Part shown: positions 1 to 64,000 of the stretch, piece by piece | Layout: each line of letters starts with the position of its first letter | How positions within the stretch are numbered: the first letter of the stretch is position 1 | NCBI GenBank assembly: GCA_944383165.1 | Contig: CALWON010000003.1 | Location: 1-64,000, forward strand | DNA: 64,000 nucleotides | Direction: 5' to 3' | DNA from: an uncultured Oscillospiraceae bacterium | Lineage (GTDB): Bacteria; Bacillota; Clostridia; Oscillospirales; Oscillospiraceae | Notes under the pieces: generated by a model | What the model was told of the DNA's origin: nothing | The model's input: only the letters and a program-made list of their open reading frames with translations | Database searches by the model: none | Made by a program: the position numbers and the translations under genes

Positions 1-161
1 ACCACAGCGGAGTCACCGTTGACTTCCAATACCTGACAGCGGCGCACGGTGCCATCTGAAAGTTCAATTTCACCCAGTTCATCGTAAGTGACGCCCTGCA
101 CATGGTTGACAACCATCAGAGGACCGGAAATTTCCTGAATGGTTTTGTACTCTCGAATCAC
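1..161 (-). CDS. ntpB: V-type ATPase subunit B (N-terminal part, cut by window edge)
   Basis: Only the first ~53 codons are in the window; the gene continues beyond position 1. The translation starts (M)[17 protein letters not shown] and continues with the YDELGEI segment, the typical N-terminus of the non-catalytic, nucleotide-binding B subunit of V/A-type ATPases. The start is GTG at 161-159 and overlaps the stop of the A subunit by four bases (GTGA), a sign of translational coupling. B alternates with A in the A3B3 head of V1. It is the last visible gene of an operon running leftward; subunit D would be expected next, outside the window. Confidence 0.93.
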
Positions 162-1933
162 AGTTCACTCTCTCCCTTCTGTGCAATGGCTTCAATTTCC
201 TGCTCCATCTCCAGTACAATCTGCATATAGTTGTCCTGATACTGGTCAGCAGGCACAGATTTTGCACGACCGATTTTTTCACGGCTCTCAATGGAGAACA
301 GGGCATTCAAATCGCCGCCACGCTCGGCAGCATCACGGCAGCGCCCATCGTAATCACGAATCATAGACAGCATACGGGCTTGACGGTCATACTCAGAGAA
401 GGAGTCAATGTCCACAAAGGAGTTCTGCTGCAGGAAATCCTCTCGAATCATTTTGGCAACTTCCAGTGTAATCTGGTCTTTGGGAGACAGAGAATCCTTA
501 CCAACCAGCTGTACAATTTCGTTCAGGCTGGCTTCCTCCTGTAACATGCTCATAGCCCACTCACGGTCTTTCAGGAAATCCTTACCCAGGTTTTCGTCAT
601 ACCAGGGCTTCAGACTGTCTAAATACAGAGAGTAGGAGTTTAACCAGTTGATGGCTGGGAAGTGACGGCGGTAAGCAAGGGAGGCATCCAGTGCCCAGAA
701 CACCTTGACAATACGCATGGTGGCCTGAGAAACAGGCTCAGACAAGTCACCACCGGGAGGGGAGACCGCACCAACCGCAGTCAGACTGCCACGGCGATCC
801 TCATCAGAGCCAAGGCAGGACACAGAACCAGCACGTTCATAGAACTGAGCTAGACGGGAGCTGAGGTAAGCAGGATAGCCTTCCTCACCGGGCATTTCTT
901 CCAGACGACCGGACATCTCACGCAGAGCCTCAGCCCAACGGGAAGTGGAGTCTGCAATAACAGCTACAGCATAGCCCATGTCACGGAAATACTCTGCAAT
1001 GGTAATGCCAGTGTAGATAGATGCCTCACGGGCTGCCACAGGCATATCGGAGGTATTGGCAATCAAAACGGTGCGCTTCATCAGGGATTGACCAGTGCGG
1101 GGGTCAATCAGTTCAGGGAATTCACGCAATACGTCGGTCATCTCATTACCACGCTCACCACAGCCAATGTAGACCACCAAATCCACATCAGACCACTTTG
1201 CCAGAGCGTGCTGCATCACAGTCTTACCAGAACCGAAGGGACCGGGGATAGCAGCGGTGCCGCCTTTTGCCACAGGGAAGAAAGTGTCCACAATACGCTG
1301 ACCAGATTGCAGGGGAATCACAGGGGGATATTTATGTTTGTAGGGACGACCCACACGCACAGGCCACTTTTGCATCAGGGTCAACTCTGTTTGGGTACCG
1401 TCTTTTTGCTCCAAAACAGCTACCGTTTCTGTGACTGTAAAAGAGCCACCTTGAATAGATACAATGGTACCAGACATGCGAGGGGGAATCATAATTTTGT
1501 GGAGAATGGAGTCTGTCTCCTGTACAGTACCAATGATGTCACCACCCACAACGGCAGTGCCGGGCTGTACTGTGGGGACGAACTCCCACTTTTTGTTGCG
1601 GTCCAGTGCAGGCACTTCCACACCACGGGGGAGGCTGTTGCTCTGGGTTTTTGCCTTGATTTCCTCCAGAGGACGCTGGATTCCATCATAAATATTTTCA
1701 ATCAGACCAGGACCCAGTTCCACGGACAGAGGAGCACCAGTTGTGACAACCTCTGCACCGGGACCAAGACCAGAAGTTTCCTCATAAACCTGAATGGAAG
1801 CGGCATCTCCATTCATGTTCAGAATTTCACCAATGAGACGCTGCTCACCAACACGAACCACGTCTGCCATGTTTGCCTCCTGCATTCCGGTTGCAACAAC
1901 CAGAGGACCAGAGACCTTGACAATCTTTCCCAT
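158..1933 (-). CDS. ntpA: V-type ATPase catalytic subunit A
   Basis: Catalytic ATP-hydrolysing or ATP-synthesising subunit of the V1 head. The P-loop GPFGSGKT lies at residues 231-238, after the A-type N-terminal barrel and the bulge domain that sets A apart from B. Length is 591 aa, normal for the family. An upstream GTG at 1963 keeps the frame open, but the ATG at 1933 gives the canonical [10 protein letters not shown] start and has an AGGAAAGAAGG-like site upstream, so I chose it. The gene sits between subunit F and subunit B in the same leftward operon and overlaps ntpB by 4 nt. No key residue appears to be missing. Confidence 0.97.
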
Positions 1934-2057
1934 AGGTTTTCTAACCTTCTTTCCTACAACCACATCTGCATATCATGCAAAGATGGGGACGAAAATTCAA
2001 TGCTGTCTGGTCAGAGCGGTTGTCTGACCAGACAGGATGTTTCTGTGGTGCTCAGGG

Positions 2058-2366
2058 TTACAGAATATCTGCACCCACTGCCCGTTCCACAGCGTTCTTT
2101 ACATTTGCCATACCAATCCCCAAACTGCCTTCCTTGCCAGGGATGAGGATTATGGCAGGTGTGAGGGCATCTTTATAGCGGGCAATCTCTGGCTGTAACT
2201 GGCTGGCAAGCTGCTCAGTCAGGTATAAAATGGCATAGTTCTCTTTTGCCATCCGATAGATTGCCTGCCGCGCCTGTTCTGCGTTGGATACAGGGCATAC
2301 ATCCAGTCCCAAAGACTTGAATCCCAGTACACTATCAGAATCGCCAATTACTGCAATACGGTACAT
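2058..2366 (-). CDS. ntpG: V-type ATPase subunit F (NtpG in the Enterococcus naming)
   Basis: A 102-aa protein beginning MYRIAVIGDSDSVLGFKSLG, the hallmark of the small CheY-like F subunit that sits on the central stalk (D-F) and modulates rotation. Residues 1-80 form the alternating beta/alpha pattern; the C-terminus (PGKEGSLG onward) is the flexible tail. It follows the subunit C gene by 12 nt and precedes the A subunit gene, the position NtpG has in the E. hirae operon. The ATG is preceded by an AGGAGGGGC-type ribosome site. Confidence 0.93.
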   Translation of the reverse strand: MYRIAVIGDSDSVLGFKSLGLDVCPVSNAEQARQAIYRMAKENYAILYLTEQLASQLQPEIARYKDALTPAIILIPGKEGSLGIGMANVKNAVERAVGADIL

Positions 2367-2378
2367 CTGAGCCCCTCC

Positions 2379-3392
2379 TTACACATAACTTTCACGCAGC
2401 CGCTCACGAATAGTAGACCCATTTAGCCCAGCCTTACGACCAGCCAAAATGGTACGGATGGCAGTCAGCTCTGCCTCTTTTGCATATAAATACCCAATCA
2501 CAGTTTCCTCTCCAAATGGAACACGGCGGGCAGAGGAGAGATAATTTGTGAGGGCGTTGTCACATTCCCGTTCAAAGGCAGTCAACGCACCGGATGCAGG
2601 GCGAGCCACTGCACTGCCCAGTTCTGCTGCCTTTGCCAGTGCACCTGTACGGAACAAACCTTCTAAGTCCTCACCACGGGTACGGGCAATCTGCGTTTCA
2701 GATACACTGCCACCGGGAATGAGAACATGAGATAAGAAGTCACTGGATTTTTCCATGCGTGCCACTCTTACAGCAGTGCGTAAATTGGCAATGTCCACAC
2801 ACAGCCGGACATAGCCCTGTAAAAATGCACTGCCACTATCCTTGGCAAGCTGGGTCATTTCTGCAAAATAGGCACGATCTAACACCAAATCGGCAAGTTG
2901 TGGGTCATGGGAGGCAGCTAGGGTTTCCTTCGCTTTTGTAATGGCTGCACCATAGAGTTCACTGAGACCACGCAGTTCCCCTTTGTGATAGCCATCAGCC
3001 AGCAGGGCAGGGGCATAGCGTCCACCACTCATCAGAAGGTGGTCGGCATGGATTCCCATTCCCTCTGCTTTCACCAGAGTTTTGGCATTGTGGTAGTCAT
3101 ATTTGAGCTGAAACACATCCAAAAGACGCTGGTCTGGTACAGAAGCACGCAAGTCCTGAAAGGTTGCTGCCTGTGCTGTGCTGAGGGCTTCATCTACTGT
3201 ATTGAGCTGGAGTCCATCTGCGCTGCCATAGCCACATTCTGAGAGAATTTTCAGAACCTCACTGTCCTCTTTGGCATCAATCATGCGCTCCATTCTCTCT
3301 CTCGTCAGCATACGATTTTCCATCGCATGAATGCGAGTGGAGATGGACAAATAATCGGTATCTCTTGTGTGAGACAAGGTATCCCTCCTCAC
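2379..3392 (-). CDS. ntpC: V-type ATPase subunit C (NtpC/d-type)
   Basis: A 337-aa helical protein of the V-ATPase AC39/NtpC family, which caps the K-ring and links it to the D-F central stalk. Recognisable elements are an N-terminal RIHAMENRMLTRERMERM helix and the repeated YLYAKEAE/IRTILAGRKAG segment near the C-terminus, typical of this family's three-fold pseudo-repeat. It has normal length and sits between subunits E and F in the operon. The ATG at 3392 follows a GAGGAGG-rich Shine-Dalgarno. Confidence 0.92.
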   Translation of the reverse strand: MRRDTLSHTRDTDYLSISTRIHAMENRMLTRERMERMIDAKEDSEVLKILSECGYGSADGLQLNTVDEALSTAQAATFQDLRASVPDQRLLDVFQLKYDYHNAKTLVKAEGMGIHADHLLMSGGRYAPALLADGYHKGELRGLSELYGAAITKAKETLAASHDPQLADLVLDRAYFAEMTQLAKDSGSAFLQGYVRLCVDIANLRTAVRVARMEKSSDFLSHVLIPGGSVSETQIARTRGEDLEGLFRTGALAKAAELGSAVARPASGALTAFERECDNALTNYLSSARRVPFGEETVIGYLYAKEAELTAIRTILAGRKAGLNGSTIRERLRESYV

Positions 3393-3437
3393 TGTTTTAG
3401 TCAGACACAGGGATGGGAGTCATTCCCGTCTCCTGCA

Positions 3438-4124
3438 TTAGGGAAAGAGAAGCTGGGCAGTTTCCTTTTCCAGTCCCTCACGTTTCAAACGAATCAAAGT
3501 TTCAAAGGAACAGTTGGTTTCCACAGGACCATCTACCAGAATAAAGCCACCCTGAATGGGACGTGTTTCCTCAGAGAGAGACAGAAGCCCTGTTCCCGTA
3601 ATCTGAGCAGCAGTGCTGTTGACAACCTTGCCCAAAAAGGAGCCTACCTTGGAGTTGGACAACGCCTCGGGCAGTTCTGGCACAACATCTTTTACAAGTG
3701 CCTCATTGGCAGCCACAACAACCTGCTTTCCAATGCGGTTGCGGTCACGCTGGGAAAAGATAACCTGCTCACGACCGGTGGAAACAGCCTTTAAAATGAG
3801 TGCAGTCAGCAGTTTGATATAGTCCTCATCTGGTAAGTTGCAGAGTTTTTCCAGTGTTTTTTCAAACGCCTCAGAGACTACTTCCTGTTTTGCAGCCAAT
3901 TCCAGTTTTCTGCGCTCCATCTGAGCGGCAGATTTGAGACGTTCCAGACGCTCATCGGCAGCTTTACGACCACGGGCGAGAATTTCGTCCCGCTCCTTTT
4001 CAGCCTGAAGCTGTGCCTGTGTCTCAATGGCTTTGACTTGCTCATCGGTCTGCTGGCGCAGTTGTTGCAGCTCCGCAGCCGCATCGGACTGGATGCGTGC
4101 TGTGATTTTTTCAATTCCGTCCAT
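3438..4124 (-). CDS. ntpE: V-type ATPase peripheral stalk subunit E
   Basis: A 228-aa protein. The N-terminal ~110 residues are a charged coiled coil (SDAAAELQQLRQQTDEQVK, then ERDEILARGRKAADERLERL). The C-terminal half is globular and ends with the GGFILVDGPVETNCSFETL block typical of the E subunit. E pairs with the G/H subunit as the peripheral stalk that holds the A3B3 head against subunit I. The gene lies 18 nt downstream of the K gene and upstream of C. Confidence 0.92.
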   Translation of the reverse strand: MDGIEKITARIQSDAAAELQQLRQQTDEQVKAIETQAQLQAEKERDEILARGRKAADERLERLKSAAQMERRKLELAAKQEVVSEAFEKTLEKLCNLPDEDYIKLLTALILKAVSTGREQVIFSQRDRNRIGKQVVVAANEALVKDVVPELPEALSNSKVGSFLGKVVNSTAAQITGTGLLSLSEETRPIQGGFILVDGPVETNCSFETLIRLKREGLEKETAQLLFP

Positions 4125-4142
4125 AGACTTGGCCTCGCTCTC

Positions 4143-6647
<2,505 letters not shown>

Positions 6648-6648
<1 letters not shown>

Positions 6649-6962
6649 CAGATACTCACAACCTTTTCCATCAGAAAATCTACAGCCTGCCCTAATTTTT
6701 CCCGTGCAGCCCGTTTCATTTCTTCACACTCCTGTTGCGCACTGTCCAGGACCTCCTGTGTGCAAGATGCAGCCTGCTGCTCTGCATCCGTCATCATCTG
6801 TCTGACTTGCTGCTCAGCCTCTTGCCGAGAAGAATCCAATTGCTGACGGGCAGATCGCTGTGCATCTAAAATGCGCTGTTTTTGTTCGGCAATCGCTGCT
6901 TCTTTTTGCCTCTTCACTGTAAGCTCCAGCTCTGCCACAGTTTGAATTGCTTGTGTTGCCAT
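6648..6962 (-). CDS. ntpF: V-type ATPase peripheral stalk subunit G/H (NtpF-like)
   Basis: A 104-aa, almost wholly coiled-coil protein rich in Glu, Gln, Arg and Ala (VKRQKEAAIAEQKQRILDAQ and so on). It is the expected partner of subunit E in the peripheral stalk and the first gene of the operon. The open frame extends further upstream to 7061, but that extension is Cys/Tyr/Phe-rich and unlike the family; ATG 6962 with a GGGTGG site upstream gives the normal MATQAIQTVAELE start. Identity rests on position and composition more than on sharp motifs. Confidence 0.85.
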
Positions 6963-7313
6963 GTTGTTCACCACCCTAATATACAAAATAAATGAGTAGT
7001 TGCAAGATTTGCACTGTCTGACTTTTATTCTATGACAATTACAAAAAAAAAGCAAGAACATTTTTACAGTTGCATTTTTTTATTTGCATAAAATGTTTGA
7101 AATCCTTGCCAAAGATCAATCATAAATTGCCTATTTTCTTGAAAATATGATTTGATTTTATATATCCTATACTTTTTATTAAGAAAATATACAGTTTCTC
7201 AAAAAATACACTTGATTTTTAGTTCAGATTTTAGCATGTTTATAAAAGTGCTGATTATGAATAAAAATTCCCATGTTTTGCAACAAAAACATGGGAATTT
7301 CTTGGGCGTATCG
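6963..7313. promoter_or_regulatory. AT-rich intergenic region with promoter of the V-ATPase operon
   Basis: This 351-bp gap has no credible gene. On the minus strand it holds TTGCTT (7055-7050), a 17-nt spacer and TAGAAT (7032-7027), a good sigma-A type promoter about 65 nt before the ntpF start. Its other end contains the terminator of the upstream gene (7265-7300). The middle (7100-7260) is AT-rich and shows nothing else I can name. Confidence 0.6.
7265..7300 (-). terminator. Intrinsic terminator of the GH-like membrane protein gene
   Basis: A perfect 15-bp stem (7265-7279 with 7286-7300) closes a 6-nt loop, 14 nt past the stop at 7314. Read leftward, it ends in GGGAATTTTTATTC, a short U-rich tail. 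Confidence 0.8.
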
Positions 7314-8396
7314 TTAGGGGAGAGGGAGGATTTGGGCATAGGGGAGGGAATCGGAAAACGAAGTACAACCTGCTATGAGGGAGAGTGAAGCATCAAGCCC
7401 CTGTGAAGCAAGGAAGGTATTGACAAGCTGTAGTTCTTCTTCTGGCACCAAAAGATGGGAAATTGTTCCAGAGAGTGCGGATGCAGTTAAGCCAGTTTCG
7501 GTAGCCCCAACTTGCAAAACCTCATAATTTGTATGGATGGACAACTTGGTTTCATAGGGCTGCAAAGCTTGGGCAGCTTTGTCCAAAAATTGGGTCATCA
7601 GAACAGTGATATCCTCTGATGGATAGCGGACATTCCCAAGGGACCCATCCTGCTGGGAAGGGAATCCACAATGCTCCAAAAGGATTTCATCAAAGCCTAG
7701 CTGGGCAAGTTCTACCATAAGGGAGATATAGTAGTCCTGTACATCTTCACTTGCTGGCGTTGCCCAGTGATAGTCACCACCATCCATCCAGCGGTAGCCA
7801 CTGACAGTGTAAAGGGTATGATCCATTTTTCTGCCCACAACATCGTCGCGAAAACAGGGGAACTGGGCAATGGTGTAAAATTCACCCTGATTCCACTGTT
7901 TGATTGCATCCATGGATGGATTTGTTGTCCCACTCTGGAAAGGTTCCCCAAAAATTTGATTGGTGGTCCAGGAAAGGGTGCCATCATCGTCCTTCATAGG
8001 CACAACTACACCATTGGCACCTGCCTGTTGGGCAAGTTGAGTGGCAGAGCCATCTAAAATTTGATCAATGGAGACAGGAATGGCTTTTAATACAGTGGTT
8101 TCTTCTGGTTCCTCTTCTGGCTGTGTTGTAGAAGAACTGCCTTCATCAGAAGTGGGCTGGCTGGGTGAGGAGGAATTGGATTGTGAGGTGGACGGTTCCT
8201 GTGCAGGGGTGTTACCAGAGGAATCTGTGCGGGAAGGGGCAGAAAAGGATAAATTAGAAAGAAAATCGGGAGCAAAATAGAGGATGGATAACCCGATGGC
8301 TACTAAAACAGCCAGGATGAATGTAATTCTTTTCAGCCAGTCAGTCAAACCGGCCCGTCCTCGGTAGGAACGATAGTCAAATTTAAAACGGTTCAC
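7314..8396 (-). CDS. Membrane-anchored glycoside-hydrolase-like protein (GHL13/DUF4015 type)
   Basis: A 360-aa protein. Residues 1-22 are basic and cytoplasmic, about 23-45 form one membrane segment (ITFILAVLVAIGLSILYF), about 52-105 are a Ser/Thr/Pro/Glu-rich linker, and the rest is an extracellular globular domain. The domain has the barrel-like features of the DUF4015 putative glycosidase family (ANGVVVPMKDDDG, then GFDEILLEHCGFP and VRYP). It is somewhat shorter than the usual ~310-aa domain. The substrate is unknown; a role in cell-surface glycan turnover is inferred. It is a single gene with its own promoter (8442-8470) and terminator. Confidence 0.72.
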   Translation of the reverse strand: MNRFKFDYRSYRGRAGLTDWLKRITFILAVLVAIGLSILYFAPDFLSNLSFSAPSRTDSSGNTPAQEPSTSQSNSSSPSQPTSDEGSSSTTQPEEEPEETTVLKAIPVSIDQILDGSATQLAQQAGANGVVVPMKDDDGTLSWTTNQIFGEPFQSGTTNPSMDAIKQWNQGEFYTIAQFPCFRDDVVGRKMDHTLYTVSGYRWMDGGDYHWATPASEDVQDYYISLMVELAQLGFDEILLEHCGFPSQQDGSLGNVRYPSEDITVLMTQFLDKAAQALQPYETKLSIHTNYEVLQVGATETGLTASALSGTISHLLVPEEELQLVNTFLASQGLDASLSLIAGCTSFSDSLPYAQILPLP

Positions 8397-8441
8397 AATG
8401 GTACCTCCGTTTCTCAGGTCAAAATCTATAGAGTACGCCCC

Positions 8442-8470
8442 ATTATATCAAGTTTCAAAGGGTCTTGCAA
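8442..8470 (-). promoter_or_regulatory. Promoter of the GH-like membrane protein gene
   Basis: On the minus strand, TTGCAA (8470-8465), a 17-nt spacer and TATAAT (8447-8442) form a near-consensus promoter about 45 nt before the start codon at 8396. Confidence 0.7.
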
Positions 8471-8486
8471 CCGAACATTTGGAACA

Positions 8487-9230
8487 TTAGATAAAAATTC
8501 CCCCATTGATTTGTAAGGTCTGTCCGGTAATAAAACTGGCTGCATCACTGGCAAGGAAGTAGATCCCTTCTGCCACTTCTTCTGGTTGCCCAATCCGACA
8601 TAAAGGGGTTTCGTCCGAGAGGGCAAGCAGATCCTCCGCCGTTAAGTGGGCATTCATGTCTGTGGCAATCACGCCAGGGGCCACACAGTTCACACGAATA
8701 TGGGAGGGACCAAGTTCCTTTGCCATTGCCTGTGTCAAACCGATGACACCTGCCTTGGAAGCAGAGTAGGCAGCTTCACAGGAACCACCAGATACCCCCC
8801 ACATGGAGGAGACAGTCACAATGCTACCCTTCTGTTGTTTGACAAAGTGTGGAACAGCGGCACGCAGCAGATAGAACAACCCACTCAAATTTGTGGAAAG
8901 AAGCTGGTTCCACTGTGTACTCTGGACATCAGTTAACAACATCTGTGGGAGCGCAATTCCAGCATTGCACACAAGGGAGAAAATGGGACCAAGTGTTTGC
9001 TGGGTCTGTTGGATGAGAACAGATGCTTGCGGTTCGTCGCTCAAATCTGTCTGAATGGCTTGTGCCTGAACACCCATAGAAAGCAGGTCAGAAACCAAAA
9101 GTTCTGCCTGTTTATGAGAGGTACAGTAGTTAATGGTTACATCCCAGCCACATTGGGCAAATTTTCTTGCAGTGGCAGCACCAATTCCCCGACTGCCTCC
9201 CGTAATCAGTACATGTTTTCTTTGTTGCAT
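8487..9230 (-). CDS. Short-chain dehydrogenase/reductase, FabG-like
   Basis: A 247-aa classical SDR. It has the NAD(P)-binding TGGSRGIG motif at residues 11-18, the NAG motif near residue 90, the catalytic serine in VSSMWG, and YSASK with the active Tyr and Lys near 155-159. The C-terminus (FITGQTLQINGGI) matches 3-oxoacyl-ACP reductases. No other fatty-acid synthesis gene lies nearby, so FabG-like oxidoreductase is safer than a true fabG call. Start ATG 9230 is preceded by AGGAGG. Confidence 0.85.
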   Translation of the reverse strand: MQQRKHVLITGGSRGIGAATARKFAQCGWDVTINYCTSHKQAELLVSDLLSMGVQAQAIQTDLSDEPQASVLIQQTQQTLGPIFSLVCNAGIALPQMLLTDVQSTQWNQLLSTNLSGLFYLLRAAVPHFVKQQKGSIVTVSSMWGVSGGSCEAAYSASKAGVIGLTQAMAKELGPSHIRVNCVAPGVIATDMNAHLTAEDLLALSDETPLCRIGQPEEVAEGIYFLASDAASFITGQTLQINGGIFI

Positions 9231-9288
9231 GAGAACCTCCTGTGGAAGTTAAGAAAGTGTTTGGATTTGTAAAGTTCATAAATTTAGG

Positions 9289-9316
9289 TTGCTTTTTTTT
9301 GGGAATAATCTATAAT
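9289..9316 (+). promoter_or_regulatory. Promoter of the lipid kinase gene
   Basis: TTGCTT (9289-9294), a 16-nt spacer and TATAAT (9311-9316) lie about 70 nt upstream of the start codon at 9386, in the gap between divergent genes. Confidence 0.65.
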
Positions 9317-9385
9317 AAGGTCTGAAATTTCTTATATACGCATAAAATGGAAACGAACAACGCTTGCATAAATTGAGGTAATATT

Positions 9386-10300
9386 ATGGGGAAAATGCTA
9401 TTTTTGTATAATCCTACTTCAGGAAAAGGGGGAAGTGCCAGCCATCTCTCCACAGTTGTAGATACAATGACAAAAGCGGGATGGCAAGTCACGGTACATC
9501 CCACCCAGTCAAAAGGGGACGCCAGTCAAGTAGTAGAGGAGATTGGAGAACAGTTCGACCGCATTGTCTGTAGTGGTGGGGATGGAACTTTAAGTGAAAC
9601 CGCCGCAGGATTGCTACGGCTTGCCAATCCACCAACTCTTGCCTATATACCGGCAGGCTCCACCAACGACTGTGCAGCAACTTTGCGTATTCCAAATTCC
9701 TATCAAAAGGCTGCTCAGTTGGCAGCAAGCGATGTGGAGCCAATGAAATGGGATATTGGCACACTCAATCAAAGTCCCTTTGTCTATGTGGCTGCCTTTG
9801 GTGCCTTTACAGAAGTGGCATATGATACACCACAGGATTTAAAAAATACCTTTGGGCATCTGGCCTATGTGATGGCAGGGATTGCCTCTATTCCATCTAT
9901 TGCTCCCTATCATATGAAAGTGGAATATGATGGGCAAGTGTTGGAGGATGATTTTTATTATGGTATGGTGTGCAATACCCATTCCATTGGGGGAATGAAA
10001 TCCATTCCAACTGACTGGGTGAAGCTAGATGATGGTCTGTTTGAGGTGATTTTAGTAAAGAAACCGGTGAATATTGGAGAGATAGGAGCCAGTTTACAGG
10101 CACTGATTCGACAACAACCCACAGAAAATGGTGGAGCATTGATTTCACTCCATGCCTCCAAACTCACGTTTACCTGTGAAAAATCCATTCAATGGACCAT
10201 AGATGGAGAGTATGGAGGAAGCCATCAGATTACTAAGATTGAAAACAATCATCAAGCCCTTTCCATCATCACAGGGATGGCAGATGAAACAGAGGGATAG
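9386..10300 (+). CDS. Diacylglycerol kinase-family lipid kinase (YegS/BmrU type)
   Basis: A 304-aa protein with the DAGK catalytic fold. NPTSGKG at residues 8-14 and the signature GGDGTLSE near residue 64 bind ATP phosphates; PAGSTNDCA near residue 90 is the third conserved loop. The C-terminal half is the beta-sandwich domain of YegS-like kinases. It phosphorylates a lipid such as diacylglycerol or a related polyprenyl/glycolipid; the substrate cannot be read from the sequence. It stands alone, with its own promoter and terminator. Confidence 0.88.
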   Translation: MGKMLFLYNPTSGKGGSASHLSTVVDTMTKAGWQVTVHPTQSKGDASQVVEEIGEQFDRIVCSGGDGTLSETAAGLLRLANPPTLAYIPAGSTNDCAATLRIPNSYQKAAQLAASDVEPMKWDIGTLNQSPFVYVAAFGAFTEVAYDTPQDLKNTFGHLAYVMAGIASIPSIAPYHMKVEYDGQVLEDDFYYGMVCNTHSIGGMKSIPTDWVKLDDGLFEVILVKKPVNIGEIGASLQALIRQQPTENGGALISLHASKLTFTCEKSIQWTIDGEYGGSHQITKIENNHQALSIITGMADETEG

Positions 10301-10306
10301 TATAAA

Positions 10307-10333
10307 ACAGCCCCCACCATATGTGGGGGCTGT
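10307..10333 (+). terminator. Intrinsic terminator after the lipid kinase gene
   Basis: An 11-bp stem (10307-10317 with 10323-10333) and a 5-nt loop are followed by TTTTTG, a few bases after the stop codon at 10300. Confidence 0.85.
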
Positions 10334-10373
10334 TTTTGTGCCTCCAAATTTAGGTTTGTACCAATCAAAGGCG

Positions 10374-12173
10374 TTATGCCTCTAAATAAGTTTCCATCTC
10401 ATCCAACAGGGTTCCAAACAGGTCAAGGGCAGATTGGATGGGTTGAGGAGAGGTCATATCCACACCGGCATGACGCAACAGGTCAATGGGGTCCTGACTG
10501 CATCCACCAGACAAAAATTCCAGATATTGTTTGACCGCAGGTTCCCCTTCAGACAGAATTTTTCTGGACAGAGCAATGGCAGCAGAGTAGCCAGTTGCAT
10601 ATTGGAATACATAGTAATTGTAGTAAAAATGGGGAATGCGTGCCCATTCCAGTGCAATTTCTGAGTCAGATACCATATTATCTCCAAAATAGGTCTTGTT
10701 GAGCTGGAGATATTCCTGACTGAGACGTTCCGCTGTGAGTGCTTCCCCTTCCATTGCCAACTGACCGATTTTTAATTCAAATTCTGCAAACATGGTTTGA
10801 CGGTACAAAGTGCCCTTGAATTGTTCCAGAAAATGATTCAAAAGCCATGCCCGCTCTTTTGGGTCAGTGGTTTTGTTCAGAAGATATTCCATCAGAAGAG
10901 CCTCGTTGCAGGTAGAAGCCACTTCTGCCACAAAAATCACATAGTCACGATAGACAGTGGGTTGGGTTTTGTTGGAGAGGTAGGAGTGGATGGCATGTCC
11001 CAGTTCATGTGCCAGTGTAAACATACTGTCCAAATCGTCCTGATAATTGAGAAGGATATAGGGGTGCACCATTGCCCCTGACATATACCCGCCAGAGCGT
11101 TTTCCCACATTTTCATAGACATCAATCCAGCGGTGTTCCAGCCCCTCCTGAATCATTGCCTGATAGTTTTTTCCCAGAGGGGCAACTGCTTCATAGACAG
11201 TTTTGGTTGCCTTTTCATAGGGAATGGTGGATTCTACACCCTGAATCATAGGTGCATAGACATCATACATGTGGAGCTCATCGACACCCAGCAATTTTTT
11301 CCGTAACCGCACATAGCGGTGGAGTTTGTCCAAATTGTTGTGAACAGTGGAAATGAGGTTGTGATATACACTTTCTGGTACATGGGTGTGGTCGAGAGAG
11401 GCGGCAAGTGGGGAGGAATAGTGTCTGGCAGTGGAAAAGAATTGTAGCTGCTTGACCTGTGAGGACAGCGTGGCAGCCAGGGTATTTTTTACACTGCCAT
11501 AGACCTGATATAGTTGCTCAAAGGCAGATTTTCTTAACACACGGTCAGGGCTGGAGAGCAACAGGGTATAAGAGCCATTGGAAAGAGGATGGTGTTCCCC
11601 ATGTTCGTCGATGGCATCTGGGAAGGTTAAATCGGCATCAGTCAGCTTGGAGAAAATATCGTCTGGGGCTTGGGACAGTTCACCAGCCGCAGCCAACAGT
11701 TTTTCCTCCTGGTCAGATAAGGTATGTGCTCGACGGCGTAAAATCAGGTCAAAATACCGGCGATAGAGCTGTAACTCCGGTGTGGTTTCAAAAAACTGCT
11801 CCAAAGTTTCAGAAGGAATCCGCAGTACCTCAGGCACTTCAAAGGCAGTTGCCTGTAAAAATGCAACATATTGGGAGCTGATGCGACTTACCATAGCCTG
11901 ATAGGTGGAAATTCTGGTGTCCTCATCACTTTTTCTCTGGGCATAGTCCATCAACTTGCTTAGACGCTCTCCCGCTTCCTGTTCTAAGGTAACAAACTGA
12001 TAGAGGATGGTTCCACTTTCAGAGAGTTTTCCTTCGTAGGTGGCTAGTGTTTTGATATTGTCTCCTAAAATTTGAAAATCTGCCTCCCACTGGCTGTCAG
12101 AGGGGTAGAGGTCAGCGGTATTCCATGTATACTGCTCTGGAATTTCCTCACGCTTTAAAATTGCTTTTGCCAT
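10374..12173 (-). CDS. pepF: Oligoendopeptidase F
   Basis: A 599-aa M3 family zinc metallopeptidase that cleaves short peptides in the cytoplasm. The zinc motif HELGH lies at residues 389-393, with the third ligand glutamate in the following helix (EVASTCNEALL). The N-terminal ~200 residues are the helical PepF domain, with an intact beginning (REEIPEQYTWNTADLYPSD). Length is normal. The start is preceded by AGGAGG. A promoter TTGCAA-17-TACCAT can be drawn at 12238-12210. Confidence 0.95.
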   Translation of the reverse strand: MAKAILKREEIPEQYTWNTADLYPSDSQWEADFQILGDNIKTLATYEGKLSESGTILYQFVTLEQEAGERLSKLMDYAQRKSDEDTRISTYQAMVSRISSQYVAFLQATAFEVPEVLRIPSETLEQFFETTPELQLYRRYFDLILRRRAHTLSDQEEKLLAAAGELSQAPDDIFSKLTDADLTFPDAIDEHGEHHPLSNGSYTLLLSSPDRVLRKSAFEQLYQVYGSVKNTLAATLSSQVKQLQFFSTARHYSSPLAASLDHTHVPESVYHNLISTVHNNLDKLHRYVRLRKKLLGVDELHMYDVYAPMIQGVESTIPYEKATKTVYEAVAPLGKNYQAMIQEGLEHRWIDVYENVGKRSGGYMSGAMVHPYILLNYQDDLDSMFTLAHELGHAIHSYLSNKTQPTVYRDYVIFVAEVASTCNEALLMEYLLNKTTDPKERAWLLNHFLEQFKGTLYRQTMFAEFELKIGQLAMEGEALTAERLSQEYLQLNKTYFGDNMVSDSEIALEWARIPHFYYNYYVFQYATGYSAAIALSRKILSEGEPAVKQYLEFLSGGCSQDPIDLLRHAGVDMTSPQPIQSALDLFGTLLDEMETYLEA

Positions 12174-12209
12174 TATAAATACCTCCTATGGAATGGTCGT
12201 TTTGTCTGT

Positions 12210-12294
12210 ATGGTATCATAGAGTGGAACAACTTGCAAACAGAAAAGAGCTTTGACAAAAAATTTTTGAAATAGTAGAAAAAATGTGCTATTAT
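12210..12294. promoter_or_regulatory. Divergent promoters for pepF and the DUF4317 gene
   Basis: Leftward: TTGCAA (12238-12233), 17 nt, TACCAT (12215-12210), weak -10. Rightward: TTGAAA (12266-12271), 17 nt, TATTAT (12289-12294), about 50 nt before the start at 12343. Both are by-eye matches. Confidence 0.5.
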
Positions 12295-12342
12295 TATAGA
12301 GGCGGATGTTCCGACCCAAACCAAATATAAGGATGAAGCACC

Positions 12343-13470
12343 ATGAATGAAAAAGAAGTTTCTGAACTGCGCCGCAGATTTCGACAGGATCGCACTGGGA
12401 TTACCCATGTGCGAGGCTGCTATGTCAACGAGGTGGGGGAAATTGTCTCCCAATTCCAACAGTCCCTTGGGGTTATGTCACAAGAGGAGAATGAGAAAAT
12501 ACTAGCTCTGTTAAAGCGTACCCTGTCTGGTACGCTGGGGAAAAATTTGCTGGATCTTACCTTTGCCACCCAGCAGGTGGTAGATAGTCCAGAACATAAA
12601 CAACTGATGGCCCTGCGCCAATCCAGATTGCGGGATGAGGAGGCAGTGGATACCTTTTTCCATCAGGTTATTGACAGTGTGGAGCTGGATGGCAATTACC
12701 TCATTTTACTGATTCATGACAGTTATGATGTGCCCTATCACAGCAAAGATGGGGAGGAACTGGAAGATGGGGCACAGGAGGTCTACTCCTATATTTTGTG
12801 CAGCATCTGCCCAGTGAAACAGACCAAACCGGCACTGAGCTACTATGTGCAGGAAAATCAATTCCGCAGTTTGTCACCGGATTGGATTGTCTCTCCACCA
12901 GAGCTGGGGTTTTTGTTTCCTGCCTTTGATGACCGGGCAGCCAATTTATATGGTGCACTGTATTACACCAAAAATACCAAAGTAATGCAGGAAAATTTGA
13001 TTGAAAAATTATTTCATGTAACACCGCCCATGCCAGCCGCAGAGCAAAAAGAGCAATTTGACATTGCACTCAGTGAAGCTTTGGGAGAGGCATGTAGTTT
13101 TGAAGTGATTCAGGGTGTACAGGATCAACTCTGTGGTATGATTGCAGAACATAAGGAGAGCAAGATAAAGGAACCATTGCTTGTAGACCGTGGAACCATG
13201 CGCCAAGTACTGGCGACCTGTGGAGTGGGGGAACAGGAACTTCAGGAGTTCGATGAGCAGTATACCCAAAGTTTTGGGGCAGATACACAGCTTAGCCCCA
13301 CAAACTTGGTCAATACTAAACAAATGGAACTGCAATCTGATTACATCCAAATTAAAGTAGATGCAGAGCGCACCGACCTGATTCAGACAAGAGTGATTAA
13401 TGGGGTCAAATATGTGATGATTCAGGTAGAAGATGGTGTGCTGGTCAATGGGGTCAATATCCAAATTTAA
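12343..13470 (+). CDS. DUF4317 family protein
   Basis: A 375-aa soluble protein with the conserved opening MNEKEVSELRRRFRQDRTGI and the C/Y-x-N block GCYVNEVGEIVSQF of the DUF4317 family, widespread in Clostridia and of unknown function. No catalytic motif, signal peptide or membrane segment is visible. The central region (about residues 140-235) is acidic and aromatic. It is transcribed alone, away from pepF, and ends at a terminator shared with the convergent kinase gene. Confidence 0.85.
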   Translation: MNEKEVSELRRRFRQDRTGITHVRGCYVNEVGEIVSQFQQSLGVMSQEENEKILALLKRTLSGTLGKNLLDLTFATQQVVDSPEHKQLMALRQSRLRDEEAVDTFFHQVIDSVELDGNYLILLIHDSYDVPYHSKDGEELEDGAQEVYSYILCSICPVKQTKPALSYYVQENQFRSLSPDWIVSPPELGFLFPAFDDRAANLYGALYYTKNTKVMQENLIEKLFHVTPPMPAAEQKEQFDIALSEALGEACSFEVIQGVQDQLCGMIAEHKESKIKEPLLVDRGTMRQVLATCGVGEQELQEFDEQYTQSFGADTQLSPTNLVNTKQMELQSDYIQIKVDAERTDLIQTRVINGVKYVMIQVEDGVLVNGVNIQI

Positions 13471-13480
13471 ATGAGAGAAA

Positions 13481-13513
13481 ACAGCCTGTATCTTGGTTAG
13501 GGATACAGGCTGT
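13481..13513. terminator. Bidirectional terminator between convergent genes
   Basis: A 12-bp stem (13481-13492 with 13502-13513) with a 9-nt loop lies between the DUF4317 stop (13470) and the convergent stop at 13518. TCCTTTTA follows on the plus strand and GTTTTC on the minus strand. Confidence 0.75.
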
Positions 13514-13517
13514 CCTT

Positions 13518-14828
13518 TTATGGAATGGGAATTTCTTTGGGATTGGGGTGATAGCCAGTGATGTGTTCCAGCATGTCCAGTACCATCTGTTCTGCATGGG
13601 GTGCACCAGTAGAGGTATCAATACAGAGATGGTAGTTGGGAGCCAATCCCCAGACACGGTTTGCGTAGTAGTTGTAGTAGCGGGCACGGCTGCGGTCGGT
13701 CATCAGGATGCTGTGACGTGCTGTTTTTTCGTCCATCTGTTCATATTTCATCACCCGTTTGATACGGGCTTCAATGGGAGCACAGAGAAACATTTTCAGG
13801 CATTTTGGATGGTCTTTTAAAATTACATCAGCACAGCGACCCACTATGACACAGTTTTCTTTGCTGGCAGCCTCTCGAATAATTTTACTTTCTGTTTGGA
13901 AAATGCTGTCCTCTGGAGCGGGAGTCTGTGAGGGGTTAGTATACATTTGGGCTACAAAGTCATAAAACAAACTATTTTTCATCTTTTCCTCTTTGAGAGA
14001 GATGTATTCCTCAGAATATCCGCTGGACCCGGCAGCCATCTGAATGATTTCCTCATCATAAAAGGCAAAGGAAAGTTTTTGTGCCAGATATTTGGCGAAA
14101 TCATGTCCACCACTGCCATACTGCCGGTCCACTACAATACAGACAGGGGTGGATTCCAAATCAGAGAGAGAAGGGGCTTCTGGTTCAAGCTGTACACCAA
14201 ACAGCATTTTGGGCAAGAAGGACAGCTTGCGACCAATGAGACGGGCAATAAAGCCCACCAGAATGGCGGTAATGATGGTTCCCTCTCGTACCCCCAACAA
14301 GGCACCAGAAAACAGGATGGACAGCAGGGCTGCAAGGACAGTCATGGATACATCAAAACAAACTTTGGTGAGTCCAAATTCTGTTTTCCAGCGGAACACC
14401 ACCGCACGAACAAAGGATTCACCGGGCAGCATCACCACATCTGCCAGCATTTCCATATAGACACCAATCCCCAAAATCAGGCAACCAATCAACAGATAGA
14501 AAATCTGTAACAGATATTGCTGGGGATTGAGAAACCATAAAAGGGACATACAAATGTCAATGAATCAGCCAAAGGCAAAAGAAACTGGAATTTGCAGTAC
14601 ATGCTCTGCTTTGAAATTTCTTCCCAAAATCAGCAGTTGCAGGAAAATGAGAAGTAGACTGAAAATAACAGTGAAATTACCCAGAGAGAGTGGAAAATTC
14701 AGACTGAGCACATAGGGAATGGATGAAATGGGAGAAGTTCCAAGATTTGCTTTGGTAATCAGACTCACACCCAACGAGTTTACAAACAATCCCAGTATAA
14801 AAATCAGATATCGCTTTGTTTTTTCCAC
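13518..14828 (-). pseudogene. YczE-type membrane protein fused to a cytidylate kinase-like domain, interrupted by an in-frame TGA
   Basis: One continuous reading frame runs from GTG 14828 to the stop at 13518, apart from a single TGA at 14567-14565 (codon 88). The first 87 codons encode the opening helices of a YczE/YitT-like membrane protein (NSLGVSLITKANLGTSPISS). After the TGA the same frame continues without shift (FIDICMSLLWFLNP), with further membrane helices to about residue 225, then a Cytidylate_kinase2-like domain with the P-loop-like VVDRQYGSGGHDFAKYLA. The two halves together match a known clostridial fusion. A TGG to TGA change would explain the stop. The downstream part could be made from ATG 14549, but no ribosome site precedes it. 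A sequencing error is possible. Confidence 0.75.
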
Positions 14829-14923
14829 GCCTCATTCAGGCTCCTTTCTGATATGTAAATTGAGTGGGCAAAAAGAGAAGCGACTTTCTGCCGCTAACAT
14901 GTCCATCCTATCACAAAATAAAA

Positions 14924-14945
14924 TACATGTCAAATATTACATGTA
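14924..14945. promoter_or_regulatory. PadR-type operator between divergent genes
   Basis: A perfect inverted repeat, TACATGT-N8-ACATGTA (14924-14930 and 14939-14945). It contains the PadR box ATGT-N8-ACAT exactly. It lies between the YczE-kinase gene (leftward, start 14828) and the padR gene (rightward, start 15018), so the regulator probably controls both. A further ACATGT occurs at 14897-14902. Confidence 0.75.
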
Positions 14946-15017
14946 AAAAGAAAACAGTGGAAAATCAGAAAGGGCTATGGTATACTTCCCCATAACAAAG
15001 GAAAGGGGTGCTGTCCA

Positions 15018-15566
15018 ATGGGGACATTGCAATATGCCATTTTGGGGATGTTGAATCGGGAGTCTATGACAGGCTATGATTTGACAAGGGAGTTTCAAAC
15101 CTCCCTGTTTGACTTCTGGACGGCCAAGCACAGCCAGGTTTATCCAGAATTGAAAAGCCTATTGGAAAAGGGATATGTGGAGTATGAGACAGAAATTTCA
15201 GGCACAGCACTGAAAAAGAAAGTCTATACTATCACACAACAGGGACGGGATGCCTTTCAAAACTGGGAGGAGACAGCCTATCCCATTAAACCCATTCCAA
15301 AGGATGAATTTCGCCTTCAGCTTTTTTTCTCTGATGCGATGGAACCAGAAATGCGTTTAAAACAGTTGGAATACCACTTGCAGCAGCATCGACAACGGTT
15401 GGAGCAGATTCGCAAAAAACAGGAAAAGTTTGAGGTCATACCACCAAAAGAGGAATCTCAATTCTGTGATTATCTTGTGATGCAGGGAGCCATTCACAGG
15501 GAGGAGAGTTATTGCAGCTGGTTGGAGGAGTGTATCAATCTTTGCCAGCAGCGGAAAATTTTATAA
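15018..15566 (+). CDS. PadR family transcriptional regulator
   Basis: A 182-aa regulator. Residues 1-80 form the PadR winged helix (LQYAILGMLNRESMTGYDLT, then LKSLLEKGYVEYE). The C-terminal ~90 residues form the dimerising coiled coil with the PadR_C (Vir_act_alpha) pattern. It is divergent from the YczE-kinase gene, with a matching operator in between. PadR proteins often sit beside membrane proteins they repress; the inducing ligand is unknown. The ATG follows GAAAGGGG. Confidence 0.92.
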   Translation: MGTLQYAILGMLNRESMTGYDLTREFQTSLFDFWTAKHSQVYPELKSLLEKGYVEYETEISGTALKKKVYTITQQGRDAFQNWEETAYPIKPIPKDEFRLQLFFSDAMEPEMRLKQLEYHLQQHRQRLEQIRKKQEKFEVIPPKEESQFCDYLVMQGAIHREESYCSWLEECINLCQQRKIL

Positions 15567-15644
15567 AGTCTTAAACTTACCCATGGTAGAATCTTAAACT
15601 TCCTCTGTTATACTGCCACCATAGACAACAGAGGAGGGATTCGT

Positions 15645-16886
15645 ATGGAAGCAACTATTCGTGTGCTTACCATCATAACATCGGTGTTGGGCACAGGGTT
15701 GACCCTGTGGAGTATATATTATTTCATCACTGGGCTGATGTCTTTGAAAAAAACGGAGGACTATCCACAGGTTCCTGCATCCACTCGATTTGCTGTGTTG
15801 ATTGCGGCACGCAATGAACAGCAGGTGATTGGTTCTCTGGTGGAAAGTTTGCGAGAACAGGCTTATCCAAAAGAACTCTATGATATTTGGGTGATTCCAA
15901 ACCAGTGCAGTGATGATACCGCCGCAGTAGCTAGGGCAGCGGGAGCCAAGGTGCTGGAATGCACAGTGCCAGTGAAAAGCAAAGGTGATGTGATGGAATT
16001 TGCCTATGAAAAACTGTCTGTACTGGGATATGATGCCTATTGTGTTTTTGATGCAGATAATGTGGCAGAAGAACACTTTTTGATGGAAATGAACAACGCC
16101 TATCAGTCTGGGGTGCGAGTGGCACAGGGTTACCGTGACAGTAAAAACCCATATGATACTGGAATGTCGGGCAGTTATTCCATCTATTATTGGATGATGA
16201 ACCGCTTTCACAATCAGGGCAAGGCGGCAATGGGATTGTCTGCCATGCTCAACGGCACTGGGTTTATGGTGGCAAGTTCTGTGTTTGAGCAACTGGGCGG
16301 TTGGCACACCAAAACCATCAGTGAAGATTTGGAGTTATCTGCCCTGTGTACACTGGCTGGAGAAAAAATCTACTGGGTGCCAAAGGCCATCACCTACGAT
16401 GAGCAACCATTGACCTATGAGGTTTCAGTCAAACAGAGAAAGCGTTGGACCAGTGGCACATTACAGGTGGTAGAACACTATCTGGGGCAGTTGTTTGGAC
16501 GAGGGGATGGAGCAAGTCTTGATTTGATTGCTACCATGCTGATTCCAACCTATCAGGTTTTGGCAGTGGTCAATCTGTTCCTGTCTGTGCTGCTGTGTGG
16601 TATGGTGATCGGTGGACGATTTGCCGTTTTGGTTGGTGTAGGTGTTTTGCTTTGCAACCTCACTTTTACCCTGTTCCTGTCCTTGTGTTCTGGTATAGGT
16701 GTGTTACTGTTGGAGAAAAAATGGAATCGCAACCTTTGGAAAGGGCTTGTGATGTATGGTCTGTTTTTATTGAGTTGGATTCCCATTACCATTGATTGTC
16801 ACATCAAAAAGACAACCGTATGGGAAGAAATTCGCCATACCTGTACTATGACAACCAAAAAACGTACCATAGCAGTCAGGTATTAA
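15645..16886 (+). CDS. Family 2 glycosyltransferase, processive type, membrane-bound
   Basis: A 413-aa protein with an N-terminal membrane segment (residues 5-30), a cytoplasmic GT2 catalytic domain and a C-terminal cluster of about three membrane helices (about 300-400). The GT-A domain shows VLIAARNEQQVIG, the DAD metal site near residue 136, the TISEDLEL acceptor-site motif and QRKRW near residue 265, the QxxRW-like motif of processive synthases (cellulose/hyaluronan synthase type). The product is unknown. Two direct 9-bp repeats, CTTAAACTT (15570-15578 and 15593-15601), precede the gene. Confidence 0.88.
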   Translation: MEATIRVLTIITSVLGTGLTLWSIYYFITGLMSLKKTEDYPQVPASTRFAVLIAARNEQQVIGSLVESLREQAYPKELYDIWVIPNQCSDDTAAVARAAGAKVLECTVPVKSKGDVMEFAYEKLSVLGYDAYCVFDADNVAEEHFLMEMNNAYQSGVRVAQGYRDSKNPYDTGMSGSYSIYYWMMNRFHNQGKAAMGLSAMLNGTGFMVASSVFEQLGGWHTKTISEDLELSALCTLAGEKIYWVPKAITYDEQPLTYEVSVKQRKRWTSGTLQVVEHYLGQLFGRGDGASLDLIATMLIPTYQVLAVVNLFLSVLLCGMVIGGRFAVLVGVGVLLCNLTFTLFLSLCSGIGVLLLEKKWNRNLWKGLVMYGLFLLSWIPITIDCHIKKTTVWEEIRHTCTMTTKKRTIAVRY

Positions 16887-16911
16887 CCTCTTTGGAGGAA
16901 TACTTGTGTAA

Positions 16912-16946
16912 ATTGAGCCGCTCTGCCTTTGGCAGAGCGGCTCAAT
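16912..16946. terminator. Bidirectional terminator
   Basis: A perfect 16-bp stem (16912-16927 with 16931-16946) with a TTT loop lies between the convergent GT2 gene and the flavo-diiron gene. CAGTTTTTC follows on the plus strand. Confidence 0.88.
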
Positions 16947-16957
16947 CAGTTTTTCAC

Positions 16958-18304
16958 TTAAGACAGTGGTTCAAAATCACTGGCAGGACGGCGGCAGATG
17001 GGGCATACATAATCTTCAGGCAAGGTGTCACCCTCATAAATAAAACCACAGATTTTGCATACAAAACCCTTGTGTGCCACTGGTGCCTCCCCATGTTCTA
17101 CTGTTTTGCCCTGTACAGAAGCAGCCAGAATCTTGGATAGTGTTTCCAGTTCCTCCTCCTGCCCAGGGGCCAGAGTGGATTTCAAGGTCACAGGAGCTTC
17201 CAGAATCTCCATATCCTTCATAGAGTTGATGATTTCGGTCATCAATTTTCCACTGGAAGGAGCCCAGGAACCATTTTGGATGAATGCAACCTTGCGATTT
17301 TTTAAACTGTGGTGGGCAATGTCACGGAGCAGATTTTCCATGGTAACAAAAATACCGTTGTTGTAGGTGGTAGAAGCAAAGACAAGATGGCTGTACTTGA
17401 ATGCCTCAGACAGCACATAGGAGGGATGTGTAATGGATACATCATACATATCCACAGGAATCCCCTGTTCTGCCAGTTTACATGCCAAAATATTGGCTGC
17501 ATTTTCTGTGCCACCATAGACGGAGGCGTAGGCAATCAGAACGCCCTGCACCTCTGGCTCATAAGTTGCCCATTTGATATGTTTTTCGATGATATAGCCC
17601 AGATTTTTCCGCCACACAGGACCGTGGAGAGGGCAAATCATCTGAATATCCAGCTTGGAAGCCTTGTTCAACAGAGCCTGTACCTGTGGACCGTATTTAC
17701 CCACAATGTTGGTATAATAGCGGCGTGCCTCGTCCAGCCATTTGCCTTCAAAGTCCACTTCATCCGCAAACAGAGCACCATTGAGTGCACCAAAGGTACC
17801 AAAAGCATCTGCGGAGAAAAGGATTTTGTCTGTGCTGTCATAGCTGACCATTACCTCTGGCCAGTGTACCATGGGAGCATTGATAAAAGTGAAAGTGTGT
17901 TTGCCAGTGCAGATGGTGTCACCCTCGTTGACCAGATGGGCACCCTTGGGGTCTACACAGTGGAACTGCCGAATCAAATTGACAATTTTTCCATTACATA
18001 CCAGAGTAGCTTCTGGATGGCGCAGCATGGTATCTCCCAAGGTGGCAGCATGGTCAGGTTCCATATGGTGAACGAAAATATAGTCCAGCTTACGACCATT
18101 CAGCGCATGGTCCAGGTTTTCAAAAAACTGAGACTGAATGGAGCGGTCCACTGTGTCAAACAGGACTGTCTTTTCATCTAACAGTAAATAGGAGTTAAAG
18201 GATACACCACGGGGAACTGGGTGTGCACTTTCAAAAAGGGCATGTTGACGGTCATTGCCACCAATCCAAATCAAATCTTCGGTTACGTTTCTTGTGCAGT
18301 GCAT
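16958..18304 (-). CDS. Flavo-diiron protein with C-terminal rubredoxin domain (O2/NO reductase)
   Basis: A 448-aa soluble enzyme protecting anaerobes by reducing O2 to water (or NO to N2O). Domains: metallo-beta-lactamase-like diiron domain (1-250) with HxExDH at 80-85 and later ligands in VHWPE, SADAFG and CPLHGPVW; flavodoxin domain (about 255-385) with FMN loop YASVYGGTENAA; a linker; and a rubredoxin domain (about 398-445) with two CxxC-type pairs, CKICG and CPICR. The fused rubredoxin lets the enzyme take electrons from an NADH:rubredoxin reductase without a separate rubredoxin. I chose ATG 18304 because AAAGAGGTG lies 6 nt upstream; an in-frame ATG also exists at 18337. Confidence 0.95.
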   Translation of the reverse strand: MHCTRNVTEDLIWIGGNDRQHALFESAHPVPRGVSFNSYLLLDEKTVLFDTVDRSIQSQFFENLDHALNGRKLDYIFVHHMEPDHAATLGDTMLRHPEATLVCNGKIVNLIRQFHCVDPKGAHLVNEGDTICTGKHTFTFINAPMVHWPEVMVSYDSTDKILFSADAFGTFGALNGALFADEVDFEGKWLDEARRYYTNIVGKYGPQVQALLNKASKLDIQMICPLHGPVWRKNLGYIIEKHIKWATYEPEVQGVLIAYASVYGGTENAANILACKLAEQGIPVDMYDVSITHPSYVLSEAFKYSHLVFASTTYNNGIFVTMENLLRDIAHHSLKNRKVAFIQNGSWAPSSGKLMTEIINSMKDMEILEAPVTLKSTLAPGQEEELETLSKILAASVQGKTVEHGEAPVAHKGFVCKICGFIYEGDTLPEDYVCPICRRPASDFEPLS

Positions 18305-18396
18305 ACAAAACACCTCTTTCATAGGTAAAAATAACAAAAAGCCATTCCAATCATAGCATAGTGTGACTGAAAATGGTAGTCACAATCATAAAAAAA

Positions 18397-18424
18397 TTCA
18401 GTGCAGATGATACTCTGCACTGAA
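18397..18424 (-). terminator. Terminator of the nag operon
   Basis: An 11-bp stem (18397-18407 with 18414-18424) and a 6-nt loop lie just past the nagB stop. Read leftward, they are followed by TTTTTTTATG. Confidence 0.85.
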
Positions 18425-18433
18425 CCATTTTGA

Positions 18434-19153
18434 CTAAATGAGAGAGAGTGCGGCTTCGTCAGCCACCAGAACAAAGTCAGGATGGAACTGGAGGATGGAG
18501 GCGGGCATAGAGGGTGTGATAGGACCAAAGAAGGCCTGTTTGACTGCTTCAGCCTTGTTTTCACCAGAGGCAACCATCACCACACGGCGAGCCTGCAAAA
18601 TATCACGGGTGCCCATGGTGTAGGCATGGGTAGGCACTTCATCCAGAGAGGCAAAGAAGCGTTTGTTGGCTTCTCTGGTACTCTCAGTCAGTGTTACCTT
18701 GTGTGTACCCAGAGAGAAGTGGTCATCTGGTTCATTAAAACCGATGTGACCATTGACACCCAGACCCAAAAGCTGTAAGTCAATGCCGCCAAAGTTGGCA
18801 ATCAGCTGGTCATAGCGTGTGCACTCATCGTCACCAGAGATACCACTGGGTACATTGGTGTTAGCAAGGTCAATGTTCACATGGTCAAATAGATTATGAC
18901 GCATAAAATAGGCATAGCTCTGATCATGGTCAGGGGTCAGACCAGCATATTCATCCAGATTGACAGAGCGAACAGCGGAGAAGTCCAATTTTCCTTGCTC
19001 ATACCATTGAATGAGCTGCTGATAAGCACCAACAGGAGAGGAACCAGTGGCGAGACCCAAGACACAGTTGGGTTTTAGGGTGATTTGTGCGGCAATGAGC
19101 TGGGCAGCGGCGTGGCTCATTTCTTCATAATTTTTTGTGCGGATGATACGCAT
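18434..19153 (-). CDS. nagB: Glucosamine-6-phosphate deaminase
   Basis: A 239-aa enzyme converting glucosamine-6-phosphate to fructose-6-phosphate and ammonia, the last step of amino-sugar catabolism. Landmarks are MRIIRTKNYEEMS, the phosphate loop LGLATGSSPVGAY, the NLDEY block with the catalytic Asp, and GLGVNGHIGFNEP with the catalytic His. The frame is open upstream to 19219, but ATG 19153 has GAGGAGG 9 nt before it. It lies 34 nt after nagA in one leftward operon with the upstream kinase. Confidence 0.96.
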   Translation of the reverse strand: MRIIRTKNYEEMSHAAAQLIAAQITLKPNCVLGLATGSSPVGAYQQLIQWYEQGKLDFSAVRSVNLDEYAGLTPDHDQSYAYFMRHNLFDHVNIDLANTNVPSGISGDDECTRYDQLIANFGGIDLQLLGLGVNGHIGFNEPDDHFSLGTHKVTLTESTREANKRFFASLDEVPTHAYTMGTRDILQARRVVMVASGENKAEAVKQAFFGPITPSMPASILQFHPDFVLVADEAALSLI

Positions 19154-19187
19154 GGGAAATTCCTCCTCAACAAATGAAAATACAATA

Positions 19188-20303
19188 TTATAGCACCTGT
19201 GTGCCATCCACATAGACACTGTGCAAGTTTAATTCGGAATCCAATAACACAAGGTCAGCCTGTTTGCCCACGACAAGGGAACCAATCTGATGATCCAAGC
19301 GTACCGCTTTGGCTGGGGACAATGTAACCGCTGTCAGGGCAGCTTCCAAGGGCAGCCCAAAAGCAACTACATTCTTTAATTCCTGTAACAGATTGGAGGA
19401 AGAGCCAGCTAAGGTGTCAGAACCCTTCAAGGTAGCTTTCCCCTGTTTCATCTCGATCGGCTGCCCACCCAGTTCATATTCTCCATCTGGCATACCAGCA
19501 CAGCGCAGAGAGTCACTGATGATGACAAGATGATCCCCAAATAATTGATGGGTAGCACGAATGACAGCAGGATGGATATGTAGTCCATCACAAATCAGTT
19601 CTACTGTGGCACCGCAGTCAAAGGCAGCACCGATCACACCAGGTTCCCGATGTAGAAAGGATGGCATTCCATTAAACAGGTGAGTGGCATGGGAAGCACC
19701 AGCTTGATAGGCTGCACAGGCAGTTTCATAACTGGCTGTGGTGTGCCCGATGGATACGGTGCAGGTTTTGGATACCTCCTCAATGAAGGGTATAGCACCT
19801 TCTTCCTCTGGGGCAACTGTGACCAGCTTAACCTGTCCGCCACTGGCTTCATTCAAGCGATGGAACATAGCAGCATCTGGCTTGTGCAGATTTTCCGCAG
19901 CCTGTGCCCCTCTTTTTGCATAGGAGAGGAAGGGACCTTCCAAATGGATTCCGGCGCACTTTGCACCGTCCACAGGACGCTGGAACCCTGCAATGGTTTT
20001 CATAGCAGGGGTGAGCACTTCTTCTTTCAGGGTCATGGTAGTGGCGAGAAAAGAGGTGACACCGTGTTGAGCATAATAGCGAGACATGGCAGGCAGACCA
20101 TCTGGATTGCCGTCAGAAAAATCCTGATTTACTGCTCCATGAGTGTGGACATCCACAAAGCCGGGGACAAGATACATCCCCTTTGCATCTACATCACAGG
20201 GTACATCAGCAGCCCCAATTCCTGTAATAACCCCATGTTCAAATGTGATGGAACCGGACTGAAATGCACCATTCACAAAAAGGGTTGCGTTTCCAATGAC
20301 CAT
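19188..20303 (-). CDS. nagA: N-acetylglucosamine-6-phosphate deacetylase
   Basis: A 371-aa amidohydrolase removing acetate from GlcNAc-6-P. The metal motif HTHG is in VPGFVDVHTHGAVNQD. Further ligands lie in HLEGPF, IGHTTASYE and THLFNGM. The catalytic Asp is in LVIISDSLRCAGM. The end (KQADLVLLDSELNLHSVYVDG) is the usual beta-sandwich return. It starts 3 nt after the stop of the kinase gene, so the three genes are almost certainly co-transcribed. Confidence 0.95.
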   Translation of the reverse strand: MVIGNATLFVNGAFQSGSITFEHGVITGIGAADVPCDVDAKGMYLVPGFVDVHTHGAVNQDFSDGNPDGLPAMSRYYAQHGVTSFLATTMTLKEEVLTPAMKTIAGFQRPVDGAKCAGIHLEGPFLSYAKRGAQAAENLHKPDAAMFHRLNEASGGQVKLVTVAPEEEGAIPFIEEVSKTCTVSIGHTTASYETACAAYQAGASHATHLFNGMPSFLHREPGVIGAAFDCGATVELICDGLHIHPAVIRATHQLFGDHLVIISDSLRCAGMPDGEYELGGQPIEMKQGKATLKGSDTLAGSSSNLLQELKNVVAFGLPLEAALTAVTLSPAKAVRLDHQIGSLVVGKQADLVLLDSELNLHSVYVDGTQVL

Positions 20304-20306
20304 ATT

Positions 20307-21686
20307 TTACACCTCCGGGAGAGAAGCGGCAGCCACAGACTGCCCCACACGGCGAGACTTTTCATCAGGCAGAGCAGGGAACAGTTTTCCGGTATATTGT
20401 GGGTATTCATCCGCTAAGACACGCAGGGCTTCCTCCAAAATCAGGTCGCCACCCTTACCGGACATCACACGCCCCAGCAACAGAACATGCTTACAGCCAT
20501 AGAGTTGATAGTAGTAGGCGAGGGCATGCCCCAGATAAGTGCCAATGGAGCGGTAGACCTGAGCGGCAGCGTCAGAGCCTTCTTCCATCAATTTTTGAAC
20601 CACTTTCAGCTTTTCCGCAGGAGACAGAGTTTCATCCAGTTCAATTCCAGCACGGGGAGCCAGTTTGATGACACCATCTTGGGAGAAATATTTTACACCA
20701 CAGCCAATATCCCCAGACCACTCATCTTCCATAGCGTCAGGGTTTGCATCTACAGGCATAAAGGCAAGCTCATTCAGCCAGCCGGTGATGTTGCCATGTT
20801 CATCTACATAGCCCACAGCCTCACTGGTACCCATAGCGATACCCAGTACATTGTTTTCACCCAGCCCCATAGCACCAGCCAGAGCGGACACATCACCATC
20901 GTTACATACCACTAGAGGAATGTCTGGACCAAATACATCACAGGCAGCACGGATATAAATATCCTTTACTTTTTTGTCAAATTGCTCCTTTGGCACCTTC
21001 AGGAAAAGAGAGGCCACCATAGTGCGGTTATCAATATAAATACCAGCAGAGGAGACACCCACAGCATCTACTCTGGGCATTTTCTCAGCGGCAGATTTGA
21101 AGGCAGCTACAATTCCATCATAGTGATAGTCGGGGTCTTCTGTGGTTTTGGGGAACCATACCACTTCTTCTGAGTAGACAGGTTCACCATCAATCACCGC
21201 AGATACCTTGCGGTCACTTCCGCCAGCATCAAAGCCCACACGGCAGCCACCCAGATGGCGACCAATTGCCTGAGAAGCTCCTTTTTCCTCAGGTACTTTG
21301 TCACACAGTACCACTTCAAAGGGATGTTCATAGACACCTGCCATAAAATCCGCATCAAAAGCACGATTACCTGTGGAACAATAAGTCGTTTTCAGATATT
21401 CATAAATATCTTCATCGCCGCTGACATAGACCTTGAAGCCACCCTGCATCCACAGCATGGACTTTACCAGGCGGTCGGCATAGTAGTGGTCAGCCTCTCG
21501 CATCTCCTCGGTACCATGAAGGAAGGTATGGCAAACAGCCACCTGACCACCAGAGCGTTCCACAGCGAAGGACACTGGCTTCTTGGCAGTTTTTAAAAAT
21601 GACTCGTTAAACTTGTGAATGGGCATGAACTCAGGGTCAAGGCAGGGTTTGTTTTGAACCTCAATCTCAATTCCGTAGCGATTCAT
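20307..21686 (-). CDS. ROK/ASKHA-fold sugar kinase-like protein, probably amino-sugar kinase
   Basis: A 459-aa protein. The first ~150 residues are not a standard kinase part. The ASKHA nucleotide-binding fold starts near residue 150 (VGFDAGGSDRKVSAVIDG) and continues with GVSSAGIYID, the VCNDGDVSALAGAMG block and LGIAMGTSEAVG. The zinc motif of classical ROK proteins is not obvious, apart from GDIGCGVKYF. As first gene of an operon with nagA and nagB, it likely phosphorylates N-acetylglucosamine or a relative to feed NagA. The precise substrate is inferred from context only. Confidence 0.72.
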   Translation of the reverse strand: MNRYGIEIEVQNKPCLDPEFMPIHKFNESFLKTAKKPVSFAVERSGGQVAVCHTFLHGTEEMREADHYYADRLVKSMLWMQGGFKVYVSGDEDIYEYLKTTYCSTGNRAFDADFMAGVYEHPFEVVLCDKVPEEKGASQAIGRHLGGCRVGFDAGGSDRKVSAVIDGEPVYSEEVVWFPKTTEDPDYHYDGIVAAFKSAAEKMPRVDAVGVSSAGIYIDNRTMVASLFLKVPKEQFDKKVKDIYIRAACDVFGPDIPLVVCNDGDVSALAGAMGLGENNVLGIAMGTSEAVGYVDEHGNITGWLNELAFMPVDANPDAMEDEWSGDIGCGVKYFSQDGVIKLAPRAGIELDETLSPAEKLKVVQKLMEEGSDAAAQVYRSIGTYLGHALAYYYQLYGCKHVLLLGRVMSGKGGDLILEEALRVLADEYPQYTGKLFPALPDEKSRRVGQSVAAASLPEV

Positions 21687-22013
21687 CCGTCATCAAGCCT
21701 CCTAATGAAAGAAAATTTTGAGAAATGCGTTGCTATTTTAGTGGTAGACCACTATAATAGATTTCGGTGATGTTTCGTGTCATAAATGGGATTTTTTGTA
21801 GAAAATGTAGAAATCCCATCTGCCAATGAGCACGATTTCCATGAGTATTCTATCATGTTTCTTGTGGAATGTCATTAAAAATCGAAAAAAATTTTAGACA
21901 AAATATTGAATTGAAAAATATTTGCAAACATGGTATGCTTGTGATATAAATTGAAAATCCAGAAGAAAAGAACCAAAAAAGCCGTATTTTATGGAAAATA
22001 AGGGGTTGAAATT
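21687..22013. promoter_or_regulatory. Divergent control region of the amino-sugar locus
   Basis: This 327-bp gap lies between the leftward kinase-nagA-nagB operon and the rightward epimerase-rpiR pair. It holds the palindrome TAGTGGT-AG-ACCACTA (21739-21754), overlapping a rightward promoter TTGCTA (21730-21735)-17-TATAAT (21753-21758). A second rightward promoter is TTGAAA (21911-21916)-17-TATGCT (21934-21939), about 75 nt before the epimerase start. The palindrome is a likely operator, possibly for the RpiR protein of this locus; the TGGT/ACCA core also recalls GntR-type sites. Confidence 0.55.
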
Positions 22014-23225
22014 ATGGATACAAAAAAGTTGCAGGAAATCCGCACATGGGTTCAAAAAGAGCTGAAAAGCAGTGCAGAGTTTTGGTTAAAATATGGAATG
22101 GACAAAGAACATGGTGGGGTATACACCTGCATCAACCGCACAGGAGAGCGTTTTTCCACAGATAAAAGTGTATGGATGCAGGGTCGGTGTGGCTGGACCT
22201 ATGCCTATCTGTGCCACGTCTATGGCAAAAGAGACGAGTGGATGGAGGCAAGTAAGAGCTGTCTGGACTTTATGGAAGCCCACTGTATCAACCGTGAGGC
22301 TGGAGACAGAATGTATTTCACCGTCACAGGAGACGGAAAGCCTCTGCGTCAACGTCGTTACTGCTTCTCTGAGGGATTTTATGCCCTTGCCAATGCAGAA
22401 TACTATGGACTGACTGGAGAGAAGGAGTACATTGAGCGGGCACGCAGAGCCTACGAACTGATTTGGAATCTGAACAATGGTCTGATTGCTGACCCCACTG
22501 GCATGGGACCCAAAACTATTCCAGAGACACGGACAGGTCGGGCATTGGCTGACCCTATGATTTATCTGAATATTACCTCTGTCATGCGTAGATGTGACCC
22601 TGAACAGAGGGAGCTGTATGACGCACGTGCCAAGGAATGTGTGGAGACTATCTTCAAATATCACCACAAGCCTGAGCTGAAGTGTACCTTGGAGACCGTT
22701 GGACCAAATGGAGAGTTTTGGTCTGATATTTCCGCAGGTCGTTTTGTCAATCCTGGTCATGACATTGAGTGCAGTTGGTTTTTGATGGAAGAAGCCAAAT
22801 ATGAAAACAATGAGGAACTGCGCAAAAAGGCAATGGAAGTATTTGATATGGCCATTGAGCGTGGCTGGGACCATGAGTATGGCGGCATCCTGTATTTTGT
22901 GGACTGCATGGGCTATCCACCTGAGGCCTATGAGCATGACATGAAATTGTGGTGGCCACACAATGAGACCTTGATTGCCAGCCTGATGATGTACCGTGAC
23001 AGTGGGGATGAGAAGTATCTGGAGTGGTTCTACAAAGTGATGGACTACTGCAAAACCTATTTTGCCGATGAGGAGTATGGGGAGTGGTATGGCTATCTCC
23101 GCCGGGATGGCAAACCCACAGAACCAGCTTGCAAAGGCTGCACCTTCAAAGGTCCATTCCATGTGCCCCGCTGTCTGATTATGGTGGACACCATGTTGGG
23201 AGAAATCTTGGAGCAGGGAAAGTAA
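22014..23225 (+). CDS. N-acylglucosamine 2-epimerase (AGE) family protein
   Basis: A 403-aa (alpha/alpha)6-barrel epimerase, the renin-binding-protein type that interconverts N-acetylmannosamine and N-acetylglucosamine. Conserved blocks include WMQGRCGWTYAYLCHVYG, the arginine-rich LRQRRYCFSEGFYALA, GHDIECSWFLMEEA with a catalytic His, and WWPHNETLIASLMMY with the second His. Length is typical. Divergent from the nag genes, it would turn ManNAc (from sialic acid) into GlcNAc for the kinase-NagA-NagB route. Cellobiose-epimerase relatives share the fold, so substrate is by context. Confidence 0.86.
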   Translation: MDTKKLQEIRTWVQKELKSSAEFWLKYGMDKEHGGVYTCINRTGERFSTDKSVWMQGRCGWTYAYLCHVYGKRDEWMEASKSCLDFMEAHCINREAGDRMYFTVTGDGKPLRQRRYCFSEGFYALANAEYYGLTGEKEYIERARRAYELIWNLNNGLIADPTGMGPKTIPETRTGRALADPMIYLNITSVMRRCDPEQRELYDARAKECVETIFKYHHKPELKCTLETVGPNGEFWSDISAGRFVNPGHDIECSWFLMEEAKYENNEELRKKAMEVFDMAIERGWDHEYGGILYFVDCMGYPPEAYEHDMKLWWPHNETLIASLMMYRDSGDEKYLEWFYKVMDYCKTYFADEEYGEWYGYLRRDGKPTEPACKGCTFKGPFHVPRCLIMVDTMLGEILEQGK

Positions 23226-23271
23226 GTTAGAAACATCAGAGACAAGACACAGGAAGGGGAATGGAACTGCC

Positions 23272-24141
23272 TTGAATCCACAGGATATTTTTGAGACCAT
23301 TAGCAGCCAATATTTCCAGTTGACCAACTCGGAGAAGAAAGTGGCAGACTACATACTAGCACACCGGATTGAGGCGCAGTATATGTCCATTTCTGAGCTG
23401 GCAGAGGAGTGTGAGGTTGCAGATGCCACCATTTCCCGGTTTTGCCGTCGGTTGGGACTGGCTGGGTATAACGCATTTAAACTGGAACTGGCAAAGGCCT
23501 CTATGGCTACCCGTACCATAGCACATCCCACATCAGAAGCACCATCAGAGATGGCTGGTCAGGAACAGGATTTCCGGGGGCTGTGCCAGCGGCGTTTTCA
23601 TGAGAGTGTGTCTGCCATGGAGCAGACCATGAAGCTGCTCAGCTCCAGTGTGGTCAATCGGGTGGTGGACCTGTTTGACACCTCAAAGCGGATCTACTGT
23701 ATGGGGCAGGGCAGCTCTATGGTTCTGGCTGAGGAGGCATGGACCATGTTTTCCACAGTTTCTTCTAAGTTCCTGTTTGTACCAGACTCCCATTTGCAGA
23801 TGAATGCTTTGGCGCTGATGGAGGAGAATGATTTGATATTATTTTTCTCCTACTCAGGTTCTACAAAAGAGTTGCAGGATATTTTGGAAGTGGCAGGGGA
23901 AAAGAAGGTAAAGGTGATTCTAGTCACCCGGTTTCCCAAATCTCCCGGCGGTCAGGTGGCTGATGTGGTGTTGCAGTGTGGTTCCAATGAGGGACCGCTT
24001 CAGGCAGGTTCTGCCACTGCCCGCATGGCACAGCTTTTTGTATTGGATGTCCTGTTTGGTGTTTTTTGTGAACGAAACGTAGAACAGACAACCGAAAACA
24101 GAGAGAGGATTGCAGAGGCTGTGTCACGCTTGCATCTCTAG
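23272..24141 (+). CDS. RpiR/MurR family transcriptional regulator
   Basis: A 289-aa regulator. The N-terminal HTH_6 domain (1-77) has ISELAEECEVADATISRFCRRLG. A SIS sugar-phosphate-binding domain (about 115-250) has IYCMGQGSSMVLAEEA and LFFSYSGSTKELQDIL. Start is TTG at 23272 with AGGAAGGGG upstream; the nearby ATG (23261) is followed by a stop after four codons. It directly follows the AGE epimerase, so it probably senses an amino-sugar phosphate (GlcNAc-6-P or GlcN-6-P) and controls this locus. Confidence 0.9.
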   Translation: MNPQDIFETISSQYFQLTNSEKKVADYILAHRIEAQYMSISELAEECEVADATISRFCRRLGLAGYNAFKLELAKASMATRTIAHPTSEAPSEMAGQEQDFRGLCQRRFHESVSAMEQTMKLLSSSVVNRVVDLFDTSKRIYCMGQGSSMVLAEEAWTMFSTVSSKFLFVPDSHLQMNALALMEENDLILFFSYSGSTKELQDILEVAGEKKVKVILVTRFPKSPGGQVADVVLQCGSNEGPLQAGSATARMAQLFVLDVLFGVFCERNVEQTTENRERIAEAVSRLHL

Positions 24142-24165
24142 GTCTAGGGAACACGATTTACACAT

Positions 24166-24213
24166 AAAATCTCCTGTGAGGCAGGTTGGAACCTGTGCTC
24201 ACAGGGGATTTTC
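24166..24213 (+). terminator. Terminator after the rpiR-type gene
   Basis: A long imperfect hairpin. The outer arms 24166-24180 and about 24198-24213 pair (AAAATC-CCTGTGAG with CTCACAGG-GATTTT), with an inner stem CAGGTT/AACCTG. A short U-rich stretch (TTTTCATTTTTG) follows. Confidence 0.75.
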
Positions 24214-24354
24214 ATTTTTGAGAAAAATAAAAAGTATTTTCATACAAAAATGCTTTACTAATTTTGTGCAATTTACTATAATAATGGACATTGTAGCAGG
24301 GAATTTCTCTGTTAGAATTCATCGCAGAAAGAAAGGAGGATTATGGGGGTTGCC

Positions 24355-24530
24355 CATCAAAAGCGCCAGTCCCAGCCGATGTAAGTCAGTTGGGAGACGA
24401 GGAGAAGGGAGTATCGAAAGGACTTTCAAGTCCCAAAACTTCGGCGGATGCCCTTCCGTATGGTTCCAAATGCGAGACACAGTCAGCAAATATGCAGGTA
24501 ACTGCAAAACAGAGGGGCTGTGATTGGAGA
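24355..24530 (+). ncRNA. glmS ribozyme (glucosamine-6-phosphate riboswitch)
   Basis: The 5' leader of glmS carries the conserved strings of this self-cleaving riboswitch in the right order: AAAGCGCCAG at 24360-24369 (cleavage expected between A24362 and G24363), GACGAGG with GGGAGTATCGAA after it, CTTCGGCGGATGCCCTTCC near 24440-24460, and downstream P3/P4-type helices up to about 24525. GlcN-6-P acts as the cleavage cofactor; cleavage exposes the mRNA to decay and lowers GlmS. It lies about 60 nt before the start codon. The match is by recognition, not by a covariance search. Confidence 0.93.
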
Positions 24531-24585
24531 AAGAGGTCAAATGGCTGCGAGTTTGTCCTCCCATTTCATTAGGAGGCAAAAAGTA

Positions 24586-26418
24586 ATGTGCGGAATTGTT
24601 GGATATATTGGCAGGGAACAGGTTTCTCCTATTTTGTTAGATGGCTTGACCAGATTGGAGTATCGTGGCTATGACTCAGCTGGTCTTGCTGTCTTTCACC
24701 CTGAAAAGGGATTACAGGTGGTCAAAGCCAGAGGCAGACTACAGGCGTTATGGGATGCCACCCAGCAGGGGCAAGCAGTCCCCGGCACCATGGGGGTCGG
24801 ACATACCAGATGGGCTACTCATGGTGCCCCCAATGACATTAACTCCCATCCACAGGTCAGCCAGTCTGGGAAAATTGCGGTAGTACACAATGGCATTATT
24901 GAGAACTATGTGAAACTCAAGGAATTTTTGGAGGCAAAAGGGGTTGTCTTTGCCTCTGAAACAGATACTGAGGTGGTCGCGCAACTGCTGGAATACTACT
25001 ATCATGGTGATTTGCTGGATGCAGTGTCCAAAGTGCTCCACCGTATTGAAGGAGCCTATGCGCTGGGTATTGTGTGTGCAGATGAGCCAGAACAGTTTGT
25101 GGCAGTGCGGAAGGACTCTCCCCTGATTGTGGGACATGGAGTGGGGTTTAATATGATTGCCTCTGATGTCACTGCATTGATTTCCTACACCAGAGAGGTG
25201 AGTTACCTCAACGATGGAGAAGTGGCTGTGCTGACACGGGACAGTATTCAGGTTTATGACTCCCTTATGCGTCCAGTGACAAAAGAAGTGGTTCATATTG
25301 ACTGGGAAATTTCTGCCGCTGAAAAAGGCGGTTATGAGCATTTCATGTTCAAGGAAATCATGGAACAGCCAAAGGCAATTCAAGCTACCATCTCTCCACG
25401 GATTCAAAATGGACAGATTGTACTGGATGAGTTGAATATAACACAGGAACAGTTACAGCAACTGGACAGAATTTATGTGATTGCCTGTGGTTCCTCTTAC
25501 CATGTGGGGATGGCTGCCAAATATATTTTGGAGCGGCTGCTGCGTATTCCCGTAGAAGTGGCACTGGCCTCAGAATTCCGATACAGTGAGCCAATTGTTA
25601 CAGAACGCACATTAGCAGTTGTCATCAGTCAGTCAGGGGAAACCATTGACACGCTGGCTGCTATGCGTGAGGCAAAGCGATTGGGAGCACGTATTTTGTC
25701 CATTGTCAATGTGGTTGGCTCCACCATCGCTCGGGAATCAGATGATGTACTGTATACATGGGCAGGTCCAGAAATTGCAGTGGCCACCACAAAGGCATAT
25801 TCCACCCAGTTGGCAGTGGTCTATCTGTTGGCTTTGGATTTTGCAAAGAAACTGGGAAAGCTGAACGAGCAAGAGTATGAAACTCTGGTAGCAGAACTGG
25901 AACAGCTTCCAGAAAAAGCCCAGATGATTCTGGACCACACAGAGGAGATTCAATATTTTGCCTCTATCTACTTCAACCACAACTCCATCTTTTTCATCGG
26001 TCGTAACATTGACTATGCCGTTGGGTTGGAAGGTTCCCTCAAACTGAAAGAAATTTCTTATATTCACTCGGAGGCCTATGCAGCCGGAGAACTGAAGCAT
26101 GGTACTATTTCACTGATTGAAGATGGAACCTTGGTTGTAGCATTGGCAGGATGGAATACCTTGTTTGAGAAGTTGATGAGCAATGTGAAAGAGGTCAAAG
26201 CAAGAGGGGCAGATGTGATAGGGGTTGCGACCCAGACTCATGCACAGAAACTGAGCACACAGGTGGACAGTGCATTGGTCATTCCTGATGTGCATCCCAT
26301 GTTTTTGCCATCTCTGGAAGTCATCCCAATGCAGCTCTTTGCCTACTATGTAGCTCTGATGCGGGGATGTGACATTGATAAACCTAGAAATTTGGCAAAG
26401 AGTGTCACGGTAGAATAA
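24586..26418 (+). CDS. glmS: Glutamine--fructose-6-phosphate aminotransferase (isomerizing)
   Basis: A 610-aa enzyme making glucosamine-6-phosphate for peptidoglycan precursors. The N-terminal Ntn glutaminase domain starts MCGIVGYIGRE, with Cys2 as nucleophile. Two SIS isomerase domains follow (CGSSYHVGMAAKYILE, then SQSGETIDTLAAM). The C-terminus PRNLAKSVTVE carries the conserved C-tail that links the domains. The frame is open 22 codons upstream, but the ATG after TTAGGAGGCAAAAAGTA must be the start because Cys2 has to be N-terminal. Regulated by the ribozyme in its leader. Confidence 0.97.
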   Translation: MCGIVGYIGREQVSPILLDGLTRLEYRGYDSAGLAVFHPEKGLQVVKARGRLQALWDATQQGQAVPGTMGVGHTRWATHGAPNDINSHPQVSQSGKIAVVHNGIIENYVKLKEFLEAKGVVFASETDTEVVAQLLEYYYHGDLLDAVSKVLHRIEGAYALGIVCADEPEQFVAVRKDSPLIVGHGVGFNMIASDVTALISYTREVSYLNDGEVAVLTRDSIQVYDSLMRPVTKEVVHIDWEISAAEKGGYEHFMFKEIMEQPKAIQATISPRIQNGQIVLDELNITQEQLQQLDRIYVIACGSSYHVGMAAKYILERLLRIPVEVALASEFRYSEPIVTERTLAVVISQSGETIDTLAAMREAKRLGARILSIVNVVGSTIARESDDVLYTWAGPEIAVATTKAYSTQLAVVYLLALDFAKKLGKLNEQEYETLVAELEQLPEKAQMILDHTEEIQYFASIYFNHNSIFFIGRNIDYAVGLEGSLKLKEISYIHSEAYAAGELKHGTISLIEDGTLVVALAGWNTLFEKLMSNVKEVKARGADVIGVATQTHAQKLSTQVDSALVIPDVHPMFLPSLEVIPMQLFAYYVALMRGCDIDKPRNLAKSVTVE

Positions 26419-26445
26419 AAAAGTTCGCCAAAAAGGCGAACTTTT
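26419..26445 (+). terminator. Terminator of glmS
   Basis: A perfect 11-bp stem AAAAGTTCGCC/GGCGAACTTTT (26419-26429, 26435-26445) with a 5-nt A loop, directly after the glmS stop. The minus-strand small gene ends at 26449, so it may serve both directions. Confidence 0.85.
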
Positions 26446-26448
26446 GGG

Positions 26449-26622
26449 CTACATGATATGCTCCTCTGCGCAGTTGTCAAAGACAGCAATGCCATAGTCC
26501 CCCTGTTGGACAGCATGGTCATAAGAAAGGCTGTCATAATTAAAGCGTGGGCAAAGGCGAAGGGCTGGATTTAAACGGAAATCCTCTCCCTTTGGTGTTT
26601 GATAGATTGATGGTTTCTCCAT
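26449..26622 (-). CDS. Small hypothetical protein, 57 aa
   Basis: I do not recognise this family. The 57-aa product begins MEKPSIYQTPKGEDFRLNPA and ends FDNCAEEHIM. It is soluble, with no membrane segment or known motif; one Cys lies near residue 23 and one near the end. The start at 26622 has a strong GGGAGGTG 7 nt upstream, which supports it as real; the frame extends 14 codons further up. It is convergent with glmS and probably co-directional with the 42-aa gene to its right. Confidence 0.6.
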   Translation of the reverse strand: MEKPSIYQTPKGEDFRLNPALRLCPRFNYDSLSYDHAVQQGDYGIAVFDNCAEEHIM

Positions 26623-26646
26623 GTTGCACCTCCCTTGCTCAGACTG

Positions 26647-26676
26647 CCGCCCACCTGGATTCACACAGGTGGGCGG
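26647..26676 (-). terminator. GC-rich hairpin between two small genes
   Basis: An 11-bp stem CCGCCCACCTG/CAGGTGGGCGG (26647-26657, 26666-26676) with an 8-nt loop, just after the stop of the 42-aa gene in its reading direction. No clear U-run follows, so it may be a processing or stability structure instead of a terminator. Confidence 0.45.
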
Positions 26677-26691
26677 TGTAATCTATTGGGA

Positions 26692-26820
26692 TTAGTAGGA
26701 CTTTGGCTTTGCTTTCTTGTCGCCAGTGCAGTTTTCAGCCTGCATCTGGGTCTTGTTGGTCATGGAGTTCTTGCTCTGGGAAGAGGTCATTTCAGGACGC
26801 TTCATGTCTTTTTTTGCCAT
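26692..26820 (-). CDS. Small basic hydrophilic protein, 42 aa
   Basis: A very short gene. The 42-aa product starts MAKKDMKRPEMTSSQSKNSM and ends KKAKPKSY. It is rich in Lys, Ser, Gln and Asn, predicted disordered, and has one Cys. AAGGAGG lies 8 nt before the ATG, an excellent site that argues for translation. The composition resembles small DNA-binding or sporulation-type proteins, but I recognise no family and assign no function. Confidence 0.55.
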   Translation of the reverse strand: MAKKDMKRPEMTSSQSKNSMTNKTQMQAENCTGDKKAKPKSY

Positions 26821-27123
26821 TGTGGAGTCCTCCTTGAAAATAAATGATGTTGTGTCCCGTTGTCTCAACCGGGCACAGTGGTAGTATGACCATATGAATG
26901 AAAGCTATACCAAAGATTTATTTTCTTTTTTTTCAAAAAACACTTATGATAGAAAAGGGGATGAGAATAGAGACCTTTGTTTTGCCATTGTATCTCACTA
27001 AAGAAGTGGTATAATAACAAAAAGAATGACCTGAGTGGAACAAAGAATCCACCTTCTCAGATATGTGTTATCATAAAATCAATGGTGTATCTTATATTTT
27101 ATATGGTACAGCGGAAAGGCATG
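26821..27123. promoter_or_regulatory. Gap with promoter of the ureohydrolase gene
   Basis: This 303-bp region between divergent genes is AT-rich. On the plus strand TTGTAT (26988-26993), 16 nt and TATAAT (27010-27015) form a plausible promoter, leaving a leader of about 100 nt. A weak stem (CTGAG/CTCAG) lies in the leader. I see no further gene. Confidence 0.5.
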
Positions 27124-28083
27124 ATGATTAAAATGAGACCTGAATTGATTAGCCAGCCCATTACTGGAATTTGTTCTTTTGGCAGATATCCCATTTGTCT
27201 GGATTTGGATGAATTAAAAGCAGATTTTGGCGTATTGGGTGTCCCATTTGATATGGGCGTTGGATTTTTAAGTGGTGCTCGTATGGGACCAAGACGGATT
27301 CGTGAAGCCTCTACCCAATATGGACGTGGTGAAGTGGGCTATTACGATTATGAGGCAGATGAACAAATGTTGGCAGCCCCTATTACCATTGCAGATTGTG
27401 GAGACGCGGATGTGTTACAGGGTGACCGTGACTACTCCTTCCACTGTATTGAGCGTGCAGTGCGCAGAATCATTCGTGCTGGTTCCATTCCTATGGTGAT
27501 GGGTGGGGACCACTCTATCAGTATCCCCGTGGCACGGGCACTGGAGGAATATGGAAAGAAAATCTGTGTCATTCAATTTGATGCCCATTTGGATTGGACC
27601 AAAAATGTGGGACCACTGGTGCAGGGCAACGGCAGCCCTCTGCGCCGTATGTCTGAGATGGAGCACATTGGAGATATGGTGCAAATTGGTCTGCGTGGCA
27701 TGGGCAGTGGAAAGAAAAGCGACTATGATGATGCAAAGGCATATGGCAGTCGCCTGATTTCTGCCCGTGAACTGCACACCAAAGGAGTGGACTATGTATT
27801 ATCACAAATTCCAGATGCAGAGGCATATTACATCACCTTTGATATTGATGGATATGATATGCCGTTGGCTCCTGGTGCTGCCTCCCCTCTGCCTGGCGGA
27901 ATTACTTATGAGGAGAGCATGGATATGCTCAAGGCGATTTGCCAGACTGGTAAGGTAGTGGCAATGGATTTGGTGGAAGTTGCACCAGCCTATGACCCCA
28001 CTGGTTGTACAGAACGGCTGGCAGCTTTGACCATGTTGCAGGTCATTGCCCACGCCGGAAAAAAGCTGCACGAAAAAAAGTAA
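27124..28083 (+). CDS. speB: Arginase/agmatinase family protein
   Basis: A 319-aa binuclear Mn ureohydrolase. Metal motifs are GGDHS (127-131), DAHLD (153-157) and the DIDGYD block near residue 240. These enzymes release urea from guanidino compounds; agmatinase (agmatine to putrescine) is the usual assignment for this clade, but arginase or a related guanidino-acid hydrolase cannot be excluded. The frame is open to 26977; ATGs at 27121, 27124 and 27133 lie just after GGAAAGG, and I favour 27124. Transcribed alone, ending in a strong terminator. Confidence 0.83.
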   Translation: MIKMRPELISQPITGICSFGRYPICLDLDELKADFGVLGVPFDMGVGFLSGARMGPRRIREASTQYGRGEVGYYDYEADEQMLAAPITIADCGDADVLQGDRDYSFHCIERAVRRIIRAGSIPMVMGGDHSISIPVARALEEYGKKICVIQFDAHLDWTKNVGPLVQGNGSPLRRMSEMEHIGDMVQIGLRGMGSGKKSDYDDAKAYGSRLISARELHTKGVDYVLSQIPDAEAYYITFDIDGYDMPLAPGAASPLPGGITYEESMDMLKAICQTGKVVAMDLVEVAPAYDPTGCTERLAALTMLQVIAHAGKKLHEKK

Positions 28084-28108
28084 TGATTTCAAAAGTAGAT
28101 TTGTAGCA

Positions 28109-28146
28109 AAAGACAGCCACCGTGCCCATCTACGGTGGCTGTCTTT
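28109..28146 (+). terminator. Terminator after the ureohydrolase gene
   Basis: A perfect 15-bp stem (28109-28123 with 28132-28146), 8-nt loop, followed by GTGCC with the U's contained in the stem end (TCTTT). Confidence 0.8.
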
Positions 28147-28236
28147 GTGCCTATGTCAAGTAAATTTTTGTAAAGAAAATAGAAGAATCCCTTGTGAGAA
28201 ATAAGGTATTATTGCATACATAACAAAAAGATGGTC

Positions 28237-28265
28237 TTTACGAAAGAGGAAAATCAAGGTATAAT
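28237..28265 (+). promoter_or_regulatory. Promoter of fhs
   Basis: TTTACG (28237-28242), a 17-nt spacer and TATAAT (28260-28265) lie about 70 nt before the fhs start codon. Confidence 0.6.
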
Positions 28266-28335
28266 GAGTGCATCGAGTAGAAGCCAAACTACAGATGTAC
28301 CAAACCTTCAAATGATATTATAAGGAGGCAATGTC

Positions 28336-30009
28336 ATGAGTTTTAAGTCTGACATCGAAATCGCACAGGAGCATACCCCACAAAATATCCGTGAGATTGC
28401 AGCGACAGCTGGTGTTGATGAGAAGTATCTGGAACTATATGGTAACTATAAGGCAAAAGTAGATTATAAGTTGCTCAATGAGACCACTGCTGAAAATGGA
28501 AAGCTGATTCTGGTGACTGCGATTACTCCTACACCAGCCGGCGAAGGTAAAACAACTACCACTGTGGGTCTTGCAGATGGTCTGCGCAAAATTGGTAAGA
28601 AGTCTGTGATTGCTCTGCGTGAGCCTTCTCTGGGTCCTGTATTTGGCGTGAAGGGTGGAGCCGCTGGTGGTGGCTATGCCCAGGTAGTGCCTATGGAGGA
28701 TATTAACCTGCACTTTACTGGCGATTTCCACGCCATTGGTGCAGCAAACAACCTGTTGGCTGCTATGCTGGATAACCACATCTACCAGGGCAATGCACTG
28801 CGGATTGACCCTAAGCGCATTACATGGAAGCGTGTTGTGGACATGAACGACCGTCAGCTGCGTTCCATTGTCAATGGACTGGGTTCCCGTGTCAATGGTG
28901 TGGTGCGTGAGGATGGCTATGATATCACTGTTGCATCTGAAATTATGGCAGTTCTGTGTCTGGCCAGCTCCATCACAGACTTGAAAGAGCGTCTTGCTAA
29001 GATGATTGTGGGCTACACCTATGATGAGCAGCCTGTCACTGCCGGTGATTTGAAGGCAGCCGGAGCTATGGCAGCCCTTTTGAAGGACGCCATGAAGCCC
29101 AATCTAGTGCAGACTTTGGAAGGAACTCCCGCCTTTATCCACGGCGGTCCATTTGCTAATATTGCACATGGCTGTAACTCTGTTATGGCAACCCGTATGG
29201 CTCTGAAGCTGGGCGATTATGCTGTAACTGAGGGTGGTTTCGGTGCTGACCTGGGTGCTGAGAAGTTTATTGACATTAAGTGCCGTATGGCTGGTTTGAA
29301 GCCTGACGCCTGTGTGATCGTTGCCACTGTCCGTGCACTGAAGCATCACGGCGGTGTGGCAAAGGCTGATTTGAACAACGAAAATCTGGAGGCACTGGAG
29401 AAGGGGCTGCCCAACCTGCTGCGCCATGTAGAAAATGTAACCAAGGTGTATGGTCTGCCTGCTGTGGTTGCAATCAACCGCTTCCCCACTGACAGCGAGG
29501 CTGAGTTGGAGCTGATCCGTACCAAGTGCAAAGAGCTGGGTGTCAATGTGGCACTGTCCGAGGTGTGGGGCAAAGGCGGCGAAGGCGGCGTAGAGCTGGC
29601 AAAAGAGGTTGTGCGTCTGTGTGAGGAGCCAAACAACTTCAGATATGTCTATGATAGTACCCTCTCCATTGAGGAAAAGCTGGACGCTATTGTAAAGCGT
29701 GTCTATCGTGGTGCACGCGTGGTACTCACTGCTGATGCAAAGAAGCAGGCAAAGCAGCTCACTGAGTTGGGCTTTGGTGAGTATCCCATCTGTATGGCAA
29801 AGACCCAGTATTCCTTCTCTGATGACCAGAAGCTGCTGGGTGCTCCTGAGAACTTTGAAGTGACCGTGCGTACTTTGAAGGTCTCTGCTGGTGCAGGCTT
29901 TATTGTTGCCCTCACCGGCAATGTGATGACCATGCCTGGTCTGCCCAAGGTTCCTTCTGCTGAAAAGATTGACATTGATGAGAACGGCGTGATTTCTGGT
30001 CTGTTCTAA
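28336..30009 (+). CDS. fhs: Formate--tetrahydrofolate ligase
   Basis: A 557-aa cytoplasmic enzyme joining formate to tetrahydrofolate with ATP, feeding C1 units to purine synthesis or, in acetogens, to the Wood-Ljungdahl methyl branch. The P-loop [12 protein letters not shown] is at 64-75. Other signatures are [21 protein letters not shown] (about 97-117), the [11 protein letters not shown] folate site and the [12 protein letters not shown] segment. Length is standard. Codon use is strongly biased, typical of a highly expressed gene. Start ATG has TAAGGAGG 7 nt upstream. Confidence 0.97.
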
Positions 30010-30075
30010 TCTGTTACCTGCCGTTCCCAAAATAGACTGATTTGCCAAAGCGTTTCTTTCTTTACATCCATAACG

Positions 30076-30101
30076 GGGCTGTCTGTGTATGCAGACAGCC
30101 C
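30076..30101 (+). terminator. Terminator of fhs
   Basis: A 10-bp stem GGGCTGTCTG/CAGACAGCCC (30076-30085, 30092-30101) followed by ACTTTTATTTTTTTG. Confidence 0.88.
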
Positions 30102-30122
30102 ACTTTTATTTTTTTGAATAAA

Positions 30123-30155
30123 CAACTCCCCATTTGCATTGCAAATGGGGAGTTG
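30123..30155 (-). terminator. Terminator of glnN
   Basis: A perfect 15-bp stem (30123-30137, 30141-30155) with a 3-nt loop. Read leftward, TTTATTC follows. It lies 20 nt past the glnN stop. Confidence 0.85.
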
Positions 30156-30175
30156 TGGTCTGTAAATGAGAGGAA

Positions 30176-32284
30176 TCATACTTCAAACATCAAATCACCA
30201 TAAGTGGGAACCGGCCATACTTCCTTGTCCACCATCAATTCCAGCACATCAATGGGGTAACGCAGCGCATCCATGGCGGGTACTACAGCACGGCGGTAGG
30301 TCAGAGCCATTTCTTTCAGGTCCTCAATGGAGTCTACACGGTCCATCAGGGGTTTTAATTGCTCCAATGCGTAGGAAGCCTGAGAGAGATAATCGCTGAC
30401 AGAGTTCAGCAGTTTTTTCTGTACAGACAGGTCTGTTTCAGGGCATGCCTGGGCAACCGCAGTGATAGACTGGGCAAGGCGGGTGGTGTAAGTAATGATG
30501 GCAGGAATGTAATGTTTGGCTGCCATGTGAATCATGGTATTTGCCTCGATTTTAATGACCTTAATATAGGTCTCATACATGATTTCCGCACGGGCTTCCA
30601 GTTCTACTTTGGTGTAAATGCCAAACTTGGTAAACAGCTCGACTGCCTTGTCTGTGACAAGGGCAGGGACTGTATCCACCAGAGAGGGTAGATTGGGCAG
30701 ACCACGGCGGGCAGCTTCCCGTACCCACTCGTCGGAGTAGCCGTTACCATTGAAAATAATCCGCTGATGCTGTGCCATATTGTCGTGAATGAGCTGTAGA
30801 CAGGCACTGTCAAAATCCTCTGCCTGCTCTAAATAGTCGGCTGCATCACACATTGCTTCAGCCACAATGGCATTAAGGGTGGTATTGGCATCTGCAATGG
30901 AGTCAGAGGAACCCACCATACGGAATTCAAACTTGTTGCCAGTGAAGGCAAATGGGGTGGTGCGGTTGCGATCTGTGGCATCACGGCTCAAAAGAGGTAC
31001 AGTGGACACACCAGAATCCAACTTGCCAGAAGCCAGCAGTTTAATGGAGTCAGCATTGGACACAATCTGATTGACCACATGTTCAAGCTGGTCTCCAAGG
31101 AAAATAGAGATAATGGCAGGAGGGGCTTCCTGACCACCCAGACGATGTTCATTGCCCACACAGGCGGCAGACTGACGCAGCAGGTCAGCATGTTTGTCCA
31201 CTGCCTTCATGATGCAGGAGAGCACCAACAAAAATTGGAGATTTTCGTTGGGGGTATCGCCAGGGTCTAAGAGATTTTCACCAGTGTCAGTGCCAATGGA
31301 CCAGTTGTTGTGTTTACCAGAACCATTGACACCAGCATAGGGCTTTTCATGGAGCAGGCACACAAGACCGTGACGTGTGGCAACACGCTTCATGGTTTCC
31401 ATAGTCAACTGGTTCTGGTCCACTGCCAGATTGCACATGGTATAAATGGGAGCCATCTCATGCTGAGAGGGGGCAACCTCGTTGTGCTGTGTGGTGGCAG
31501 GAATACCAAGCTTCCACAATTCCTGATTTAAGTCGGACATGAACGCACCCACACGTTCCCGAATGACTCCGAAATATTGGTCCTCTAATTCCTGACCTTT
31601 GGGAGCGGGTGCACCAAACAGGGTACGACCAGTGTAAATGAGGTCACGACGCTGCATGTAATAATCCCGGTCTACCAGAAAATATTCCTGTTCTGCACCT
31701 ACACAGGGAAATACTTTTTGTGCCTCTGTGTTGCCAAACAGACGTAAAATACGAATTGCCTGTGTGTTGAGTGCCTGCATAGAGCGCAGCAGAGGGGTTT
31801 TCTTATCCAGGGCCTCACCATGATAGGACACAAAAATGGTGGGGATACAGAGAATAGTGCCAGCGCTCATCTCCTTGACAAAGGCAGGGGAGGTCATGTC
31901 CCAGGCTGTATAGCCACGGGCATAGTGGGTGGAACGCAAACCGCCAGATGGGAATGAGGAGGCATCCGATTCACCCATGATGAGCTGTTTTCCTGTGAGT
32001 TGCAGCAGAACCTTGTTGTCTTCAGGGCATGTGATAAAGGCATCATGTTTTTCAGCAGTGATACCGGTGAGAGGTTGAAACCAGTGGGTATAGTGGGTGG
32101 CACCTTTTTCCACCGCCCAATCCTTCATGGCATTGGCCACAATATCAGCGGTAGCCATGCTGATGTTGCCGCCATGCTCCATGACGTGCATCACTTCTTG
32201 AAATACTTTTTTGGGCAGTCTCTCACGCATGACATTGGTGCTGAAAACATTGCTTCCGAAAATTTCTGTCACATTCACACTCAT
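30176..32284 (-). CDS. glnN: Glutamine synthetase type III
   Basis: A 702-aa enzyme of the GSIII (GlnN) family, which makes glutamine from glutamate and ammonia as large dodecamers. Signatures include the GSIII-specific N-terminus (EIFGSNVFSTNVMRERLPK), DASSFPSGGLRSTHYARGYT, VGAEQEYFLVD with the metal-binding Glu, VNGSGKHNNWSIGTDTG and the RNRTTPFAFTGNKFEFRMVGS block with active-site arginines. Length is typical for GSIII. It is a single gene with a leader that folds into a terminator-like hairpin (32332-32366), suggesting transcript attenuation. Confidence 0.96.
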   Translation of the reverse strand: MSVNVTEIFGSNVFSTNVMRERLPKKVFQEVMHVMEHGGNISMATADIVANAMKDWAVEKGATHYTHWFQPLTGITAEKHDAFITCPEDNKVLLQLTGKQLIMGESDASSFPSGGLRSTHYARGYTAWDMTSPAFVKEMSAGTILCIPTIFVSYHGEALDKKTPLLRSMQALNTQAIRILRLFGNTEAQKVFPCVGAEQEYFLVDRDYYMQRRDLIYTGRTLFGAPAPKGQELEDQYFGVIRERVGAFMSDLNQELWKLGIPATTQHNEVAPSQHEMAPIYTMCNLAVDQNQLTMETMKRVATRHGLVCLLHEKPYAGVNGSGKHNNWSIGTDTGENLLDPGDTPNENLQFLLVLSCIMKAVDKHADLLRQSAACVGNEHRLGGQEAPPAIISIFLGDQLEHVVNQIVSNADSIKLLASGKLDSGVSTVPLLSRDATDRNRTTPFAFTGNKFEFRMVGSSDSIADANTTLNAIVAEAMCDAADYLEQAEDFDSACLQLIHDNMAQHQRIIFNGNGYSDEWVREAARRGLPNLPSLVDTVPALVTDKAVELFTKFGIYTKVELEARAEIMYETYIKVIKIEANTMIHMAAKHYIPAIITYTTRLAQSITAVAQACPETDLSVQKKLLNSVSDYLSQASYALEQLKPLMDRVDSIEDLKEMALTYRRAVVPAMDALRYPIDVLELMVDKEVWPVPTYGDLMFEV

Positions 32285-32331
32285 ACACTCAAACCCTTTC
32301 CGAATGAAATTCTATGGAATTGGTACGAAAA

Positions 32332-32366
32332 AAGGCAAGCAGATCCATTCAGGGCCACCTTGCCTT
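32332..32366 (-). promoter_or_regulatory. Attenuator-like hairpin in the glnN leader
   Basis: Read leftward, AAGGCAAG (32366-32359) pairs perfectly with CTTGCCTT (32339-32332) and is followed at once by TTTTTTCG. This is the form of an intrinsic terminator, about 45 nt before the glnN start and downstream of a possible TATAGT -10 (32394-32389). It could control glnN by antitermination. Confidence 0.55.
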
Positions 32367-32571
32367 ACAATACAGATACCTATAAGATACTATAATTAGA
32401 CAGAGAATTGCAAGTCTTTAATCTGACAAAGTTTTAAAAAACAGACAGAATAAGATGTGGATAATCTTACAAAATCAGCATGAAACATAGCCACAACAAC
32501 AAGTGCATATACTAGGAAGCAGGGACCAAAGATACCAGATTAGTTCTCTGATAGAATGGGAGGTATGGTGT

Positions 32572-33378
32572 ATGCACGTGACCAAAATGCATGGGCTTGG
32601 AAATGATTATTTATACATAAATTGTATGGAGAAAAAACCGGATCATCTGCCAGAATTGGCAATACAGCTTTCCGACCGCCACTTTGGTGTGGGAAGTGAT
32701 GGGCTGATTTGTGTCCTGCCTGGAGACAAAGGAGATTTTACCATGGAGATGTACAATGCAGATGGATCACGGGGGGCGATGTGTGGAAATGGCATCCGTT
32801 GTTTGGGGAAATATGTCTATGAACGGGGGCTGACCAGAAAAACCTGCCTGAGCATCGACACAGATGCAGGGCAGAGGCAACTGGAATTGAGGGTGAGAGG
32901 GGGAACAGTGGAACAAGTACAGGTTGACATGGGAATACCAAAGATTTTGAAGGCAGTAGAGCTATTGGTAGAGGGAAAACAGCGTTTCCTATATCCGGTG
33001 GATGTAGGAAATCCTCATGCAGTGTGTTTTTGTGAGCCTTTAGAGCAAATTTCATTGGAACGTTTAGGACCTGTATTGGAAGTGCATCCTGCCTTGCCCC
33101 AACGCTCCAATGTGGAATTTGTATGGCTTCCAGGCCCGGAGCGGTTGGAAATTCAGGTGTGGGAGCGGGGGAGCGGTGTCACGTTGGCCTGTGGGACAGG
33201 AGCTTGTGCGGCACTGGCTGCCGGGGTATCCAGTGGGCGATGTGAACGGGCGGTGACAGCCCATCTGCCTGGGGGAGAACTGGAACTGCAATGGAGCAGA
33301 GACACCAACCATATCTACATGACAGGAGGGGCAACAGAAGTATTTGAATGCGAACTTTCGGAAGATTATGCAAGTTAG
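32572..33378 (+). CDS. dapF: Diaminopimelate epimerase
   Basis: A 268-aa cofactor-independent epimerase turning LL- into meso-diaminopimelate for peptidoglycan and lysine. The two catalytic cysteines are present: Cys71 in MCGNGIRC and Cys207 in ACGTGACA. The start MHVTKMHGLGNDYLY is typical; ATG 32572 has GGGAGG 8 nt upstream, so the upstream extension to 32503 is not used. It is followed 78 nt later by dapL, the enzyme making its substrate. Confidence 0.96.
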   Translation: MHVTKMHGLGNDYLYINCMEKKPDHLPELAIQLSDRHFGVGSDGLICVLPGDKGDFTMEMYNADGSRGAMCGNGIRCLGKYVYERGLTRKTCLSIDTDAGQRQLELRVRGGTVEQVQVDMGIPKILKAVELLVEGKQRFLYPVDVGNPHAVCFCEPLEQISLERLGPVLEVHPALPQRSNVEFVWLPGPERLEIQVWERGSGVTLACGTGACAALAAGVSSGRCERAVTAHLPGGELELQWSRDTNHIYMTGGATEVFECELSEDYAS

Positions 33379-33380
33379 CA

Positions 33381-33409
33381 TTGACAATCTGTCAACTTTG
33401 AAGGATAAT
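33381..33409 (+). promoter_or_regulatory. Promoter of dapL
   Basis: Consensus TTGACA (33381-33386), 17-nt spacer, GATAAT (33404-33409), in the gap between dapF and dapL. TTGACAATCTGTCAA is also a small inverted repeat over the -35. Confidence 0.65.
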
Positions 33410-33456
33410 AATAGGCACGGGAAACTTTACATTTAGAACAAAGGAGAATAGAGCAT

Positions 33457-34680
33457 ATGACCCAAATCAATCAGAACTTCCTGAAGTTGCCCGGCAGCTA
33501 TCTCTTTTCTGAGATTGCCCGCCGTGTCTCTGCCTACACATCTGCCCACCCTGAGGCAAAGATGATTCGTCTGGGGATTGGAGATGTCACCCGTCCTCTG
33601 GTGCCTGCTGTTATTGCTGCCATGCACAGTGCAGTGGACGAGATGGGCACATTTGAGGGATTTCATGGCTATGGACCAGAGCAGGGCTATGAGTTCTTGA
33701 GAAATGCCATTGCAGAGCATGACTACGCCGCAAGGGGTATTGACATTCAGCCCAATGAAATTTTTATTTCAGATGGTGCAAAAAGTGACTGTGGCAATAT
33801 TGGTGATATTTTTGGTCCAGATAATGTGGTTGCAGTGTGCGACCCTGTGTACCCTGTCTATGTGGACACCAATGCAATGGCAGGGCGTGCTGGCGATTTT
33901 CAGGAGGAGATTGGTCGCTGGTCCAAGCTGGTCTATATGCCCTGTGTAGAAGAAAACGGCTTCACACCTGAACTGCCCAAAGAAAAGGTAGATATGATTT
34001 ATCTCTGCTACCCCAACAACCCCACTGGTACGGTTGCCACCAAAGAGCAGTTGAAAGTATGGGTGGATTACGCCAATGAGCACCAGTCTATTATTCTGTT
34101 TGACTCTGCCTATGAGGCGTTTGTCACAGAGGAGAATGTGCCACACAGTATTTTTGAAATTGAGGGTGCTCGTACCTGTGCCATTGAATTCCGTTCCTTC
34201 TCCAAAACTGCTGGCTTTACTGGAAATCGCTGTGCTTATACTGTGGTACCAATGGAGCTGGAGCGAGATGGAGCAAAGCTCAACTCCCTGTGGAACCGCC
34301 GTCAGTGCACCAAGTTCAATGGTGTTCCCTATGTAATTCAGCGTGGTGCTGCTGCCATTTATACAGAGGAGGGCAAGGCTCAAATCCGTGAGAATATTGC
34401 CTACTATCAGAACAATGCAAAGGTGATTTTGGAAGGTCTCACTGAGGCTGGGCTGACCTGCTACGGTGGTGTGAATGCTCCCTATATCTGGATGAAAACA
34501 CCAGATGGTGTCGGCTCCTGGGAGTTCTTTGACCGCATTTTGCAGGAGGCAAATGTGGTCACAACACCTGGTGCTGGCTTTGGTCCCAGTGGTGAGGGCT
34601 ATATCCGTTTAACAGCTTTTGGAGATGCCGATGCAACCCGTGAGGCAGTAGATCGCATTAAGAAGATGCTCAAAAACTGA
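33457..34680 (+). CDS. dapL: LL-diaminopimelate aminotransferase
   Basis: A 407-aa PLP-dependent class I aminotransferase that converts tetrahydrodipicolinate directly to LL-DAP, the short DapL lysine route. Landmarks: [43 protein letters not shown] and the PLP lysine K250 in [10 protein letters not shown] followed by NRCAY. Length and motifs fit DapL and not generic AspC. AAAGGAG lies before the ATG. With dapF just upstream, the final two steps to meso-DAP are paired. Confidence 0.96.
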
Positions 34681-34703
34681 TTCCGTTGAAATGACACAAA
34701 AGA

Positions 34704-34736
34704 CCACACAAGAAGGGAGAATACTTTCTTGTGTGG
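34704..34736 (+). terminator. Terminator of dapL
   Basis: An 11-bp stem CCACACAAGAA/TTCTTGTGTGG (34704-34714, 34726-34736) followed by CTTTTTCTTTTTCC. Confidence 0.9.
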
Positions 34737-34776
34737 CTTTTTCTTTTTCCATAGATAAAATTCTCAACAACAAAAA

Positions 34777-34808
34777 AGAATCTCAAAGCCAAAAGGCTTT
34801 GAGATTCT
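34777..34808 (-). terminator. Terminator of the original tRNA gene, left at the attachment site
   Basis: A perfect 14-bp stem (34777-34790, 34795-34808) with an AAAA/TTTT loop. Read leftward, TTTTTTG follows. It begins exactly at the encoded CCA end of the tRNA fragment, so it is the native terminator of the tRNA into which the phage integrated. Confidence 0.85.
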
Positions 34809-34833
34809 GGCGCAGAAGGAGGGATTCGAACCC
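34808..34833 (-). other. Prophage attachment site: 3' end of a tRNA gene
   Basis: On the minus strand the sequence GGGTTCGAATCCCTCC followed by TTCTGCGCCA is a tRNA T-loop, the 3' half of the T-stem, the acceptor 3' strand (CTTCTGC), discriminator G and CCA. Upstream of the T-loop the sequence stops looking like tRNA (the T-stem 5' strand is imperfect), so only the 3' end is present. The integrase gene begins 70 bp away. This is the usual outcome of integration into a tRNA 3' end; the intact tRNA should sit at the far end of the prophage, outside the window. tRNA identity is not determined; its acceptor stem should begin GCAGAAG. Confidence 0.82.
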
Positions 34834-34904
34834 TGCTATAAAATGAATAAAAGCCTTGTGGTTCATATAGTGCTATTGAAGTATGTGTAAATCCGTGTGT
34901 AAAT

Positions 34905-35957
34905 TTATAGTTTTAATTTTTCCTCGAAATATGAGTTAATTAGAGTATCGGTTTCAGCTGCCCCTTCCGGGAACACATAGCCATAAATCTGTTTGAAGGT
35001 ATAATCGCTTGTCCAACCATTTCTAGCCATTGCGTATTTATCCACTACACCCAAAGCAATCATCACTGCTGCATTGGCGTGTCGGAGTCCATGAACAGTG
35101 GTGTCTGTGATACCAGCCTTTTTACACACCATGTGGACATGTCGACGAATGGTGTCTGGGTGCTGTCTGAACACACGACCAGACTGCCCATGGTATCTGT
35201 CTTTCAGTTTTTCTATGATATAACTGGGACAGGAGATTACTCGCTGGCTGCCCTCATTTTTGGGGTAATCTTTTAGAATCCATTGGTTGTCTTTATCTGG
35301 CACCAGAGCCCTGCGTACATCTACCGTTTTGTTCTCAAGGTCTACACAGTCCCAGCAAAGCCCAGCGATTTCGGACCGTCTCATTCCCAGCCATACTGCC
35401 ATAACGATGGGAAGCTCACAGGGGTCACCAATGGCACAATCAATCAGTTTTACAACCTCATCAGAACTGAGGTAAGCTAGTTTCTTTTTTTGTTTTTGAG
35501 GTAGTTTGATTCCAGTGAAAGTGATACCATAGTCTTTCAGCACAGCAGACAACAGTCCATAGGCATTTGCAATGGTTTTTGGAGAACAAGTGGCTGCATC
35601 TGTACTGATAGCTGCTTGTACATCCAGTCTTGTCAGAGTGTGAATTTCTCTGTCCATCAGCCCCTGGAAGCGATTACGGTGCATAATACCATAACCACGC
35701 AGCGTTGACGGGGACAACACGCCCTGTCCTGCATCCATATATACCTGTATGGCGTCACGCAAGGTAATACGGTCAGGACGCTTTTCTGCTTCAATCAGCC
35801 CGTTTTTCAGTGCTAGTGCTTTGGTATGAGCAACTTCAGGGTCTGCATCCACTACGCTGATCCGCTTCCCGTTGACCATGACTTGACATCTCCATGAGCC
35901 GGACGGGAGCTGCACAGGGGTGGGATTTGTGAGTTTCTTCTTTTTAGTTCGTCCCAT
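34905..35957 (-). CDS. int: Tyrosine recombinase integrase
   Basis: A 350-aa phage integrase. The N-terminal ~60 residues resemble an AP2-like arm-binding domain (PTPVQLPSGSWRCQVMVNGKRI). Residues about 65-155 are the SAM-like core-binding domain and the rest is the catalytic domain. The catalytic residues are visible: Arg in LGMRRSEIAGL, HxxR in HGLRHANA, and a C-terminal Tyr in TFKQIYGYVF. It reads toward the attachment site. A 17-bp palindrome shared with three other prophage loci lies 20 nt before its start codon. AAGGAGG precedes the ATG. Confidence 0.95.
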   Translation of the reverse strand: MGRTKKKKLTNPTPVQLPSGSWRCQVMVNGKRISVVDADPEVAHTKALALKNGLIEAEKRPDRITLRDAIQVYMDAGQGVLSPSTLRGYGIMHRNRFQGLMDREIHTLTRLDVQAAISTDAATCSPKTIANAYGLLSAVLKDYGITFTGIKLPQKQKKKLAYLSSDEVVKLIDCAIGDPCELPIVMAVWLGMRRSEIAGLCWDCVDLENKTVDVRRALVPDKDNQWILKDYPKNEGSQRVISCPSYIIEKLKDRYHGQSGRVFRQHPDTIRRHVHMVCKKAGITDTTVHGLRHANAAVMIALGVVDKYAMARNGWTSDYTFKQIYGYVFPEGAAETDTLINSYFEEKLKL

Positions 35958-35977
35958 CCATAAAGCCTCCTTTGTAA

Positions 35978-35994
35978 GTGTTCAACTTGAACAC
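35978..35994. repeat. Dispersed 17-bp palindrome, copy 1 (upstream of int)
   Basis: GTGTTCAACTTGAACAC, a perfect palindrome around a single central base, 20 nt upstream of the int start codon. Identical in sequence to copies at 37615, 43736 (reverse orientation) and 52181. Candidate ParB-binding (parS-like) or operator site. Confidence 0.85.
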
Positions 35995-36004
35995 GTTTGA
36001 AAAC

Positions 36005-36030
36005 AGGCAGGCAACAGAAGCTGCCTGCCT
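36005..36030 (-). terminator. Terminator downstream of the repeat-rich membrane protein gene
   Basis: A 9-bp stem AGGCAGGCA/TGCCTGCCT (36005-36013, 36022-36030), read leftward and followed by GTTTTC. It separates the lipoprotein/membrane protein pair from int. Confidence 0.7.
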
Positions 36031-36057
36031 AAATGATAGCCTATTATTTTAATTGGG

Positions 36058-37056
36058 TTAATAGCAACGTTTACAAGGTTCATATCCTCTGGAGATTGCC
36101 TGTGAAATAGGAATTTGTCTTGGACCATCCATTCCACTACAACTTGAACTAGAATGATATTTACTACCACTTTTTGGAACCCAAACCATTTGCTCCTGTG
36201 GTTGTTGAGCAGCAGCCTGTTGTTCAGCTTCTTCAGCAGCTTGTTGTTGTGCAGCCTCCTCGGCAGCCTTTTTGGCAGCCTCTTCTTCGGCAGCCTTCTT
36301 GGCAGCTTCTTCTTCAGCAGCCTTTCTGGCAGCCTCTTCTTCAGCGGCTTTTCTGGCAGCTTCTTCTTCAGCAGCTTTTCTGGCAGCCTCTTCTTCAGCA
36401 GCCTTTCTGGCAGCTTCTTCAGCAGCTTTTCTGGCGGCTTCTTCTGCTGCGATACGTTCGCTGTCAATAATGGTGACTGTGACGGGGGTACTTTCCACAT
36501 TGCCAGCAGAAATCATAATTTCAGCAGTTCCTTCTGCTTTTGGAGTAATGATGCCAGTCAAAGAATTTCCGGTTTGTTTGGAAGTAAAGGTGAGGATATT
36601 TTGGTCTGAACTGACAAATTCAATCTTATCTGTGTTGGCTCCTTCTTCTGAGAAAAGAACAGGGATTGTGCTTGTCTCTTTCAGATCCAGCTCAATGGTC
36701 GAACCGCAGTCTAACGACAGAGAAGTGATTTTTGGTATGGAAGCACTTGAAAAAGTAATCAATGCACACAACACCAAACAGATATAAACCCGTTTTCTTT
36801 TATAAATAGGTTTTTGGTTAAATGTTCCTTTCAGTGTGAAGAAACATCCAAGAGCAACAAATAAAAATCCAAACGGATCGGGTATTAGCGCAATTAAAAG
36901 ACCAAAAACAACCAAAATCCATCCACCTATGGTACTCAGTTTGCTTGGTGGTTTATTGGAATCATTGTTTGATGATGGTGAGGGGTTATATACATAGTTT
37001 TGCCCTGTACCAGATGACTGCTCACTGTTTGTTCTTCTATTCATGTTAAATCCCAT
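36058..37056 (-). CDS. Prophage membrane protein with Ala/Glu/Lys repeats and a C-terminal CxxC motif
   Basis: A 332-aa protein I cannot assign to a known function. Layout: a Ser/Asn/Pro-rich N-terminus, membrane segments around residues 40-75 and 88-108, an Ig-like extracellular region (about 115-200, with [19 protein letters not shown], recalling bacterial Ig folds), then eight or so 9-residue units of the AEEEAARKA type (about 208-290, a predicted long charged helix) and a C-terminal motif with YHSSSSCSG and GYEPCKRCY. That last motif recurs at the C-termini of many unrelated Firmicutes proteins and may bind metal. It is in the lysogeny module, downstream of the Ltp-like lipoprotein. ATG 37056 is preceded by GAAAAGG. 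Confidence 0.7.
36215..36450. repeat. 27-bp tandem repeats inside the membrane protein gene
   Basis: Imperfect tandem units of 27 bp encode the 9-residue [18 protein letters not shown] repeats. The plus strand shows recurrent TCTTCTTCAGCAGC and TTTCTGGCAGC blocks. Such arrays may vary in number between strains. Confidence 0.75.
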
Positions 37057-37109
37057 ACAACACACGCCTTTTCTCTATTTTTATAGACTATGAAATGGGG
37101 AGTTTTTTA

Positions 37110-37592
37110 TTAGTAGCCTGCTGCGGTTACACCATATTCAGCCTGTTCTGCGGTGTAGCCCTCAAATTCCAGTTGTTCAAGCAAACCTTCTCTGGAGAAT
37201 GAGGAGATTTCAAGATAGGACTGAGCTGCTTTGGCTGCCTGTTCATTCCAATCGGCTCCACAATTGTCAGCTGCATAAGTTGCTTCCTCAGTGGTATAGC
37301 CCTCAAACTCCAACTGTTGAATCAGACCAGAATGGGAAAATGCGGAGACATCCAGATAAGTTTTAGCAGATTCTAACGCATTCTTTTCGCCCATGGTGAC
37401 ATCATCTGAACTTTCTGTGGACTGGCTGGATGCAGTGGAAGTGTTTGCAGCAGATTCACTTTGAGATACAGAAGATGCAGAACTTGTGGTAGCATCAGAA
37501 CCAGAAGTTGCAGAACCTTCTGAGCCAGTGCTGCTGCAAGCAGATAAGGCTAGCATAGAGGTACACAGCAAAAGGGCAAGGACTTTCTTCAT
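37110..37592 (-). CDS. ltp: Ltp-type surface lipoprotein, candidate superinfection exclusion factor
   Basis: A 160-aa lipoprotein. Signal peptide residues 1-18 end in the lipobox LSAC with Cys19 as the lipidation site, followed by a Ser/Thr-rich spacer (20-66). Two repeats follow (about 71-114 and 117-160), each with the pattern A-x-x-YLxxSxFSxxGLxxQLEFEGYTxEQAxYA. This is the host cell surface-exposed lipoprotein (Ltp) repeat. The founding Ltp, from Streptococcus thermophilus phage TP-J34, blocks DNA injection by related phages and also lies between the repressor and integrase genes. A similar role is inferred here. A 17-bp palindrome lies 22 nt before the start. Confidence 0.85.
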   Translation of the reverse strand: MKKVLALLLCTSMLALSACSSTGSEGSATSGSDATTSSASSVSQSESAANTSTASSQSTESSDDVTMGEKNALESAKTYLDVSAFSHSGLIQQLEFEGYTTEEATYAADNCGADWNEQAAKAAQSYLEISSFSREGLLEQLEFEGYTAEQAEYGVTAAGY

Positions 37593-37888
37593 TCAAAACG
37601 CTCCATTTCTCTTTGTGTTCAACTTGAACACATTTTCTTTATTTTATCATCGTTCCTCAAAGGTACCCAGTCTATGAGGAAAAAATGACCACAAAGGGAC
37701 TTATCAAGACAAAGCAAAGAATATACAATAAATTAACACAAAATAGAGACAGTATAACACAAAAAATAATGGAAATTCACGATAATCCATCAAAATTCGC
37801 TTGGTTTAGCAGAGACAGTATTCTAAAATAAGTTCATAACTCACACATAATGTATTTGATGTATTTTTTTAGCATGCTTATTTTTACA
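37593..37888. promoter_or_regulatory. Gap between repressor and ltp genes
   Basis: This AT-rich 296-bp region lies between co-directional genes. It holds a TAAAAT -10-like sequence (37646-37641, minus strand; weak -35) with the 17-bp palindrome (37615-37631) just downstream of it, so the palindrome would overlap the transcription start of ltp. Nothing else is recognised. Confidence 0.4.
37615..37631. repeat. Dispersed 17-bp palindrome, copy 2 (upstream of ltp)
   Basis: GTGTTCAACTTGAACAC, 22 nt upstream of the ltp start codon and directly downstream of its putative -10. Confidence 0.85.
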
Positions 37889-38494
37889 TTAAAATTTTGC
37901 TCGAAGCTCTACAACACGTCCAATCACTCTGACGGGTAGCTGCTCAACTTCATCAGCGGAATAGAATTGAATATCGTATGCAGGATTCAGAGGGATAAGG
38001 GCTACACCATCCCTCTCATATTTTATCTTTTTTACAGTGGCACTTTCTCCATTCACCAAGGCAACAACAATATTTCCTGTTTCTGCATCGTTCTGTTTTC
38101 GGACAATAACCACATCTCCATCAGACATCTTTGGTTCCATACTCGAGCCTCTAATTCTAAGACCAAAATACTCACCGCTACTTGCCATATCTGCATCAAT
38201 TTCTTCATAGTCGATAATGTCCGTGATTGCTTCAATGGGTATCCCAGCAGAAACATTACCAAGAACAGGAATAAAGTTTCGTTTTGGAACATCATCATTT
38301 CCAATTAGATAATCAGTGGATACATCAAATAACTCTGCTAGTTTCTTTAACTGCTCATTATCTATTTTTGATTTACCTGTCTCCCAATATGAATAACCAT
38401 TTTGGGTTATACCAATGATCTTCGCAACTTCTGTTTGGGTGAGACCTTTTGCTTTTCTAGCTTGTTTTAAGTTATTCAAAATATCACCCCTCAT
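37889..38494 (-). CDS. CI/LexA-like phage repressor (HTH plus S24 peptidase)
   Basis: A 201-aa lysogeny repressor. Residues 8-65 form an XRE helix-turn-helix (KGLTQTEVAKIIGITQNGYS). Residues 75-200 form the S24 self-cleavage and dimerisation domain, with nucleophile Ser118 (GSSMEP), general base Lys155 (SATVKKI) and an Ala83-Gly84 cleavage site (VSAGIP). SOS induction through RecA-stimulated self-cleavage is expected. The -10 of its promoter ends 6 nt before ATG 38494, so the mRNA may be leaderless like lambda cI. An internal TTG at 38479 with GAGGGGTGAT before it is an alternative start giving the canonical MNNLKQARKAKG. Confidence 0.93.
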   Translation of the reverse strand: MRGDILNNLKQARKAKGLTQTEVAKIIGITQNGYSYWETGKSKIDNEQLKKLAELFDVSTDYLIGNDDVPKRNFIPVLGNVSAGIPIEAITDIIDYEEIDADMASSGEYFGLRIRGSSMEPKMSDGDVVIVRKQNDAETGNIVVALVNGESATVKKIKYERDGVALIPLNPAYDIQFYSADEVEQLPVRVIGRVVELRAKF

Positions 38495-38500
38495 GATAAC

Positions 38501-38529
38501 ACTATATCAATATAATTGATAATTTTCAA
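38501..38529 (-). promoter_or_regulatory. Leftward repressor promoter with operator O1
   Basis: TTGAAA (38529-38524), 17-nt spacer, TATAGT (38506-38501) on the minus strand. The spacer contains operator TATCAAT-ATA-ATTGATA (38505-38521), so a bound repressor would cover the promoter. Confidence 0.75.
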
Positions 38530-38568
38530 GGCGCACACAACTGAATTGATATTTTTTTGATAAAATCA

Positions 38569-38614
38569 TTGACATCCAGAAGAAATGGTGGTATATATAT
38601 CAATGTAATTGATA
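38569..38614 (+). promoter_or_regulatory. Rightward early promoter with operator O2
   Basis: TTGACA (38569-38574), 17-nt spacer, TATATA (38592-38597), directly followed by operator TATCAAT-GTA-ATTGATA (38598-38614), which has the same 7-bp arms as O1. Further half-sites (TTGATA) occur at 38546-38562, suggesting a third weak operator. This is the lytic promoter of the genetic switch. Confidence 0.8.
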
Positions 38615-38631
38615 ATAAGGAGGTGCATTAG

Positions 38632-38907
38632 ATGATTATGAGGATTAAAGCTTTAAGGATGGAACTAGGAATGGATCAAGTGTCTTTGGGAACTCAAATG
38701 GGAGTTGGTCAAAGTACAGTTTCAATGTGGGAATCAGAAGCTGCACTACCAAAGGTTCGGCAGTTGCCGAAGCTGGCAGATGTTCTACAAGTCCCGATTG
38801 GAGAGTTATTTGTTCCATACAATGATACTACACCAAGAGAGGGGGATAGTCCATGCCAGATCACTACCGAAACATCTACAAAACAGCCCGTCAGTCAGCA
38901 GGTTTGA
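38632..38907 (+). CDS. Cro-like helix-turn-helix protein
   Basis: A 91-aa XRE-family protein, the first rightward gene after the divergent switch. The HTH is at residues 5-60 (LGMDQVSLGTQMGVGQSTVSMWE, with recognition helix QSTVSMW). The C-terminal ~25 residues are Thr/Ser/Gln-rich. Position and size fit a Cro-type antirepressor that would bind the same operators. AAGGAGG lies 8 nt before the ATG. It overlaps the next gene by 55 nt. Confidence 0.82.
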   Translation: MIMRIKALRMELGMDQVSLGTQMGVGQSTVSMWESEAALPKVRQLPKLADVLQVPIGELFVPYNDTTPREGDSPCQITTETSTKQPVSQQV

Positions 38908-39311
38908 CCCAGGAGGCTGCGGCTGAGCGGTTGGACATCAGTGTGGAGAGTATCAGAGCCTATGAGACAGCCCAGCGGATTCCCCCCAATCATGTGGTGG
39001 AGGCAATGATTGAGGTCTACAATGTTCAGCACCTTGCCTACCAGCATTTGAAAGAGACCAATGCACTGGCAGGGAGAATCATTCCCACAGTGGAGGAACG
39101 TAGTCTTGTAGAAATTGCCCTTCGAGTACATAACCGCCTGACTTACTTTGCAAATTCTCACTCAGTTGACCGCCTTATGGAGATTGCCGAAGATGGTGTG
39201 ATTGATGAGACGGAGAGGGCAGACTTTGAAACCATTGTCAAAGACCTTAAGGAGCTTGTCCAATGTGGCTTTGAGCTCAGTATGTACCATGAGAAGGGGG
39301 TGAACCAATGA
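38853..39311 (+). CDS. Second XRE-family phage regulator
   Basis: A 152-aa protein with an N-terminal XRE HTH (about 5-60: TARQSAGLTQEAAAERLDIS, then VESIRAYETAQRIPP) and a ~90-aa helical C-terminal part found in phage regulators of Firmicutes. GGGGG before the ATG is the likely ribosome site, inside the cro-like gene. It probably regulates early phage genes; its sites are unknown. Its stop overlaps the next start (ATGA). Confidence 0.78.
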   Translation: MPDHYRNIYKTARQSAGLTQEAAAERLDISVESIRAYETAQRIPPNHVVEAMIEVYNVQHLAYQHLKETNALAGRIIPTVEERSLVEIALRVHNRLTYFANSHSVDRLMEIAEDGVIDETERADFETIVKDLKELVQCGFELSMYHEKGVNQ

Positions 39312-39496
39312 AGAAAGAAGTTCTAAAAATGGCAAGTGCAACAGAACCCCTTAAGTGGGGTGCATATTGGATGCGTAGTCTTATGCAGACACTGACAGAG
39401 GTTGGTTTTGAAAACAAAAAATGTCGGGTCATTATCGAATATGACCCGACAAGTGAGAGAGTAAGAATTTTTAAGGAAGAAGATGCGGAGGGGTAG
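39308..39496 (+). CDS. Small early phage protein, 62 aa
   Basis: Unrecognised. The 62-aa product is soluble (MASATEPLKWGAYWMRSLMQ, then CRVIIEYDPTSERVRIF). Its ATG overlaps the preceding stop by 4 nt, after GAAGGGGG, which supports translation. Its 3' end overlaps the convergent minus-strand gene by 26 nt. Confidence 0.6.
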   Translation: MKKEVLKMASATEPLKWGAYWMRSLMQTLTEVGFENKKCRVIIEYDPTSERVRIFKEEDAEG

Positions 39497-39692
39497 GGAT
39501 TGGTTGGACATAAGAGGGAAGTCTTAGTAGTCCAATATCTCCTTTTCTTATGTAGAAAATAAACTCCTGTAGCCCAATGATTGGATTGTACACAAACGCA
39601 TGTTGTTCAAGCTGTGCATCAATATATTTTCTGTCTTCAAGGGATAAGTTTCTTGCATCAATATAGTAGCAATCAAGAGAGCGAGAATCCAT
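39471..39692 (-). CDS. Small minus-strand phage gene, 73 aa
   Basis: Unrecognised 73-aa protein (MDSRSLDCYYIDARNLSLED, then IIGLQEFIFYIRKGDIGLL). It opposes the early operon. Supporting it as real: GAAAGGTGG 8 nt before the ATG, and on the minus strand a TATAAT (39750-39745) with TTTCCA 17 nt upstream. It ends inside the 3' end of the convergent 62-aa gene. It could affect that operon by transcriptional interference. Confidence 0.5.
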   Translation of the reverse strand: MDSRSLDCYYIDARNLSLEDRKYIDAQLEQHAFVYNPIIGLQEFIFYIRKGDIGLLRLPSYVQPIPTPPHLLP

Positions 39693-39805
39693 AATATCAC
39701 CACCTTTCTATCAAATTCTGATGGAGTGCCAGTCCGTCAGAACAATTATAGCTGAGGATATGGAGAATGGAAAGTCTTGATGAAATTTCATTAGGAGGGA
39801 TATGA

Positions 39806-40075
39806 ATGCCCAGAGTATACTTAACAGCCAGTCAGAAGGAGGAAGCTGCTAACCGCCAATATTTGGAGCGACTGGCGAAGGGATTGTTAATTTATAAAGC
39901 AGTCAACCGTATGACTGCCAAGCAGCTTGCTGAGGAGCTGAAAATTAACATCAGAACGCTGAACAAGCTGGTCAATGTGGAATCAGTTGCACTGTCCACC
40001 GATAAGCTACGGAAGGTTCTGGAAGTGGCAGGAATGGGGGTGGCTTCCTTTGATCAGCATCGTGCTCAGATGTAG
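39806..40075 (+). CDS. Small HTH-type phage protein, 89 aa
   Basis: An 89-aa basic protein. Residues 35-60 (NRMTAKQLAEELKINIRTLNKLV) form a likely helix-turn-helix, followed by STDKLRKVLEVAG, like the small XRE-type proteins of phage early regions. TTAGGAGGG precedes the ATG. It is probably a DNA-binding accessory regulator; the target is unknown. Confidence 0.65.
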   Translation: MPRVYLTASQKEEAANRQYLERLAKGLLIYKAVNRMTAKQLAEELKINIRTLNKLVNVESVALSTDKLRKVLEVAGMGVASFDQHRAQM

Positions 40076-40145
40076 CAAACGGAAGCTCTGGCGTCTGGTC
40101 AGTGACCAGTGGAAAGAACCACCTACATCGGTAGAGGACTGCTTC

Positions 40146-40493
40146 ATGGAAGTAGAAAGCCAGCCGAAAACCTACACGCTGCACTGGGCAGGTGGTATGG
40201 CTCGGCTGGCAGTGATTCAGGGCAGACCTGTCCTGACTATCACGGAGCAGGACAGGCAAATGCCGTACTTATTAGATGCGAAAATGTTAGAAGAAAGGGG
40301 AATGGTCAGACCGTATGTGGAAGAACTTGAAGGACAAGCATCCAGCGATTTACGAAGCAGTGAACTGGGCTTGTGTGGCAGTATCAGTGAGTGCATTTTT
40401 GATGGCATTGGTCATCTATTTGCAAAAATAAAAGCTCAGGCGACAGAGGCAACTGTCAACCTGAGCAGGGAAGTAACTTCCCATGTACAGTAA
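40146..40493 (+). CDS. Hypothetical phage protein, about 115 aa
   Basis: An open frame with no recognised family (MEVESQPKTYTLHWAGGMA, MPYLLDAKMLEERGMVRPYV, then a Ser/Ala-rich C-terminus). I start it at ATG 40146 because AGAGG lies 9 nt upstream; a TTG at 40050 with GGGGGTGG upstream would give 147 aa and overlap the previous gene. The DNA of its 3' end forms two hairpins (40433-40465 and 40468-40482), so it is uncertain whether the last 20 codons matter as protein or as structured nucleic acid. Confidence 0.45.
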   Translation: MEVESQPKTYTLHWAGGMARLAVIQGRPVLTITEQDRQMPYLLDAKMLEERGMVRPYVEELEGQASSDLRSSELGLCGSISECIFDGIGHLFAKIKAQATEATVNLSREVTSHVQ

Positions 40494-40542
40494 CACTGGT
40501 ATTATACCATGTTCAGTCGAAAAAAGCAAGGAGGAATTGTAG

Positions 40543-41400
40543 ATGGATATACTCCAATGCAAAACAGAACTTGCTGTAGAGTACGGAATTGATGTGGCAA
40601 TCTTCATACATAACATTGTGTTTTGGGTGGAGAAAAACATGGCAAACGATACCAACTTCAAAGAAGGGCGGTACTGGACGTACAACAGCATGGAGGCATA
40701 CTGCCAGCTATATCCCATGTGGTCAAGAGACCAGATTAAACGAATCATTGCAAAGTGCAAAGAAAATGGTTTGTTGATTGTGGGTGAGTTTAATTCTGAC
40801 CGGAGAGATCGCACAAAATGGTACTCTCCCAGCGACAGAATTCTTGAGATTTATGGGGTGTGCAAAACCGCCCATTGCATTGGGCGAAATCGCCAAATGC
40901 ATTTGGCAGAATCGCCCACTGCATCGGGCGAAAACGCCACACCATTACCAGATAGTAATACTACAGATAATATACCCCCCTATAGTCCCCCCACTTGTGG
41001 GGGGACAGGGACGGAAAAGAAAAAGCGTAAATACGATTTGGACGAGGAAGCCAAGGCAACCCTGAGAGACTATGTAGGGCAAGACAGGGAACTTGCCAAA
41101 GCATTGGGGGCATTCATTGACATCCGTATTAAACTGCGAGCAGTGCATAGCCAACACGCAGTAAAGCTGCTTCTGGGAAAGTTGGATAGTCTGTCCAATG
41201 GAGATAGGCAGATGAAGCTACAGCTCATTGCTCAGTCAGTGGAGAACAGCTGGAAGGGACTATTTCCGTTGAAGGGGTGCAGAGAACAGAAAAAGCAAAC
41301 CACTCCAACCAACTTGTACCAACCAAAGATACTACCTGTCAGACCTCACCACTATGAGGTCATAAATGGGGAGGAAAGGATTGTATACGATGATAGATGA
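40543..41400 (+). CDS. Phage replication initiator (replisome organizer-like), with internal iterons
   Basis: A 285-aa protein. Residues 1-100 form a winged-helix replication domain of the Firmicutes phage type (YWTYNSMEAYCQLYPMWSRD, then QIKRIIAKCKENGLL). Residues 105-165 are a low-complexity linker and 165-285 a helical C-terminal part that likely recruits the helicase. The linker DNA holds three palindromic iterons at exact 22-bp spacing (40869-40930), as lambda O carries ori inside its gene. DnaB helicase follows with a short overlap, so initiator and helicase are coupled. AAGGAGG precedes the ATG. Confidence 0.78.
   Translation: MDILQCKTELAVEYGIDVAIFIHNIVFWVEKNMANDTNFKEGRYWTYNSMEAYCQLYPMWSRDQIKRIIAKCKENGLLIVGEFNSDRRDRTKWYSPSDRILEIYGVCKTAHCIGRNRQMHLAESPTASGENATPLPDSNTTDNIPPYSPPTCGGTGTEKKKRKYDLDEEAKATLRDYVGQDRELAKALGAFIDIRIKLRAVHSQHAVKLLLGKLDSLSNGDRQMKLQLIAQSVENSWKGLFPLKGCREQKKQTTPTNLYQPKILPVRPHHYEVINGEERIVYDDR
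40869..41005. other. Candidate phage replication origin inside the initiator gene
   Basis: Three 18-bp elements of the form CGCCCA-N6-TGGGCG start at 40869, 40891 and 40913, exactly 22 bp apart; the middle one contains the perfect palindrome GCCAAATGCATTTGGC (40892-40907). A degenerate fourth (CGCCACACC) starts at 40935, again 22 bp on. An AT-rich stretch (40941-40985) follows, then a strong hairpin TCCCCCCAC-TT-GTGGGGGGA (40986-41005). Iterons, then an unwinding region, then a hairpin is classical origin layout. Confidence 0.68.
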
Positions 41401-42724
41401 TTTTTTTAATGCAGAGTGTGCTGTACTTGGTTCCATTCTCGTTGATCCTAGATGCCTGCCAAAAGTTCGGGATAGTTTGAAAGTGGAAGATTTTTCGATG
41501 CTTTTGAACCAACAAATATACACTGCCATTTTGGAATTGGACAAAGAAGGGGTGTGTGACCCTGTGGCTTTGTTCAACAAAGTAAATCAAAACGGTGTTA
41601 TTTGCCCTGCAAACTATTTTACAGAACTCATGGATGCAACTCTAACCGCAGCCAATGTGGACTTGTATGTGGACATTGTGAAAAAACAAGCAGGGAAAAG
41701 GGCATTGACCAAACTGATGGAAGAAGCAACCGTAAAGTTGCAAGAATCAGATTCAGCGGATGATGCACAAGACTTACTCAGCCGTGGTCTGGATGCCGTC
41801 CGACAGCAAAGGTTCAGCAATGGAATCATTACACCACAGCAGGCAGCCCTGATTTTTATAGACCACCGACTGAAAGTGGACAGTGGGGAACAGGGCGGAT
41901 ATGTAAAAACAGGCTATCAGGATTTGGATTACCTGCTGGGTGGCGGTATGGTTTGTGGTGGCATGTATATTTTGGCAGCCCGTCCTGGTATGGGCAAGAC
42001 CACAATGGGAATCAATATTGCGGAACGTGTAGCCGAGACAAAAAACAAACCTGTGCTGTTTGTTAGCCTGGAGATGTCTACCAAGGAAGTTCAGGCGAAG
42101 CGAGTTGCTAAAATCAGTGGAATTCCATACAACAAGGTGCTGATGGGGAAGCTGGACGAATACCAGTGTAACAAAGTAAATAAGGCTCTGGACCAAATCA
42201 AGGATAGTCAAATCCATTTCAACGGGAAAGAGACAATAACTACTGACGAAATCTATACGTTGGCAAGATGCATTTCTGGGGTGTGCTTGGTGGTCATTGA
42301 TTATCTGGGGATCATTTCTCCTGGAGTCAGCATAAAAAAATCAAGATATGAGTACACATCAGAAATTTCAGGAGACATCAAGAGAATGGCTCGAAAACTG
42401 GAAGTGCCAGTGCTCACCCTTGCCCAGCTGAACCGTGAAACAGAGGGCAGAAAAGACCATCTACCACAACTATCAGACTTACGAGATTCTGGTGCCATTG
42501 AACAAGATGCAGATGGAATTATCTTTTTGCACCGAGAGGCTTATTACCGACCGGAAGAAAAGAGCGATATTGAGACGTTGAGTGTGATTGTGGCAAAAAA
42601 CCGACATGGCTCTACTGGCAAATGTGAGCTGCAATTCGCTGTAGCCAATGGGAAGATTGTGAGTGAGTCCAAAGACCCACGACAGAGGTGGGGAGAGATG
42701 ATCGAGAGAGGTGAATGGCCATGA
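41390..42724 (+). CDS. Replicative DNA helicase, DnaB family
   Basis: A 444-aa hexameric helicase. The N-terminal DnaB domain (1-105) has NAECAVLGSILVDPR. The RecA-like C-terminal domain has the Walker A motif ARPGMGKTT near residue 200, the SLEMS motif, VIDYLGI (Walker B) and LAQLNRETEGR, then SDLRDSGAIEQDAD. Length is normal. The open frame begins at 41366, but ATG 41390, overlapping the initiator stop, gives the standard N-terminus. The phage therefore brings its own helicase. Confidence 0.95.
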   Translation: MIDDFFNAECAVLGSILVDPRCLPKVRDSLKVEDFSMLLNQQIYTAILELDKEGVCDPVALFNKVNQNGVICPANYFTELMDATLTAANVDLYVDIVKKQAGKRALTKLMEEATVKLQESDSADDAQDLLSRGLDAVRQQRFSNGIITPQQAALIFIDHRLKVDSGEQGGYVKTGYQDLDYLLGGGMVCGGMYILAARPGMGKTTMGINIAERVAETKNKPVLFVSLEMSTKEVQAKRVAKISGIPYNKVLMGKLDEYQCNKVNKALDQIKDSQIHFNGKETITTDEIYTLARCISGVCLVVIDYLGIISPGVSIKKSRYEYTSEISGDIKRMARKLEVPVLTLAQLNRETEGRKDHLPQLSDLRDSGAIEQDADGIIFLHREAYYRPEEKSDIETLSVIVAKNRHGSTGKCELQFAVANGKIVSESKDPRQRWGEMIERGEWP

Positions 42725-42900
42725 AGGTAGGGGACGAAATCACATTTGTCCCAGTGTCATGGGTGACGGGAAGCATGTCAGAGCTGACCCTCAGATACAA
42801 GGTCAAAGGTAAGGTCATTTATATCAACAACGCCCACCGCTTTTATGTGGCAGAGGGCGAAGTCTATGGGCACCTAATCCGAGAGGCATACAAATTTTAG
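42721..42900 (+). CDS. Small phage protein downstream of DnaB, 59 aa
   Basis: Unrecognised 59-aa beta-rich protein (MKVGDEITFVPVSWVTGS, then YKVKGKVIYINNAHRFYVAE), resembling small SH3-like phage proteins found beside helicases. Its ATG overlaps the DnaB stop by 4 nt (ATGA), indicating coupled translation. Confidence 0.65.
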   Translation: MKVGDEITFVPVSWVTGSMSELTLRYKVKGKVIYINNAHRFYVAEGEVYGHLIREAYKF

Positions 42901-42917
42901 AGAAAGAGGTTTTCACC

Positions 42918-43700
42918 ATGAAAACATTTGCAATGATGAACATGAAAGGCGGAGTGGGCAAGACTGTGACCACCATCCAGCTTGCTACCATCTTGACCAA
43001 CCAATATGGAAAAACCGTCCTAGTAGTAGATTGTGATGGGCAGTGCAATTTGAGTCGGTTCTATGCTGCTGACTACATAGATGATATGACGGTGGCTAAT
43101 GTCATGGAGAGAAGCTGCGAAAGCTACTGGAAAGACAATGTGCAGCTGGTACGCCCTAATCTATATCTATTGCCAGCCAGTAGAGATTTATACCGCTTGG
43201 ATTTGGCAGCCATGCAAAATGGCAATGCCCATATCAATGCATTACGAAATTTTGTGGAAGTGGTGGCAGAGGATCAGGAGGTGGATGTGGTGTTGTTTGA
43301 CTGCCCTCCAGGATTTACAGCAGCCAGTACAGCTGCACTGATTGCAGCAGATGAGCTGATTATCCCCATTTTGATGGACGGCTTCTCCATTGAGGGTATG
43401 GCAGAGATGGCACTGCAAGTAGAATCCATGAGACAGGTCAATCCACGGCTAAAGGTAGCAGGTGTATTGATTAACCAGTGGCACCGCTGCCAGGCGGTGG
43501 AACAGGGAGAGAAACTGCTGCGAGAAATGAGGCTGCTGCCTGTGTTCCGGCAGGTGATCCGGCGAACAGACAAGGTACCAGAAAGTACATTTGTGAAACA
43601 GCCCGTGATGGATTACTCCTATCGCAGTGCAGCAAGTCAGGACTATCGACTGCTGGCACAAGAGATTTTTGGGGAGGTGCCAGACAATGGCAGCCTTTGA
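42918..43700 (+). CDS. parA: ParA-family partition ATPase
   Basis: A 260-aa Soj/ParA-type ATPase without an N-terminal HTH. The deviant Walker A KGGVGKT is at residues 10-16, the second signature VLVVDCDGQCNLSR follows, and FDCPPGF holds the Walker B region. Such proteins form a DNA-bound gradient that moves ParB-parS complexes. It is followed by parB with a 14-nt overlap, the normal par operon order. Its presence in an integrating prophage is notable and suggests a plasmid-like phase or a regulatory role. Confidence 0.93.
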   Translation: MKTFAMMNMKGGVGKTVTTIQLATILTNQYGKTVLVVDCDGQCNLSRFYAADYIDDMTVANVMERSCESYWKDNVQLVRPNLYLLPASRDLYRLDLAAMQNGNAHINALRNFVEVVAEDQEVDVVLFDCPPGFTAASTAALIAADELIIPILMDGFSIEGMAEMALQVESMRQVNPRLKVAGVLINQWHRCQAVEQGEKLLREMRLLPVFRQVIRRTDKVPESTFVKQPVMDYSYRSAASQDYRLLAQEIFGEVPDNGSL

Positions 43701-45102
43701 TATTGGTTCTTTTGCAAAGAGCCTACAACAGCAAAGTGTTCAAGTTGAACACCGAGACCAAATAGAGTACATTCCATTGGACAAGATAGACCAAGATCCA
43801 AATAATTTTTATTCTCTCAGTGGTATTGAAGAATTGGCAGACAACATTTGCTTGTGTGGGCTTCAACAGCCCATTCGAGTGCGAGATGGTGAGAATGGGC
43901 ATGTGATTGTGGTATCAGGACACCGCAGGCGGGCTGCCATAGAGCTTCTGGCAAAAGAAGATGAGAAGTGGAAGCAGGTACCCTGCATCCGTGAAACTGG
44001 TGGTTCAGATGCTATGAATGAGCTGAGACTGATTTATGCCAATGCATCCACCAGAGAGCTTACTTCTGCGGAGAAAGCAAAGCAGATTGAGCGGACAGAA
44101 GCCCTGCTTTATCAACTCCAGCAAGAGGGCATGGAGTTTCCTGGGCGAATGCGTGACCACGTTGCTGAGGTATGCCAAGTATCTGGGGCAAAAATCGCAA
44201 AGTTGAAAGTCATTCAGGATAGGCTCCTCTCTGAGTGGTGGAGCCTGTTTGAAGAAAATAAGCTGGCAGAGCAGACCGCCTATGCACTGGCAAGAATGGA
44301 ACAGGACTTGCAAAAGCGAATTTATGATGTCAATCCATCTATCGGTGGAGCTGCTGCGGAGCGAATTTTAAAAATGGCAGAGAACGGAACTACTTGGGAG
44401 CCAACATTCAGGTGTCCAGATGGAACCCCATGCCACAGAGGAAACCAGTTCCTAAAACATGACATTAAAAAGTACTTCGACCCTTGTAAGGGAGAACGGT
44501 GCTGTCTAAATTGCCAAGAGGCAAAAACAGAGTATTATTCTTGTAACCACATGTGCTCAAAGGCAAGAGCATTGCGTAGTGAATCTGAAAATAAAAAGAC
44601 ACAGACAGAGCAGGAGAGGAAGGAGGAGCAACAGAGGCTATATCGAGGGCAGATACAGGCAAGTGCCCAGCGATTAGTGCGAGCAGCGGATTGTTCAGGT
44701 GTGTCTGATGATACAAAGTTAAAAGTAGACAGATTTGGAGTTGATTTAACTGTAGGTGAATTAAGACAGTATGCCATAGGAGAGTTTGGAGACAGGCACT
44801 TTTATTATAATGATCTGGCTCCTGGTAACATTGGCTTCCCACGAGAAATTGCAGCAGCTTTGCGGTGTACTACAGATTATGTACTTGGAGTGTCGGATCG
44901 TTTGGACGATAAGCCGACTTGGAAATCCCCAGATGAGTGTCCAGAGGATGGGCAGATTGTGTATGCAAAAATCAGGATTGATGATGCAGAGATAGAAGTG
45001 CGGGACGTTGTGACATACCAATTTGGTCAGTGGTTTTTCAGGCGTAGTCAGAACCCTGTGGAGGGAACTGTTTTAGGCTGGTTTCCTCTGCCAATGGATT
45101 AA
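43687..45102 (+). CDS. parB: ParB/Spo0J-family protein with an unusual C-terminal extension
   Basis: A 471-aa protein. The N-terminal ParB/sulfiredoxin-like CTP-binding fold (about 25-125) has IPLDKIDQDPNNF, the ELADNI helix, GLQQPIRVR and VVSGHRRRAA (the GxRR box). A helical HTH region follows (about 140-230). Unlike chromosomal Spo0J (~280 aa), it continues for ~240 residues with a Cys-rich cluster (CPDGTPC, CKGERCCLNC, YYSCNHMC; possible zinc or Fe-S site, about 250-300) and a C-terminal part resembling phage proteins. Start ATG 43687 has GGGGAGGTG upstream and overlaps parA. A copy of the dispersed palindrome lies in codons 17-22. Confidence 0.88.
   Translation: MAAFDIGSFAKSLQQQSVQVEHRDQIEYIPLDKIDQDPNNFYSLSGIEELADNICLCGLQQPIRVRDGENGHVIVVSGHRRRAAIELLAKEDEKWKQVPCIRETGGSDAMNELRLIYANASTRELTSAEKAKQIERTEALLYQLQQEGMEFPGRMRDHVAEVCQVSGAKIAKLKVIQDRLLSEWWSLFEENKLAEQTAYALARMEQDLQKRIYDVNPSIGGAAAERILKMAENGTTWEPTFRCPDGTPCHRGNQFLKHDIKKYFDPCKGERCCLNCQEAKTEYYSCNHMCSKARALRSESENKKTQTEQERKEEQQRLYRGQIQASAQRLVRAADCSGVSDDTKLKVDRFGVDLTVGELRQYAIGEFGDRHFYYNDLAPGNIGFPREIAAALRCTTDYVLGVSDRLDDKPTWKSPDECPEDGQIVYAKIRIDDAEIEVRDVVTYQFGQWFFRRSQNPVEGTVLGWFPLPMD
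43736..43752. repeat. Dispersed 17-bp palindrome, copy 3 (inside parB)
   Basis: GTGTTCAAGTTGAACAC, the reverse complement of the other copies, 49 nt into the parB coding sequence. An internal parS in or next to par genes is common in ParB systems. Confidence 0.85.
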
Positions 45103-45131
45103 GATTTTCATAGAGAGGAGATTGATTTTGA

Positions 45132-45383
45132 ATGACAAATGGTGAAAGAATCCGTAATATGAGCGATTCTGAGTTGGCAGTGTTTTTGGAGGAGCTGGAT
45201 GCTGCCACATGGGACGGAGCGTTTTATGAGGAGGTTTGTGGACTTTGTGCAAGAAATGCTGTGGAGTCAGCACCATGCAGCGGAGAAGCTTATCCATATG
45301 GAAACTCCTGTGAGTGGTGGCTAAGTCAGCCAGTAAAGGAGTGTAAGGGTATTGGGAACAGATACAAAGGCGAACATAACTAG
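45132..45383 (+). CDS. Small phage protein of the cysteine-containing RIRNMSDxELA type, 83 aa
   Basis: An 83-aa protein opening MTNGERIRNMSDSELAVFLE, with six cysteines (VCGLCARN, APCSGE, NSCEWW, VKECKG) and a WWLSQPVKE segment. Small proteins with this opening are common in Firmicutes prophages; function unknown, metal binding possible. GAGAGGAG lies before the ATG. It follows parB by 29 nt. Confidence 0.7.
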   Translation: MTNGERIRNMSDSELAVFLEELDAATWDGAFYEEVCGLCARNAVESAPCSGEAYPYGNSCEWWLSQPVKECKGIGNRYKGEHN

Positions 45384-45520
45384 AGACATGTGCCTTCCTG
45401 TGGCTTTGCCACAGGAAGGGCAAGCATAGCATTTTGACGGCAAAATGCGGCTTGTCAGGTGGATGCCCCCTGAAACCCCCGATTTTAGTTATTTGAATAG
45501 TATGAAAGGGAAGATAAGAA
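45384..45520. other. Structured intergenic region with two strong hairpins and a C-rich tail
   Basis: Hairpin 1: CCTTCCTGTGG/CCACAGGAAGG (45393-45403, 45409-45419). Hairpin 2: outer CAAGC/GCTTG (45421-45425, 45450-45454) enclosing GCATTTTG/CAAAATGC (45429-45436, 45441-45448), loop ACGG. A C-rich stretch follows (GCCCCCTGAAACCCCC, 45465-45480). No coding potential. The layout resembles an origin of transfer or rolling-circle nick region and lies about 650 bp before an HUH endonuclease gene. Confidence 0.5.
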
Positions 45521-45727
45521 ATGAACTTAACTTATTGGAATCCAGATGGCAGTTGGGGCTTAAATGGTGTCAGCTGGACAGAGCTGTCCAAGCTGCCACC
45601 GCAGGTCTATGCAGCCCTGTGTAAACTGAAAGATTTGGAGCATGAGCATCAAGAGATTGATGATTCACAAAAGCAGAAAGGGGAACACAAGACATGGACA
45701 ATGCAGCGGTTCACGAATGTTCAGTGA
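45521..45727 (+). CDS. Small phage protein, 68 aa
   Basis: A 68-aa protein (MNLTYWNPDGSWGLNGVSW, then LPPQVYAALCKLKDLEH). The opening, with its WNxDGxWGxNG pattern, recurs in small phage and mobile-element proteins of unknown function. Ribosome site AAAGGGAAG. Overlaps the next gene by 34 nt. Confidence 0.65.
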   Translation: MNLTYWNPDGSWGLNGVSWTELSKLPPQVYAALCKLKDLEHEHQEIDDSQKQKGEHKTWTMQRFTNVQ

Positions 45728-46152
45728 GGGAAGTTTTGTTTATTCATCTTGATAGCGACCAGTCATTAGAGAAGCTTCAGGAGTTGAGAGATTTTTATTT
45801 GGATTCCATTCAAAAAGGCGTTTGTATTTTGCCAGCAGGGGTCAGTTGGGAGGTGGAAATGCTCAGCACATCTCCTGTGGTCAATCAACTGGCAAAAGAG
45901 AGAAAAGCCAAAGGAGATGTCTCACTGCTCAAATCTGTTAGTCACAAAGAAAAGGATGCCATTTTGGAAAAATTGCAACAGTACAGAGAGAAAGTTGGAG
46001 CACCCAGTTTTGCATGTCTGGCTCAGAAATATGGAAAAGGGGATAAGGAATTTAGAGAGGATATTCTAAGAGATTTGTTTTTTTATCGCATCAAAGTCTC
46101 AGACAGGGTGTGGATTAAGTTGGGCGAGGCACTGGAAGCGGAGGGGATTTGA
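45694..46152 (+). CDS. Hypothetical phage protein, 152 aa
   Basis: Unrecognised 152-aa protein, mostly helical and charged (VREVLFIHLDSDQSLEKLQE, then KEKDAILEKLQQYREKVG). The first 35 residues resemble short phage proteins that encode a beta-strand and a fixed-length N-terminal unit. GAAAGGGG lies before the ATG. It overlaps the HUH gene region by a few bases. Confidence 0.6.
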   Translation: MDNAAVHECSVREVLFIHLDSDQSLEKLQELRDFYLDSIQKGVCILPAGVSWEVEMLSTSPVVNQLAKERKAKGDVSLLKSVSHKEKDAILEKLQQYREKVGAPSFACLAQKYGKGDKEFREDILRDLFFYRIKVSDRVWIKLGEALEAEGI

Positions 46153-46157
46153 ACCTC

Positions 46158-46919
46158 ATGAGCAAAACCATAAAGAGAGTCAAAAGTGGCAGACTGGTAT
46201 CTGCTGTTCTGTACTCTATGCCCTCTCCAAGTGACAGCCCAAAGGTCAGACAGCAGAAACAGAAAACCAGCTCACTGGCACGGGAAAAACTCAATGCCAG
46301 AACCTCATTCCAAAAGCTGGAGCGAACCCTGGCAGCCAACTTTTCAGATGGAGATGTATATCTCACGCTGACCTATGATGATAAGCACCTGCCTGACAGT
46401 CGCTCCAAGGCTGTCAGGCGTATCCGCTCTTTCCTTTCTAAATTGAGGGCAGAGAGAAAAAAACGGAAAGAGACATTGAAGTACATTTATGTGACGGAGG
46501 GGAACCATCCAGGGGGACGGCTACACCACCATGTGGTACTGAATGGAACTGGTAAAGACTTACAGGAAATCAGGCGGCTTTGGATTTATGGTGAGAATGT
46601 GGAAATCAGGCGTTTGAAATTCCATCGTGATTATACTTATGAGGATTTGGCAAGCTATCTGACCAAGGAACCAAGAGATTGGGGGCACCCAAAAGTAGGG
46701 GAACGGACATGGACTCCGTCGGTGGGACTTGCAAAACCTGTGGTGGAGACAGAAACAGTGTCTGACTACCTCACATTGACTGCACCACCGGAAGCAATCA
46801 TCCTTGCAAAAGAAGGACCAGTTATGACAGTCTTTGGTGAGTTTACATGGATTAAATATTTGTTGCCAGAAATACCCAAAAAGACAAAGCGGGCAAGACG
46901 GCAGAGGAAGAAAGAATAG
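46158..46919 (+). CDS. HUH-family rolling-circle Rep-like endonuclease
   Basis: A 253-aa basic protein with all three HUH motifs: motif 1 VYLTLTYDD (68-75), motif 2 RLHHHVVLNG with His123-125, and motif 3 EDLASYLTKEP with the catalytic Tyr167. This is the pattern of the inovirus G2P/microvirus replication proteins and related plasmid Reps, which nick DNA and link to the 5' end. The C-terminus is very basic. A TTG at 46149 is an alternative start. It lies between phage replication/partition genes and the packaging genes, with a hairpin-rich candidate nick region at 45384-45520. Confidence 0.82.
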   Translation: MSKTIKRVKSGRLVSAVLYSMPSPSDSPKVRQQKQKTSSLAREKLNARTSFQKLERTLAANFSDGDVYLTLTYDDKHLPDSRSKAVRRIRSFLSKLRAERKKRKETLKYIYVTEGNHPGGRLHHHVVLNGTGKDLQEIRRLWIYGENVEIRRLKFHRDYTYEDLASYLTKEPRDWGHPKVGERTWTPSVGLAKPVVETETVSDYLTLTAPPEAIILAKEGPVMTVFGEFTWIKYLLPEIPKKTKRARRQRKKE

Positions 46920-46983
46920 ACCTTTTCTATTCTTTTCAGGCTTGGGGGTAAGTATATCTTCTTTCATTCTAATAAGAAAGTAG

Positions 46984-47190
46984 GTGCAAATATTGAAAAA
47001 TGCGTTGGAGTGTAGTAAAATAGAAACAGTGGCTGGTTGGGTCAGATGTCCAAAGTGTGGAGATAGGCGTTTGCTGAGAGTGACCGACAGCACAGAGGCA
47101 AGGAACCTGATTGTCTATTGCCGAAAATGTAAAACAGAATTAACCCTGACTATCACAAGGGGCCAGAGCATTCAGTGCCAGAGCCAGTGA
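46984..47190 (+). CDS. Small zinc-ribbon protein (cysteine-rich KTR type), 68 aa
   Basis: A 68-aa protein with two CxxC pairs, VRCPKCGDRRLLR and VYCRKCKTELTLT, spaced as in a zinc ribbon. It matches the cysteine-rich KTR family seen in mobile elements of Firmicutes and is analogous in look to phage Com proteins. The start is GTG 46984 or a nearby TTG; the ribosome site is weak. A role in nucleic acid binding is likely but unproven. Confidence 0.7.
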   Translation: MQILKNALECSKIETVAGWVRCPKCGDRRLLRVTDSTEARNLIVYCRKCKTELTLTITRGQSIQCQSQ

Positions 47191-47552
47191 TTTCACCGAA
47201 AGGTGGGAGAGCTGGAACTGGCACTTTTCTTTTTGTCAGGAGGTGATAGCCTGGGGACAAAAGAGCCAGAAACGCTGGTGTGTAGGTACTTTCTGAGATT
47301 TTTTCCTATGCGGGGCAGCGAAGGCGCAGATAAAAACCATGAAAAATTAGAAAAAAATTACCCTGTTTCGTTACGAAATCAAAGGGAAAAGCCAGAAAAA
47401 ATAAGATGCTCCCCCTAAGGGGAGAAGGATCACAGGTCAAAACTCAAAAAACGAAATGCCCCAGACGCAGGAAAACGAAATCCAGCAGCTGTCTGCACCT
47501 ACCGCCGTCCGGCAGGTTGAAAGGCTGCAAACCAAGATGGGAGGTGATGCCA
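47191..47552. other. Gap before the terminase genes; candidate cos region
   Basis: This 362-bp stretch has no convincing gene with good signals. It holds TTTCGT-T-ACGAAA (47366-47378) enclosed by CCCT/AAGGG, and CTCCCC-CTAA-GGGGAG (47407-47424). A 47-codon frame (47456-47599) lacks a clear ribosome site. Because the large terminase is of the lambda GpA (cos) type, the packaging site would be expected here, just before terS; I cannot point to the nick site. Confidence 0.4.
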
Positions 47553-48116
47553 ATGGGCAAAGCGAAGAGAGCAGCCGACACATTGAGCGAGGTACCTGAG
47601 TGGGCAAACTCCACCGCCATTGCTAAGCTCATCGGCAAAGGCGTAAGACGGGTGCAGCAGCTGACACAGGATGGGATACTGGTCACAGAAGTGCCACCTG
47701 ATGGTAGAGCGAGAAAGTACCGCACCTGTGAGACTATCCAGCGTTACATTGCCCATGAAATAAAAAAATCCAGAAGTTCTGGTGACGGTACACGGCAAAA
47801 AGAGCTGGAGCTGAAAAAGCTGGAGGCAGAGGTGGAGCTGAAAGAGAGCCAAGGGCAGCTTCACAGGCTGAAAACAGCAATTGCTGAGGGAAAATATCTG
47901 GATAGTGTACAGGCAGGAGAGGAACTGGCAGAGTTTATGGAGGTTTTCCGCAACTTTGTCCATGCAATCCCAACCCGTATGGCAGGCAGTCTCCATGGAA
48001 CCGTGGATGCGGTCACAGTGCGAGCCATAGAAAAGACTATGCGGGATGAACTGGACAGTATGCTTGCATCCTTTGTGACTGCTGCCAGCTCCATCCATAG
48101 GGAGGGTAATCCATGA
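47553..48116 (+). CDS. terS: Terminase small subunit-like protein
   Basis: A 187-aa protein. An N-terminal Nu1-type winged helix (about 15-60: VPEWANSTAIAKLIGKGVRR, VQQLTQDGILVTEV) binds the packaging site. A charged coiled coil follows (about 80-115, RQKELELKKLEAEVELKE), then a C-terminal region for oligomerisation and TerL contact. The frame is open to 47406, but GGGAGG 8 nt before ATG 47553 fixes the start. Its stop overlaps the terL start. Confidence 0.85.
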   Translation: MGKAKRAADTLSEVPEWANSTAIAKLIGKGVRRVQQLTQDGILVTEVPPDGRARKYRTCETIQRYIAHEIKKSRSSGDGTRQKELELKKLEAEVELKESQGQLHRLKTAIAEGKYLDSVQAGEELAEFMEVFRNFVHAIPTRMAGSLHGTVDAVTVRAIEKTMRDELDSMLASFVTAASSIHREGNP

Positions 48117-49933
48117 GGGCATACCGACAAAAGCCATACACAGTAGCCCCATGGATTCTGCCAGCCATTGAAGTTCTGCGACCACGGGAGCGGCTCACTG
48201 TGTCCCAGTGGGCAGAGCGGTATCGGGTGCTGGATAAAAACTCTGCCATGCCAGGTGGGTGGCGTAATACAGTCACACCCTACTTGGTGGGCATTATGGA
48301 CGCATTCCAAGAGCCTGATATAGAGAAGATTGTCTTTGTAAAACCAACGCAGGTGGGCGGTACTGCCACTATGGAGAACATGCTGGGGTACATTATCAGC
48401 GAGGACCCTGCTCCCAGCATGGTGGTCTATCCCTCTGACAAACTGGTGGAATCCACAGTAGAGGCACGTATTGAGCCGATGATTGAGAACAGTGCACCAC
48501 TGGTAGCGAAGTACAAAAAACGGGAAAGCACCGCTCTCCGGCTAAAATTTATTTCCATGTTCCTCTACTTGACCGGAGCCAACAGCCCTGCCAACTTGGC
48601 AAGTAAAGCCATCCGCTATCTGTTTCTGGACGAGGTGGACAAGTATCCCGGGGCCTCAAAAAAGGAAGCTGACCCTGTATCCCTTGCCATAGAACGTACA
48701 AAAACCTTTGTTACCAACCGCAAAATCTATATGGCGTCCACACCAACAGTCAAGTCCGGTCATATCTGGAGAGCCAAAGAGGGGGCAGAGGAGGAGAGAC
48801 ACTATTTTGTGCCGTGCCCACACTGCCAAAATGACATTGAACTTAAATTCATGCAGTTGAAGTGGCCAAGCAAGGATGATGTGCCACTGGAGGCAGACCG
48901 AGCGGCCAGAGCGACATATGTCTGCCAGGAATGTGACTGCATCATTGAGGAACGGAACAAAATGGATATGCTGCGTAGGGGAAAGTGGAAGGCAGTCCGC
49001 ACCAGCAGCACCAGACCAACCAGTGTAGTATTCTGGCTGAACACTTTGTACTCCCCGTTTACTTCCTTTGCTGAGATTGCAAAAGAATTTATGGCCAGTA
49101 AAGATGACCCCGAAAAACTCCAGAACTTTGTCAACTCGTGGCTGGCTGAGCCATGGGAGGACACCAATCTGAAAACCAATGCCGAGATGGTGCTGGAGCG
49201 TCAGACCGATGTGCCAGAGTGGGTGCTGCCAGAGTGGACAAAGCTAGTGACAGCTGGTGTAGATGTGCAGGAGAACTGCCTCTATTGGAGTATTCGGGCA
49301 TGGGGTGACTATATGACCAGCCAGAATGTGGCACATGGGCAGGCGTTGTCTTTTGAACAGATTGAGGACATCATGAACATGAAACTGGGCAAAGCCTCTG
49401 GGGAAACAATGCTCATTCAGTTGGCACTGATAGACAGCGGAGACCAAACAGATGAGGTTTATGAGTTTTGTTATAAGAATTCTGATTGGGCATTGCCCAG
49501 CAAGGGTATGGACACCATGCTCTCCCATTATCGTCTGTCTACCATCAACAAAACCGGAAGTATTGCCAATGGTATGAACTTGGTACTGATGGACGTGGGA
49601 AAGTATAAAAGCCAGATTGCAGCACGGATGAAAAGACCAAACGGGAGAGGTTCTTGGATGGTACATCGTGACTGTGATATGGACTATGCCACACAGGTGA
49701 CGGCAGAACATCAGGTGGTAGAGCGAAAAAACGGCAAAGAAATCAAGCGGTGGGTGAAGAAAAGCACCCATGCGGACAACCACTATCTGGACTGTGAGGT
49801 AGGGGCTGCCGCTGCTGCGGATTTGTTGGGGGTAAGAACCCTGTTTTTACGGGAGAAAGAAGAAACAAAACAGGCAAAACCCACAAAACCAAAAGAGGAG
49901 TCGTGGGTAGAGCAAAATGATACTTGGGTTTAG
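48113..49933 (+). CDS. terL: Terminase large subunit, lambda GpA type
   Basis: A 606-aa packaging motor and nuclease. The N-terminal ATPase has a Walker A-like KPTQVGGTATM (near 75-85), Walker B LFLDEVDKYPG (near 170) and a zinc-finger-like CPHCQ...CQEC cluster (about 235-275) typical of GpA-like terminases. The C-terminal half is the nuclease, with VTAGVDVQENCLYW and LIDSGDQTDEVYEF supplying metal-binding Asp residues. GpA-type terminases cut at cos sites. Length is standard. Confidence 0.94.
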   Translation: MRAYRQKPYTVAPWILPAIEVLRPRERLTVSQWAERYRVLDKNSAMPGGWRNTVTPYLVGIMDAFQEPDIEKIVFVKPTQVGGTATMENMLGYIISEDPAPSMVVYPSDKLVESTVEARIEPMIENSAPLVAKYKKRESTALRLKFISMFLYLTGANSPANLASKAIRYLFLDEVDKYPGASKKEADPVSLAIERTKTFVTNRKIYMASTPTVKSGHIWRAKEGAEEERHYFVPCPHCQNDIELKFMQLKWPSKDDVPLEADRAARATYVCQECDCIIEERNKMDMLRRGKWKAVRTSSTRPTSVVFWLNTLYSPFTSFAEIAKEFMASKDDPEKLQNFVNSWLAEPWEDTNLKTNAEMVLERQTDVPEWVLPEWTKLVTAGVDVQENCLYWSIRAWGDYMTSQNVAHGQALSFEQIEDIMNMKLGKASGETMLIQLALIDSGDQTDEVYEFCYKNSDWALPSKGMDTMLSHYRLSTINKTGSIANGMNLVLMDVGKYKSQIAARMKRPNGRGSWMVHRDCDMDYATQVTAEHQVVERKNGKEIKRWVKKSTHADNHYLDCEVGAAAAADLLGVRTLFLREKEETKQAKPTKPKEESWVEQNDTWV

Positions 49934-49947
49934 GGGGGATTTGTGAT

Positions 49948-50175
49948 TTGACAAGTGATAAGAGAGAGTTGCAGATGCAGTTGGAACAGGTCAATCAAGC
50001 CATTGCCAGTGTGTTGGCAGGTGGTCAGTCCTATTCCATTGGTGGACGTCAGCTGACCAGAGCCAACTTGTCGGATTTGATTTCTATGAGAAATGATCTG
50101 GAGGGGAAGCTCTCCCTGACTCAAGCTTCTCACCTTCTGGACAGTACTGCGGTGGCAGTCTTTGAAGGGCGGTGA
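49948..50175 (+). CDS. Head-tail joining protein, gpW/DUF6148-like
   Basis: A 75-aa helical protein (LQMQLEQVNQAIASVLAGGQ, then SYSIGGRQLTRANLSDLISM) of the gpW/DUF6148 type that sits between terminase and portal genes. In lambda, gpW closes the portal channel. Start TTG 49948 is chosen because GGGGGG lies 8 nt upstream; the open frame reaches 49924. Confidence 0.75.
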   Translation: MTSDKRELQMQLEQVNQAIASVLAGGQSYSIGGRQLTRANLSDLISMRNDLEGKLSLTQASHLLDSTAVAVFEGR

Positions 50176-50179
50176 CACA

Positions 50180-51622
50180 GTGGGCTTTTTCAGTCGGCTG
50201 TTGGAGAAAGTCTCCGTTTGGCGGCACTATGATGCAGCCAGCTGTGGGAGACAGAATGCAGGGTGGCGGGCATGGAATGAGAGTGCAGAACTGACGGACC
50301 GCTTTAGTCGTGATGTGGTGAGAGCCAGAGCCAGAGATTTAGAGCGAAACAGTGATATTGCTCAGGCGATTCTACATGCCTATAAGCGGAATGTGGTAGG
50401 AAAAGGTTACACCCTGAGAGCCAAGACCAGTAAGGAGGAGCTGAATAAAAGGCTGGAACAACTGTGGAAGCAGTGGACAAAAGCAAGAAACTGTGATGTG
50501 ACAGGGGAGCAGTCCTTAAATCAGATTCTACGGATGGCAGTGGAGCGGAAGCGAGTGGACGGCGGTATGCTGTTTGTGTATCGGTATACCAAAGAGGGGA
50601 TTGTCCCCTTCCAGCTACAGCTATTCGAGGTGGATGAGCTGGACAGCAACCAGACCACACCCAAATATAAAGGGAACCGTGTGGTGGGCGGTGTGGAGTA
50701 CAACCAGTATCGCAAGCCTGTGGGCTACTGGATTCGTCAGTATGATATGGAAGGGTATCAGGTATTAGACCCAATTTGGCTGCCAGCAAAGGATGTATAT
50801 TTCTATAAATCAAAACGCAGACCTTCCCAGCTGCGTGAAATGTCAGACCTGACCCCAACTATTACCAGAGTTCGAGATGCCAATGAGTTTATCACTGCGG
50901 TCAGCGTGAAAGAGCGGATTGCAGCCTGCCTTGCCGTGTTTATCAAGAGAGCGGTACCTGCATCAGGACTGGGGCGAGGGTTTCGCTCAGAGGAAGGCAA
51001 GGTGGATTATGAGGGAGTAAAGATCACGCCAGGCATGGTGAAGGAGATGGGGGCAGGAGATGGAATTGAGGTGGTTGATCCACGCAATGCTGGTACCGAT
51101 GCCTCCAGCTTCCTGAAGGTGCAGCAGACACTGATTGCTTCAGGACAGGGATTGAGCTATGAGACAGTGAGCCGTGATATGAGTGGTGCTACCTATTCTT
51201 CTGCCCGTCAAAATGCCATTGAGGATGAATCCACCTATGCAGAAGATGTGGAACTGCTTATGGATTTGCTCTCTGAGGTCTATGAGCAGTTTGTGATTTC
51301 TGCTGTTCTGGCTGGAAAAGTTGAGATTCCAGACTTTTGGCAGAATAAAACAGATTATTTGGCTCATAGTTGGGTGAAGCCACCGAAAAAGTGGATTGAC
51401 CCTACAAAAGAGAGCAATGCGTACAAAATCGCACTGCAATCTGGTCAAAAAACCTTTCAGGATGTGTGTGCCGAGCAGGGTAAGGACTGGAAGGAGGCTG
51501 TTGATGAGATGGCAGAGGTTTTGAAATATGGACGTGAGGTCGGAATTGAATTAGGAGGTGTTATGTTTGGCAACGGTACAACAGCAGCAAAGGAAAACAC
51601 AATCACCACAGTTGACCCGTAG
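50180..51622 (+). CDS. Portal protein, lambda gpB type
   Basis: A 480-aa portal that forms the dodecameric vertex for DNA passage. Signatures: RFSRDVVRARARDLERNSDIA near the N-terminus, AIRAYKRNVVGKGY-like LHAYKRNVVGKGYTLRA, DELDSNQTTPKYKGNRVVGGVE and the SGATYSSARQNAIEDESTY stem region. This is the lambda-type portal family. The start is probably GTG 50180 with GGGCGGTG upstream. It overlaps the protease gene by about 55 nt. Confidence 0.92.
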   Translation: MGFFSRLLEKVSVWRHYDAASCGRQNAGWRAWNESAELTDRFSRDVVRARARDLERNSDIAQAILHAYKRNVVGKGYTLRAKTSKEELNKRLEQLWKQWTKARNCDVTGEQSLNQILRMAVERKRVDGGMLFVYRYTKEGIVPFQLQLFEVDELDSNQTTPKYKGNRVVGGVEYNQYRKPVGYWIRQYDMEGYQVLDPIWLPAKDVYFYKSKRRPSQLREMSDLTPTITRVRDANEFITAVSVKERIAACLAVFIKRAVPASGLGRGFRSEEGKVDYEGVKITPGMVKEMGAGDGIEVVDPRNAGTDASSFLKVQQTLIASGQGLSYETVSRDMSGATYSSARQNAIEDESTYAEDVELLMDLLSEVYEQFVISAVLAGKVEIPDFWQNKTDYLAHSWVKPPKKWIDPTKESNAYKIALQSGQKTFQDVCAEQGKDWKEAVDEMAEVLKYGREVGIELGGVMFGNGTTAAKENTITTVDP

Positions 51623-52175
51623 CATGGGGCAAATTGTCTTCAGAGCGGAGGATGGAGAGAGCCGAAAGAGAATACTGAGTTTTTCCAGTGAAACTCCTGT
51701 ACGCAGATGGTTTGGAGCGGAAATCCTTGACCACACAGAGGGTGCAGCGAATTTACAGCGACTCAATGAGGTAGGTGTACTGCTCTTTAACCACGATACG
51801 TCCAAGGTGCTGGGGAAAGTGTTGCGAGCCTGGGTGGAAAATGGACGTGGTATGGCAGAGGTGGAGTTTGACACCGATGAGGAAGCAGAGAAAATTTTTC
51901 AGAAGGTCAAGTCAGGCACATTGAAAACTACCTCTGTCCGTGCATCTGTGGAGAGCTGGGAGGAAGTCCCAGTTGGTAAGGTGTCCAATGATGGACGATT
52001 CAAGGGACCTTGCAGTGTGGCAAAGAAGTGGACCCCTATGGAGATTTCGCTGGTATCTGTCCCAGCCGATGCCAGTGTGGGTGTGGGGCGTTCTCAATGG
52101 GGAGAAAGTTGTATGGGCTTATATGAGAGACAGATTCAAGTCAATCAAAATAGACAGAGTATTGCACAGCAATAA
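51567..52175 (+). CDS. Prohead maturation protease-like protein
   Basis: A 202-aa protein of the caudoviral prohead serine protease class. It has the conserved histidine in VLLFNHDTSKVLGKV and a candidate serine in LKTTSVRASVESWEEV, followed by KKWTPMEISLVSVPADASVGVG, the typical end of the domain. It processes the capsid precursor or scaffold. Start TTG 51567 is favoured by AGGAGGTG 6 nt upstream; GTG 51558 is possible. Position between portal and capsid supports the call. Confidence 0.85.
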   Translation: MATVQQQQRKTQSPQLTRSMGQIVFRAEDGESRKRILSFSSETPVRRWFGAEILDHTEGAANLQRLNEVGVLLFNHDTSKVLGKVLRAWVENGRGMAEVEFDTDEEAEKIFQKVKSGTLKTTSVRASVESWEEVPVGKVSNDGRFKGPCSVAKKWTPMEISLVSVPADASVGVGRSQWGESCMGLYERQIQVNQNRQSIAQQ

Positions 52176-52180
52176 ATCAA

Positions 52181-52197
52181 GTGTTCAACTTGAACAC
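52181..52197. repeat. Dispersed 17-bp palindrome, copy 4 (upstream of the capsid gene)
   Basis: GTGTTCAACTTGAACAC, 22 nt upstream of the capsid start codon, in the 44-nt gap after the protease stop. Confidence 0.85.
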
Positions 52198-52219
52198 TTC
52201 AATTAAAGGAGGATTGCCA

Positions 52220-53686
52220 ATGGATTTCAAGGAAATGATTGCAGAACAGCAGAGCATTCTGGATACAGCCAGAAGCCAGATGCGTGAGTTGACACCGGAG
52301 GAAGTTGCTCATTTTGACAGCTTGCAGAGGAGCATTGATGCAGGTCAACTCAACCAAAGTGTGAATACAGCAGAAATGGAGGCTGTCAAAAACGAGAGAA
52401 AGCGAATGCAGGAAATTTTTGCCCTGTGCCGTGATGCGGATGTAGACCCAAACAAGTACATCGAAGATGGTAGTGACTTGAACACAGTACGAAAGGCAAT
52501 TCTTGACCAGCTGCTCCAACGTGGGGCACCCATTCCCCGTGGTATGAAGCCGGATGAGGAGGACACCTTCCGATCTGATGCGGTCAACTCCCTGCTGATG
52601 CGGTCCGGTGTGCCTGTGGAGAACCCCAGCAAAGATGCAGAATCTCTGCGAGAACTGTCCCTGCGTGACATGGCAATTGAGTGTCTGGTGCGTTCTGGTG
52701 AGGGGACCACCACTTCACTGCTGCGGATGGGCAAAAATGAGTTGTACGACAATCTGGTGCGTCAATTCTTCAATCCAACTGCTGCATTTCCTGCCATTTT
52801 GGACAATGCCATCAAAAAGAATATTGTCCACGCATACAACCATGTACCAACCACCTTCCAGCTATGGACAAGTAAAGGCAGTGTCGCAGATTTTAAGCCA
52901 ACCAAAGACCATAGTTATCTGGCTGGTGGAGCGGGGGACTTTTTGTTGGTGGGTGAAAATGGAGAATTGAAAGGCTCCATCCCTAAGACAGATTTGGTGC
53001 CACAGCGCAAAGTGGATACTTATGGTCGGCAGTTTTCCATGAGCCGTCAAGCCTTTATCAATGATGATGTGGGATTTATGACGGAACTGCCCAGCCTCTA
53101 TGCCAGAAGTGCAAAAAGAACCATCAACAAACAGGTCTATCAGATTCTGGTGGACAACCCTGCTATTTTCGATGGTGTTGCACTCTTTGATACTGCCCAT
53201 GGAAATTTGGTAGAGAGTGGAGCAGCTCCCGATGTGGAGAATATGCAGAAAATGATGCTAATGCTTCTGAGTCAGAAAGACCCATTTGGGGATTCCATTA
53301 TGGTGCAGCCCAAGTATGTGGTTGTTCCAGTTGGATATGGGTTCCTGATGTCCCAGCTGCTCAATACTGCTGTGATTGATGTAGAGGGCATTGGTTCTCA
53401 TACTGCAAATGCTCTGTACCAATACCGCAATCAGTTGCAGGTGGTCGAAGAGGGTACAATCAATGCCCTGAGCAGTGAAAATCCAATGCCCTGGTTTATG
53501 GTAGGCGACACGAGCTATGCCAAGAGCATTCAAGTGGATTATCTGAATGGACAGGAAACTCCCACCATTCGCCGTTCTGAAGTGCCAGGCAAGCTGGGTT
53601 ATGTGTGGGATATCTATCTGGACTGGGGTATTACAGCTCTGGACTTTAGAGGGATTACCAAGAATCCAGGCGTTGCAATGAAGTGA
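52220..53686 (+). CDS. Major capsid protein
   Basis: A 488-aa protein. The N-terminal ~120 residues are charged and helical (EMIAEQQSILDTARSQMREL), like a scaffolding or delta domain removed in maturation. The rest is a shell domain with KVDTYGRQFSMSRQAFINDD, LFDTAHGNLVESGA and a C-terminal EVPGKLGYVWDIYLDWGITALD block, as in Mu gpT/lambda-like major head proteins. ATG 52220 with AAAGGAGG upstream. The 17-bp palindrome directly precedes its ribosome site. Confidence 0.9.
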   Translation: MDFKEMIAEQQSILDTARSQMRELTPEEVAHFDSLQRSIDAGQLNQSVNTAEMEAVKNERKRMQEIFALCRDADVDPNKYIEDGSDLNTVRKAILDQLLQRGAPIPRGMKPDEEDTFRSDAVNSLLMRSGVPVENPSKDAESLRELSLRDMAIECLVRSGEGTTTSLLRMGKNELYDNLVRQFFNPTAAFPAILDNAIKKNIVHAYNHVPTTFQLWTSKGSVADFKPTKDHSYLAGGAGDFLLVGENGELKGSIPKTDLVPQRKVDTYGRQFSMSRQAFINDDVGFMTELPSLYARSAKRTINKQVYQILVDNPAIFDGVALFDTAHGNLVESGAAPDVENMQKMMLMLLSQKDPFGDSIMVQPKYVVVPVGYGFLMSQLLNTAVIDVEGIGSHTANALYQYRNQLQVVEEGTINALSSENPMPWFMVGDTSYAKSIQVDYLNGQETPTIRRSEVPGKLGYVWDIYLDWGITALDFRGITKNPGVAMK

Positions 53687-53701
53687 GGAGGAAACGGTAG
53701 T

Positions 53702-54028
53702 ATGAATGCAGTGTATTGGCAGAAAGGCGAGACGTTAGATTACACACCAGAGGAGACAGTGTCCTTTGGCTCTGTGGTCAATCTGACCACCCGTATTGGG
53801 ATTGCAGCAGAGGACATTCCAGCCAACACAAAAGGCTCTGTACAGATGGAAGGTGTTTTTGCACTGACCAAGGCTCCCAGTGAGAGCATTGCACTGGGGG
53901 CAGCCGTCTACTATGTGGCAGAAAGTGACCACATCACAGCCACGCAAGGGGCAAATGTGCCAGCTGGGTATGCGGTGCAAAAGGCAGAGACAGAAGATAC
54001 CACTGTACTGGTGAAACTACTGGGATAA
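53702..54028 (+). CDS. DUF2190 family head protein (decoration/stabilisation)
   Basis: A 108-aa beta-rich protein with the DUF2190 pattern (YWQKGETLDYTPEETVSFG, AEDIPANTKGSVQMEGVFAL, SIALGAAVYY). Members follow capsid genes and act as capsid decoration or trimming proteins. Start ATG preceded by GAGGAGG. Confidence 0.85.
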   Translation: MNAVYWQKGETLDYTPEETVSFGSVVNLTTRIGIAAEDIPANTKGSVQMEGVFALTKAPSESIALGAAVYYVAESDHITATQGANVPAGYAVQKAETEDTTVLVKLLG

Positions 54029-54038
54029 GGAGAGCGGG

Positions 54039-54362
54039 ATGAAATTGATTGCAACCCGTCCTGTGCTGTACATGGGGCGAACCTATCATCAGGGAGATGT
54101 TCTTCCTGCCTATGATAAAGCTATGGTAGCTGCGTGGCTGCGTGCTGGCAGTGCCATTGAGAGGACAGCTTCCGTTTTAAACGAAGTTCCACAGTCAGAT
54201 GAGAACTATGATACAAACTATCTGGAACAGTGTACAAAGGATGAATTGGAGGCAATTGCAAAAACGCTGGGAATTGCTGTTCCCAAAGGGGCAACCAAGG
54301 CACAGCTAGTGGAACTGATTGAAAAAAATCAGAAGAACACAAAAGGGGAGGGGGGTGCCTGA
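54039..54362 (+). CDS. Phage head-region protein with a C-terminal SAP/HeH-like segment, 107 aa
   Basis: A 107-aa protein. The N-terminus (MKLIATRPVLYMGRTYHQGD) is beta-rich. The last 40 residues (CTKDELEAIAKTLGIAV, KGATKAQLVELIEKN) form a helix-extension-helix like those of HeH/SAP DNA-binding motifs. It lies between the decoration protein and the head-tail connector genes. Function unknown. Confidence 0.65.
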   Translation: MKLIATRPVLYMGRTYHQGDVLPAYDKAMVAAWLRAGSAIERTASVLNEVPQSDENYDTNYLEQCTKDELEAIAKTLGIAVPKGATKAQLVELIEKNQKNTKGEGGA

Positions 54363-54697
54363 TGGCTACTCCCTCCTTCAAGGAATGTGTGGCATTTGAT
54401 TTACAGCATACCTTTCTGAACACCTTGGAACATGCAGAAATCTGTACCATTGATGGGCGTGAACTGCCTGTGATTGTGGATGATGATGCCCTGTTAAAGA
54501 GAGATGCAGCCAGAGGTGGTGTCCATATGGATGGGCTATATAAGACCAGAAGGCTTATTTATGTGTCCAAACATGACTATGGTGGACGACCACGGTCAGG
54601 AAAACCGCTGAATTTAAACGGCAGGGAGTACCGAGTGGTACAGGCTGAGGAATCTGCTGGATTGTTGTCCATTGAAATTGAGGCGATTCGTACATGA
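54362..54697 (+). CDS. Head-tail attachment protein, gpFII-like
   Basis: A 111-aa protein (CTIDGRELPVIVDDDALLKR, then YKTRRLIYVSKHDYGGRP, ending NGREYRVVQAEESAGLLSIE). Size, order and the final ...YRVVxAxExxGLLxIxI pattern resemble lambda gpFII-type attachment proteins. ATG overlaps the previous stop (TGATGG). Confidence 0.72.
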   Translation: MATPSFKECVAFDLQHTFLNTLEHAEICTIDGRELPVIVDDDALLKRDAARGGVHMDGLYKTRRLIYVSKHDYGGRPRSGKPLNLNGREYRVVQAEESAGLLSIEIEAIRT

Positions 54698-55347
54698 TTC
54701 AGATTGAAGTTGATACCAGAGAAGAAATCAGAGCCATTGCCCAGCAGTTGGGCAATCTCTCTGATCAGGCTCCCGAAATTTTGCGACTATCCATCAATGC
54801 AGCTGCCAGAAAAGTCCGAAAAGGCATTGTAAAAGAAGTGGGAGACACCTATACCATTAAACCAAAGATTTTAAAGGACAGAAAAAAGGGTGCCCCAACT
54901 GTGACAACTGCAAAGCCAGGCACACTGGGGGCAATCATTCGCTCCAAAGGTCCTTACAATGACTTAATAGACTTTATGACACGACCAAGCAATGCCGGAG
55001 TGAAGGTGAAGGTATTGCAGTCCAGTGCATTGAGAACACTGGAAGTAGACAATGCAAAGGCATTCATCACTCAATTTGCTACAGAACATATTACAGTGGT
55101 GCAAAGGCAGCCAGGGCAGACCTATACCATGAAAGGGGCACAGAAGCGAATTGAGAAATACGGCTACCCACATCGTGGAGCGTGGCCAGACCTGACCCGT
55201 ATCAAAAAGCTGCTGGGACCAGCTGTTCCCAGTATGATGCAAAATGAGGACATTCAGCTACAGGCAAGGGATACCCTAAACACTGTACTCCAAGAAGAAA
55301 TTGAGAAAAGAATCAGAAAAACCATGCGAAACGGAGGTGTAACATGA
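54694..55347 (+). CDS. Minor tail protein, gpZ-like
   Basis: A 217-aa basic protein (LSINAAARKVRKGIVKEVGD, then YTIKPKILKDRKKG) of the lambda minor tail protein Z/prophage tail-completion type, with a helical C-terminal end. It overlaps its neighbours by 4 nt on both sides, showing a tightly packed late operon. Confidence 0.78.
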   Translation: MIQIEVDTREEIRAIAQQLGNLSDQAPEILRLSINAAARKVRKGIVKEVGDTYTIKPKILKDRKKGAPTVTTAKPGTLGAIIRSKGPYNDLIDFMTRPSNAGVKVKVLQSSALRTLEVDNAKAFITQFATEHITVVQRQPGQTYTMKGAQKRIEKYGYPHRGAWPDLTRIKKLLGPAVPSMMQNEDIQLQARDTLNTVLQEEIEKRIRKTMRNGGVT

Positions 55348-55850
55348 CCCCAAGTGTGTTGCAAGATGCCCTTGTAAGCGAACTGGGAGATTTGCTTTCC
55401 CATGAAACCTATCCAAACTCCCGTGGAGAACATGTACCAATCAAGGTATATCCACAAGATTTACCCATTCAAAACAGCTTTGATGAGGAGGGGGAACCAT
55501 TTGAGAGTACCCCAGACCCCTATCTCATTGTGAGATTGAATGAGGGTAGTGTAGAGAATACCGACAGTGCCCAGACAGTGGATGTAATCCTGGTGATTTG
55601 TCTCTATGATAACCAAAGCAACCGCCAAGGGTATCGGGATGTGCTCCATGTGATGAACCAAATCATGGAGCGATATGGAAAAAATCAGATGGTTGGACCC
55701 ATGGAGTATGGAAGGACAGCCTTACCATTTACCCTTTTGTACCCTATCAAGTGGGTGATGCAGGACGATGATACTCACCCCTACTATTTTGGAGCCATGA
55801 ACCTGAAATTTGAGACACCAGCTGTGTGTCAGGAGGTGCCATTTACTTGA
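55344..55850 (+). CDS. Probable tail terminator/completion protein, 168 aa
   Basis: A 168-aa protein with strands such as PDPYLIVRLNEGSVENTD and VDVILVICLYDNQSNRQGYRDV. That pattern resembles gpU-type/minor capsid-like tail terminators that close the tail tube. The call relies on size and order just upstream of the sheath gene; no catalytic residues. Confidence 0.55.
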   Translation: MTPSVLQDALVSELGDLLSHETYPNSRGEHVPIKVYPQDLPIQNSFDEEGEPFESTPDPYLIVRLNEGSVENTDSAQTVDVILVICLYDNQSNRQGYRDVLHVMNQIMERYGKNQMVGPMEYGRTALPFTLLYPIKWVMQDDDTHPYYFGAMNLKFETPAVCQEVPFT

Positions 55851-56098
55851 GCAGAAAGAGAACTGTATCCACATCCAATCAAATGGTCTATGTGGGACCA
55901 ACCATTCCTCATGTTGTCAAACAAAATACCAGCTATCTGAATGGACTGCCAGACCCACTTCTTCAGAAGATGGAACAACAGCCTGCAATCAAGGGACTTG
56001 TCATTCCACTGGATGAGTACCCAGAAGCACTGAGACAGTTGCGGGAAGGACAGGGACCGATTTATCGCCTGTTCTGTGCAGTCCAGACCAGTCTGTAA
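55847..56098 (+). CDS. Small tail-region protein, 83 aa
   Basis: Unrecognised small basic protein (SRKRTVSTSNQMVYVGPTIP, then LIPLDEYPEALRQLREGQG). The start is probably TTG 55847, with GGAGGTG 8 nt upstream, overlapping the preceding stop. Proteins of this size directly before the sheath gene are common in myoprophages; role unknown. Confidence 0.62.
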   Translation: MSRKRTVSTSNQMVYVGPTIPHVVKQNTSYLNGLPDPLLQKMEQQPAIKGLVIPLDEYPEALRQLREGQGPIYRLFCAVQTSL

Positions 56099-56113
56099 AA
56101 AGGAGAAATTTGT

Positions 56114-57571
56114 ATGAGTTATTCTCATGGTGTCTATATCCAAGACCTGGCTACCAGTCTAACCACTCCCATTGAGGGTTCCGCTGGGTTACAGGTGATT
56201 TTTGGAACTGCACCAGTACATCTATCGGCAGACCCGTACCATACAGCCAATGAACCAAAGTTGTGCTACAGCTTTGCAGAGTGTCAAACCAATTTGGGGT
56301 ACTCAGATGACTTTGATACCTTCACTTTGTGCCAGTCTATGGATGCCTGTTTTCGTGTATTTAATGTAGCACCTATTATCCTTGTCAACGTCCTTGACCC
56401 CAACAAGGAGGAGCATATTACAGACAACATGGAGGAATCTGTCCCAGTTACAGACAGTGAAGTGGTATATGCAAAACCCTATGTACTGCTTCCCAGTCTG
56501 GTGGTGAAGCATCAGGATGAGACACTGGTGCAGGGACAGGACTATCTTGCTATGCATAATGATACTGGCAATGTGGTCATTACTGTGCTGAAAGAGGGAG
56601 CAGCCAGTGCAGATGCACTGACCATTTCCAGTAAAAGTCTCAATCCGGCTGAGGTGGATAAAGCAGACATTGTGGGTGGTGTGGATGTGGCAACAGGGAA
56701 GGAAAAGGGGTTGGAACTGGTGCGTCAGATTTATCCTGCCCTTGGTCTGGTGCCTGGTCTGCTTCTTGCTCCTGGTTGGAGCCATGATCCCGTTGTGGCA
56801 GCAGCTCTGCAAGCCAAGACAGAGGGAATCAATGGCAGCTTTGTATGTAATACCATTCTGGATATTCCAACAGGTGAGGGTGGTGCCAAGGTATACACAG
56901 AAGTGAAAACTGCAAAAGAGAGTCTGGGAGCGTCTTCTGCCCATGCCATTGCCCTGTGGCCTATGGTAGCAGTAGGTGAAAAGAAGTATTTTTACTCTGC
57001 CATGTATGGAGCTTTGACCGCCTATACAGATGCAGAAAATGGAGATGTTCCATATGCCAGTCCCTCCAACCGTGCATTGAAAGTGACTTCTACTGTGCTG
57101 GAGGATGGGACAGTGGTGCGGATTGACCAGGAACAGGCAAATCTGCTCAATGGACAGGGGGTGGTCACGGCAATCAATGCCAATGGCTATAAGGCATGGG
57201 GAAACAATACAGCTGCCTATCCCTCTATCACTGATCCGAAGGACAGATGGATTCCAGTCCGGCGTTTCTTTGACTGGGATGGCAATAACTTCATTTTGAC
57301 CTACTTCCAGAAGGTAGACCAGCCAGCCAATACCCGACTCATTCAGTCTATTGTGGACAGTCAGAACATCATTGGGAATGGCTATGTTGCCCGTGGCTAC
57401 TGTGCCGGATATAAGGTGGAGTTTCGCAGCGATGAAAATCCCATTACGGACTTGCTCAACGGCAAGCTGACCGTCCATACCTCTTTTGCCCCATATCTGC
57501 CAGCGGAAACCATCACCAACATCAGAGAGTATGACACAGCTGCACTGGAAAGTGCTCTGACAGGAGGTTAA
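56114..57571 (+). CDS. Contractile tail sheath protein
   Basis: A 485-aa sheath subunit, which defines the phage as a myovirus. Visible are the N-terminal beta strand (GVYIQDLATSLTTPIEGSAG), a central variable domain and the conserved C-terminal sheath domain with DPKDRWIPVRRFFDW, QSIVDSQNIIGNGYVARGYC and the end LPAETITNIREYDTAALES, close to P2 FI/Mu L. Followed by the tube gene after one base. Confidence 0.94.
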   Translation: MSYSHGVYIQDLATSLTTPIEGSAGLQVIFGTAPVHLSADPYHTANEPKLCYSFAECQTNLGYSDDFDTFTLCQSMDACFRVFNVAPIILVNVLDPNKEEHITDNMEESVPVTDSEVVYAKPYVLLPSLVVKHQDETLVQGQDYLAMHNDTGNVVITVLKEGAASADALTISSKSLNPAEVDKADIVGGVDVATGKEKGLELVRQIYPALGLVPGLLLAPGWSHDPVVAAALQAKTEGINGSFVCNTILDIPTGEGGAKVYTEVKTAKESLGASSAHAIALWPMVAVGEKKYFYSAMYGALTAYTDAENGDVPYASPSNRALKVTSTVLEDGTVVRIDQEQANLLNGQGVVTAINANGYKAWGNNTAAYPSITDPKDRWIPVRRFFDWDGNNFILTYFQKVDQPANTRLIQSIVDSQNIIGNGYVARGYCAGYKVEFRSDENPITDLLNGKLTVHTSFAPYLPAETITNIREYDTAALESALTGG

Positions 57572-57572
57572 T

Positions 57573-58094
57573 ATGGCAACACAAACTATCCCAAGTAAAA
57601 TCAATGACTACAATGTGTATAACGAAGGAGAACGTCTCATTGGTATGGGTTCGGAAGTATCCTTGCCCGATGTGGAACATATCACGGATACCCTCAGTGG
57701 TGCGGGGATTATGGGTGAGATTGATGACCCTGCGGTTGGTCAAATCAGTGCCATGTCTATGGAGATTCCATTCCGGTTGCTGGATCAAGAGGCATTTAAC
57801 CTGATGGATTTAAGAAAGGCAAACCAACTCACCTTACGAGGAGCACAGCAGACATTGGATTCCAATGGAAATACATTGGTTCGTCCCATGCGTGTTGTGG
57901 TTGCTGGCAAATCCACCAAGCTGGCTTTGGGGACGGCAAAGCGTGCAGGGGCAATGGACAGCAGTGTGACGTTGTCAGTGACTTACCTGCTCATCGAGGT
58001 GGATGGGGTAACGATGCTGGAATTAGATAAACTCAATCAAGTATTTAAAGTCAATGGGGTAGACCTGTTGGCAGAAATTAAGGAGATGTGTTAA
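57573..58094 (+). CDS. Tail tube protein
   Basis: A 173-aa P2 FII-type tube protein (TQTIPSKINDYNVYNEGER, LIGMGSEVSLPDVEHITDTL, then SVTLSVTYLLIEVDGVTMLE with KLNQVFKVNGVDLL). It forms the inner tube driven through the cell envelope on sheath contraction. Position directly after the sheath is diagnostic. Confidence 0.93.
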   Translation: MATQTIPSKINDYNVYNEGERLIGMGSEVSLPDVEHITDTLSGAGIMGEIDDPAVGQISAMSMEIPFRLLDQEAFNLMDLRKANQLTLRGAQQTLDSNGNTLVRPMRVVVAGKSTKLALGTAKRAGAMDSSVTLSVTYLLIEVDGVTMLELDKLNQVFKVNGVDLLAEIKEMC

Positions 58095-58493
58095 ATGGAA
58101 GCAATCGGGAAGAATCTGACTGCGGAAGAAAAGGAACTGCTGGGGGTTAAACCGGAGCACTCAGAGGCACAGGAAGCAATGGGAAGCATGGAAGAAAATG
58201 AGGAGGAATTGAGCACTATCGTTCGATTCAAAACCCCATATGTATTTGAGGGAAACACCTATACCCATGTGGACTTGAGTGGACTTGAACATATGACAGC
58301 AGGAGATGTGATTCGAGTGGCGAATATGCTCAAGAAAAACAATGATTTGGTACCTGAATTGTCTATGAATTTCGCCTGTATTATGGCTGCCAGAGCCAGC
58401 AAGAAGCCAGTGGAGTTCTTTCTGCGGCTGCCGGCACGGGATGCCATGAAGGTGAAAAATACAGTGGTGGGTTTTATGTTCGGCACGGATTAA
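58095..58493 (+). CDS. Tail assembly chaperone, short form (gpE-like)
   Basis: A 132-aa protein (RFKTPYVFEGNTYTHVDLSGL, HMTAGDVIRVANMLKKNN, then RASKKPVEFFLRLPARDAMKV) of the P2 gpE/phage tail assembly type. It ends at TAA 58491-58493. The -1 frame stays open across its end with a slippery heptamer at 58469-58475, so this is the unshifted product of a chaperone pair that helps the tape measure protein assemble the tail. Confidence 0.88.
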   Translation: MEAIGKNLTAEEKELLGVKPEHSEAQEAMGSMEENEEELSTIVRFKTPYVFEGNTYTHVDLSGLEHMTAGDVIRVANMLKKNNDLVPELSMNFACIMAARASKKPVEFFLRLPARDAMKVKNTVVGFMFGTD

Positions 58494-58669
58494 GTGCCAT
58501 CCAGCCGGAGGAGCTGCTGGAATTGATTGTAACCTTGTCGATACAGCTCCACTGTGGGGTGGACTACTTACAGTCTATTCCATTGACGGAGCTTCAGCAG
58601 TTGACGGAGGTGGTGATAGAGGTTGGGAAGAACCTTAGAATTTGCAATCAGAATAGCAGGAAGAATTGA
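58095..58669 (+). CDS. Tail assembly chaperone, frameshifted long form (E+E' type)
   Basis: A -1 slip at G-GGT-TTT (58469-58475) joins the first ~127 codons to a downstream frame reading YVRHGLSAIQPEELLELIV, then TLSIQLHCGVDYLQSIPLTE and ending at TGA 58667-58669, for about 191 aa. The extension is protein-like (helical, amphipathic), lacks its own start signals, and overlaps the tape measure gene start at 58623. The short and long chaperone forms coat the tape measure in P2 and lambda. Confidence 0.82.
58469..58475 (+). promoter_or_regulatory. Programmed -1 ribosomal frameshift site
   Basis: The heptamer G GGT TTT, in phase with the zero frame, fits the X-XXY-YYZ rule. It sits 15 nt before the zero-frame stop and leads into the open -1 frame of the tail chaperone. 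Confidence 0.8.
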
Positions 58670-61370
58670 ACGGTCAGTGGGAACTGCTTTTACAAATGCA
58701 CAAAGGCAGATTGACAAGCTACAGGGAGCAGCAAACGCTATGTCCAATGCTGTCGCAGTCGGAAGTGCAACAGTGGGTGGTGCAGCAGTCAAAGCAACCA
58801 AAGAACTGCTTGACCTGGGTGGAGCATGGCAGACTGCCACCAATCAGGTGTCCGCAGCCACAGGAGCAACAGGGGCAGAGTTGGAGGAGCTGCGTGACAT
58901 TATGGAGGCAGTCTACGCCAACAACTTTGGGGATGGTCTGGATGATATTGTAGATACATTGGCTCTGGTGGATAACAATATGGGAAATCTCCCAAAAGAA
59001 GAGCTCCAGACCGCAACAGAAAGTGCCATTGCCTTGCGAGATGCCCTTAGTTATGATGCAGAGGAGACCATCCGAGCAGCGGAGGCACTGCGAAAGAATT
59101 TTGGTGGTTCTGCAGAACAGGCATTTGGCATGATTGCAGCTGGAGCACAGAACGGACTGGACTACTCAGGGGAGCTGTTGGACACAATTTCTGAGTATTC
59201 CAGCCAGTTTGCAAAGCTGGGTTTTGATGCAAATGGGATGTTTCATCTGCTCCAATCAGGGGCAGACAGTACCGCATGGAATTTGGACAAGGTGGGCGAT
59301 GCCATCAAGGAATTTTCTATTCGTGCCATTGATGGAAGCGATACTACTGTAGCTGCTTTTCGGTCATTGGGATTTAATGCTCAAACCATGATGACAACCA
59401 TTGCTGGTGGCGGTGATGCTGCAAATAAAGCGTTCTATGATATTCTGGACAGTCTGTTGGCAGTAGAGGATCAGGTGAAACGGGATTCCATAGGTGTATC
59501 CCTCTTTGGCACCATGTGGGAGGATTTAGGGGTGGAAGCTATGACAGCCCTATCCCAGACCTCAGATGCTGCCTATGATGCAGAGTCTGCACTGGCACAA
59601 ATCAATGCAGTCAAATACAACGACTTGGACAGTGTGCTGGAGGGGTTGAGGCGAAAACTGGAGTTATCTATGCTTCCGGCAGCGGATGCTCTGTATCAGT
59701 CCCTACTCAATGAAATGCCACAACTGGAAGCAGCGATGGATGAAGTTGCTCCCATATTGGGAGAACTGGCAGGAGACTTTGCTTCAGATGCAGCTGGATT
59801 TGTGGCAGAAAATCTGCCCGGTTTTGTACAAGCAATACAGGACTTGGTACAGGAGACAAAGACTGCTTATCAGGAGGTTAAGCCACTATTGTCTTTTTTG
59901 TGGGAGAACAAGAAAGCAGTTCTGGGCGTAGTTGCCGGACTTAGAATTCTTGGTTCCACACTGAATGGTGTAAGCACGGCATTTACAGCATTAAACAACA
60001 TAAAAACTTACTCTGCACTGTTTGTGACATGGGCAAAGGCTACATCATTGCTAACGATTGCTAAGATTAAGGACAAGGCTGAAACAGTGGCAATCTATGG
60101 TCTGCTTGCAAAAGATGCAGTTATGAGAGCAAAGGACACCGCAGCAACCATTGCAAATACTGCGGCAGTGAAAGCAAGTAGTATAGCCAGAAAGGCAGGT
60201 AATGGAGTCAGTACAGCAGCCTCTTTTGCAGTTAGTGCAGCAGTAAAGGCAAAGGATACCACAGCAACCATTGCAAACACTGCGGCAGTAAAAGCAAGTA
60301 ATATAGCCAGAAAGGCAGGTAATGGGGTCAGTACAGCAGCCTCTTTTGTGGTCAGTACAGCAGCAAAGGCGAAGGATACTGTAGCAACTATTGCAAATAC
60401 TGTGGCAGTAAAGACCAGTACCATAGCGAGAATGGCAGGTAATGGAGTCAATACAGCAGCCTCTTTTGTGGTCAGTACAGCAGCAAAGGTAAAGGATACA
60501 GCAGTGACAGGAGCTCACACAGCTGCTACAACTGTAAATACAGTAGCGCAAAAAGCAGCAACAGTTGCATCTTACACATTGGGTACTGCAATAAAATTTG
60601 CAACTGGACCTATGGGATTGGCTGTTACAGCTATTATGGCACTTATAACTGCTGGTGTACTCCTTTACCAAAACTGGGACACTATAAAGGCACAAGCATT
60701 AAAATTGTGGGACATGTTTTCTGTCACTTTCCCTGGAGCTGCTGCTGTAGTAGGTGCATGGGGTAAAAGCATTCTTGCAGCCGTTGATAACGTAAAAGCC
60801 ATTTTCAACAACATCATTGACTTTATCAACAACGTTTTTGCAGGGAACTGGACAGGGGCATGGCAGAATATCGTGAATATCTTCGGGAACTTGTTTGGCA
60901 TGTTGGGTAATTTGGCAAAAGCTCCTATCAATGCAGTTATTTCTGCTATCAACTATATCATCGGGCAAATCAATAGTCTGAGTTTCACAGTACCGGACTG
61001 GGTACCAGGAGATTTGGCAGGGCAAACCTTTGGATTTGCACTTCCCACCATTCCACAACTTGCCAAAGGTGGTATCGCCACAAGTGCTACCCTTGCAGAA
61101 ATTGGTGAGGGAAGCGAGCCAGAAGCTGTGTTGCCTCTGAGCAAGCTTGCCCAGTTACTGAAGCAGTACACTGGCACAAATCCACCAAAAGACAATAAGC
61201 CCACTGAGAACGGAAACTCAGTGATGCAGTTTGCTCCTGTGTTCCATTTTTATGGAAATGTGACCAAAGAGGAGGCTGTAGAAGCTGGACGCCTGAGTTT
61301 TGCAGAGTTCAAACGGCTCTATAAGCAGATGAAAGAGGAAGAAAAGCGAAAGAAATTTGCTCCAGTGTAA
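58623..61370 (+). CDS. Tail tape measure protein
   Basis: A 915-aa protein that sets tail length. The N-terminal region (1-350) is long and helical, with TMP-type segments (LEELRDIMEAVYANNFGDG, DYSGELLDTISEYSSQFAKLG). The middle (about 420-640) includes three exact-length 40-residue tandem repeats. Hydrophobic stretches near 650-680 (GLAVTAIMALITAGVLLY) and 700-800 may form the membrane pore on DNA entry. The C-terminus has GGIATSATLAEIGEGSEPEAV, common to TMPs. Start TTG 58623 follows GGAGGTGG. Confidence 0.93.
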   Translation: MGRTLEFAIRIAGRIERSVGTAFTNAQRQIDKLQGAANAMSNAVAVGSATVGGAAVKATKELLDLGGAWQTATNQVSAATGATGAELEELRDIMEAVYANNFGDGLDDIVDTLALVDNNMGNLPKEELQTATESAIALRDALSYDAEETIRAAEALRKNFGGSAEQAFGMIAAGAQNGLDYSGELLDTISEYSSQFAKLGFDANGMFHLLQSGADSTAWNLDKVGDAIKEFSIRAIDGSDTTVAAFRSLGFNAQTMMTTIAGGGDAANKAFYDILDSLLAVEDQVKRDSIGVSLFGTMWEDLGVEAMTALSQTSDAAYDAESALAQINAVKYNDLDSVLEGLRRKLELSMLPAADALYQSLLNEMPQLEAAMDEVAPILGELAGDFASDAAGFVAENLPGFVQAIQDLVQETKTAYQEVKPLLSFLWENKKAVLGVVAGLRILGSTLNGVSTAFTALNNIKTYSALFVTWAKATSLLTIAKIKDKAETVAIYGLLAKDAVMRAKDTAATIANTAAVKASSIARKAGNGVSTAASFAVSAAVKAKDTTATIANTAAVKASNIARKAGNGVSTAASFVVSTAAKAKDTVATIANTVAVKTSTIARMAGNGVNTAASFVVSTAAKVKDTAVTGAHTAATTVNTVAQKAATVASYTLGTAIKFATGPMGLAVTAIMALITAGVLLYQNWDTIKAQALKLWDMFSVTFPGAAAVVGAWGKSILAAVDNVKAIFNNIIDFINNVFAGNWTGAWQNIVNIFGNLFGMLGNLAKAPINAVISAINYIIGQINSLSFTVPDWVPGDLAGQTFGFALPTIPQLAKGGIATSATLAEIGEGSEPEAVLPLSKLAQLLKQYTGTNPPKDNKPTENGNSVMQFAPVFHFYGNVTKEEAVEAGRLSFAEFKRLYKQMKEEEKRKKFAPV
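60129..60488 (+). repeat. Three tandem 120-bp repeats in the tape measure gene
   Basis: Units at 60129-60248, 60249-60368 and 60369-60488, with a decayed fourth from 60489. Each encodes AKDTAATIANTAAVK followed by AS-IARKAGNGVSTAASF. Copies are similar but not identical, and exactly in phase at 40 codons. Confidence 0.9.
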
Positions 61371-61385
61371 GGAGGTGGGCAATGC

Positions 61386-61595
61386 ATGGCAACTACATAC
61401 ACCACAAAAGAGGGGGATGTCTGGGATGCCATTTCTTATCAGGTTTATGGAAGTACCTCTTATGTTGGCTATTTGATGGAACATAACCTCCCATTGGTAG
61501 ATACCTTTGTGTTTGATGCTGGTGTGGTGATTCAAGTGCCAGATTTGCCCACCACAAGTAGCAGTCAACTGCCCATCTGGAGGGTGTCTGGATGA
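61386..61595 (+). CDS. Tail protein X (LysM-like)
   Basis: A 69-aa P2 gpX-type protein. The opening TTYTTKEGDVWDAISYQVYG with VIQVPDLP later is a LysM-like fold. It lies between tape measure and late control D genes, as in P2. It overlaps the D gene by 4 nt. Confidence 0.87.
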   Translation: MATTYTTKEGDVWDAISYQVYGSTSYVGYLMEHNLPLVDTFVFDAGVVIQVPDLPTTSSSQLPIWRVSG

Positions 61596-62884
61596 AAACA
61601 CGCAGAGCAACCATCGACTTGACATGGAATGGAGCTGCGGTTACCACAAAGCTGAAGGATTTCCTGCTGTCTGCCACCTACACAGATCCAGCCTGTGGGG
61701 AGGCAGACAGTCTGGAACTGTCGCTCCGTAACAATGGACTACAGTGGTCTACCGCATGGAAGCCACAAAAGGGGGACTCTCTCTATGGAGAAATTCATTT
61801 AGAGCATTGGGACAAAGAAGGAGACAGCAGAACCCTGCCTCTGGGACAGTTTATTCTGGATTCTTACTCCTTCTCTGGGTTTCCTCAAACTGCAACCATA
61901 CAAGGGGTTTCTACTCCGGCAGATGGGGGGTTTGCAGGTACCAAACGAGATAAGGTGTGGGAGCAGGTAACAGTGGAGGAGATTGGCAAAGAGATTGCCA
62001 GTCGAGCCGGAATCCGCTTTATTTGGGATGTGGAGGCAGTTCCTCTGGTGCTGATCAGCGTGGAACAGAGCCAGCAGACGGATGCAGAGTTTTACCAGTC
62101 CTTGTGTGAGGATTATGGCTACGCCTTCAAGGTGTACGCACAGAAAATGGTGGTGTATGACCGTGAAGAATATAAAAAACGGGATTCTGTTGGAACGATA
62201 TCTGTGGAGGAATTGCAGGATTATAGTTGGACAACTTCTCTTGCTGGTACTTATACAGGTGGTCAGTACAGTTATACCGACCCATATACAGAACAAACCA
62301 TCACAGCCACACTGGGAGGCGGTACACGCCTTCTGGTGGTGTCCGGTGAGGCAAGCAGTCAGGCAGATGCACAGCGAAAGTTACAGGCAGCCATAGACGA
62401 GGCAAATCACAGTGCCACTACTGCCAGTATTACCATCATGGGCAATGCCAAACTGGTAGCCAGTCAGTGTATTGACCTGGTGGGACTGGGATTGTTATCA
62501 GGAAAATACTTCATTGACAGCATTACACATACCATCGGCTCAGGGTACACCATGGGGTTGGAGCTGTCCCTGGTAGACAATATGACCGATGCAGCGTTAC
62601 AGGACGCAGTGACACGGCTCTCACTGGTGGGAGTGATGGCTTCTCCAGACTATTGGCTGATTCATGCAAAGGATTTGCCCTATTTGGATGGGTTGATTCT
62701 CAGTTTGTCTGCTATCATCCGAACCAATCAGGGTGGCAGCAGTGTCACCACGTTGTCGGAGGCACTCTCTGTGCTGGCAGCCAAAGGAGCAATCAATTCT
62801 CCTGATTATTGGTCTGCCAATGCTTCTGCTGTCCCATGGCTGGACACTTTGTTGATTTCTGCTGCCAATGCACTGACACCATAG
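61592..62884 (+). CDS. Phage late control protein D-like / baseplate hub
   Basis: A 430-aa P2 gpD-type protein forming the hub at the tube end, related to VgrG/gp27 folds. Visible are TKLKDFLLSATYTDPACGEAD, GDSLYGEIHLEHWDKEGDSR, QFILDSYSFSGFP and a middle domain with QSLCEDYGYAFKVY. The C-terminal ~110 residues (after SLVDNMTDAAL) include a region with two repeats of SPDYW, probably a fused extra segment. Confidence 0.85.
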   Translation: MKTRRATIDLTWNGAAVTTKLKDFLLSATYTDPACGEADSLELSLRNNGLQWSTAWKPQKGDSLYGEIHLEHWDKEGDSRTLPLGQFILDSYSFSGFPQTATIQGVSTPADGGFAGTKRDKVWEQVTVEEIGKEIASRAGIRFIWDVEAVPLVLISVEQSQQTDAEFYQSLCEDYGYAFKVYAQKMVVYDREEYKKRDSVGTISVEELQDYSWTTSLAGTYTGGQYSYTDPYTEQTITATLGGGTRLLVVSGEASSQADAQRKLQAAIDEANHSATTASITIMGNAKLVASQCIDLVGLGLLSGKYFIDSITHTIGSGYTMGLELSLVDNMTDAALQDAVTRLSLVGVMASPDYWLIHAKDLPYLDGLILSLSAIIRTNQGGSSVTTLSEALSVLAAKGAINSPDYWSANASAVPWLDTLLISAANALTP

Positions 62885-62894
62885 GAGGGATTCC

Positions 62895-63266
62895 ATGAAA
62901 ATAGGGAAAATATCATCTATTGATTATGAACAGGGTATGGTGAGAGTGACCTATCCAGACCGTGGAAATAGTGTTTCCCCACCGATGCCTATGCTCTCAG
63001 AGGTCTACCACATGCCACAGGTAGGAGATTTGGTGCTGGTTGCAGGGCTATCCACCAGTGGTGCAGGGGTAGTGCTGGGTAAGTTCTGGACAAAGGAAAA
63101 TCAGCCTGCTACCAGTGGAAAAGGTGTCTTTTGCCACCAGCTGGGCAATGAGAACGGGCAAGCTGTCATTTCCTATGATGGTTCTGTCCTTTCTATCACA
63201 ACAAAAGGCAGTCTGACCCTAAATGGAGCTCAGGTCATTGTGAATGGGCGGGTGATTTCCCCATGA
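62895..63266 (+). CDS. Baseplate assembly protein V / spike
   Basis: A 123-aa gpV-type protein. An OB-fold (VRVTYPDRGNSVSPPMPMLSE, MPQVGDLVLVAGLSTSGAG) is followed by repetitive strands (VISYDGSVLSITTKGSLTLN) of a trimeric spike. It is shorter than P2 V (211 aa), so the spike is small or shared with another gene. Confidence 0.83.
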   Translation: MKIGKISSIDYEQGMVRVTYPDRGNSVSPPMPMLSEVYHMPQVGDLVLVAGLSTSGAGVVLGKFWTKENQPATSGKGVFCHQLGNENGQAVISYDGSVLSITTKGSLTLNGAQVIVNGRVISP

Positions 63267-63655
63267 TTGGTACATTAGGCTCTAAGATTGTATTTGAAAC
63301 CAGCGACCAGAGGATTTTTACCTTTCAAGACATGACATTGGAAGCCTCCAGCCGATGGAGCAGCCACGAAGTGGCATTGACAAAGCCCAAACGGGAGTAT
63401 TTAGGGCCAGGAGCAAAAACTTTGAGTTTCACCATACAGCTTAGTGCCACTCATGGAGTAAAACCGAGAGCCACATTGGATGCAATCACAGAAATGGTGG
63501 AAAAGGGCAATGCAGAATATCTGATTATTGGTCTGAGACCTGTGGGAGAAAACCCGTTCTGCCTGACAAGTGTCAGTCAGACATGGGACACTGTATTTGC
63601 ATCTGGAGAGCTGTACCGTGCCACACTGTCTATCTCATTGGAGGAATATACATGA
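63263..63655 (+). CDS. Tail protein U (P2 GpU-like)
   Basis: A 130-aa protein with the P2 GpU pattern: IGTLGSKIVFETSDQRIFTF near the N-terminus, SSRWSSHEVALTKPKREYLG, then TISFTIQLSATHG-type TLSFTIQLSATHGVKPRAT. Overlaps gpV and the next gene by 4 nt each (ATGA-type junctions). Confidence 0.88.
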   Translation: MIGTLGSKIVFETSDQRIFTFQDMTLEASSRWSSHEVALTKPKREYLGPGAKTLSFTIQLSATHGVKPRATLDAITEMVEKGNAEYLIIGLRPVGENPFCLTSVSQTWDTVFASGELYRATLSISLEEYT

Positions 63656-63954
63656 CCTTTGCTCCTATTGAATTTGAACTGCATACCCTGCACACAGGGG
63701 ATATAGTGGCACAGCTGGACAGCTATTTGAAGCTGCTCTATTCCACCCGTGTTGGAACCATGCCCCTTGCACGAGATTTTGGATTGAATATGGATTTCTT
63801 AGACCGTCCCAGCGAAGTGGCAAAAAGCCTGTTTGTGGCAGAAATCGTTGAAAAAACATCAAAGTTTGTGCCTGAGGTGAAGGTACAGCAGGTGAGCTTC
63901 ACCAAAGGGGAACTAGGAGAGTTGATACCGAAGGTGGTGATTACAAGTGTCTAG
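63652..63954 (+). CDS. gp25/gpW-like baseplate protein
   Basis: A 100-aa lysozyme-fold-like gp25 protein (TLHTGDIVAQLDSYLKLLYS, then TRVGTMPLARDFGLNMDFLD) that forms the baseplate wedge and starts sheath polymerisation. The motif TxxGxxPLxxDFGxxxxFLD is characteristic. Start ATG 63652 overlaps the gpU stop. Confidence 0.9.
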   Translation: MTFAPIEFELHTLHTGDIVAQLDSYLKLLYSTRVGTMPLARDFGLNMDFLDRPSEVAKSLFVAEIVEKTSKFVPEVKVQQVSFTKGELGELIPKVVITSV

Positions 63955-64000
63955 TATTCAAGCCATTGACCAGACCCCGGATATCTCTTTTATTGATGGA
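63947..64000 (+). CDS. Baseplate wedge protein J, N-terminal fragment
   Basis: GTG 63947 opens a frame reading MSSIQAIDQTPDISFIDG to the window edge, overlapping the gp25 stop. AAGGTGG precedes it by 8 nt. The start matches P2 gpJ-type proteins, which follow gp25 in order. Confidence 0.75.
   Translation, partial: MSSIQAIDQTPDISFIDG

Follow-up and report, generated by a model that had tools for sequence, protein, structure and literature searches.

A probable replication origin inside the initiator gene of an Oscillospiraceae prophage, with iterons that covary with the predicted recognition helix

Known in-gene origins and the prophage locus

In phage lambda, the origin (oriλ) lies within the O gene and comprises several ~19-bp iterons, imperfectly inverted repeats that contain a stretch of A, with an AT-rich region after them (PMC7466680). 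In pSK41, the Rep boxes are located centrally in rep and encode a dispensable linker between the winged-helix, iteron-binding N-terminal domain and the C-terminal domain of Rep, and a pSK41/pPR9 chimera showed that iterons travel with the DNA-binding domain at the level of the module (PMC5703833). In the PLE satellites of Vibrio cholerae, the RepA_N DNA-binding domain and the origin vary together as one exchangeable module, with the C-terminal domain left in place (PMC8263062).

The locus considered here belongs to a tailed-phage prophage found within a 64-kb window (the whole stretch of DNA analysed, positions 1-64,000 of contig CALWON010000003.1, assembly GCA_944383165.1, from an uncultured Oscillospiraceae bacterium). 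The prophage carries an integrase (34905-35957, minus strand), a S24-type repressor (37889-38494, minus strand), a large terminase (48113-49933) and a replication initiator of 285 aa (40543..41400, plus strand) that matches the PHROG replication initiation families 11233 (6e-28), 6493 and 678. The 3' end of the initiator gene is overlapped by the start of the next open reading frame (41366 vs 41400), which encodes a phage DnaB-type replicative helicase (41366..42724, plus strand; Pfam DnaB_C 1e-72; phrog_19). An initiator with 99% identity was found in another contig, also labelled uncultured Oscillospiraceae bacterium.

The AlphaFold model of the initiator predicts a winged-helix domain (residues 1-104), a disordered linker (~110-161, pLDDT <50) and a helical C-terminal domain (residues 168-234, codons 41044..41244, plus strand). 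The linker is encoded by an iteron array, an AT-rich stretch and a hairpin, so that the placement of the array inside the initiator gene as the code for an inter-domain linker, proposed in a preliminary description, is well supported by the reading frame and the structure model; the recruitment of the helicase by the C-terminal domain, also proposed there, remains only inferred. This C-terminal domain, presumed to recruit the replisome, is exchanged among relatives independently of the DNA-binding domain. The best structural matches of the DNA-binding domain were 4pql, 4pt7 and 5kbj (Z of 9.9, 9.7 and 9.5 over 95 residues, rmsd 3.0), and the top one is the N-terminal, iteron-binding domain of RepA from staphylococcal plasmids, with ~12% sequence identity in the structural alignment; the lead is modest, since the next unrelated row reached a Z of 8.7. 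At the sequence level, no Pfam family was found for the window initiator at E 0.1, hence neither Phage_rep_O (PF04492) nor RepA_N, none of 36 relatives matched RepA_N at E 0.01, and a sequence search against solved structures gave nothing meaningful for the initiator.

The locus resembles lambda O and oriλ in its in-gene iterons, which encode an inter-domain linker and have an AT-rich region beside them, but its initiator lacks a detectable Phage_rep_O domain, and it differs from oriλ by its regular 22-bp period, its C-tract hairpin and the presence of a DnaB-type helicase gene itself downstream. It shares with the pSK41-type RepA_N proteins the position of the sites inside the gene, where they encode a linker, and the winged-helix fold of the N-terminal domain, as seen in the top structural match, but it has no RepA_N Pfam match and sits in a tailed prophage with its own DnaB; the C-terminal domain of pSK41-type proteins binds the DnaG primase, and for the window initiator a helical C-terminal domain is predicted. 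Unlike the PLE origin, which is intergenic and covaries at the level of the module, the family described here has in-gene sites and covaries at two residues and two bases. The origin is inferred to function like oriλ and the pSK41 RepA_N origin, and by sequence it belongs to neither family. As far as could be checked, what is new is the code that links residues to bases, a regular period kept across phyla and a hairpin that does not depend on the reading frame.

The iteron array, its register and its relatives

Three 18-bp palindromes begin at 40869, 40891 and 40913 (8, 8 and 7 of 9 pairs) with an exact spacing of 22 bp. When all 63,939 window positions were scored for three 18-bp palindromes at this spacing, the triple at 40869-40930 ranked at the top with 23 of 27 pairs (runner-up 17), and its pattern is unique in the whole 2.38-Mb genome. 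The observed palindromy was matched by none of 20,000 synonymous recodings of the linker (the best reached 21 of 27 pairs) and by none of 20,000 mononucleotide shuffles. Since 22 is not a multiple of three, the three units occupy three different reading frames and the encoded protein has no repeat, which indicates that selection acts on the DNA. The three palindromes and the period given in the preliminary description are confirmed by the position scan, the recodings and the shuffles. The AT-rich stretch and the hairpin placed after the array are present as well; the degenerate fourth palindrome at 40935 turned out to be only a half-site (CGCC).

The natural limits of the unit were derived from homologues, by a register search that relies on the flanking bases and on arm pairing and not on the identity of the core bases 5-9. 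In relatives, a palindromic unit of 22 bp has AA at its centre, approximately CATTTGNCC-NAAN-GGNCAAATG; where the array takes its most common form, the final unit closes with ACC, just before TATACCAGATATAAACACAGATATAAACACAGATA. In this register the window reads, from 40878, CATTGGGCGAAATCGCCAAATG / CATTTGGCAGAATCGCCCACTG / CATCGGGCGAAAACGCCACACC, then ATTACCAGATA. A left half-site CGCCCATTG (40869..40877) is followed by iteron 1, CATTGGGCG-AAAT-CGCCAAATG (40878..40899), iteron 2, CATTTGGCA-GAAT-CGCCCACTG (40900..40921), and iteron 3, CATCGGGCG-AAAA-CGCCACACC (40922..40943), which ends in the conserved ACC before the AT-rich stretch. Pairing in this natural phase is incomplete (8/9, 6/9 and 5/9 for iterons 1 to 3), and the phase taken alone gives a synonymous p of 0.01. 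A site centred on TGCA, as originally proposed, is not sustained: by the homologue register the centre is AAAT, and TGCA is where one unit meets the next. One relative (L031) has its array in the same register but with other arms, CATTTCACC-AAAC-GGTGAAATG, and in a near-identical homologue of the window (L029) the search settled one unit upstream, leaving the half-site consensus unchanged. A higher-scoring series of AAAT-type palindromes at 34738 was rejected, being AT-rich hairpin sequence beside the integrase gene and no array.

About 220 relatives from several phyla were compared. A protein-only search found no close relatives in viral contigs, whereas alignments of the DNA-binding domain did find relatives: the search with this domain gave 160 loci (viral contigs and genomes) and later 86 further distinct domains, and in the later set 310 stretches encoded relatives, of which 80 were kept. 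Arrays occur in relatives from Clostridia, Bacteroidota, Rhodobacterales, Gastranaerophilales and others, most of them with a 22-bp-period array directly after the DNA-binding domain, followed by AT-rich 12-bp repeats, and with different half-sites. The best period was 22 in 98 of 143 relatives and 21, the next, in 11 (15 periods tested, 16-30); in about a third the best period is not 22, and some relatives, such as L045, show irregular spacing. Among homologues, the linker protein is 24-43% identical compared to 49-61% for the DNA-binding domain, and the palindromes are kept, mostly with period 22. The preliminary description had asked whether palindromes are conserved beyond codon constraint in homologues, and this is the case, as arrays persist while the linker protein changes.

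Some relatives share the C-terminal domain of the window but possess another DNA-binding domain, and with it another kind of repeat (CCGTTG/CAACGG in L035-L040 and CAAGACCCCCTTGACG in L042), indicating that the iterons travel with the DNA-binding domain; these relatives retain the AT-rich stretch and the C-rich hairpin. A TGCA-centred pattern searched in viral contigs returned chance matches in GC-rich genes, one different initiator group that has an in-gene array of its own, and one clear near relative (L014). The half-site pattern of the window brought up a different initiator-like family with its own in-gene array of unit CGGCACAAACGCCGAATGCAAA (L004, L005, L007, L010, L011, L013, L019, L022, L023 and L026). 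Separately, many Rhodobacterales genomes (L159-L195) carry near-identical initiator linkers and arrays, TTTGCCC-AAAT-GGGCAAA, across many genera of the Roseobacter group, a sameness that suggests a recent spread of the element.

The relation between protein and site was addressed by comparing the half-site consensus of each array (bases 4-9) with the aligned DNA-binding domains in 67 representatives less than 80% identical, using the mutual information of each domain column with half-site bases 5-9 against permutations. Two pairs stood out: residue 63 covaries with base 7 at a z of 13.6 and residue 66 with base 6 at a z of 13.1, against 5.1 for the next best pair; these z-scores were not corrected for phylogeny beyond dereplication. 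Lysine 63 goes with C7 (22/25), arginine 63 with A7 (14/20) and aspartate 63 with G7 (7/7), while arginine or lysine 66 goes with G6 (31/37) and glutamate 66 with C6 (13/13), a chemically sensible table that, as inferred from covariation, reads as a recognition code. In a hold-out of 27 phages, each less than 75% identical to the training set, the rule for residue 63 was correct in 10 of 13 cases (permutation p 0.0018) and that for residue 66 in 17 of 21 (0/5,000 permutations). Both residues lie at the start of a helix (62-74) in the AlphaFold model, which was made without the covariation data. In the window, the codons of this predicted recognition helix lie at 40726..40764 (plus strand), and D63 and K66 pair with bases 7 (G) and 6 (G) of the half-site TGGGCG, as the rules predict.

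Covariation and hold-out provide strong indirect evidence, in the absence of binding data, that each array is the binding site of the protein encoded by its own gene. The earlier proposal of an initiator-specific site model is likewise supported by the covariation of half-site and recognition helix, once its TGCA centre is corrected. As each initiator gene contains its own site, sequence alone can pair an initiator with its site, and ~95 dereplicated phages give a two-residue, two-base code that is open to simple binding assays and can help to locate origins in uncultured phages.

The AT-rich stretch and the C-tract hairpin

The array is followed by an AT-rich stretch, ATTACCAGATAGTAATACTACAGATAATATA (40944..40974), presumed to be a DNA-unwinding element by its position and by analogy with lambda. 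In relatives, this place is taken by 12-bp repeats (TAAACMAGATA), and in 57 arrays with a clear junction the 46 bases past the junction show 12-bp periodicity (self-identity 0.58 vs 0.34 shuffled). Because 12 is divisible by three and the frame hardly varies, selection on protein and on DNA cannot be separated for these repeats.

Directly 3' of the AT-rich stretch lies an element of the general form CCCCC-N-CCCCC-loop-GGGGG. In the window it consists of a first C-tract and spacer, CCCCCCTATA (40975..40984, plus strand), and a hairpin, GTCCCCCCAC-TT-GTGGGGGGAC (40985..41006, plus strand), whose stem is supported by covariation. A stem of 9 bp with a 2-nt loop was first proposed; around a 2-nt loop 10 pairs are possible, and the DNA fold (-9.8 kcal/mol) has 9 pairs that close a loop of 4 nt. 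The hairpin is an element separate from the array and occurs with other initiator types as well.

The element, as CCCCCNNNAGNCCCCCNNNGGGG, recurs in viral contigs. Among AT-flanked carriers in long frames, it is read in all three frames (at least 8, 14 and 17 cases), giving peptides such as PPKxPxGG-, PPIVPQGG- and TPYSPPEG-like ones, and for this reason it is not a protein motif. All 10 of the AT-flanked carriers tested, which were chosen by the authors, encode replication initiation, helicase-loader or primosomal proteins, as do 7 of 10 random picks among the remaining carriers whose frames reach 100 aa or more. The carrier proteins span different families (DUF1376, Phage_rep_O, HTH_36, phrog_270 and others). 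In 197 related host genomes the element was found twice, both times in phage-type initiator genes, with no match to the reversed control pattern. The base of the stem covaries (T-A / C-G), being paired in 85 of 116 dereplicated sequences vs 43 expected, and the orientation of the hairpin relative to the gene is fixed. Within the window's own domain family, the hairpin lies within 60 bp in only 10 of 136 cases by a relaxed pattern, at Flavonifractor- and Oscillospiraceae-like loci.

No Rfam family was found for the hairpin above threshold; sub-threshold matches to whalefall-1 (16.8 bits vs a cut-off of 37) and to a tick-borne flavivirus stem-loop were rejected as chance. The element also appears undescribed in the open-access literature searched, although only openly licensed PMC papers were covered and this absence is weak evidence. 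A reading of CTATAG in the element as primase start triplets was abandoned because such triplets are missing from the common variant CCAAAG. A bolder reading, for which the evidence weighs no more for than against, is that CCCCCYNWAGYCCCCC-loop-GGGGGRC constitutes an undescribed phage-origin module on opened DNA just beyond the AT-rich stretch, common to non-homologous initiators. If so, these origins would be assembled from exchangeable parts, initiator-specific iterons and a general hairpin. The presence of a frame-independent, covarying hairpin in unrelated initiator genes raises the question of which host or phage factor reads it.

Proposed mechanism, rival explanations and neighbouring genes

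Sequence shows the array and its period, the link between array and recognition residues, the AT-rich repeats in relatives, the covariation within the hairpin and the order of the genes. They very likely represent the theta-type origin of the prophage, embedded in its own initiator gene, although binding, melting, helicase recruitment and origin activity are all inferred. In this model, the initiator, probably as dimers, would bind the palindromic units of 22 bp, whose spacing of two helical turns puts them on the same face of the DNA, with residues 63 and 66 of the winged helix reading half-site bases 7 and 6. The resulting complex would strain and then melt the adjacent AT-rich stretch, and the C-terminal domain, tethered by the flexible linker for which the origin DNA codes, would recruit the DnaB-type helicase of the phage, the product of the gene just downstream. 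The hairpin, which borders the AT-rich stretch on its far side, may be a further origin module that does not depend on the initiator; it might serve for loading or priming on the opened strand or mark where melting stops, any such role being inferred.

It could be argued that the repeats reflect selection on the linker protein or low-complexity drift without any DNA site, given that the region is coding and that the linker is a low-confidence, flexible and tolerant segment. This is practically ruled out: a 22-bp period with units in three frames cannot repeat in the protein, synonymous recoding never attains the observed palindromy, arrays persist although the linker protein changes faster than the DNA-binding domain, and the half-sites covary with the recognition residues. 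It is also improbable to a high degree that the array is an operator through which the protein represses or autoregulates its own gene from internal sites while replication starts elsewhere. Palindromes bound by a winged-helix protein would suit a repressor too, and the REP_ORF2-G2P protein encoded at 46149-46919 could use another origin; however, the arrays lie ~300 bp into the gene, usually with an AT-rich stretch of 12-bp repeats after them, the protein matches replication initiation families and is encoded next to the DnaB gene, and the solved structure that it most resembles belongs to a plasmid initiator that binds iterons.

For the hairpin only, it remains possible that it acts in the mRNA, by affecting translation, stability or attenuation of the transcript that carries initiator and helicase, rather than in the replication of DNA. 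A covarying stem found in any frame suits RNA as well as DNA, and its orientation with respect to the gene is constant; on the other hand, it recurs right after AT-rich stretches within many non-homologous replication genes, without an Rfam family above threshold and without a terminator-like T run.

Apart from the in-gene origin, which remains the preferred reading, other genes of the prophage deserve mention. A second replication protein is encoded at 46149-46919 (plus strand; phrog_3584, E 3e-58; Pfam REP_ORF2-G2P, E 6e-14), a rolling-circle-type Rep related to those of small ssDNA phages, 5 kb past the theta-type initiator; it might possibly use another origin, which calls for caution on where and how replication starts. 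Directly after the helicase gene lie ParA- and ParB-like genes (42918-45102), a pair that suggests a partition system and, possibly, that the prophage can exist in a plasmid-like state. Next to the integrase gene, at 34780-34845, a GGCGCAGAAGGAGGGATTCGAACCC stretch resembles the 3' end of a tRNA gene and is a likely attachment site, with no complete tRNA found in the window by ARAGORN. Finally, a 335-residue protein with long AARKAAEEE repeats (36058-37065, minus strand) adjoins a lipoprotein gene (37110-37592) with a Lipoprotein_Ltp domain, a domain that occurs in superinfection-exclusion proteins.
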